IMG/VR virus record: IMGVR_UViG_3300020213_000282
Location: 1 to 21,283 of that record
Origin: a virus
Reading direction: 5' to 3' (one strand)
DNA length: 21,283 nucleotides
This document shows positions 1-21,283 of this stretch, piece after piece (within the stretch, counting starts at the first letter, position 1; the number at the start of each line of letters is the position of its first letter). The translations under genes were made by a program, and so were the position numbers. The notes beneath the pieces were generated by a model. The model saw only the letters and a program-made list of their open reading frames with translations. It had not been told where the DNA came from and made no database searches.

Positions 1-34
1 GCTTGCCTTCCTCTACTCCGCGGTTTCCCGCCCG

Positions 35-60
35 CACAGTCCCACCGTAGTGAGGCTGTG
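35..60 (-). other. hairpin downstream of the leftmost leftward gene
   Basis: CACAG at 35-39 pairs with CTGTG at 56-60, and the interior adds a CCCAC/GTGAG stem with one G-T pair. It lies just past the stop of the leftward gene 83-781. There is no T-run, so it is not a convincing intrinsic terminator. It may be a processing or stability hairpin. Bases 1-82 hold nothing else recognisable. Confidence 0.3.
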
Positions 61-82
61 AACGGCGTGAAGCTACAGTTCC

Positions 83-781
83 TTAGCGGATAAAGTAGCG
101 CACAAGAGCACCCTGGTCTGCAGCCGCGTTTGCAACGATTGCGTATCCAAGTTCCTGCTCATCGAACCCGCCCTTGGCTGTGGTACCTTTGACCACCTGG
201 CCTGTGGTGTCATCTCCTGAGACAAAGGACTTGCCTACAACAAGCGCTTCACCAGCGACTGCGCGACCATCACCTTCGGTGAGAATCCATCCGTAGTCGC
301 CCGATACTGCTGCACACTGGAATGCGCCCTGTGTCATCTGAACCTTTGAAGTTATAGCAGCGATAACAACATCCGACATCCCGATAAACGTGAGGTCTGA
401 ATCAGCTACAGCAAGTGCTGTGCCGAGTGCAGTCTCAGGATAAAGAGTGAGAGTCGTTGCATCGTTCGTGCGAATCTTAAAGGTCTGGCCGACACCAGTA
501 CCATCATCTACAACGCCGATTGCATCCTCAAACGCGCCAACTGTCATGGTTGATGCTGCGCGTGTGAGATATACAATACGTCCCTGCTGGTCTGTACTCG
601 AAGACCATAGGTCAGCCGAGGTAACGGTAGCTGGAACGACAATGTTGCCGTTTGCGATAGTTGAGCCGTTCTTGACGAACTGCCATTCACGACCGTCTGG
701 GGTCGACGCACGCTGCCCGAGCTTAAACTCGCCACGAGTGGTGATTGTCTGATAGACGGACTGGAAGCTAATTGTGTTCAT
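83..781 (-). CDS. accessory virion (capsid decoration-like) protein
   Basis: A 232-aa protein starting at ATG 781 and ending in TAA. The N-terminus (MNTISFQSVYQTITTRGEFK) is followed by a G/T/V/A-rich, beta-type sequence with no signal peptide or membrane segment. The C-terminal stretch GYAIVANAAADQGALVRYFIR resembles the ends of small beta-barrel head-decoration proteins, in which a conserved G-x-A turn precedes a last strand. It is the third or fourth gene after the major capsid protein in transcription order, a usual place for decoration, fibre-base or head-completion proteins. A virion structural role is inferred from position and composition; the exact family is not recognised. No Shine-Dalgarno motif precedes the ATG: the leader is A-rich (AAAACAAAAAC). 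Confidence 0.6.
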   Translation of the reverse strand: MNTISFQSVYQTITTRGEFKLGQRASTPDGREWQFVKNGSTIANGNIVVPATVTSADLWSSSTDQQGRIVYLTRAASTMTVGAFEDAIGVVDDGTGVGQTFKIRTNDATTLTLYPETALGTALAVADSDLTFIGMSDVVIAAITSKVQMTQGAFQCAAVSGDYGWILTEGDGRAVAGEALVVGKSFVSGDDTTGQVVKGTTAKGGFDEQELGYAIVANAAADQGALVRYFIR

Positions 782-822
782 GTTTTTGTTTTCAGGTTCA
801 GGCTCTTAACCTTCCCCAGTTC

Positions 823-835
823 GTGGCTGCGCCAC
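823..835 (-). other. small intergenic hairpin
   Basis: On the leftward strand GTGGC-GCA-GCCAC forms a 5-bp stem with a 3-nt loop in the 67-bp gap between the genes at 849-1364 and 83-781. No T-run follows in the leftward direction. It may be a processing site; the support is weak. Confidence 0.25.
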
Positions 836-848
836 TTAATTTTTAATA

Positions 849-1364
849 CTATGCTGCTGCGAAGACGCCACTTTGGGAGACCATTCTCCAGCTTGTGCCA
901 TCACAAACTAAAGTAATTGTGTCTCCTACAACGGCTGTTCCTTGAGTGTTAGTCAGGGTTGTGCCAGAGATAGCTGCACCTGTAGCAGATGCTTTAGCTA
1001 CAATGGTTCCACCTGTGACAGTGAAGCCTGCCGTTACACTGGAAACCGTGAAGGTATACCACAAACCGTTTGCTGCAGTCGGTAGTGTCCACGATGGAGT
1101 ACCACTTGTTGCTCGGTTGTTGAACACTTGTCCTGACTGTGCGGCTGTTAGAACAACAGTTGCACCGACAAGCGCACTGTTTGTAACGAGACGAGCGGTT
1201 GGTCCACTTGGTGCAGCTGTGAAAGTTGCTACTCCTGTAACTGCAAGAGTTCCTCCAACAGTCGCGTCGCTGGTAGTCTCAATCGGAAGTGCCGTTTGAA
1301 TACCACCATTGAACTTGACTACTGGTAGATTGTCTTCTATTTTTTGTGTTCCTGGTGTTGCCAT
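849..1364 (-). CDS. small virion structural protein, beta-rich
   Basis: A 171-aa protein starting at ATG 1364. It is dominated by A, T, G, V and S. Middle and C-terminal segments such as LTAAQSGQVFNNRA, WTLPTAANGLWYTFTV and GDTITLVCDGTSWRMV follow a pattern common in phage head-fibre or decoration proteins: a strand, a sharp LP-turn, then a closing strand with a 'DGTxW' turn. An N-terminal stretch of about 25 aa is followed by TSDATVGGTLAVTGVATF, a beta-prism-like repeat seen at the base of fibres. No signal peptide or membrane helix is visible. It lies two genes downstream of the major capsid protein. A weak purine tract (AAAAAGGAC) directly abuts the ATG, one of the few SD-like starts in the window. 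Function is inferred from context. Confidence 0.6.
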   Translation of the reverse strand: MATPGTQKIEDNLPVVKFNGGIQTALPIETTSDATVGGTLAVTGVATFTAAPSGPTARLVTNSALVGATVVLTAAQSGQVFNNRATSGTPSWTLPTAANGLWYTFTVSSVTAGFTVTGGTIVAKASATGAAISGTTLTNTQGTAVVGDTITLVCDGTSWRMVSQSGVFAAA

Positions 1365-1386
1365 GTCCTTTTTGGTTATTCCCTCT

Positions 1387-1403
1387 CCTACGCTCTACGT
1401 AGG
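1387..1403 (-). other. intergenic hairpin
   Basis: CCTACG at 1387-1392 pairs perfectly with CGTAGG at 1398-1403 across a 5-nt loop. It sits between the acidic micro-ORF 1415-1495 and the gene at 849-1364. No T-run follows. Confidence 0.3.
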
Positions 1404-1414
1404 GTCAAAGGCGA

Positions 1415-1495
1415 CTAAGCAGCCTCTCCGGCTGGCGCGGATTCCTCCACGACTTCTGCCTCTTCGACAGCTTCTACCTTTTCCTCTTCAATCAT
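1415..1495 (-). CDS. possible acidic micro-protein (26 aa)
   Basis: An ATG at 1495 opens a 26-codon frame ending in TAG. The product begins MIEEEKVEAVEEAEVVEE and ends APAGEAA. It fills most of the gap between the major capsid protein and the next virion gene, and its Glu/Val composition is far from what random translation would give. No Shine-Dalgarno motif is present, as for most genes here. It is too short to assign a family. It could be a real small protein or a chance frame. Confidence 0.35.
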   Translation of the reverse strand: MIEEEKVEAVEEAEVVEESAPAGEAA

Positions 1496-1518
1496 AGTCG
1501 TGTTCGTTTATGTGTCTA

Positions 1519-2586
1519 CTAAGATGCGCCACGGAGCTGGCCCTGGAGGCGTGGCTCTACAGCGACAAAGTTACCAGCATAAAGGAGGTAACCCACCTTT
1601 GTAAGCTGATCAACTGGACTCATCATCTTGCGGAACTGGAATCCACGAGTTGACTTCACGTTACCTGGAACTCCAGCAGGAACCGCGTCGGTTGTCTGCT
1701 TAAAGTTTGCGGTCATGATGTCTGCATCCTCGTAGTTGAATCCAACAAAGCCGAAGCCCTTAGAGTTTGCGAAGTAGAACCGTCCTGACGGCACCTGCTC
1801 GTCCTTAGCAACTCCCGTACCACGGAAGGCAAGATATACGAAGCCCTGACCACCTCCCTGTCCTGGAGTGTTCGAAACACCACCCCATGCATTCATCTTT
1901 GGGAAACCGTTGGTCTGGTAGTTCGCACGAACCGATGGAGTCATAAGAGACTCATACGTTGACCAGATTGCCTTCGTTGTGAAAGCGAGGTCTGGACTAT
2001 CAACACCAATGGTTACTGCATCATCTGCTGTTGCAAGCTTCGCAAGTGTAAGTGCACCGGTGCTTGCTAGGTAGTAACCACTCCACGCTGTGTACGTTGA
2101 ACGGCTAAGGTCGCCGTACGTTGCAAACAATGTAGAGTCAGCTGCTGCGTTTGAGAGAGAATCCCACTCGTTACCTGTGCCGTTACCTGTATAAAGGTTC
2201 TGGCCCATAACATTCAAGAGGGACTGAGCCTGTGAATCAAACTCAGTATCAAGAAGCTTTACAATCTGCTCATCTCCCATGTTTGCAGTCGTTTCTGCGA
2301 TTGCTACAACGACTGGCTTGTTGGTTGCCTTCAAGTTGAAGTTGGCCTGCACACGAACATTCTGACGGTCAGTATCAAGACGGTCTGCAATTCCCATGTT
2401 TCCACCGTTTGTGGTGTCTTGGTACTTGATTGCGAACTTGTAACTGGTACCTGAATCCCAGGCCTGGATCTTGTCCTGGCGCTGGAGGAAGGTCATAAGA
2501 CCCGGGGTACCTGTGGTAACCTGGTCATAAACCTTCTTCAGGATTTTCTCGCGGGTGGTCGTTGTGACTGCTGAGTTAAATATCAT
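1519..2586 (-). CDS. major capsid protein (HK97-fold)
   Basis: A 355-aa protein starting at ATG 2586. It forms the icosahedral head shell. The N-terminus (MIFNSAVTTTTREKILKKVY) is short and has no long delta domain, in line with the separate scaffold gene just upstream. The segment around residues 45-105 (SGTSYKFAIKYQDTT, then TDRQNVRVQANFNLKATNKP) looks like the N-arm/E-loop followed by the spine helix region (GDEQIVKLLDTEFDSQAQSLLNVMGQ). The C-terminal part (YLAFRGTGVAKDEQVPSGRFYFAN, then MMSPVDQLTKVGYLLYAGNFVAVEPR) has the P-domain/A-domain pattern of HK97-type capsid proteins. The order portal, scaffold, this gene is the standard head module. The start context has no Shine-Dalgarno motif. 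Confidence 0.88.
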   Translation of the reverse strand: MIFNSAVTTTTREKILKKVYDQVTTGTPGLMTFLQRQDKIQAWDSGTSYKFAIKYQDTTNGGNMGIADRLDTDRQNVRVQANFNLKATNKPVVVAIAETTANMGDEQIVKLLDTEFDSQAQSLLNVMGQNLYTGNGTGNEWDSLSNAAADSTLFATYGDLSRSTYTAWSGYYLASTGALTLAKLATADDAVTIGVDSPDLAFTTKAIWSTYESLMTPSVRANYQTNGFPKMNAWGGVSNTPGQGGGQGFVYLAFRGTGVAKDEQVPSGRFYFANSKGFGFVGFNYEDADIMTANFKQTTDAVPAGVPGNVKSTRGFQFRKMMSPVDQLTKVGYLLYAGNFVAVEPRLQGQLRGAS

Positions 2587-2624
2587 GATTGTAATCTGTC
2601 AAGTCCTGTAATGGACCCGGAAGG

Positions 2625-3347
2625 CTACTGCTTTCCCTGAGCTTTAAGCGCGCGAAGATAATCCACTGACGAGGCAAAAGCATCTGGATTAAGCGTAGCT
2701 CCTGCTGCTCCCGGTCGATTAGACACTGGGTCTATACGAGCGGTTCCATTATCTTTTGTGTGCGTCATTGCGGCTTTTACGGCCGCGTCCGTGTCCCTCA
2801 TGCTTGCGTGTGCAAGGCGGAGGTCTGTGAACTGGTACTTCATTGCGTGCTGCAACAACCTTCCCTCGTTAACTGTTGGGTCACTCTGCTTCACCTCAGT
2901 GAGCTGTGCAACCGCGTTATCTTCGAGAGACTGACGTGCGTCTTGCTCTGCCTGTTGCCGAGCCTGCATACCCCCGAGGATACGCTGCTCAATCTGTTCA
3001 GCAAGAGTGCCATACGTGGGTGGGATGTAATTCGGGTCGTTGAGCGGGTCTGCTTCTGCTGGTTCCGGGCTGCGCTGCTGTCCTTGTCGGAAGGCCGCAA
3101 GGTCCTGAGACCTGCGAGTGAACTCCGGCATAAAGTTCTCTTTCCATTCCTGACTAAGAGTAGCAGCATCCACTTTTCTGCCGTCTGGTAGCTCATAAAG
3201 CTCATTCTCGACTGCGGGGGTGGTTTCCGCTGGTGCATCTGTATCAGGCGCATCCGTTCCTGTCTCGTCAATCGCTGCACCGGCTTCCGTTTCTTCTAAC
3301 GATGTGGCCTCGCTTGGCGATGCGTCGAGGGTTTCTTCTGGGTCCAT
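2625..3347 (-). CDS. capsid scaffolding protein
   Basis: A 240-aa protein starting at ATG 3347. The first 50 residues are strongly acidic and disordered (MDPEETLDASPSEATSLEE and onward, rich in D, E, A, T and P). The centre (about residues 100-175) is a Gln/Glu/Ala/Arg-rich helix likely to form a coiled coil (AEQIEQRILGGMQARQQAEQ). The C-terminus is more basic and ends RALKAQGKQ, like the capsid-binding tails of scaffolding proteins. It lies directly upstream of the major capsid gene and downstream of the portal. The call rests on position, length and composition, since scaffolds share little sequence. No protease motif is seen. Confidence 0.75.
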   Translation of the reverse strand: MDPEETLDASPSEATSLEETEAGAAIDETGTDAPDTDAPAETTPAVENELYELPDGRKVDAATLSQEWKENFMPEFTRRSQDLAAFRQGQQRSPEPAEADPLNDPNYIPPTYGTLAEQIEQRILGGMQARQQAEQDARQSLEDNAVAQLTEVKQSDPTVNEGRLLQHAMKYQFTDLRLAHASMRDTDAAVKAAMTHTKDNGTARIDPVSNRPGAAGATLNPDAFASSVDYLRALKAQGKQ

Positions 3348-3429
3348 ATCAGTTCTTGACTGCCGTACCTTTGCTTGGCCCTAAGGCTGCATTGGCCTGC
3401 TTGGTCATACTTAAGCTAGTAGTAGTTTA

Positions 3430-3459
3430 CCGTCTTTGCGGACGGCCGGAAACATCCGG
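3430..3459 (-). other. two adjacent hairpins between scaffold and the upstream small gene
   Basis: CCGTC (3430-3434) pairs with GACGG (3441-3445). Directly beside it CCGG (3446-3449) pairs with CCGG (3456-3459). They stand in the 123-bp gap between the genes at 3471-3674 and 2625-3347. A further GGCC...GGCC inverted repeat lies at 3378-3398. No T-run follows in the leftward direction, so RNA processing or stability is more plausible than termination. Confidence 0.35.
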
Positions 3460-3470
3460 CATGTTAGTAA

Positions 3471-3674
3471 CTAACCTTTCTTAAATGCATCTATAATTCC
3501 TTTCAGTGGGTTAATAGAACCGTAATACGGTGCTGCCCCACTCTTTAAGTCCTTCTGACCCTGGCTTATATTGCTCCCTATCTGCCTACCAACCGCTTGC
3601 AATTTGTCCTCTGCTCTTTTCTTTTTTGCAGGAACAAATCCAATAATCTCATTCATCTTTTCAGTTAAGCTCAT
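3471..3674 (-). CDS. small basic protein between portal and scaffold
   Basis: A 67-aa protein (MSLTEKMNEIIGFVPAKKKR...). Its ATG overlaps the portal stop codon by ATGA (3671-3674), which indicates translational coupling to the portal gene. The product is basic and probably helical in its first half, with a Gly/Ser-rich centre and a final IDAFKKG. No transmembrane segment or known motif is visible. From its place in the head module it could be a head-assembly or internal virion protein. The function is unknown. Confidence 0.65.
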   Translation of the reverse strand: MSLTEKMNEIIGFVPAKKKRAEDKLQAVGRQIGSNISQGQKDLKSGAAPYYGSINPLKGIIDAFKKG

Positions 3675-5722
3675 GGTGTTGGTTGGTTATTCTTTGAAGC
3701 AAGCGCTTTGTCCTGTCTTTGGTCTTCGCGCACCGCACCCGCTTCTTCTTTGTTTGCATCAGCCTGCTTCTCAGCCATAGCAACAGCAGGATCTAACTGC
3801 AAGCCAGCACGAGCAGCAAGTTGTATTTGTCCATCAAGTGGAAGATCTTGGTATTTAATAGACGTGCTTACAGGACTTTCTTCCTCCTTAGCTGGTGGTG
3901 CAATCTCTGCAAGCTCTTCTGGAGTAAGACCCACTGCGTGTGCTGGATTCATGTTCCATACAACGCTGTTTTTAGCCATCTCAATAGGGTCGTCGTACTG
4001 AGCAATCTTTAGGTAGTCCACCGGCGAAATAATGCCCTTCATAACATCATTCTGTGCTTGCTCAAACTTGAACTCATCATCCACAGGAAGCGTCTTACCT
4101 GGAATAATGATAACCTCCTGGCCCTCTTCAAAGTCATCCTGGATTATTTCCATGTCTTCGAGGTCCCCTTCTTCTCCCTGCCATGAAACTTTGCGGTACT
4201 CAGTGTAACGGCTCTTTGAAAGCTGCATTGCCCAGCCATAGCATTCGCCATACATGTAATCTACAACCTGTACTAACTCATTAAGGCGAAGATACGACTG
4301 TTGAATAAGAGCAAGACGACCCGCCTTGGTCTCCTGTCCCTGTCTCTCTCCACGAAACGCAGACGAAGCGGCCATGATGTTATCAATCTCCTGACGTGAG
4401 TCAACCATGTCATCAAACACCATCTGAGGCAGCGCTGCACCAGTCTCACGAGTTACTCCGTCCTTTACGTTCTTCCCCCAGACAATACCCTTGGTCTGAA
4501 AACGTATACGCTGAGCATCTGACTTGCCCATAGTTCCTGCATCTACTTTAAGAATACCGTTAGCCATCTCGCAGTTCTCATCAATATCCATCTTGCGCTT
4601 GTCGATACCACGCTGGAGTGTAGAAGCAAGCTCAATCATGTCTGTGCGACCGATAGGGCTGTTTTCATTATTGAACACAGTAGCAAACATGTATGGCTTC
4701 CGTGGAGAATCGAAATAATTGAAGTAGTACGGCGTAAAGACACGCGGTGCTTCAACTGGTGCAGCTTGAACATCGCTCGTAGTTGGCTCAAGTTCTCCTT
4801 CCATACCAACAGAACCGCTCTCACCAGCGTTTGTTGGTGCTATTTCGCCGGCCTGGTTTGCCATATCATACTCGGCTCTGCGCTGCTGCTGCTCAAGTTT
4901 AATTGGTGTCAGGAACTGTCTACGGGCCTCTCCTTGAAGTTCTTTAAGTCCTGCACGCTCTTCTTCAGTAAGAAGAATACCCTTCCAGTCCCAATAGGGA
5001 TTCTGGATAACGCCTAGAACAATATTGTCTAACTTAAAGATGACATGATTCACAATCCATGCCTCTTTGTATGTGACGTCAGGATTCTTTACATACATAT
5101 CCTGCTCCCCCTCTTCGGTCTCAGGAAACCCAAACTTTTTCATAAGCACACCCTTCTTTTCAGGGAAGCGTTCTACAAGCGCGCAGAGATTATCTTCAAT
5201 CTCTTCAATAGCAAACTCTGAGTCCTGCTCTTTGGTAGAATACTTTCCTACACGTATCTTGCACGGATCGATTGCACGATAATCAAAATCATCAATTATA
5301 GGATTCCAAAATGCCTTGATGACAATAAGGCGTGCGAAGTACAAGTTGCGTAGTCCCTTACGCATCGTCTCTTTGAGGTTGCGGTCCACAAGCTTCTTCT
5401 TCATGAACTTCTCAAGCCCCATAGCAAAATCCTGCACTTCGGGACCATTGCGACCTGGAAGGATATTGATGCCAGGAGAATTAGCAATAAGCGAGTTGAT
5501 AACCGCTTCCGTGTTCACAAAAACACGATTGGCCATTACGGTCCACTGCTGCCGGGTATAAGGGATAGCGTCGAGCCAACCACTTTTGTTTGAATAAACT
5601 TTGGTGTTATTCTCGTATGTATTCTTTACTGTTTCCCAAAGCTCATCAGAAGACGACCACCGGTTATCAACCAGCTTTGCTTGTGATTCAGTACTTAGTT
5701 TTGCAATGTCGAGTGATGCCAT
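3671..5722 (-). CDS. portal protein
   Basis: A 683-aa protein starting at ATG 5722. It would form the dodecameric ring at the unique capsid vertex through which DNA enters and leaves, and on which the terminase docks. The length matches the large P22-type portal group rather than the 400-500 aa SPP1 or HK97 types. The N-terminal segment DELWETVKNTYENNTKVY leads into a wing/crown-type region (ANRVFVNTEAVINSLIANSPGINILPGRN). A core with RAIDPCKIRVG follows, then a helical stem region (GIDKRKMDIDENCEMANGILKVDAG) and a Gln/Glu/Ala-rich helical tail near residues 640-683 that could be the barrel. The stop overlaps the next ATG. A terminator-like hairpin ends only about 16 nt upstream of the start. 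No Shine-Dalgarno sequence is present. Confidence 0.85.
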   Translation of the reverse strand: MASLDIAKLSTESQAKLVDNRWSSSDELWETVKNTYENNTKVYSNKSGWLDAIPYTRQQWTVMANRVFVNTEAVINSLIANSPGINILPGRNGPEVQDFAMGLEKFMKKKLVDRNLKETMRKGLRNLYFARLIVIKAFWNPIIDDFDYRAIDPCKIRVGKYSTKEQDSEFAIEEIEDNLCALVERFPEKKGVLMKKFGFPETEEGEQDMYVKNPDVTYKEAWIVNHVIFKLDNIVLGVIQNPYWDWKGILLTEEERAGLKELQGEARRQFLTPIKLEQQQRRAEYDMANQAGEIAPTNAGESGSVGMEGELEPTTSDVQAAPVEAPRVFTPYYFNYFDSPRKPYMFATVFNNENSPIGRTDMIELASTLQRGIDKRKMDIDENCEMANGILKVDAGTMGKSDAQRIRFQTKGIVWGKNVKDGVTRETGAALPQMVFDDMVDSRQEIDNIMAASSAFRGERQGQETKAGRLALIQQSYLRLNELVQVVDYMYGECYGWAMQLSKSRYTEYRKVSWQGEEGDLEDMEIIQDDFEEGQEVIIIPGKTLPVDDEFKFEQAQNDVMKGIISPVDYLKIAQYDDPIEMAKNSVVWNMNPAHAVGLTPEELAEIAPPAKEEESPVSTSIKYQDLPLDGQIQLAARAGLQLDPAVAMAEKQADANKEEAGAVREDQRQDKALASKNNQPTP

Positions 5723-5738
5723 TTAGGAGTTGTATATG

Positions 5739-5774
5739 AAAAAAGGCAAAGACTCCCCTTGGGGAATCTCCGCC
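5739..5774 (-). terminator. terminator-like hairpin in the portal leader (possible attenuator)
   Basis: On the leftward strand the 14-nt arm read from 5774 to 5761 (GGCGGAGATTCCCC) pairs along its whole length with the arm read from 5758 to 5745 (GGGGAGTCTTTGCC), with three G-T pairs. Six Ts follow at once (5744-5739). This is a textbook intrinsic terminator. It stands between promoter 5810-5838 and the portal ATG at 5722, with no room for another promoter after it, so portal and capsid transcription must read through it. Confidence 0.7.
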
Positions 5775-5809
5775 GTATGTCCGGTATAGAGCTAACACAT
5801 ACATTGTAA

Positions 5810-5838
5810 ATTATTGATTAAGTTATGTACAGTGTTAA
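5810..5838 (-). promoter_or_regulatory. leftward sigma-70-type promoter for the portal-capsid genes
   Basis: On the leftward strand TTAACA (5838-5833) is separated by exactly 17 nt from AATAAT (5815-5810), each one base from the consensus. It lies about 90 nt upstream of the portal start. The surroundings are very AT-rich. A DnaA-box sequence ends 2 bp upstream of the -35 element. Confidence 0.6.
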
Positions 5839-5840
5839 CC

Positions 5841-5849
5841 TGTGGATAA
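5841..5849 (-). promoter_or_regulatory. DnaA-box-like site next to the portal promoter
   Basis: TGTGGATAA on the plus strand is TTATCCACA on the minus strand, a perfect match to the bacterial DnaA box. It abuts the -35 element at 5833-5838. The longer word TATCCACAGG recurs upstream of the other leftward promoter region (11058-11067). It could be a host DnaA or phage regulator site. A single site is not evidence for an origin. Confidence 0.45.
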
Positions 5850-6053
5850 CTATGTAGATCTAATCCTATGCACGTGTTCTACCGATACGGTCTGGAGCTG
5901 CTTGTTTGCAAAGTTAAGTGTTACCTTACCCCACATAACATCAAAAGCTCCACTAGTTTCCATAGCTTCAAAAATTTCAAACCGTTCCCGGAAGACTAGA
6001 AACTGCTTTGCTTCCGCGTCTGGTATATAGATTGGTATAAGTTTATCCACCAT
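5850..6053 (-). CDS. small phage protein downstream of the large terminase
   Basis: A 67-aa product from ATG 6053 (MVDKLIPIYIPDAEAKQFLV...). In-frame ATGs at 6080 and 6101 would lengthen it to 76 or 83 aa, but they overlap the terminase end more deeply. The pattern of an N-terminal IYIPDAEA strand, an amphipathic helix (FRERFEIFEAMETSGAFD) and a closing two-strand segment (GKVTLNFANKQLQTVSV) is one I associate with a small uncharacterised protein often found beside phage packaging genes. The function is unknown. It overlaps the large terminase 3' end by 11 nt, so it is translationally linked to it. Confidence 0.65.
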   Translation of the reverse strand: MVDKLIPIYIPDAEAKQFLVFRERFEIFEAMETSGAFDVMWGKVTLNFANKQLQTVSVEHVHRIRST

Positions 6054-7656
6054 AGCGCCCGTCAGAATATCCTTCTGCATTAGCTGACCTGAATAGTTCA
6101 CTCGGGTCGTACACGTTGTCTACATCAATAGCATGTGGCTTTTCTTCGCCACCACCTCCTGTTCCAAAGAAAGCTCCATCACCTCCACCCGTTGTTGCCA
6201 TCCATGCGTAGAGCGATGCAAAAACGTAGTGGTCAACCCCAGTAGTAGATGCCCAGATGTATCTCTCGATGCCTTTGTTATTTGTTACCTTCTCTCTGCA
6301 CAGTGTTTCAAAGTGTCGTATGTAATCACCGAAGTCACGGTCAGCCGGAGCGGCAATGAGCCACTTTGCTTCTAACATCTCTGTAAGCATGAGGTCTATC
6401 ACGCGGTCACGGTGTGCGTACACAATACCGTCACGGTCACCTTCACCCCTCCAGATAATTGTTTGTGGATTGTCAGCATTCTCTTTAAAGAACGACATTT
6501 CCATAAACGGATACGTGTCTACGTAGTGCTTCGCTGCTGTGTTATCCGGCATCGCGTCAATGACACCTGCCTGTGGTTTCCACGTTGCAATAATAGAATC
6601 GAGGTCTTCCCACTTTGTAAAGCGACCTATCTTAATGATGCCTCCGTGTGTGCGCACAACATAGTGTTTCATGTTGCCCACGTCTACACCGAGGAACCTT
6701 GGTCCTTGGTCGACGTCAGAGAACCTTGGTGTCCATATATCGAGGAGTGCAGCCTTTGTAATCTGCAAGTCTCCTGGCGTGTACGGGAGGCCAAGCACAA
6801 AGTTATTAAAGTATCCAGGGTCCCCCTCCGAGTCTTCAATAACTTCTTCAATAGTTATATCCGGGCACATGAGATGGGAAATGCGGTATCCATGAACACG
6901 CGAACCAGGACGTTGCGCTTGATATACACCACGTCTTCTTGTATCATCACTCAGTTTACCTTCGCACGTTCTGCACTTGTAAAACTTACCTTCAATGTTT
7001 ACAGAGTCCGGCCACACGAGGTCTTGCTCTGCTTTACAGTGCTCGCATGTAATAGTCCATAAACGCTGGTCAGACTTCTGCCAAGCAATATCAAGTTCAT
7101 CGCGCTCTGACCCGGGATTAGAGAATAACCAACGACCTCTGTACGGACTCGCTTTAGTACGAGATTTATATGTCTCAATAGCGGGCTGATTAGAACGAGA
7201 CACCTCATCATGCACAAGTACATCTGCCGACGTCGAGATAGGAGCTGTACTTGATATAGTACCCTTGAAGAACACAAATCTATCATTCAGTTCTTTGCGG
7301 TCTACGTTATCTGTTGCCATCCCACGAAACTCTGAAGGATTACTTTGTAGTATCTTGTTGAACTTCGAAGCGACAAACTCATTCACATCAGACTCAGTTG
7401 GCATTGTGTAGATGACGTTAAAGCGCAAATGCTTAACGGCAAACAATGTCTTTAGTGAGAATGTTACAGACTTTCCTACCTGAGCACATGCCATCACAAC
7501 CTGAAGTGGATGGAAGTCAGTAAGTATATCTAAGAGGAACGGTCGATTCTTCCAATCAAAAGGCTCCCCTTTCTCAGACACAATACCCTCCTCAGTCAAC
7601 CATTGAAGGATGGAAAAGTACTGTTTCTCTTTAATTATTTTATGCTGTCTTGCCAT
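6043..7656 (-). CDS. terL: terminase large subunit (GpA-like packaging ATPase/nuclease)
   Basis: A 537-aa motor that pumps DNA into the prohead and cuts the concatemer. The N-terminal ATPase has a Walker A element ACAQVGKS (residues 56-63) and a Walker B VLVHDE (146-151) with the catalytic Glu151. A zinc-ribbon-like set C204-x2-C207 and C228-x2-C231 follows, typical of the lambda GpA branch. The C-terminal RNase H-like nuclease shows its acidic residues in FLGVDVGN (D325), GVIDAMPD (D367) and GVDHYVFA (D475). A Gly-rich loop and an acidic tail end the protein. The start overlaps the end of GroEL by 17 nt, and the two genes are co-transcribed. All motifs appear intact. No Shine-Dalgarno sequence is present. 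Confidence 0.93.
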   Translation of the reverse strand: MARQHKIIKEKQYFSILQWLTEEGIVSEKGEPFDWKNRPFLLDILTDFHPLQVVMACAQVGKSVTFSLKTLFAVKHLRFNVIYTMPTESDVNEFVASKFNKILQSNPSEFRGMATDNVDRKELNDRFVFFKGTISSTAPISTSADVLVHDEVSRSNQPAIETYKSRTKASPYRGRWLFSNPGSERDELDIAWQKSDQRLWTITCEHCKAEQDLVWPDSVNIEGKFYKCRTCEGKLSDDTRRRGVYQAQRPGSRVHGYRISHLMCPDITIEEVIEDSEGDPGYFNNFVLGLPYTPGDLQITKAALLDIWTPRFSDVDQGPRFLGVDVGNMKHYVVRTHGGIIKIGRFTKWEDLDSIIATWKPQAGVIDAMPDNTAAKHYVDTYPFMEMSFFKENADNPQTIIWRGEGDRDGIVYAHRDRVIDLMLTEMLEAKWLIAAPADRDFGDYIRHFETLCREKVTNNKGIERYIWASTTGVDHYVFASLYAWMATTGGGDGAFFGTGGGGEEKPHAIDVDNVYDPSELFRSANAEGYSDGRYGG

Positions 7657-9178
7657 CAGTATCTTTTACCACAGTGATAGCCGTCTCGAAGCTGATAAGG
7701 TGCTTCGTGATAGCAACAGCCGACTCTAGTGCAGTGCGTACAACTTTGTGAGGGTCTACAATACCAGCCTTCATCATGTGTACCGTCTCACCCAACACGA
7801 AGTCAATCCCGTACCCTTTTCCATCTTCAAAAACCGCATTCTTACACTTCTCCATACCAGCGTTCTCACACATTTGATTGAACGGCGCGACCATTGCTCT
7901 ACTGAACATAGAGTCAGAGTGTTCATTTGCTGCTTCCATCAAAGCAATACCTCCACCAGGGAGAATGCCTTCCTGCATCGCAGCCTGTGTTGAAGAGATA
8001 GCGTTGTCGAACTTGTACTTCTTTGCGTTGTACTCTGTGTCAGTGTAGACGCCGACACGTATGACACCAATACCTCCTGTGAGAGCAGCAAGACGGTCCT
8101 TCAACTCACCCTTCTGGAAGTCAGATGTAGTGCTCTCTAGCTTGGTCTGCAACTCTTTAACACGCTCTCCTGGATTACCCTTACCTCCGATAATGGTAGT
8201 CCTGTCACGTGTCACTGTAACCTTCTCCGCCCGACCACAAACATCTTTACGCATATCTTCAAGTCGCATACCCTTCTCCTCTGACACGACAGTCGCTCCA
8301 GTGAGCGCAGCAAGGTCAAACAGGAAGTCTCTGGCAGGTGATGCGTTATATGGATTCATTACGCAAGCAATAGTAGCGATACCCTGCATTGCATTCTTTG
8401 CAAGTGAAGCAAGAGCCATACCTTGAACATCGGTTGCAACGAGCAAGATGTGCGTACCAATACCTATATCAGTCAAGAGTGGAATGATCTGCTCGTTCAG
8501 TGACACCGTACGGTCCACGAGGATAATGTATGGGTCAGTAAGAACAGTCTGCGTGTTCTCGTGGTCGTTGATAAAGTACGGAGAGATAAGACCCTTCTCA
8601 AAGCGTAGCCCTCTTACTGTCTCTAAGTAGTATCCAAGCTTCGCACCCTTCTCTACTGTGATAGCTCCTGTGCTACCAACCGTACGGACTGCTTCAGCTA
8701 CTAGCTTTGCAACATCAGCATCGAGGGAAGACACCTCAGCGATACGCTCGATGTCTTTATCTTCTACCGGCACGGACATAGCATTAAGATATGCAAGAGC
8801 CTCTACTAGTCCTGCATCAAGTCGTTCGCGTACGGAGCGTATTTTATAGCTATCTTGGCCCACCTCTTCAAACGCCTCTGAAGCAAGCGCTTGAGTCAAC
8901 ACGGTCGTCGTCGCAGTACCATCACCGCCCTCTGCTGAACTTCGCATGCCTCCCTTCTTCAATAATTGAAGCCCCATGTTCTCATAAGGATCAACAAACT
9001 CTAGGTTGCGTAGGATGGTGATACCATCATCAGCGGTGACAGGATCAAGTCCAGGCCACTCAATAAGAGCAGTCATGCCAACAGCACCAAGTGTAGGAGC
9101 AACTGCATCAGCTGCACGGTCAACACCTGCTTTCACTCGCTCTCTTGCTTCTCTTCCTTTAAGTATTTCTTTTGCCAT
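7640..9178 (-). CDS. groEL: phage-encoded GroEL-type chaperonin, catalytic Asp398 replaced by Asn
   Basis: A 512-aa group I chaperonin from ATG 9178 (MAKEILKG); a TTG 15 nt further upstream is less likely because MAKE is the family's usual N-terminus. It would form a ring that encloses and folds proteins, here probably capsid or other virion proteins. Nucleotide-site motifs are recognisable: VTADDGITI with D51 (E. coli D52), GGDGTATTT with D86 (E. coli D87), and GILPGGGIAL near 404-413. Gap-free alignment back from GGG places N392 at E. coli D398, the residue that activates water for ATP hydrolysis (codons gac aac, so D391-N392). TLGPKG near the N-terminus is changed to TLGAVG. The apical GLISPYFIN and DVQGMALA segments are kept. 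The GGM tail is absent; the protein ends DTDGKTA. It lies 1 nt past the GroES stop and overlaps terL. Confidence 0.95.
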   Translation of the reverse strand: MAKEILKGREARERVKAGVDRAADAVAPTLGAVGMTALIEWPGLDPVTADDGITILRNLEFVDPYENMGLQLLKKGGMRSSAEGGDGTATTTVLTQALASEAFEEVGQDSYKIRSVRERLDAGLVEALAYLNAMSVPVEDKDIERIAEVSSLDADVAKLVAEAVRTVGSTGAITVEKGAKLGYYLETVRGLRFEKGLISPYFINDHENTQTVLTDPYIILVDRTVSLNEQIIPLLTDIGIGTHILLVATDVQGMALASLAKNAMQGIATIACVMNPYNASPARDFLFDLAALTGATVVSEEKGMRLEDMRKDVCGRAEKVTVTRDRTTIIGGKGNPGERVKELQTKLESTTSDFQKGELKDRLAALTGGIGVIRVGVYTDTEYNAKKYKFDNAISSTQAAMQEGILPGGGIALMEAANEHSDSMFSRAMVAPFNQMCENAGMEKCKNAVFEDGKGYGIDFVLGETVHMMKAGIVDPHKVVRTALESAVAITKHLISFETAITVVKDTDGKTA

Positions 9179-9179
9179 A

Positions 9180-9437
9180 TTAAAGAATAGCAATTATATC
9201 TGACACAGCGACTGTCTTCATTTCTTTCCCTTCAATAGAGACTGTGTGTGTGTCTGGAGAGAACTTTGCAAAGATAACTTCAGCTCCTTCAATGAGACGT
9301 ATGTGTTCTACATCCTCTCCTACCTGGACAATACGACCATTGCTTGTAAAGTCATCAATAGCTTTAACCTCTGCGAACCCACCACTGGTATCTTTTTCAA
9401 CACGCTCAAGTAGCACACGGTCTCCTAATATGTTCAT
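9180..9437 (-). CDS. groES: GroES-type co-chaperonin
   Basis: An 85-aa protein starting at ATG 9437, overlapping the upstream stop by ATGA. It begins NILGDRVLLERVEK, the standard Cpn10 opening, and continues GRIVQVGED, EGAEVIFAKFS and a closing VAVSDIIAIL, all matching the beta-barrel core of GroES. It would cap the adjacent phage GroEL. It is shorter than the usual 95-97 aa, and the mobile-loop region reads TSGGFAEVKAIDDFTSNG. The hydrophobic tripeptide after GG (IVL in E. coli), which docks onto GroEL, is not conserved. Phages with a full GroEL and GroES pair are uncommon; T4 gp31 and similar proteins replace only the lid. Confidence 0.88.
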   Translation of the reverse strand: MNILGDRVLLERVEKDTSGGFAEVKAIDDFTSNGRIVQVGEDVEHIRLIEGAEVIFAKFSPDTHTVSIEGKEMKTVAVSDIIAIL

Positions 9438-9883
9438 GCGTTTCTTTTCTTATGTGAGTACATCATCTCGTAACCTGATTCAAACGGCTGCAGGATGTCT
9501 ACTGCGTGCTTGCCTCTGTCGGCTGCAACCTTCCTTGAAAGTTCAAAGTATGAGTCTTTGTATTTATCAAGTGCTAGACGAATACAACGATGGTTTAGTG
9601 GACACTTGGTTCTATAGAACGACACCGTCTCATCAGGGTTACCCCAGTCGCGCTCATCTTCACGGATGGTCTCTGCCATGAAGTCTACCTTGCAAGACTT
9701 ACACCAGAACGGAAGCGTGTCCTTAAGTTTGACAGTCTTTAACTCTTTTGTTCGTTCACTCTTACTCGCTTCATGTGCCCTATGCAGTTCCCGGTCACCC
9801 GCTCTTCTGTCCTGCGTCTCTATCAGTTCACGGACGTGGTGGTGGTCCTCAACAAGCGGTCGTGGCGTGTGCTCGTATCTCAG
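9434..9883 (-). CDS. zinc-binding protein with unclear start (possible CTG)
   Basis: The frame is open from about 9949 down to TGA at 9434. The first ATG (9679) would give 81 aa, but it cuts off a CKSC pair coded at 9692-9703, whose partner is clearly downstream (YRTKCPLNHRCIRL). The segment before it (ETQDRRAGDRELHRAHEASK and the region after) also looks like real, hydrophilic coding sequence. No ATG, GTG or TTG exists further upstream in frame. A CTG at 9883 overlaps the TGA of the preceding membrane protein as CTGA, the geometry of the ATGA overlaps elsewhere here, and would give 149 aa. C-x2-C plus C/H/C suggests a zinc ribbon. The role is unknown. It is coupled to groES by an ATGA overlap. 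Confidence 0.6.
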   Translation of the reverse strand: MRYEHTPRPLVEDHHHVRELIETQDRRAGDRELHRAHEASKSERTKELKTVKLKDTLPFWCKSCKVDFMAETIREDERDWGNPDETVSFYRTKCPLNHRCIRLALDKYKDSYFELSRKVAADRGKHAVDILQPFESGYEMMYSHKKRNA

Positions 9884-10020
9884 ATAACCAGAATAAGTGC
9901 TGCTACAATAATTGCAGTTGCAAGAACCATAGCAGGCTTTTCGTAATGATTAGTTGTGGTCTTAAAAGTAGGCCAGAAAAACACTGCCACCAACCAGATT
10001 GCTACAAGAAGAAATGTCAT
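9880..10020 (-). CDS. small two-helix membrane protein (46 aa)
   Basis: ATG at 10020 opens 46 codons: MTFLLVAIWLVAVFFWP, a polar linker FKTTTNHYEK, then PAMVLATAIIVAALILVI and TGA. Both hydrophobic stretches are long enough to span a membrane. It could be a holin-like or other inner-membrane phage protein, but nothing specific identifies it. It lies between the 71-aa gene and the zinc-binding protein and shares a CTGA junction with the latter. Confidence 0.6.
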   Translation of the reverse strand: MTFLLVAIWLVAVFFWPTFKTTTNHYEKPAMVLATAIIVAALILVI

Positions 10021-10033
10021 ATAAGTTATTTAG

Positions 10034-10249
10034 TTATAGTTTTCTAATACGGTCGAGCCACGCTGCGATTCCTGAGTCTTCGTTCTGTTGTTGCTTAAAG
10101 TCTGCACTACTTCCCTCAGCAAAGAACTCCCCTCGAACTTCCGTGTCAGGAAGAGCTGCTTCTACTGGAGCGGGCATGTCAAGAAGAGCCTGGAGTTTAA
10201 CCGGGTCCTTCTTGCTCAGTTTCCATAACCTCTTCAATCTCTTCAGCAT
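10034..10249 (-). CDS. small protein following the small terminase
   Basis: A 71-aa product from ATG 10249 (MLKRLKRLWKLSKKDPVKLQ...). It has a strongly basic amphipathic N-terminal helix, then a Pro/Ala/Glu-rich linker and a helical end (GIAAWLDRIRKL). It overlaps the small terminase 3' end by 53 nt; an ATG at 10177 would remove the overlap but lose the basic helix. No known domain is recognised. Confidence 0.5.
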   Translation of the reverse strand: MLKRLKRLWKLSKKDPVKLQALLDMPAPVEAALPDTEVRGEFFAEGSSADFKQQQNEDSGIAAWLDRIRKL

Positions 10250-10679
10250 TGTTTATTCCAATTAGTCTTGCTCTGATACGTGCTTCTATTTCAGCAACCT
10301 CGCCTCTCGTTTGTTCTGAGAATATGAAGTTATACGTTGCTCCTTGCTCAGTATCTTTTGAAGGCTCAGGCACTTTGAAACCTGTACGATCAAGAATGTC
10401 TTTTGAAGCATTCAACCTAACTCCTTCGTTCTCAGCACCTGAAGCAAGCTCATACACAAACTCAGCTGCCTTATCTGCCTTACTTTCTAAGTACGCGATC
10501 ACATTAGGCCTTGTTAGTGTCTCACTAGCAACAGCCCTTGCAGAGTTTGCAGGATCCTTCGCGCCAAACTTACCTATATCAAAGGCTTTTAACGCTGATT
10601 TCTCTCCGTTCCCCGTTTCAAGATACTCCTTAACGAAGACACGTTGTTTTTTAGTTAGTTTCGGTAGTTTCTTTTCCAT
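10197..10679 (-). CDS. terS: terminase small subunit
   Basis: A 160-aa protein starting at ATG 10679. It would recognise the packaging site and regulate the large subunit. The N-terminus KLTKKQRVFVKEYLETGNGEK matches the opening helix of the Terminase_2 group. It is followed by a helix-turn-helix region (SALKAFDIGKFG...SARAVASETLTRPNVIAYLE) and an oligomerisation helix (NASKDILDRTGFKVPEP). The acidic C-terminus EEIEEVMETEQEGPG would contact TerL. It lies in the same operon as terL but is separated from it by five genes including groES and groEL, which is unusual. The start lies inside the end of the upstream 79-aa gene (29-nt overlap). Confidence 0.85.
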   Translation of the reverse strand: MEKKLPKLTKKQRVFVKEYLETGNGEKSALKAFDIGKFGAKDPANSARAVASETLTRPNVIAYLESKADKAAEFVYELASGAENEGVRLNASKDILDRTGFKVPEPSKDTEQGATYNFIFSEQTRGEVAEIEARIRARLIGINNAEEIEEVMETEQEGPG

Positions 10680-10890
10680 TCTCTTCTTGTTGGAACTTCT
10701 CTACTTTTGGTGTTAACTCTTGCTTCTTAAAGAAACGCACTTCGCACCCTATTGTTCCATTGTCACTTATGAACGGTCTTGCGTTGAGGTCTACTCCGTG
10801 TGCTCCCTTAAAGTTCTCAAATGCTTCTAACACTCCTTTTGCCTCTTCATCACTTAATGCGACCAAAATGAAAGGCTTTTGTGAATCCAT
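10651..10890 (-). CDS. small protein upstream of the small terminase
   Basis: A 79-aa product from ATG 10890 (MDSQKPFILVALSDEEAKGVLE...). A longer frame from 10971 runs through a folded leader and is unlikely to be translated. The mixed alpha/beta sequence (VALSDEEAKGVLEAFENFKG, then GCEVRFFKKQEL) ends in a charged tail (QQEENGKETTETN). The family is not recognised. It is the first gene after the leader with the three-way-junction fold, and it overlaps terS by 29 nt. Confidence 0.6.
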   Translation of the reverse strand: MDSQKPFILVALSDEEAKGVLEAFENFKGAHGVDLNARPFISDNGTIGCEVRFFKKQELTPKVEKFQQEENGKETTETN

Positions 10891-10930
10891 GTCGTTTGTC
10901 CGGTTATGGTTGTAATGAGTCAAGCGGTGG

Positions 10931-10970
10931 TGGGGGCCAGTGCTCCATGGCCTGAGCCAGGAAACCCCCA
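10931..10970 (-). other. possible three-way-junction RNA in the structural-operon leader
   Basis: An outer stem TGGGGG (10931-10936) with CCCCCA (10965-10970) encloses two small hairpins: CCA...TGG (10937-10939/10948-10950) and CCTG-AGC-CAGG (10951-10961). It lies between the TATAAT at 11022-11027 and the first ATG at 10890. The fold is symmetric enough to form on either strand; the leftward leader would carry it. Confidence 0.4.
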
Positions 10971-11021
10971 TTGGACGTCCGCTCGAAAGCTTCTGGTCCC
11001 CATCACCGTTCGACTTCTCTT

Positions 11022-11067
11022 ATTATACCCCTGCACTCTACTTTATATTTGTTCACGCCTGTGGATA
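11022..11067 (-). promoter_or_regulatory. candidate leftward promoter of the packaging operon
   Basis: A perfect TATAAT lies on the minus strand (11027-11022). No good -35 stands 16-18 nt upstream; TGAACA at 11055-11050 is 22 nt away. The word TATCCACAGG at 11067-11058, one base from a DnaA box at its 5' end, is the same 10-mer found just upstream of the portal promoter. Confidence 0.45.
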
Positions 11068-11075
11068 GTCGGTTA

Positions 11076-11225
11076 TTAGTGTTTCTTCTTTAGGACTTTG
11101 ATTGTGCCGTTCGTTATCTCTGTTATCCACCACTTGAAGTATGGTCTGTATTCTGGTGGCATGGCGTTCATGTAGTTGTGCATCCAGCAGATGTCGTCTA
11201 CTTGTTCAGGGGTTAGATTATTCAT
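11076..11225 (-). CDS. small protein (49 aa)
   Basis: ATG at 11225 opens 49 codons ending in TAA. The sequence (MNNLTPEQVDDICWMHNYMN..., PPEYRPYFKWWITEI, then TNGTIKVLKKKH) has a regular helix-then-strand pattern rich in W and Y, unlike random translation. No family is recognised. It lies in the leftward transcript of promoter 11463-11491, downstream of the 46-aa gene. No Shine-Dalgarno motif precedes it. Confidence 0.6.
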   Translation of the reverse strand: MNNLTPEQVDDICWMHNYMNAMPPEYRPYFKWWITEITNGTIKVLKKKH

Positions 11226-11312
11226 GCAGGATTCACGGGGGTTCTTGCACTGTTTTGGGACCGTTCAACGTACGCAATATCTGAGTTGAGATTGTGGACA
11301 ACGCCTTATAGG

Positions 11313-11453
11313 TTAAGTTGTCTTTTTACGCTTCGCAGCGTTCCTTTTTGCGATGACCCTGCGTGTTGCGAATGGGATTGTTTCCCAGTACTTTCGCATG
11401 CGCTCGCTGATAAGTGCCCGGGCTGCGTCTGTTTGTTTTGTGCCTTTTTGCAT
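11313..11453 (-). CDS. small basic protein (46 aa), probably leaderless
   Basis: ATG at 11453 gives MQKGTKQTDAARALISERMR, a short middle (KYWETIPFATRR) and a Lys/Arg/Ala-rich end (KRNAAKRKKTT). It is highly basic and likely helical, so nucleic-acid binding is plausible. The same frame extends upstream to 11516, but that part crosses the promoter. The predicted transcription start (near 11456) is only a few nt before the ATG, so the mRNA would be almost leaderless. Confidence 0.5.
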   Translation of the reverse strand: MQKGTKQTDAARALISERMRKYWETIPFATRRVIAKRNAAKRKKTT

Positions 11454-11462
11454 ATTGAAAAC

Positions 11463-11491
11463 AATATACCACGTTAATTTACCTTTGTTAA
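11463..11491 (-). promoter_or_regulatory. leftward sigma-70-type promoter
   Basis: TTAACA (11491-11486) stands 17 nt from TATATT (11468-11463) on the minus strand. The -10 context CGTGGTATATT is identical to that of the rightward promoter at 18987-19022. It would drive the 46-aa and 49-aa genes. Confidence 0.55.
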
Positions 11492-11495
11492 TACG

Positions 11496-11544
11496 TTGTC
11501 CCCAGGTCCCTTGCAATATAGTATATCATAGTATATTCTATGTA
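11496..11544 (+). promoter_or_regulatory. rightward promoter region of the coiled-coil gene
   Basis: The word GTATATTCTATGTA (11531-11544) recurs exactly at 19009-19022. A second TAGTAT (11519-11524) stands 17 nt after TTGTCC (11496-11501). Which -10 is used cannot be decided from sequence. It is divergent from the promoter at 11463-11491. The leader to ATG 11570 is about 25 nt and has no Shine-Dalgarno motif. Confidence 0.5.
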
Positions 11545-11569
11545 GGTACTAATCACTCGACATATACCT

Positions 11570-12160
11570 ATGGAAAGCAAAGAAGTAGCCGTGCTCGAAA
11601 AGAAAGTGATGCCACTCATTGAGGCAGCGAACGAATACTACATCGGGACGAAGGATGACATGACTGATGCAACAGTTCTTTTGTCAAAGCTCGGCACCTA
11701 TTACGATAGTGTCGTCGCCGCCCGTGAGAAAGTCACGAAGCCTTTGAACGCAGCACTCGCCGCAGCGAGGGATATGTTCAACCCTATCGAGAAGCCAGCC
11801 AAGGCTGCTATCGATGGACTACGTTCACGTATAGGTGAATACCAGACTGCTGAGATGCGTCGCGTCAAGGAGGCCGAAGCAAAGCTCGCCGAGCGTGTGA
11901 AGGAGGGCAAGGGCAACCTCACTCTCGAGACAGCGACGCGCAAAGCTGCTGAACTCGACAAGCCTGATGCCTCAATCCACACTGAGAGCGGATCGCTTAA
12001 GTTCCGCACCAGCCAGAAGCTCTTGGTCACAGATGAGGCTTTGGTCCCGCGAGAGTTCCTTGTTGTGGACGAGCGATCACTCCTTGCGGCACTCAAGGAA
12101 GGACGCAAGGTTCCGGGTGCTGAGCTCGAGGATGTGCAGATTCCAGTGAATTCTCGATAA
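11570..12160 (+). CDS. coiled-coil phage protein, probably recombination/replication-associated
   Basis: A 196-aa protein starting at ATG 11570. The centre is a long charged helix with heptad character (MRRVKEAEAKLAERVKEG). The C-terminal part (LKFRTSQKLLVTDEALVPRE, then a segment FLVVDERSLLAALKEG and KVPGAELED) resembles the ending of phage proteins encoded near ssDNA-binding and recombination genes, in which a 'T..A.VPREFL.D...I..A...G..IPG' block closes the protein. I do not have a firm family name. As the first gene of the rightward module, followed by two terminators, it is a monocistronic early gene. Confidence 0.65.
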   Translation: MESKEVAVLEKKVMPLIEAANEYYIGTKDDMTDATVLLSKLGTYYDSVVAAREKVTKPLNAALAAARDMFNPIEKPAKAAIDGLRSRIGEYQTAEMRRVKEAEAKLAERVKEGKGNLTLETATRKAAELDKPDASIHTESGSLKFRTSQKLLVTDEALVPREFLVVDERSLLAALKEGRKVPGAELEDVQIPVNSR

Positions 12161-12196
12161 AAGTGGTGAAAAAAAGGGGTGTTTTTTCACCACTTT
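12161..12196 (+). terminator. intrinsic terminator after the coiled-coil gene
   Basis: AAGTGGTGAAAAAA (12161-12174) pairs with TTTTTTCACCACTT (12182-12195) across a short G-rich loop, directly after the TAA at 12158-12160, and a T-run follows. The A-tract on the other side also allows termination of leftward transcripts. Confidence 0.85.
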
Positions 12197-12214
12197 TTAC
12201 CGGATTTTTAGGTG

Positions 12215-12238
12215 AAAAAGGCCCTTTTGGGTCTTTTT
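12215..12238 (+). terminator. second intrinsic terminator, in tandem
   Basis: AAAAAGGCCC (12215-12224) and GGGTCTTTTT (12229-12238) form a 10-bp stem with one G-T pair and a TTTT loop, ending in a run of six Ts. With the terminator just before it, this isolates the repeat region from upstream transcription. Confidence 0.75.
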
Positions 12239-12254
12239 TGCTAAAAACACCCCG

Positions 12255-12529
12255 AGGTGTGCAAGGAGGTGTGCAAGCAAACCACGGCGTACCTAGGCCG
12301 TGAAACATTCTATTTGCACGCCATGCACACCTTGCACACCTTTTTGAATTAGGTCGTCAGAATACACGCGTGTGGGGGGTCCCAGAGCAGTACCACCTGT
12401 TTTACTACTACTTTTCTATATATATAGGTGTGCAAGGTATGCAAGTAGTATGTTCTAGTGCTAAGGTACGCCCTACTTCGGTTGCACACCCACCCTACGA
12501 GGTGAGCAAGTGGGTGTGCAAGGTGTGCA
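12255..12529. repeat. iteron-like array of a 9-mer, candidate replication origin or operator cluster
   Basis: The 9-mer AGGTGTGCA (with variants) occurs about eleven times in 275 bp and in both orientations. Plus-strand copies: 12255, 12267, 12426, 12435 (AGGTATGCA), 12500 (AGGTGAGCA), 12512 (GGGTGTGCA) and 12521. Minus-strand copies: 12315-12323 (TGGCGTGCA), 12324-12332, 12333-12341 and 12483-12491 (GGGTGTGCA). Several are head to tail with a 9-bp period. An AT-rich block (TTCTATATATATAG, about 12413-12426) and an inverted repeat CACGGC...GCCGTG (12283-12302) lie within. The array fills the non-coding gap between two terminators and the primase-helicase, where a phage origin is expected. No protein-coding frame in this gap is convincing. 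Confidence 0.75.
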
Positions 12530-12550
12530 TGGCTATTTAGTTGTCCCCAC

Positions 12551-12564
12551 ATAGAATGTTCTAT
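12551..12564. promoter_or_regulatory. palindromic operator-like site
   Basis: ATAGAA-TG-TTCTAT is a perfect inverted repeat with 6-bp arms, 130 nt upstream of the primase-helicase start. Its half-site TTCTAT also occurs in the promoter word at 11531-11544 and 19009-19022. It could bind a dimeric regulator. Confidence 0.35.
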
Positions 12565-12631
12565 TTCAGAGAAACCTCATGCTATATTTTTACGTATGCA
12601 CCAAACCACTGCCATCTCGTATTTAGCAAAA

Positions 12632-12676
12632 GCCCCCCGATCAATTTCCGCAATGGAGTTGGTGCAGTCGGGGGGC
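12632..12676 (+). other. strong hairpin in the primase-helicase leader
   Basis: GCCCCCCGA (12632-12640) pairs perfectly with TCGGGGGGC (12668-12676). Flanking AAA and TTT can extend the stem with one mismatch. The loop is 27 nt. It ends 17 nt before the ATG at 12694. The T-run is too short for a good terminator, so a translation or RNA-stability role is as likely. Confidence 0.5.
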
Positions 12677-12693
12677 GTTTACTGTACGCGAGT

Positions 12694-14829
12694 ATGAAAC
12701 TCCAGCGCCGTTGGGTAGTTTGGAACGCTGAGGAGGTGAATGGTCGCAAGACTAAGGTTCCCTATTCTGTAAAGGGTCATCGTGCATCGTCCACCGACCC
12801 GAAGGACTGGTGCACGTATGCAGAGGCGAAGAAGGCATCCGAGTTCTTTTCCGGTATCGGTATCATCTTCGGTCCCGACAAGCTCTTGCTCGGAATAGAT
12901 ATCGACCACGTCCTTGTCCCTAACGCGAAGGGAGTACCCATCATCGACAAATCACATGGCGAAGCTGAAAACATCGCAAGACTTATCAAGGAAGCTGGCA
13001 CGTATACAGAAGTCTCTCCGTCCGGCACCGGCCTTCACCTCTACCTCGCCATCGAGGAGCCCCTCGCGCTCGACGCCAATCGGCACTCACCGTATGAGGC
13101 ATATACTTCAGGACGTTTCTTTACGTATAGCGAGCAGGTTTTCGGTACGCGTAAGGCGATTCGGTTAGTTTCCAAAGCCGAGGCCCTGCGGTTGCTTGAG
13201 ATGGTTGGGTATCCTTGGAAAGCTAAGCCACAGAGCACCTTGCTCGCAGACGAGGAGCTGCTCGAACGCATGTTCAAGTCCAAGAACGGTGACGCTGCAC
13301 GCGCATTGTACGAAGGGGACACCTCAGCGTACCTCGACTCTAAGGGTAAGCCTGACCTCTCACGGGCGGACGCTGGCCTCATTGCGCGTCTGGCGTTCTG
13401 GACGCGCAAGGACGCCGTGCAGATGGATCGCATCTGGCTCGCCTCTCCTTTAGGGAAGCGCGAGAAGACTCAGAAGCGTGTTGACTACCGCGTGCGCACC
13501 ATCGCCGCCGCCAACAAGAATTGCACGGAGGTGTACCGCACGGATGAGACGGGTATCGAGTTTCTGTTCACGCTGAACGCAAGAAAAGAAAAGATTATCA
13601 GCAAGAATACCGAGAACGTGGCACGAGCGCTTAGTGGACACCCTGAGTTCAATATCCGCTTTGACGAGTTCAAGAACCGTATTGAGATAGGCGTGGACGA
13701 TAACACCCGCTATCGCCCGTTGTCTGACAGCGACGCCATCGCGGTGCAGACCCGGCTGTCTATCCTGTTTGAGTTCCTTCGCACAGTCAGCAAGGATATG
13801 GTCTTCGACGCCATCGTTAAGGTTGCCAAGGACAATCGCATCGACTCGGCTGCCGACTATATTCGGTCACTGACATGGGACGGCACTCCCCGAATCGACA
13901 CATGGCTTCACGAAACCTACGGGACCACCGACGACATATACCACCGGGCGGTTGGATCCAACGTATTGAAGGGTCTGGTAAAGCGTATCGTCAAGCCTGG
14001 GTGCAAGTTCGACTACGTCCTTGTGCTGGAAGGCCCACAGGGGGCAAAGAAGTCTACGAGCCTATCCATCCTTGGCGCACTCCCTAGCGGGGATAATTGG
14101 CACGTGGAGAGCACCATGACCCCGGACAACAAGGACTTTTTCATGCAGTTCGAAGGTAAGGCACTGATCGAGATGTCCGAGGGTGAGACGTTGAGCCGTA
14201 CTGAGGTGAAAAAAATGAAGGCAGTCATCACCACGGCCGTCGATCGCTACCGCCCCTCTTACGGTCGTGTGGCTGAGGACTTCCCTCGCCGGTGTATCTT
14301 TGCCATGACCACAAACCAGGAGGAGTACCTCAAGGATGAGACGGGCAATCGTCGCTGGCTCCCTGTGCGTGTCATGCTCGCGCAGGCCAACGTCGAGTGG
14401 CTTGCCATCAACCGCGATCAGCTCTTGGCTGAGGCGTACCAGCGTGTGATCGTCGAGAAGGAGACTACGTATGAGTTTCCTGAGGAGGAGACGCTTGCCC
14501 AGCAGAGCGCACGCCTCGTTTCTGACCCTAACGAGGAGCGAATCGTGGAGTGGTATCACGGGAAGGACTTCGGTCCGCATTGCCGTGAGGAAGGTATAAC
14601 GGTGCAGGAGGTCTTCGTCGGCGCACTTGGCAATATGCCTAGCCAGTCTATGAAGAAGTACGAGGAGATGCAGATTGCGAACGTTCTCAGCACGGTACTT
14701 AAACTGGAGAAGATACGCCGAATGGTCAATGGCCACCAGACTACTCGCTGGGTTGACCCGACGATTGTTGAGGACGCTCCGGTTCCCGTTGCTGCCGGCG
14801 TCTGGGATGACCTTCTTAAAAATGATTAA
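12694..14829 (+). CDS. primase-helicase: PrimPol-type N-terminus fused to VapE/D5-type helicase
   Basis: A 711-aa protein from ATG 12694 (MKLQRRWVVWN); upstream in-frame codons run back through the leader hairpin and are not protein-like. The N-terminal part has the primase-polymerase signature: GIDID (D69, D71) and SPSGTGLHLYL with the metal- and nucleotide-site Ser-Gly-His, followed by SGRFFTYS. The C-terminal helicase belongs to the virulence-associated E group of SF3-like/D5 ATPases: Walker A GPQGAKKST (about 447-455), Walker B ALIEMSEGE (about 490-498), and the characteristic TTNQEEYLKDETGNRRWLPV near residue 540. It would open the origin and prime replication. It lies next to the repeat array, and its end overlaps the RecB-like nuclease by 8 nt. 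Codon use is GC-rich compared with the left arm. Confidence 0.88.
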   Translation: MKLQRRWVVWNAEEVNGRKTKVPYSVKGHRASSTDPKDWCTYAEAKKASEFFSGIGIIFGPDKLLLGIDIDHVLVPNAKGVPIIDKSHGEAENIARLIKEAGTYTEVSPSGTGLHLYLAIEEPLALDANRHSPYEAYTSGRFFTYSEQVFGTRKAIRLVSKAEALRLLEMVGYPWKAKPQSTLLADEELLERMFKSKNGDAARALYEGDTSAYLDSKGKPDLSRADAGLIARLAFWTRKDAVQMDRIWLASPLGKREKTQKRVDYRVRTIAAANKNCTEVYRTDETGIEFLFTLNARKEKIISKNTENVARALSGHPEFNIRFDEFKNRIEIGVDDNTRYRPLSDSDAIAVQTRLSILFEFLRTVSKDMVFDAIVKVAKDNRIDSAADYIRSLTWDGTPRIDTWLHETYGTTDDIYHRAVGSNVLKGLVKRIVKPGCKFDYVLVLEGPQGAKKSTSLSILGALPSGDNWHVESTMTPDNKDFFMQFEGKALIEMSEGETLSRTEVKKMKAVITTAVDRYRPSYGRVAEDFPRRCIFAMTTNQEEYLKDETGNRRWLPVRVMLAQANVEWLAINRDQLLAEAYQRVIVEKETTYEFPEEETLAQQSARLVSDPNEERIVEWYHGKDFGPHCREEGITVQEVFVGALGNMPSQSMKKYEEMQIANVLSTVLKLEKIRRMVNGHQTTRWVDPTIVEDAPVPVAAGVWDDLLKND

Positions 14830-15433
14830 ACCTACCGAAGCACAGATAGCGCAGTGGCTCGCTCGCCCGTATAGCTGGTCACAGCATTCCTCGTTCAAGT
14901 ACGACAAATCGCAGTGGTACCTCCGGTACATTCTTGGACAGGACACGGAGGAGTCGCCACAGCTTAAGTTCGGCAAGAAGTTTGCGGACGCGGTTGAGTG
15001 GGGCCATCCGATGGCGCCTCTCACCATCTACGAGTTCACTGAGCACTGCGTCCAGTCCACACTTGATGGCCTCGATTTGGTTGGCTACCTCGACTCCTAT
15101 GATAAAAAGAATTTGCTCGCCGAGTATAAGACTGGCGTAAAAAAATGGGACCAGAAACGCGTTGACCAGCACGGGCAGTTCACGTTCTACGCTCTTCTTT
15201 TGTGGCTACGTGACAAGAAGAAGCCTGACGACCTTGAGATGATTCTGCAATGGGTTCCCACAGCGTTTCGTGAGGACTTCACGTATGGCTTCACTGATCC
15301 TGCACAAGTTCACACGTTCACAACCTCGCGCAGTATGGCTGATGTGCTCCGGCTCGCTGGAGAGATTAAAAAGTGCCGCGAGGAAATGCACGAATATGCC
15401 CTATCTCGGATGTCCCCACCTTCGAGAATTTGA
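14822..15433 (+). CDS. RecB-like PD-(D/E)XK nuclease
   Basis: A 203-aa protein from ATG 14822 (MIKPTEAQIAQW), overlapping the primase stop by ATGATTAA. The fold signature is clear. The N-terminal motif SWSQHSSFKYDKSQWYLRYI corresponds to the S-x-S-x2-F...CP...Y opening of RecB/Cas4-like nucleases. The metal ligands are D91 in LVGYLDSYD and E101-x-K103 in LAEYKTG. The following Q in DQHGQFTFYALLL is the RecB-type Q-x-x-x-Y motif. There are no Fe-S cysteines, so it is not Cas4-like in that respect. It would process DNA ends during phage recombination, probably with the neighbouring SSB and helicase. The -35 of the next promoter overlaps its stop codon. Confidence 0.82.
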   Translation: MIKPTEAQIAQWLARPYSWSQHSSFKYDKSQWYLRYILGQDTEESPQLKFGKKFADAVEWGHPMAPLTIYEFTEHCVQSTLDGLDLVGYLDSYDKKNLLAEYKTGVKKWDQKRVDQHGQFTFYALLLWLRDKKKPDDLEMILQWVPTAFREDFTYGFTDPAQVHTFTTSRSMADVLRLAGEIKKCREEMHEYALSRMSPPSRI

Positions 15434-15457
15434 CATAAGCCAAGCATAGAGTATTCT
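15430..15457 (+). promoter_or_regulatory. rightward sigma-70-type promoter of the SSB gene
   Basis: A perfect TTGACA (15430-15435) is separated by 16 nt from TATTCT (15452-15457). The -35 overlaps the TGA stop (15431-15433) of the upstream nuclease gene. A start near 15464 would give a leader of about 100 nt holding two hairpins. Confidence 0.6.
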
Positions 15458-15476
15458 TCTAGTAGAAGTGCATTGA

Positions 15477-15537
15477 CGGGCGGAACTTATGACAACCAAG
15501 GTTGTCTCCGCCCGCCAGTGTGCTTTATCGCCACTGG
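15477..15537 (+). promoter_or_regulatory. structured leader of the ssDNA-binding protein mRNA
   Basis: First hairpin: the outer stem CGGGCGGA (15477-15484) pairs with TCCGCCCG (15507-15514); a one-sided 6-nt bulge ACTTAT follows; the inner stem GACAACC (15491-15497) pairs with GGTTGTC (15500-15506). Second hairpin: CCAGTG (15515-15520) pairs with CACTGG (15532-15537). The remaining bases up to ATG 15566 are unstructured and A/C-rich (AAACACCAATAACCAATCC). A fold followed by a single-stranded A-rich stretch over the start is the arrangement by which T4 gp32 represses its own mRNA; autogenous control here is an inference. Confidence 0.5.
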
Positions 15538-15565
15538 AGCTTAAACACCAATAACCAATCCGACT

Positions 15566-16081
15566 ATGGCAAAGCCAACCGTGGACTCATTTCTCCCCAA
15601 GGACTATGAGCCCGAATCTGGAGGTTCCGATTTCCTCAAGCTGAAGCAGGGCGATAACAAATTCCGCATCGTTTCCAACGCTATTGTTGGGAAGGAGGGC
15701 TGGAAGGATAACAAGCCTTTCCGTCGCGGAGGCCAGGACGCTAAGATCGACCCGTCCGAGGTGGACACCGATGCGAAGTCTGGCAAGCCGAAGATCAACA
15801 ATTACATGGCGTGCTACGTGTACAGCCATGACGAAGAGAAGGTCATGATTGCATCGTTCAATCAGGTAGGCATCAAGAAGGCCATCGCCGAGTACGCTGG
15901 TGACGAGGACTGGGGCAACCCGTCTGGGTACGACATCACAATCAACCGCACAGGCGAGGGATTGTCGACGAAGTACACCATCAAGCCGTCTGTACCGAAG
16001 CCTCTCAAGGCCGATGTGCAGAAGGTTGTCGACGAGGCGAAGAAAAACTTCGACCTTGAAGGCGCTCTCTCTGTTGAGTAG
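15566..16081 (+). CDS. gp32-like single-stranded DNA-binding protein
   Basis: A 171-aa protein from ATG 15566. An N-terminal Y/F-rich strand region (GGSDFLKLKQGDNKFRIVSN) is followed by KEGWKDNKPFRRG, the pattern of phage ssDNA-binding proteins distantly related to T4 gp32, in which a 'G.N.FRIL....GWE.W..NKP.R' block begins the OB fold. NNYMACYVYSHDEEKVMIAS, QVGIKKAIAEYAGDEDWGNP and SGYDITINRTGEG continue the same family layout. There are no zinc cysteines. The C-terminus is acidic (DLEGALSVE), as in proteins that recruit partners through an acidic tail. It would coat ssDNA during replication and recombination. It has its own promoter and structured leader, and lies between the RecB-like nuclease and the helicase. 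Confidence 0.78.
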   Translation: MAKPTVDSFLPKDYEPESGGSDFLKLKQGDNKFRIVSNAIVGKEGWKDNKPFRRGGQDAKIDPSEVDTDAKSGKPKINNYMACYVYSHDEEKVMIASFNQVGIKKAIAEYAGDEDWGNPSGYDITINRTGEGLSTKYTIKPSVPKPLKADVQKVVDEAKKNFDLEGALSVE

Positions 16082-16094
16082 TTCGTAACTTCGC

Positions 16095-16122
16095 ACGGGG
16101 CCTAAGGTCACTTGGGTCCCGT
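16095..16122 (+). other. 12-bp tetraloop hairpin just before the helicase gene
   Basis: ACGGGGCCTAAG (16095-16106) pairs along its whole length with CTTGGGTCCCGT (16111-16122), with two G-T pairs and a GTCA loop. It lies in the 50-nt gap after the SSB stop and ends 9 nt before the helicase ATG (16132). There is no T-run and no Shine-Dalgarno sequence between the hairpin and the start codon. Confidence 0.6.
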
Positions 16123-16131
16123 ATCGAGCAT

Positions 16132-18057
16132 ATGAACCTTCGACCCGCACAGGAACGCATCCTTAAAGAGAACCCCAGTAAGGCACTCCTGAATTGGGAG
16201 ATGCGATGTATTCATCCTGACACTTTAATTTATGATCCTGTTAAAAAAGAAAGTTATAAAGTAAAAGACATAAAGAATGATTTCCATGTTTACTCTAAAA
16301 ATGAAGATGGCCTTATTGTAATAGCCGAAGCTGAAAGACCAATTCAGTACGGCATGGCACCAATGATTGAGATTTCTTTCTTTAACAAAGAAAGAATAGT
16401 AGTCACACCTCTGCACCGCTTTTTTCTCGGTGCTTCCTGGGTCTACGCGTACCAGCTAATATCCTCGCCCTCCCCTCTTCCGTCCATTTCGGAACACGAC
16501 CCTTCAGTGTTATTCGCAAATGTTCACCATTGTTCTGGAACAATCGTAAATTTTCTACTCTATTGTCATCCTTTATTCCGTTTTTGTGGTCAACTACTTC
16601 AGTGGGTAGTAAATATCTACCAAGGCTTTCTTCCATCACTAATCGGTGCTCTGACACTGTCCTGTTTTTCTTTCTGTAAGGATGTTCTGGGGTATATATT
16701 TCCACATATCCCTTTGAATACCTCCTCCCACCTTTCCAAGACGAATGAGTGCTGCCGTGTTGATAAGAATGACCTGAACGAATTTGAACTCCATTCTTTG
16801 TTAGCACAGCAAGTATTATCCTCTCATGTACACCAAAGATTTTTCTTATCTTATCTTTTGACAAACCTTTATTGTAAAGTTCTAAACACTTTTCAATCAT
16901 ACGCAAAGTATACTACTATTAGGGAAGCTAGGATAGTCCAGTCTCAAAGGTACTACGATTTTCACGTGCCCTTACATAATAATTATCTTTGCTCAGGAGT
17001 AGTAAATCATAATACAGGCAAGTCGCTCCCAGCTGCCGTCTGGGCCGATCACCCGTCACGCGATGGCAACGCGTACATTATTACCCGCAAGGCGAACGTG
17101 ACCGATTGGAAGAAACATAAGACGAAGGCGAAGGTGATCACGAAGGAGCAGTTCCGGAAGGAGGATATCGTTGACCCTACGGCGCTCGTCATAGATGAGG
17201 CGCACTTTTTTGCGTCCCCTTTATTCCTCAAGGGTCGCTCTCAGCTTGCCACCAAGCTGTATACGCTGGTGAAGCGATACCCTGAGTGTCATATCCTTTT
17301 GCTGACGGCTACCCCGGTCAAGAACGACGCATGGTCCCTGCACACCCTATTTTGCTACATGGGTCTGTACTACGACTGGAAGGAGTGGCGTACCATGTTC
17401 TTCGAGCAGCGTCCCATGCCCTACCTACCGCGACCTCGTTGGATGCCTGTTGGTCAGGTTCCCACGGCATGGGTACCCCGAGGGAACTGGCGCGAGCTCT
17501 TGCAGCCGTTCCTTGAGAAGCATAGCGACACGGAGGTGCTAGGCAAGGAGGACAAGGACGATATCATCGTGCAAGTGAAACAGCCTGTATATAAAAAGCC
17601 CGAGGACCAACTTGTTACCTGGACCCATGAGCACAAGCACGAGCAGGTGGGGAAGGCCGAGCGGGTGCTCGCCCTTCCGTACCGCAAGGCTATCGTCGCC
17701 GCCCACTATACCTACCAGATTGACGAGCTCAAGGAGGCGCTGGGGGCCGTCCGGCCCGTCTTTGTGATGGATGGTCGCACCAAGGACCCGGACGCCGTCC
17801 TGAAGGCTGCACAGGAGGCTGAGGAGGGGTATCTTTTGGTTCAGGCTTCTATGGGATACGGTTGGGACGGCTGGATGTTCGAGGCGCTCGTCTTCGCCTC
17901 CATGGCGCACCCCTGTGTCCACCACACGCAGATGAGGGGGCGCCTACGCTCCATAGAGCACCTTGCGCCCGTCGATAACGTCTACCTGATTGGTGGCCGG
18001 TGGGACAAGAAAATATACGATACTGTAAAAGCTGGCCATGACTTCCAAGCTCCCTGA
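16132..18057 (+). CDS. SNF2/DEAH-type helicase interrupted by an intein in the P-loop
   Basis: The full frame is 641 aa; removing the 269-aa intein (residues 26-294) leaves a 372-aa superfamily 2 helicase. Motif I is split: the N-extein ends LLNWEMR and the C-extein resumes [10 protein letters not shown], together giving EMRTGKS, comparable to the EMGLGKT of SNF2 proteins. Motif II is VIDEAHFF (D355-H358), motif [10 protein letters not shown] (T392-T394), and motif VI QMRGRLR (Q600-R606). The helicase is compact, like phage UvsW/SNF2-like remodelling helicases. It would unwind or branch-migrate DNA, fitting the SSB, nuclease and resolvase around it. Without protein splicing the ATP site is destroyed, so activity depends on the intein. 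Its 3' end overlaps the resolvase-like gene by 20 nt. Extein DNA is GC-rich. Confidence 0.88.
16207..17013 (+). mobile_element. intein (269 aa) with an antisense endonuclease gene inside
   Basis: Splicing block A starts at Cys1, [10 protein letters not shown] (16207-16236). Block B is [10 protein letters not shown] with the T-x-x-H (about 16402-16431). Block F/G is [21 protein letters not shown], ending in the terminal His-Asn (17008-17013), with Thr as the +1 residue. No LAGLIDADG or sense-strand HNH lies between blocks B and F. Instead this part is the complement of the leftward HNH gene 16403-16900, while the sense frame has no stop. The element is AT-rich: 27% G+C in 16201-16260 and 35% in 16561-16620, against 60% in 17041-17100 of the extein. 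That indicates recent arrival. The splicing residues look intact, so splicing is expected. Confidence 0.9.
16403..16900 (-). CDS. HNH homing endonuclease encoded antisense within the intein
   Basis: A 165-aa product from ATG 16900; a TTG at 16906 would add two residues. The N-terminal 40 residues form a helix-turn-helix-like segment ([19 protein letters not shown], then [11 protein letters not shown]) suited to DNA binding. The HNH_3-type nuclease follows: [51 protein letters not shown], with the D-H (104-105), the central N and the final N-x-x (N117) of the beta-beta-alpha-metal motif. The tail is basic. Its TGA (16405-16403) falls in the codons for V-T of intein block B, so the last codons overlap the splicing domain. 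TATACT lies 7 nt upstream of the ATG, without a -35. It probably spreads the intein by cutting intein-free helicase genes. Confidence 0.85.
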
Positions 18058-18448
18058 CTTACCCTTGCAACACAAGGCTTCTGAGGCCGACTTCGGCGTG
18101 CGCTTCCGGCGCTGGTGGGGACGATCGCATATGCCAGGCACGTTCGAGCTCAAGCATACGCGTGGCAAGGACGCGCTGCCGTTTAGGAGCGTGGAGCGTG
18201 ATCAGGTGGCCTTCGGCCTTCTGGCAGGATCCCGTGACGGTATCCTCGTTCGCGTGTCGGCTGGGACCGTCGGCGCGTCCGACTATATCGGTCTTGTTAG
18301 GTACGCTTCTTGGATAGTGATTTCCTACCCTCGATTCTTTTGCGTAATTGCGCTCGACGGGTTCTTGATGGAGAGGGACCGAAGTCCCCGGAAGAGCCTG
18401 ACTTCCGAACGCGCTGAGGCGATTGCGACGGTAGTGGTTCGCTACTAA
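18038..18448 (+). CDS. resolvase-like PD-(D/E)XK nuclease
   Basis: A 136-aa protein from ATG 18038, overlapping the helicase end by 20 nt. The core looks like a Holliday-junction resolvase or VRR-type nuclease. It has E16 in ASEADFGVRFRRWW, then GTFELKHTRG with E37-x-K39, followed by LPFRSVERDQVAFGLLAG and the strands GILVRVSAGT and SWIVISYPRFFCVIALD. The C-terminal block FLMERDRSPRKSLTSERAEA is typical of a phage version of this fold. The Asp normally placed before E-x-K is not obvious, so the exact active site is uncertain. It would resolve recombination or replication intermediates before packaging. Its last 152 nt overlap the convergent exonuclease gene. Confidence 0.55.
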   Translation: MTSKLPDLPLQHKASEADFGVRFRRWWGRSHMPGTFELKHTRGKDALPFRSVERDQVAFGLLAGSRDGILVRVSAGTVGASDYIGLVRYASWIVISYPRFFCVIALDGFLMERDRSPRKSLTSERAEAIATVVVRY

Positions 18449-18947
18449 TCATCTCATCGGCCCGGTACGTGTCTATGCCCTTGTTCTTGTGTATCGCGTC
18501 CCAGAGCGCCATTAGCACCATGACGTCCCCGCCAGCCGTGTGCGCCACAGCCTCAATATCCAGGTTCAGCCAGTAGCGCAGGTGTTGCAGGCGATGCTTT
18601 GGCGCGTTCGGCCAGCGCTTCATGGCCAGCTCCTTTGTGCATACCGAACACTTCACGATGATGCCGTCATTTGCGAGCACCTCTATATCGAAGGCGGCAT
18701 TGTGCGCCACGACGGTGCTTTCCTCAAGAAGTTTTTTTAGCGCCGGGTACTCCAGGCAGTCTTGCAGTAGCGGAAGGTGCTCGACGTCTTGGTTCCTTAT
18801 GCCGTTCACCACGGTTGCGTCGAGCTCTATTGGCTTGCCAGGATTGCACCGTAGCGTCTGCACCGGCCCGCCATTCACCGACCACGCTATCTCCACCGCC
18901 TTTGGGTTTCGTAAGCCGCTTGTTTCGGTGTCTATAAATACTCTCAT
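18297..18947 (-). CDS. DnaQ-like 3'-5' exonuclease (DEDDh)
   Basis: A 216-aa protein from ATG 18947, the only clear leftward gene of the right half besides the HNH. Exo I is FIDTETSG (D6, E8), Exo II NAAFDIEVL (D87), and Exo III HTAGGD (H136, D141), a complete DEDDh set as in DNA polymerase III epsilon and RNase T. It would degrade 3' ends for proofreading, repair or recycling. The last 50 residues (from about 167) are Ser/Arg/Pro-rich and unlike the family. They are coded antisense to the conserved end of the resolvase-like gene, so they look like an extension gained by loss of an earlier stop. The ATG follows its -10 element so closely that the mRNA is probably leaderless. Confidence 0.85.
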   Translation of the reverse strand: MRVFIDTETSGLRNPKAVEIAWSVNGGPVQTLRCNPGKPIELDATVVNGIRNQDVEHLPLLQDCLEYPALKKLLEESTVVAHNAAFDIEVLANDGIIVKCSVCTKELAMKRWPNAPKHRLQHLRYWLNLDIEAVAHTAGGDVMVLMALWDAIHKNKGIDTYRADEMISSEPLPSQSPQRVRKSGSSGDFGPSPSRTRRAQLRKRIEGRKSLSKKRT

Positions 18948-18962
18948 TACATATAATATACC
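18948..18962 (-). promoter_or_regulatory. leftward promoter word upstream of the exonuclease
   Basis: GGTATATTATATGTA on the minus strand ends directly at the ATG (18947). It matches the rightward word at 19008-19022 (GGTATATTCTATGTA) in 14 of 15 positions. TATATT at 18960-18955 would place the start of transcription at about the start codon. No TTGACA-like -35 is seen at 17 nt. Confidence 0.5.
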
Positions 18963-18986
18963 TGATGCTCGTTATCCCCACCCTGC

Positions 18987-19022
18987 TTGTACCCACTTGT
19001 GCGTCGTGGTATATTCTATGTA
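18987..19022 (+). promoter_or_regulatory. rightward promoter of the right-end small genes
   Basis: TTGTAC (18987-18992) lies 17 nt from TATATT (19010-19015), within the word GGTATATTCTATGTA shared with 11531-11544 and, divergently, 18948-18962. It is about 82 nt upstream of ATG 19104, and the leader contains a strong hairpin. Confidence 0.6.
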
Positions 19023-19057
19023 CAGGAGGCGCTTAGTTCTCCCCTAGCTCGAACCTC

Positions 19058-19090
19058 GTGCTCCCCGCGTTCATCGAGTGCGTGGGGCAC
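19058..19090 (+). other. leader hairpin before the small membrane protein
   Basis: GTGCTCCCCG (19058-19067) pairs with CGTGGGGCAC (19081-19090), with one mismatch and one G-T pair around a 13-nt loop. It ends 13 nt before ATG 19104. No T-run follows. Confidence 0.45.
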
Positions 19091-19103
19091 GGGAAAACTA
19101 CTT

Positions 19104-19304
19104 ATGAAAAAACTACACGTAGCAGACAACAACGAAGCGCAGACGAACGTGCGTATCAGCAAGATGCCCTCTGGTGAGATGGAGCATATCCCGCTACCAG
19201 AGTTTACGGAAGACGATTCGCCGGAACGCGCATGGTTCACTGTGGTAGCCATTCTTGGCATCGCCTTCTTCGCGGTTATTATTGGTGGCTTCATTCCCCG
19301 CTAA
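19104..19304 (+). CDS. small tail-anchored membrane protein (66 aa)
   Basis: From ATG 19104 the product starts MKKLHVADNNEAQTNVRISK, has an acidic middle (LPEFTEDDSPE) and ends in one hydrophobic segment (WFTVVAILGIAFFAVIIGGF) followed by IPR. This is a C-terminal anchor with the N-terminus probably in the cytoplasm. An in-frame TTG at 18987 would run through the promoter and hairpin and is rejected as start. The family is unknown. The next gene starts 2 nt after its stop. Confidence 0.65.
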   Translation: MKKLHVADNNEAQTNVRISKMPSGEMEHIPLPEFTEDDSPERAWFTVVAILGIAFFAVIIGGFIPR

Positions 19305-19305
19305 C

Positions 19306-19602
19306 ATGAAAAACACATTTGAACTTGCCGCCGGGAACACTCGCAAGCACTTTCAAGGAATCGCCGAGCAATGGAACGGAGACGAACCTGAAGGGGAAGA
19401 CCGCGCAGTAATTGCAGGTGAGATAACAGAGAAGTGCGCCGAACTAGAAACCTTACTAGAGGAGTATAAGAATGTGTGGCTTGCGCTTAATCGAATCACT
19501 GATGAAGAATTGAAACAGTACCGTAAGTCTGATTGGATTCAGAAACAAAAATATCTCAATCAAAAGTTTGGTGATCCAAGACCCAACCTATTACTTAATT
19601 AA
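19306..19602 (+). CDS. small helical protein (98 aa), function unknown
   Basis: From ATG 19306: MKNTFELAAGNTRKHFQGIA, then an acidic helical stretch (EITEKCAELETLLEEYKNVW) and LNRITDEELKQYRKSDWIQK. It is mostly alpha-helical and charged, with coiled-coil character around residues 45-65. No motif is recognised. An in-frame ATG at 19255 lies within the upstream gene and is less likely. It is in operon with the small membrane genes on both sides (1-3 nt gaps). Confidence 0.6.
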   Translation: MKNTFELAAGNTRKHFQGIAEQWNGDEPEGEDRAVIAGEITEKCAELETLLEEYKNVWLALNRITDEELKQYRKSDWIQKQKYLNQKFGDPRPNLLLN

Positions 19603-19605
19603 ACT

Positions 19606-19767
19606 ATGGAAATCTTCTTAATCATTCTCGCCGTTATAGTACTCTACCTCTGGTACCACGCTACCCATATAGTTGTTACAAAGATAAGGGATGTAAGTGG
19701 GTATGAAAAGTTTGTACTCATGGGTGCGCTAGGAACGGTTGTTCTCTACGTCTTCGGGACGACATAG
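19606..19767 (+). CDS. small two-helix membrane protein (53 aa)
   Basis: From ATG 19606: an N-terminal hydrophobic helix (MEIFLIILAVIVLYLWYHA), a basic loop (HIVVTKIRDVSGYEK) and a second hydrophobic segment (FVLMGALGTVVLYVFGTT), then TAG. It is the third gene of the small operon starting at 19104. A holin-like or superinfection role is possible but not shown by any motif. Confidence 0.6.
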   Translation: MEIFLIILAVIVLYLWYHATHIVVTKIRDVSGYEKFVLMGALGTVVLYVFGTT

Positions 19768-19774
19768 AACAAGG

Positions 19775-19853
19775 GAGGCTTATGCCTCCTTCCCTCAATC
19801 CACCTTGGTGTGATTACTCTCCACGTTGACTGGTGTGGTGGATTGAGGGAAGG
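19775..19853 (+). other. large double hairpin (terminator-like or structured RNA)
   Basis: GGAGGC-TTAT-GCCTCC is the first, small hairpin (19775-19789 region). Directly after it CTTCCCTCAATCCACC (19789-19804) pairs perfectly over 16 bp with GGTGGATTGAGGGAAG (19837-19852), extendable by one more pair, around a 32-nt loop. No T-run follows; the sequence continues GGGAGCGAAATC. It lies in the 138-nt gap after the 53-aa membrane protein, before the W-repeat gene. A -10-like TATACT (19869-19874) follows, so it may separate two transcripts. Confidence 0.6.
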
Positions 19854-19905
19854 GAGCGAAATCTACCCTATACTAAAAGAGTAATCCTAATAACAAATAA
19901 CACCT

Positions 19906-20259
19906 ATGAACTTCAAAACAATAACAGGAGGCACCGAAGCAGAAGCACTAGCGAAGTTCCCTTGGTTAAACGACGCTTCCTTTGAAGACGCGATTGTTGA
20001 CATTACTCACTACTATCTTGTTTGGGAGGGCGGCACTTGGGAGGGCGGCACTTGGAAGGATGGCACTTGGGAGGATGGCATTTGGGAGCGTGGCATTTGG
20101 AAGGATGGCATTTGGGAGGATGGCATTTGGAAGCGTGGCATTTGGAAGGATGGCACTTGGGAGGGTGGCCTTTGGGAGGATGGCCTAATGTGGTCAAACA
20201 TTCACCAAGAGTACAAACGTGTCGCTTACGAAGACGGGAAGTTTACTGTAGCGGAATAA
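19906..20259 (+). CDS. pentapeptide Trp-Gly repeat protein (117 aa)
   Basis: From ATG 19906: about 40 residues of ordinary sequence (MNFKTITGGTEAEALAKFPW...) are followed by eleven five-residue repeats (residues 41-95) of the form [EK]-x-G-[TIL]-W, for example EGGTW, KDGTW, EDGIW, ERGIW. A short end follows (SNIHQEYKRVAYEDGKFTVAE). A strict period of five with a Trp in each unit suggests a right-handed beta-helix or solenoid with a tryptophan ladder, related in logic to the pentapeptide-repeat fold but with different core residues. The function is unknown; DNA mimicry is known for classical pentapeptide-repeat proteins but cannot be claimed here. All six frames look open over the repeats because the 15-nt unit is in phase. 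Confidence 0.75.
   Translation: MNFKTITGGTEAEALAKFPWLNDASFEDAIVDITHYYLVWEGGTWEGGTWKDGTWEDGIWERGIWKDGIWEDGIWKRGIWKDGTWEGGLWEDGLMWSNIHQEYKRVAYEDGKFTVAE
20026..20190 (+). repeat. 15-nt tandem repeat, 11 copies
   Basis: The unit is approximately GAGGATGGCATTTGG, beginning at 20026 and repeating every 15 nt. Third-position and first-codon changes are spread unevenly. The first two units are identical, and later ones alternate between GAG and AAG at codon 1 and between GGC, GAT and CGT at codon 2. It probably expands and contracts by slippage or unequal exchange without breaking the frame. Confidence 0.85.
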
Positions 20260-20270
20260 CAAATAACACT

Positions 20271-20777
20271 ATGAACTTCAACCACAATGACCTCGTTACC
20301 TGCACGATACACGGAACAACGATTACAAACGCTCGTATCAGTATTGACGAGAACGGAATGCCTTTCATCTGCCAGAATGAAAAGAATGGCGGCATAACAG
20401 ACGACAAACTGGGCTACGAGTATTCTTGGATTCTAAGTAGGGACTTCACGGACCCTTCCGTAGAAGACCTAAAACTAGCCACCCCCACATGGAACTTTCT
20501 CGCGTGGAAGGATATTATCTTGGACAGTGGTGGAGACAGGCGAATGGTGCTTGCGGTACTAAATGAGGCAGTTCTTATCTCTCAGGTTAATGATTTTGAG
20601 GTAGGTTCGGTCTGGTACCTAAAGAAAGAACTACAAAAGCGGGGCTACACCATCGAAGGCGAAGTACCAGCAGTAGAGGAAATCACCGTTGCAGAAGCAG
20701 AAGCACGATTTGGGGTGAAGATTAAAAAAGAACTTTCCTTTGCATACCAAAGGGAGACGTTTAAAGACAATACCTAA
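20271..20777 (+). CDS. uncharacterised accessory protein (168 aa)
   Basis: From ATG 20271: MNFNHNDLVTCTIHGTTITN, then a beta-rich domain (GMPFICQNEKNGG...LGYEYSWILSRDF) and a more helical second half (AWKDIILDSGGDRRMVLAVL, then VGSVWYLKKELQKRGYTIEG). The C-terminus has EEITVAEAEARFGVKIKK, an 'E-x-I-T/S-...-E-A-E' helix-turn often seen at the end of phage accessory proteins. No catalytic motif is seen. The leader and first codons are near-identical to those of the W-repeat gene just upstream. Confidence 0.6.
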   Translation: MNFNHNDLVTCTIHGTTITNARISIDENGMPFICQNEKNGGITDDKLGYEYSWILSRDFTDPSVEDLKLATPTWNFLAWKDIILDSGGDRRMVLAVLNEAVLISQVNDFEVGSVWYLKKELQKRGYTIEGEVPAVEEITVAEAEARFGVKIKKELSFAYQRETFKDNT

Positions 20778-20782
20778 CACCA

Positions 20783-21283
20783 TGATTCCTACACCAGAAA
20801 TGAAAGCAATGCGTGCCTTCCACGGAAGTGCCGCAATTAAGGAGAAGTACGTTGCTCGTGTTAAGGCACACGCCGAAGCAGACAAAATTGTTAAGGGACA
20901 GTATTGGGGAAACGGAAAGGGTTGCGCGGTTGGTTGCACCATTGAAGGCGACGAGCACTCTCGATACGAGACAGAGCTGGGTATTCCTGTGGCTATCGCA
21001 CACGTTGAGGATTATCTCTTTGAGATAATGCCAAACGAGGACGCTATGAAGTTCCCTCTAAGACTCTTGGAAGCTATCCCCGTTGGCGCAGACCTTTCAC
21101 TGGTTCCGGCTAATCTTATTGTCTACATACTTGAAGACACCTTGAACATTAAAGAGGTTCAAGAAGACAAGGCTGTAGGGAAAGCAATCAGGGGAGTTAT
21201 AGACCTGTGGAAGCGCGTGCAGGTTGGTGACAAACCGGACGCGGTAGCATGGTCGGCAGCATGGTCGGCAGCAGAGTCGGCAG
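20783..21283 (+). CDS. phage accessory protein with SAAW-type repeats, cut by the window end
   Basis: ATG 20783 starts MIPTPEMKAMRAFHGSAAIK; 167 codons are visible and the gene runs off the window. The body (YWGNGKGCAVGCTIEGDEHS, RYETELGIPVAIAHVEDYLF, FPLRLLEAIPVGADLS) matches a widespread, uncharacterised bacterial and phage protein type in which a 'GKGCAVGCT' block with two Cys and a 'LGIP..A.L.D..FE' block are followed by a long Ala/Trp/Ser-rich repeat tail. That tail begins here: AWSAAWSAAESA at 21247-21282. No function is known to me. Confidence 0.7.

Follow-up and report, generated by a model that had tools for sequence, protein, structure and literature searches.

D398-dependent ATP hydrolysis is the timer of GroEL, and the D398A substitution is a standard laboratory tool for freezing the chaperonin cycle. 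The groEL gene of an uncultivated phage specified an asparagine at this position, which raised the question of whether a natural chaperonin had dispensed with the catalytic aspartate and, if so, how its folding chamber would operate. The gene was found in IMG/VR virus record IMGVR_UViG_3300020213_000282, and the whole stretch that we analyzed (21,283 bases, positions 1 to 21,283) is referred to here as the window.

Chaperonin and structural genes of the phage

The groEL gene (7640..9178, minus strand) starts with an ATG at 9178 and encodes a group I chaperonin subunit of 512 amino acids that matched Pfam Cpn60_TCP1. Directly upstream is a groES gene (9180..9437, minus strand; 85 amino acids; Pfam Cpn10, 1.5e-8), whose product carries GGF in its mobile-loop region. 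The groEL end is overlapped by the start of the open reading frame (ORF) for the terminase large subunit, TerL (6043..7656, minus strand; Pfam GpA_ATPase, 3.8e-19). Also on the minus strand are a probable portal gene (3671-5722), which matched a TM7 phage portal, and a probable major capsid protein gene (1519..2586; 355 amino acids), which matched proteins of TM7 phages and of phage BUCT555. The capsid protein was 25% identical to that of TM7 phage MG269973 and 24% identical to that of MW202566, and the matching BUCT555 gene is annotated as a major capsid protein.

Asparagine occupies the position of the catalytic aspartate

The phage GroEL matched chaperonins in the PDB over its full length (phmmer, best E value of 2.6e-104). 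In the alignments to three solved chaperonins, the segment GGIGVIRVG...KYKFDNAI...GILPGGG contained no gaps, and this placed N392 (codon AAC, 8003..8005, minus strand) at the position of E. coli D398. An AlphaFold2 model built from 22 aligned sequences had a mean pLDDT of 87, and 504 of its residues were aligned with E. coli GroEL (4ki8) with a Z score of 42.5 and an rmsd of 3.9, which is a match at the level of the fold. The initial annotation had proposed that D398 was replaced by N392 and that the equivalents of D52 and D87 were kept. Both proposals were borne out, the former by the gap-free alignments and by fixation of Asn across the clade described below, and the latter by the presence of D51 and D86.

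Three trivial explanations were considered and set aside. A register shift that places D391 at position 398 was rejected because the alignments were gap-free and because the residue before the Asn, which corresponds to E397 in E. coli, was D, E, or Q in the clade (FDN, FEN, or FQN) while the Asn was invariant. A sequencing error or an oddity of a single contig was rejected because the Asn was found in independent contigs and was encoded by both AAC and AAT. Deamidation of N392 to Asp was judged to be unlikely because an Asn-Ala pair within a helix deamidates slowly. The Asn at position 398 is real, and the case for it is stronger than first reported.

Other positions in the ATP site were partly conserved and partly altered. 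D495 was kept as D475, as were the GGG loop and the GDGT loop, the latter followed by Ala instead of T90. The altered positions were K51 (D50; codon at 9029..9031, minus strand), which adjoins D51, the D52 equivalent; T90 (A89, within GDGTATTT; codon at 8912..8914, minus strand); N37 (T36); P33 (A32); and A480 (Phe). T90 and the backbone of K51 are K+ ligands in GroEL. On the apical face, most hydrophobic residues were retained (Y203, F204, L237, and L259), but V264 was replaced by Lys or Gln, leaving part of the face that contacts GroES and substrates less hydrophobic. At the inter-ring face, R452, S463, and V464 were not retained in the clade, and the segment around E434 was deleted. R452, S463, and V464 are three of the four residues that are altered in single-ring SR1 (PMC3813556). 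The clade may therefore differ from E. coli GroEL in its ring behavior, as judged from these residues. Since the SR1 residues were likewise absent from several phage chaperonins with D398, N398 and the ring state are not linked.

N398 is fixed in one clade of viral chaperonins

Relatives in IMG/VR were gathered by searches with the GroEL protein, an alignment, and the terminase. Asn was found at position 398 (E. coli numbering, used from here on) in every relative of at least 55% identity that covered the site, in a clade that spans 55 to 100% identity. We also scanned IMG/VR for the N398 motif ([DE]-N-[AG] in its sequence context) and, for comparison, for the Asp version. The N398 scan yielded 28 stretches, all within the clade of the window, and the 23 that were readable at positions 51 and 90 all had K51D and T90A. 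The D398 scan yielded at least 120 stretches; among the matches listed, 119 had Asp and one was unreadable. The sensitivity of the Asp motif was about 76%, as estimated in one Patescibacteria order (37 of 49 genomes matched). Among 18 annotated phage GroELs that were sampled (16 including those of EL and PBS1, plus MG269973 and MW202566), all had Asp and none had Asn.

The dN/dS values of the window gene relative to two relatives were 0.083 and 0.060, and a GroES-like ORF was located directly before groEL in several other clade members; in the remaining members, our simple ORF reader returned no usable upstream ORF or an unrelated frame. The low dN/dS values and the adjacent groES suggest that groEL is a working gene. 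No paper on a D398N GroEL was found in our search, although the viral chaperonin literature may contain an earlier notice. Four phages (L027-L030) with a terminase 49% identical to that of the window and with related capsid and portal genes had no GroEL in the stretch fetched.

N398 also occurs in cellular GroELs

Among 84,980 species genomes, the N398 motif was found in 28 stretches. Twelve of these belonged to a Nealsonbacteria/Parcubacteria lineage, and all 12 had Asp at position 51. Each of the 12 genomes had one GroEL and one GroES, where a sole GroEL means that only one was found, most of the genomes being metagenome-assembled. Because the sole GroEL found in this second Patescibacteria lineage has N398 and is accompanied by a GroES, N398 does not preclude chaperonin function. 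One WWE3 genome had N398 with His at position 51, again in the only GroEL found.

Most of the other cellular N398 sequences were from Desulfobacterota (L250, L254, L257, L264, L265, and L270) and Planctomycetes (L256, L259, L262, L266, and L272) and had Lys, Asn, or Arg at position 51. They were extra copies in genomes that generally held further GroELs, and the best-scoring other copies had Asp at position 398 in most of these genomes. The N398 copies on this background probably represent further independent origins.

Ancestry of the phage GroEL and order of the changes

The phylogenetic tree was computed without the trait columns 37, 50, 51, 90, 398, 479, and 480. The sister group of the viral clade (support 100/100) consisted of six GroELs from a single Patescibacteria order, and the grouping had support of 100/99. 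All six had D51, D479, and F480, and all six kept T90 and D398, so that Thr at position 90 in the host lineage differs from the Ala of the phage clade. The D398 motif was found in 37 of the 49 genomes of the order and the N398 motif in none of the 49. One member of the order (L407) has TNDG, with Asn at position 51, which suggests an origin of D51 inside the order.

We rejected the idea that the viral N398 descends from the N398 lineage of Patescibacteria because a D398 lineage is the sister group of the viral clade. The Nealsonbacteria/Parcubacteria N398 lies on a separate branch of the tree and is thus convergent with that of the phages. In that lineage, sequences with SDDG and N398 were found beside relatives with CDDG and D398, nested in relatives with TNDG and D398. 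The branching order is suggestive of D51 having preceded N398 in two separate lineages, although two events do not prove that the residues are coupled. The initial annotation had included neither the clade-wide fixation of the change together with K51D and T90A nor the occurrence of D51 and N398 in Patescibacteria cells.

Probable hosts

TerL relatives with E values below 1e-90 were found in 5 of 379 Patescibacteria genomes, and the best three were in the order that contains the sister GroELs (3 of 49 genomes). In the control phylum, Desulfobacterota (247 genomes), the best match was 6e-40. Two of the Patescibacteria matches were on contigs 1.10 and 0.82 Mb long. Among 50,697 phage records, the best match to the capsid protein was from a TM7 (Saccharibacteria) phage (E value of 9e-24), and the portal matched the same phage. 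Because the GroEL ancestry, the phage structural genes, and the TerL relatives agree, members of the clade probably infect the tiny Patescibacteria, which connects a group of uncultivated phages to probable hosts.

Relationship to known chaperonins

The full-length Cpn60 sequence, the three-domain fold of the model, and the D52 and D87 motifs are those of group I chaperonins (GroEL/Cpn60), and the partner Cpn10 gene is adjacent, with GroES binding as a prediction. Asp398 is typical of the group but is not required by fold or descent, and it is replaced by Asn in all clade members. The phage GroEL is a variant group I chaperonin, as its fold and phylogenetic placement hold and the standard catalytic residue is absent.

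The closest engineered parallels are E. coli GroEL D398A and SR1-D398A, which likewise have no carboxylate at position 398 and keep the ATP-binding residues; the phage protein also lacks most of the inter-ring residues that are mutated in SR1. In contrast to these mutants, the phage GroEL is natural, has Asn rather than Ala along with K51D and T90A, and has its own GroES. Among phage-encoded proteins, EL gp146 is also group I-like. It retains the catalytic Asp (Asp412) and actively hydrolyzes ATP, and it did not interact functionally with E. coli GroES (PMC7185714), whereas the window GroEL is nearer to cellular GroELs and has an adjacent groES gene. A close relationship to single-ring chaperonins of the EL/OBP type was not supported, the identity to EL being 23% over 80% of the query, and in a tree computed without EL itself the clade grouped with Patescibacteria GroELs. 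The TM7 phages DolZOral124_53_65 and MW202566 have related capsid and portal genes and carry groEL immediately after a small gene, for which the MW202566 annotation is mhsp60. The GroELs of both phages have D398, however, and share no more than 27 to 31% identity with the window GroEL. One TM7 phage GroEL (L336:15183-16625) is 480 amino acids long and has GDST for GDGT and S-Y-G for T-L-G in the ATP site. The nearest cellular parallel, the Nealsonbacteria/Parcubacteria GroEL with SDDG and N398, shares D51, N398, and an accompanying GroES with the phage; unlike the phage protein, it is cellular, is the only GroEL found, and keeps T90.

Models for the function of the D51-N398 chaperonin

Density for the attacking water is seen between D52 and D398 of E. 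coli GroEL (PMC10723157). D398A retains about 2% of the ATPase activity, has normal ATP affinity, and forms stable GroES complexes or footballs, and HSP60(D398A)/HSP10 refolds rhodanese like the wild type (PMC3813556, PMC5855711). Because Asn at position 398 provides no carboxylate, the simplest reading is slower hydrolysis and a longer-lived chamber. We propose that a groEL gene that already specified Asp at position 51 was captured from one Patescibacteria order and that D398N and T90A were fixed after capture. ATP binding would persist via D52, D87, D495, and the GDGT and GGG loops, and the chamber would be closed with the phage GroES. With no carboxylate for the attacking water, hydrolysis would be slower and the chamber would stay shut longer per ATP, and the altered inter-ring face may allow rings to work singly. 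The GroEL-GroES pair would fold virion proteins in Patescibacteria hosts, and the capsid protein is a possible client. We favor this model, in which an ATP-binding, slowly hydrolyzing chamber with a long dwell operates on a permissive D51 background, and give it a roughly even chance. Two observations count against it: D51-N398 is apparently the sole GroEL in 12 genomes, so a protein with both residues may turn over fast enough to be useful, and the change at V264 makes part of the apical face less hydrophobic. The initial annotation had drawn its functional inference from D398A, which is fair in light of the D398A papers, but those mutants had a K51/T90 site and an Asn in a D51 site may behave differently.

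The main rival is that catalysis was relocated, with Asp 51 supplying or positioning the carboxylate of D398 or altering the K+ site, so that turnover is normal or mildly reduced. The precedence of D51 over N398 in both the host order of the phage clade and Nealsonbacteria/Parcubacteria (TNDG to CDDG to SDDG with N398) fits this explanation, as do the 12 genomes, each with a GroES, in which the single GroEL detected combines D51 with N398. The N398 copies with K51 also count in its favor: they come from Desulfobacterota and Planctomycetes genomes with additional GroELs that have D398. However, the WWE3 GroEL with H51 indicates that D51 is not strictly required, D51 is stable together with D398 across many genomes, and the spot of the attacking water is already occupied by D52. 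We regard relocation as possible but somewhat doubtful. A broader proposal, which accommodates both a relocated carboxylate and a long-dwell, possibly single-ring chamber, is that natural N398 chaperonins have evolved two or more times from D51 ancestors and that the two residues together make an alternative ATPase design; we hold it tentatively, at a little under an even chance.

Had hydrolysis been lost completely, the protein would do no more than bind virion proteins, or would join host rings, and the loss of D398, T90A in the ATP site, the altered inter-ring face, and the altered part of the apical face could be read in this way. Strong purifying selection, the conserved ATP-binding loops, the adjacent groES, and the existence of sole-copy N398 GroELs in cells argue otherwise, and mixed rings are unlikely at an identity of about 35 to 39% to host GroEL. 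Such a holder is less likely than the slow-cycling chamber, and we consider it improbable. The initial annotation had offered a slow-cycling chamber, a non-cycling chamber, and a holder in capsid assembly; slow cycling is plausible, the 12 sole-copy genomes argue against non-cycling as something that N398 generally brings about, and the holder is possible but not favored given the retained GroES and ATP-binding residues. Most improbable, in our estimation, is that a single founder lost D398 by accident and that the loss was tolerated as host GroEL does the work. A single origin is enough for the viral cases, which form one clade, but the Asn is invariant across 55 to 100% identity although its neighbors vary, dN/dS is 0.06 to 0.08, and the one-base reversion from AAC to GAC (Asp) was never seen within the clade.

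A change akin to D398A has thus apparently occurred in nature in a clade of phages and independently in Patescibacteria cells in which only that GroEL was found, with a possibly permissive change (D51) preceding the loss of the catalytic residue. How much hydrolysis a chaperonin needs becomes directly testable, and natural proteins become available for studies of the closed state.

Other features of the window

An ORF at 19906-20259 (plus strand) consists of five-residue repeats of the type W-[EK]-[DGR]-G-[TIL] and had no Pfam match. A helicase-like ORF (16132-18057, plus strand) contains a stretch with weak, below-cutoff similarity to an intein splice block (PF14890). Antisense to it, within an insert-like stretch, is an ORF for an HNH endonuclease (16403-16906, minus strand; PF13392, E value of 2.1e-10); if this is an antisense homing endonuclease inside an intein, the arrangement is unusual.

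Follow-up and report, generated by a model that had tools for sequence, protein, structure and literature searches.

In textbook mobile inteins the endonuclease forms a domain of the intein polypeptide itself, and the gene for I-HmuI lies in a group I intron. Dassa and colleagues reportedly described fractured genes in 2009, in which an endonuclease gene separates the halves of split inteins. There are also large bifunctional inteins with a nested endonuclease domain, e.g., the archaeal VMA and CDC21 inteins (PMC8966425, PMC6801210), and a conserved site of endonuclease insertion within inteins is already known (PMC6801210). In phages, P-loop inteins are found in large terminases, for example TerL-a and TerL-b of mycobacteriophages (PMC5050341). 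The locus analysed here lies in a viral DNA stretch of 21,283 nucleotides (the window; positions 1 to 21,283 of IMG/VR record IMGVR_UViG_3300020213_000282) and is very probably a mobile intein in which one strand encodes the splicing function and the other strand of the same DNA the endonuclease. The features are collected in Table 1.

In the initial annotation the insert was an intein that interrupts the Walker A motif of a phage helicase; sequence comparison and modelling confirm this. Pfam PF14890 (Intein_splicing) matches it in two stretches, in its N- and C-terminal parts, with a value for the insert alone (1.3e-06) that falls short of Pfam's curated cut-off. In an alignment of the window intein with 53 related inteins Cys1, the block B His70 and Asn269 are invariant, Asp251 (block F) and His268 are nearly so; in the window intein a Thr occupies position +1. 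The insert sits between EMR and TGKS, and once it is removed a protein of 372 aa with an intact P-loop is left. In the AlphaFold model residues 1-80 and 241-269 reach pLDDT values of ca. 95-98, and most of residues 91-230 stay at 37-55; the model superimposes on the Mtu RecA mini-intein with a Z of 18.6 over 128 residues (2.2 Å, VIA-align). The window intein is thus predicted to be a mini-intein (HINT) fold with a disordered middle, in which the model and the divergence of the sense protein give no sign of a sense-strand domain. Were the insert a normal helicase domain, other helicases should carry all 269 residues; instead, the relatives keep the splicing halves only, and the middle diverges as a sense protein and is conserved only as an antisense endonuclease.

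Two further points of that annotation hold in part. The host protein is a helicase, mainly by its similarity to PHROG 62 (7e-14), but the SNF2 assignment comes from Pfam only at E 0.01. The insert is indeed lower in G+C than the host gene, but at 37.9% overall (C-extein, 57.7%) and not at the proposed 27-35%. Relatives with an uninterrupted EMRTGKS were looked for: in searches of phages and IMG/VR neither close relatives of the whole window protein nor an intein-free allele of this helicase were found.

Table 1. Coordinates of the features discussed in the text. Positions refer to the window unless another locus or accession is named.
Feature	Position	Strand	Remarks
Helicase precursor frame	16132-18057	+	641 aa, open throughout
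N-extein of helicase	16132-16206	+	25 aa, C-terminal end ...ALLNWEMR
Intein insert	16207-17013	+	269 aa, C1...N269, between EMR and TGKS
Splicing domain, N-terminal half	16207-16455	+	Cys1; block B T67-P-L-H70; conserved columns; pLDDT 95-98 over residues 1-80
Intein middle, opposite the endonuclease gene	16456-16905	+	ca. 150 sense codons, stop-free, predicted disordered; sense protein not conserved in the family
Splicing domain, C-terminal half	16906-17013	+	Asp251, ...VVNH268 N269; Pfam match, conserved columns, model
C-extein of helicase	17014-18057	+	begins TGKS (Thr+1)
HTH+HNH homing endonuclease gene	16403-16900	-	165 aa; ATG at 16900, stop 16403-16405; HNH_3 2e-10
HNH_3 core of the endonuclease	16535-16648	-	protein residues 85-122; Pfam; HNH residues invariant in the family
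Cpn60	7640-9193	-	GroEL-like, 6e-39
Cpn10	9180-9437	-	GroES-like, 1.5e-08
VapE-like/DUF5906 protein	12541-14829	+	762 aa, NrS-1-polymerase-like HBD domain
Repeat protein	19906-20259	+	117 aa, tandem five-residue repeats W-E/K-G/D-G-T/I; no Pfam match
L113, AAA+ ATPase with an apparent natural split intein	2928-4934	-	HNH gene antisense between the halves
L167 (E. coli MEI003)	NZ_CP071263.1 148657-155461		intein-bearing terminase

The other genes of the window include the phage's own chaperonin pair, which adjoins a GpA-type terminase, a repeat protein, and a VapE-like protein that is a probable primase-helicase of the replication module.

The intein reading was incomplete, for it overlooked a minus-strand HNH gene filling the middle of the intein. 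These ca. 150 residues are not a domain but the reverse complement of a complete gene, whose product combines an N-terminal helix-turn-helix with an HNH_3 domain (PF13392, E 2e-10, over the curated cut-off; PHROG HNH families, down to 8.8e-25) and has the invariant HNH residues of its family. The gene is on the minus strand and in a phase other than that of the sense frame, and its product is not a domain of the intein polypeptide. Its start lies at the beginning of the C-terminal splicing half, and its last 53 nt reach into the coding sequence of the folded N-terminal half. Modelled by AlphaFold from an alignment with 54 relatives, the endonuclease has a mean pLDDT of 89, and the closest solved structure is I-HmuI, with modest scores (Z 6.7 over 80 residues, Foldseek E 0.62). 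Its nearest relatives are ca. 50-56% identical, and we found no close relative of the window intein. A gene of this kind would explain how the intein moves, and the endonuclease probably spreads it.

The arrangement is not peculiar to the window. In a first scan the nearest endonuclease relatives (L005-L007) were all antisense inside ORFs of 700-900 aa, and so were those of Pectobacterium phage Taid and Pseudoalteromonas phage PHS3 in the phage collection. We then took the best 80 relatives of the endonuclease in IMG/VR, chosen without regard to the opposite strand. All but one (79/80) are antisense within a contiguous P-loop intein, in a single phase throughout, and the opposite strand of these 79 holds one long frame of 394-1175 aa; the 80th (L113) is flanked by the two halves of a split intein. 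A long opposite-strand ORF is absent from the more distant, free-standing HNH genes. Where both ends of the insert are present in the sense ORF, they always read C1 ... HN|S/T/C, and the 54 insertion sites that could be resolved are all in a P-loop (42 x|[STC]xK[ST], 9 GK|T and 3 close variants). The host proteins are mostly terminases, together with SNF2 and ResIII/DEAD helicases, AAA_24, an SMC-like ATPase and an AAA+ protein. A further scan brought the set to 163 contiguous loci, which form 95 clusters when grouped at 90% nucleotide identity. Among the carriers in culture are Pectobacterium phages, phage PHS3, Enterobacter cloacae DSM 26481 and E. coli MEI003. Inteins with an antisense endonuclease are, in other words, a widespread class found in many phages.

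Permuting synonymous codons within each endonuclease rules out that the sense frame is open by chance. For 57 loci 205 sense-frame stops were expected and none was present (ca. 1.5 loci would be open by chance), and for the 95 clusters the figures were 525 and zero. The other two antisense phases of the 57 loci hold 211 and 398 stops, and in free-standing relatives 45 stops were found against 47 expected. These permutation sets consist of contiguous cases only, with zero sense stops by definition, so the unselected 79/80 is the fair statistic. A second line of evidence comes from the codon positions. Among 38 independent pairs the differences at endonuclease codon positions 1, 2 and 3 number 1192, 955 and 2453. 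In the shared phase the wobble position of an endonuclease codon falls on the second position of a sense codon, and its second position on the wobble position of the sense frame. The sense third base is the most variable one in the splicing halves; opposite the endonuclease it is the sense second base (0.43 vs. 0.17 at the third). From these patterns it follows that the endonuclease is under selection at the protein level, and that the sense middle is mainly under selection against stops.

A second scan used the N-terminal splicing half as query and was therefore blind to the endonuclease. Of the 80 loci returned, 74 have the antisense gene, one is cut short, and five, which sit in the P-loop of TerL, are natural mini-inteins with a length of 129-139 aa. 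Two of the latter (L249 and L252) are 86-88% identical in their N-half to L247, a 315-aa intein that does carry the antisense gene. Alleles without any intein were also found. For the terminase intein of E. cloacae DSM 26481 (L135) such alleles come from Escherichia phage PHB10, at 92% identity over 1323 nt, and from E. coli ET729, and in these empty alleles the junction is exactly GFG|SGK. As a separate observation, the C-terminal reading of the endonuclease overlaps the N-half in three of the five mini-inteins. In L096 (3890-4618) and L249 (2586-2771) the endonuclease frame extends ca. 60 codons into the N-half antisense, in L249 even though it is a mini-intein, and this could be a truly dual-coding stretch.

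The single departure from the contiguous form among the 80 nearest endonuclease relatives, L113, might be taken for a free-standing exception, but inspection of the locus speaks against this. Six stops separate its N-half from its C-half, which share a frame; the C-half has a start of its own, an ATG behind the Shine-Dalgarno-like AAAGAGG, and an AAA+ ATPase downstream. L113 appears to be a split intein that arose from the contiguous form. Two separate ORFs are found only here, and the frame of the window is continuous.

Distances between endonucleases correlate with those between splicing domains (Mantel r 0.55, with 0 of 2000 permutations as high), and the nested endonucleases are strongly clustered in the tree (3 changes vs. 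26 when shuffled). One free-standing gene, from phage Thibault (L163), falls inside the nested group on a long branch; it was not counted as nested and is the only free-standing member left there after L113 was reclassified. The constant phase fits either one origin or a strong phase preference. The two-strand arrangement also accounts for the way in which annotation pipelines split such loci into an "HNH endonuclease" and a truncated or pseudogenised terminase. In E. coli MEI003 the annotation gives an "HNH endonuclease" and a terminase pseudogene without N-terminus, for a sense frame that is open over 802 codons, and in phage PHS3 the terminase start was placed after the intein, beside the HNH gene. 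In the Pectobacterium phages the whole precursor is annotated as "hypothetical protein". Close to its C-terminus the sense ORF of MEI003 also contains a short duplication.

The architecture, its recurrence, the constraint on both strands and the alleles without intein or without endonuclease were all computed directly. The model that we favour for them would work as follows. The helicase precursor would be translated straight through on the sense strand, and the splicing halves would fold together around a floppy loop of ca. 150 residues. The intein would then excise by means of Cys1, His70, Asn269 and Thr+1, restoring the P-loop and releasing the helicase. From the antisense strand the separate HTH+HNH gene would provide a free endonuclease protein able to cut intein-free P-loop alleles, into which repair would copy the intein. 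Selection would keep the endonuclease as a protein and, on the sense strand, mainly forbid stops.

That this is instead an ordinary intein with a sense-encoded middle domain, and the minus-strand HNH match a by-product, is hardly credible. The sense frame is open throughout, which speaks for this reading, but its middle is disordered in the model and diverges while the endonuclease is conserved, the codon-position pattern contradicts it, and the HNH matches are at 2e-10 to 8.8e-25. Nor does it seem other than very improbable that the insert fails to splice and has inactivated the helicase. Splicing is here deduced from the sequence, which leaves room for such a view, but all the catalytic residues are kept, and dozens of lineages have maintained an open sense frame, for which a dead gene would have no use. 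That the insert simply disrupts the host gene was likewise judged unlikely, given the kept residues, the intein-free alleles and the open frames.

A more serious alternative, which we nevertheless consider unlikely, accepts the arrangement as real and takes the window endonuclease for an inactive or unexpressed passenger, in an intein that only splices. In the window no Shine-Dalgarno match precedes the start of the endonuclease, a search for a sigma-70-like promoter gave none, and the protein is divergent from its relatives. Against this, the gene is intact with the family-invariant HNH residues, and the family is under strong protein-level selection. Across the family the ATGs of the endonuclease frame have better Shine-Dalgarno sequences than other nearby ATGs (-4.0 vs. 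-2.3 kcal/mol, p 2e-6), and we infer that the endonuclease is expressed separately, from an antisense transcript. The initial annotation had also proposed that splicing gates the activity of the helicase and hence replication, since the P-loop exists only after splicing. This idea is compatible with the two-strand intein that we prefer but is not supported and appears quite improbable: the P-loop placement is common to all 54 members with resolved boundaries, mostly terminases, as expected from an endonuclease that targets a conserved motif, and no evidence of conditional splicing was found.

If the two-strand reading is true, splicing and homing would be the work of separate proteins from opposite strands. 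Dozens of lineages have kept the frame open over 100-200 codons, which lets translation of the host gene pass through an antisense gene, and this is a very clear natural case of two-strand coding. The arrangement also suggests how split inteins arise, as a sense stop and a new start before the C-half would separate the two halves and leave the endonuclease between them, the state seen in L113. We tentatively propose, with somewhat less than even confidence, that these loci represent a general and long-lived class of mobile phage elements, in which the two strands of one piece of DNA each hold a gene, and that such elements are a natural source of split inteins. Since there are cultured carriers, splicing, cutting and antisense expression are directly testable.

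The literature searched, with most subscription journals and bioRxiv outside its scope, held no earlier report of an endonuclease antisense inside a contiguous intein. Such a search does not prove novelty, and both inteins with nested endonucleases and P-loop inteins in TerL are already known. With the bifunctional inteins the present ones share the HINT domain, the position of the endonuclease between the N- and C-terminal splicing blocks and the insertion in a conserved host motif. They differ in the strand of the endonuclease gene, which is the opposite one and would yield a separate protein, and in the sense polypeptide, which has an unstructured stretch in place of the domain. TerL-a and TerL-b share the insertion in Walker A, at adjacent positions like the two seen here, and a search of that paper (PMC5050341) gave no mention of opposite-strand endonucleases. 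The HNH core (Pfam HNH_3) is common to I-HmuI-type endonucleases, but here the gene is antisense in an intein. Fractured genes resemble L113 in having a split intein with an endonuclease gene between the halves; in the window and in 163 other loci, in contrast, the intein is contiguous and a single sense frame spans the endonuclease region.

Follow-up and report, generated by a model that had tools for sequence, protein, structure and literature searches.

An HNH nuclease gene on the complementary strand of an intein in a phage helicase

Homing inteins described so far carry a nuclease that is fused in frame, which makes production of the nuclease dependent on the host protein and on splicing. 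A viral sequence of 21,283 nucleotides (IMG/VR record IMGVR_UViG_3300020213_000282, positions 1 to 21,283; here called the window) raises the question whether a homing intein can instead keep its endonuclease in a gene of its own on the complementary strand. The first-pass annotation of the window had described such a case: an intein without the usual in-frame endonuclease domain, along which a gene for a helix-turn-helix (HTH) plus HNH_3 nuclease runs antisense while the sense frame stays free of stops. Each of these elements is borne out by the analysis below, and the reading that the locus is a homing intein whose endonuclease is encoded separately on the other strand is given a probability of about 0.9. 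The features of the locus are as follows.

16132-18057, plus strand: helicase open reading frame (ORF) interrupted by the intein, with no stop in the sense frame.
16132-16206, plus strand: N-extein of a phage SNF2/DEAD-like helicase, 25 aa, ending in ...LLNWEMR (ORF; phrog_62).
16207-17013, plus strand: complete intein of 269 aa, with Cys1 at 16207-16209 and the His-Asn end at 17008-17013 (Pfam Intein_splicing, invariant columns, Hint fold).
16207-16461, plus strand: N-terminal splicing part, intein residues 1-85, which holds blocks A and B, the latter with its TPLH at 16405-16416 (AlphaFold pLDDT by 10-residue blocks).
16462-16908, plus strand: sense linker, residues 86-234, complement of the HNH gene; open, predicted to be disordered (pLDDT about 42).
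16909-17013, plus strand: C-terminal splicing part with blocks F and G, YYDFHVP...VVNHN (pLDDT 95-98; invariant Asn).
17014-18057, plus strand: C-extein of the helicase, starting TGKS with Thr at +1 (ORF; phrog_62).
16403-16900, minus strand: HNH homing-endonuclease gene, 165 aa, ATG at 16900-16898 and TGA at 16405-16403 (HNH_3; phrog_10730).
16781-16900, minus strand: HTH DNA-binding part, nuclease residues about 1-40 (predicted helices H2-10, H15-22 and H26-35; pLDDT about 90).
16535-16651, minus strand: HNH_3 catalytic domain, residues 84-122, EHRLVME...EVVDHKNG...DNRVENL (Pfam, alignment, model).

The ORF at 16132-18057 matches the DNA helicases of phrog_62 (E=7e-14), and when its exteins are joined, EMR is followed directly by TGKS, which restores the Walker A motif in which the intein is seated. 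The intein begins with Cys directly after EMR and ends with VVNHN directly before TGKS. It has Cys at residue 1, TPLH for the TxxH of block B, a C-terminal HN followed by Thr, and the Hint fold, as in class-1 inteins; Pfam Intein_splicing matches the whole protein with E=1e-5 and the joined intein ends with E=7e-7. Among 45 relatives only four columns are invariant, i.e., those of Cys26 (Cys1), His95 (block B), Val279 (block F) and Asn294 (C-terminal) of the precursor. In the AlphaFold model of the intein family, pLDDT is 93-98 for residues 1-80 and 95-98 from about residue 241, with values of about 42 over most of the linker between them, and the model is matched by PDB entry 1mi8 (Foldseek E=1e-5, probability 1.00; profile match E=1e-22) and also by 2in0. 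The two intein ends are thus predicted with confidence to form a Hint fold, the linker to be disordered and the HNH protein to be folded. The sense linker has no Pfam match to any endonuclease family; a resemblance of this stretch to an intein endonuclease domain had been named in the first-pass annotation as one result that would refute its proposal. Kin of the helicase were sought by protein in phage records and viral contigs, and none was found there. Elsewhere in the window, a gene for a GroEL-like phage chaperonin (7640-9193, minus strand; phrog_5725, E=4e-109) adjoins that for the terminase large subunit (6043-7656), and a primase-helicase with NrS-1 polymerase-like HBD and VapE-like domains (Pfam 4e-13 and 2e-63) is encoded at 12541-14829 on the plus strand.

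On the complementary strand, the HNH gene was re-read from its ATG at 16900 to 16403, wholly within the sense ORF, and its TGA spans the V-T codons immediately before TPLH of block B, just where it had been placed. The product matches Pfam HNH_3 (E=2e-10) and phrog_10730 (E=9e-25), and HNH_3 is likewise matched by all 22 HNH relatives that were tested, several HNH relatives having Pfam matches to HTH domains as well. Its predicted structure combines the catalytic domain with a DNA-recognition module, a three-helix HTH at the N-terminus, as expected of an HNH_3 homing endonuclease.

The arrangement is not confined to the window. Two scans of viral contigs that used HNH sequences only gave 163 loci, composed of the 83 closest relatives of the window gene and the best 80 of a more divergent profile. 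In every one of the 163 the HNH gene lies antisense in an open sense ORF and in the same phase, and intein ends can be recognised in 161, so that the arrangement is conserved among related phages. As sole query, the window HNH retrieved three close relatives, L001-L003; all three run antisense to an intein whose sense frame is open, and in all three the host is a terminase gene. When these HNHs were made into a profile, the best 80 of at least 555 relatives all lay, in one and the same phase, on the strand opposite a long open ORF, and none of the more distant HNH relatives scored in that scan had such an arrangement. The intein C-end, (H/K)N followed by (S/T/C), is present in 84 of 84 members including the window, and their hosts are P-loop ATPases; Cys1 was placed wherever the contig reaches it and was not recovered in three contigs that end on the 5' side, and in L002, whose contig ends inside the intein, the Cys assigned is wrong. 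For the second profile, built from more divergent members, all of the best 80 loci are open in the same phase and 78 of them have intein ends by pattern.

Pfam Intein_splicing is matched by 37 of 45 sense ORFs of the relatives, and the host genes among these 45 include 16 Terminase_6N, 4 Terminase_3 and one clamp loader. The hosts are mostly terminases, with helicases and the clamp loader besides. Non-terminase hosts are exemplified by a 2075-codon helicase-like ORF of Polaromonas sp. CG9_12 (L150, 2-6226, minus strand; L153 is the same copy at the opposite end of the contig) and by a clamp-loader gene of the DNA polymerase III delta' type (L119, 1931-3835, minus strand), both with an antisense-HNH intein. 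The HNH of L119 is placed elsewhere in a weakly supported tree, and a separate origin in the same phase is possible in this case. In the HNH tree as a whole there are 9 label changes, compared with about 30 when labels are shuffled, at near-zero support for the key split, so that the tree is compatible with one as well as with several origins of the antisense HNHs.

Nine bacterial assemblies carry the arrangement (Opitutae, Phycisphaeraceae, two Acidobacteria, Methylococcaceae, Deltaproteobacteria, an actinobacterium, Nitrosospira and Polaromonas), and so do nine named phages, i.e., Pectobacterium phage Sabo, the further Pectobacterium phages Taid, Pappous, Ymer, Abuela, Koroua and Amona, Dickeya phage Setonix and Pseudoalteromonas phage PHS3. 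These six further Pectobacterium phages and Setonix each have an HNH that is 95-98% identical. Five further candidates were rejected as carriers because the HNH or its match lies on the same strand: Rhodococcus phage Shagrat and Mycobacterium phage Bipolar by their HNH, and Providencia PSTNGR2lys, Gordonia FlyingTortilla and GAL1 by their matches.

Consider now how the nuclease may be expressed. Starts of the HNH genes were picked without reference to Shine-Dalgarno sites and with a preference for ATG in a fixed range; 54 of 55 HNHs start with ATG, the median distance from there to the intein C-end being 41.7 codons (quartiles 39.7-42.7), and given this choice of starts it is the tightness of the position that is informative and not the share of ATG. 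Upstream of these starts the mean pairing energy with the anti-Shine-Dalgarno sequence is -3.7 kcal/mol, compared with -1.8 kcal/mol for shuffled sequences, and strong Shine-Dalgarno sites occur in 9 relatives where 1.2 are expected. With such signals the nuclease may be made independently of helicase expression and splicing, as the first-pass annotation had supposed. Upstream of the HNH gene in the window itself, neither a Shine-Dalgarno site nor a match to a sigma-70-like promoter is seen, and this copy is the only one known of its lineage, as would be the case if the nuclease had decayed in this virus and the window held an inactive relic. That reading is unlikely, since the ORF has its full length, all columns that are invariant among the 22 HNH relatives are intact in the window copy, and the protein is modelled with confidence (pLDDT 85).

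Evidence for mobility comes from the terminase relatives, where a nuclease lies in a self-splicing element at its target site and empty sites occur in related genes. Among the 80 terminases closest to that of L055, 78 are intein-free at the same site. The N-extein of L055 is at least 90% like that of L054, and its intein is 95% like the L054 intein, whereas its C-extein is unlike L054 (67-77% near the site) and at least 88% like L056; by these similarities the L055 terminase is a chimera with its break at the intein. By the same kind of comparison L092, with exteins about 95% like those of L048 and L049 but an intein only 57% alike, is an intein swap at one site. When loci were searched by the intein C-end instead of by the HNH, the 80 loci listed included 75 with an intact antisense HNH, one in which it is interrupted by the contig end, and four mini-inteins, of which two lack the HNH and two retain a short piece of it on the antisense strand. 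L309 and L329 are mini-inteins without the sense linker; the remnants are found in L322 (3292-3462, minus strand) and L332 (1190-1354, minus strand), the latter with a PNWT..GK motif.

For other inteins the stages of a homing cycle, with empty site, occupied site and mini-intein, are established, and the empty sites, swaps, chimeric terminase and mini-inteins with remnants seen here are, as far as sequences can tell, consistent with such a cycle. Relatives in which the HNH is lost and the sense frame kept had been named beforehand as a case that would refute the antisense-nuclease proposal. They do exist (L309, L322, L329 and L332), but the refutation does not follow, because they are mini-inteins, which the homing cycle leads one to expect. 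The same data bear on the idea that the nuclease is translated and selected without driving homing, the intein being merely a shelter for a protein with another phage role such as exclusion of competitors or packaging. Phage HNH proteins can serve in such roles; still, homing predicts that inteins pass from one terminase to a divergent one at a single exact site, are exchanged there and leave a chimeric recipient, as is seen here, and a role outside homing is unlikely.

It remains to account for the open sense frame. In the chance model used here, the HNH protein is held fixed, its codons are redrawn from the codon usage of the exteins, and stops in the sense frame are counted. For the window, the redrawn sequences contain 5.6 stops on average in the intein frame, and none of 2000 draws is open. 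When the relatives are grouped into 37 independent clusters at 70% HNH identity, the intein frame is stop-free in all 37, compared with 1.8-11.7 stops expected; neither of the two remaining antisense phases is open in any cluster. It is therefore barely credible that a free-standing HNH gene, of a kind common in phages, landed recently by chance antisense in an ordinary intein, with an open frame by luck and no lasting relation between the two: the intein of the window is indeed more AT-rich than its surroundings, with GC down to 0.375, but arrangement and phase are common to all 163 related viral loci, the frame is open in every cluster, and the HNH start position is conserved across clusters.

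In the shared phase, codon position 3 of the HNH gene lies opposite sense position 2, which means that the strand under selection can be read from the positions of substitutions. In 142 close pairs, 61-71% of the differences in exteins and intein ends fall at sense position 3, whereas 58% of those in the overlap fall at sense position 2, i.e., at HNH position 3; the pairs are not independent of each other, but the reversal at the borders of the overlap is a comparison made within each pair. Changes that are silent in the HNH and alter the sense residue occur at 2.27 times opportunity, and changes that create a sense stop at 0.16 times opportunity. From this follows that the nuclease is conserved and the linker residues drift, while the sense frame is kept open. 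Codon-level comparison in both frames, which the first-pass annotation had proposed as a check, accordingly finds the HNH frame under purifying selection in the relatives. That the functional product is instead the linker, as an in-frame endonuclease or regulatory domain that has escaped recognition, opposite a decayed or fortuitous HNH, would explain why the sense frame is always open, but it is very improbable, since substitutions gather at HNH third and sense second positions, the linker is predicted to be disordered and is absent from mini-inteins, its hydropathy has no consistent direction of selection across relatives, and every HNH tested matches HNH_3. In one cluster the HNH reaches back to intein residue 22, so that its tail overlaps the coding region of block B, and there all three codon positions evolve about 3-4 fold slower than in the first residues (0.046/0.040/0.172 compared with 0.159/0.152/0.593).

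The favoured reading, a homing intein with its endonuclease on the complementary strand, can then be put as a sequence of steps. The sense strand encodes a class-1 intein, in which two ends form the Hint splicing domain and are joined by a long, dispensable linker, and the complement of this linker, extending into the codons of block B, encodes an HTH-HNH nuclease that starts at an ATG of its own, some 40 codons ahead of the C-end of the intein. The helicase would be made with the intein inside, and the intein, to judge by its intact catalytic residues and fold, would excise itself. The nuclease would be made from a transcript of the antisense strand, would thus depend neither on the host protein nor on splicing, and would bind and cut the intein-free Walker A site, whereupon repair would copy the intein in, a step for which the empty sites, swaps and chimeric terminase of the relatives speak. 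Selection, as the substitution patterns show, holds the HNH sequence and the stop-free sense frame while linker residues drift. Loss of the HNH followed by in-frame deletion would give a mini-intein, of the kind that is seen.

The two-strand arrangement looks like a widespread and overlooked packing of two proteins into one piece of selfish DNA. The balance tips slightly towards a broader proposition: that phage homing inteins have a major architecture, so far unrecognised, with an antisense nuclease; that it is concentrated in the Walker A motif of terminases and other P-loop ATPases; that strand separation uncouples nuclease expression from splicing and from a host gene that is often late, as for terminase; and that the block B overlap is truly dual coding for two functional proteins. 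If such uncoupling is real, homing could take place at a different time of infection. Surveys that seek an in-frame endonuclease would file these inteins under unidentified insert, and annotation suffers in either of two ways. In Pectobacterium phage Sabo (L178, PQ008974, 1607-3871, minus strand) the nuclease is missed, the terminase-intein ORF being annotated as hypothetical and the HNH not at all; in Pseudoalteromonas phage PHS3 (L181, KX912252, 1670-3648) the HNH is annotated and the terminase truncated. The family also constitutes a natural, many-times replicated set of antisense overlapping genes in which selection can be measured for each strand, and its named, cultured carrier phages make expression timing, splicing and homing directly testable.

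How does this architecture compare with known systems? Mini-inteins share the splicing domain of about 130 aa, and four relatives are mini-inteins, whereas the window intein keeps a full nuclease gene. I-HmuI and other HNH homing endonucleases of group I introns also combine an HNH nuclease with an HTH, and I-HmuI (1u3e) is the best Foldseek match of the nuclease, although not a significant one (E=0.37); the window nuclease differs in residing in a protein intein and on the antisense strand. Canonical homing inteins, with in-frame LAGLIDADG or HNH endonucleases, are alike in the Hint domain, in the conserved active-site insertion and in having the endonuclease between blocks B and F, and an in-frame HNH_3 endonuclease is found in the dCTP deaminase intein of cyanophage CL131 (PMC6293099). 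In contrast, the window endonuclease is on the other strand, outside the spliced-out polypeptide and in need of its own transcript, and the corresponding sense stretch is a linker predicted to be disordered.

In the open literature, a scope outside which preprints and subscription papers mostly fall, no paper was found that describes an intein with an antisense endonuclease gene. A preprint by Gosselin, Arsenault and Gogarten, 'Actinobacteriophage Inteins: ... Non-Canonical Architecture' (bioRxiv 2025.01.02.630785), concerns, in the form in which it is cited in PMC11855218, non-canonical phage inteins with overlapping frames, and to that extent it may overlap with the present architecture. Some overlaps of other kinds were encountered among the loci. 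In a Nitrospira MAG (L166, 1352-4318, minus strand; HNH at 2833-3303, plus strand) an HNH lies antisense in an open ORF that resembles DNA methylases and in which no intein ends can be recognised; it is possibly an antisense counterpart of the ShiLan insertion. A DNA methylase ORF of Cylindrospermopsis phage Cr-LKS3 (L179, OM373202, 2456-4306) has an HNH on the same strand in another frame and resembles the ShiLan type outside actinophages, and same-strand, out-of-frame HNH overlaps occur also in a huge uncultured phage (L180) and in L143. The ShiLan domain, a hidden HNH insertion in actinophage methylases, on the same strand, out of frame and with no splicing domain detected (PMC11855218), is the closest published case in the open literature. 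As in the window, its HNH shares DNA with an open frame through which the host protein continues, but the HNH of the window is on the opposite strand and inside a complete intein with a full Hint domain.
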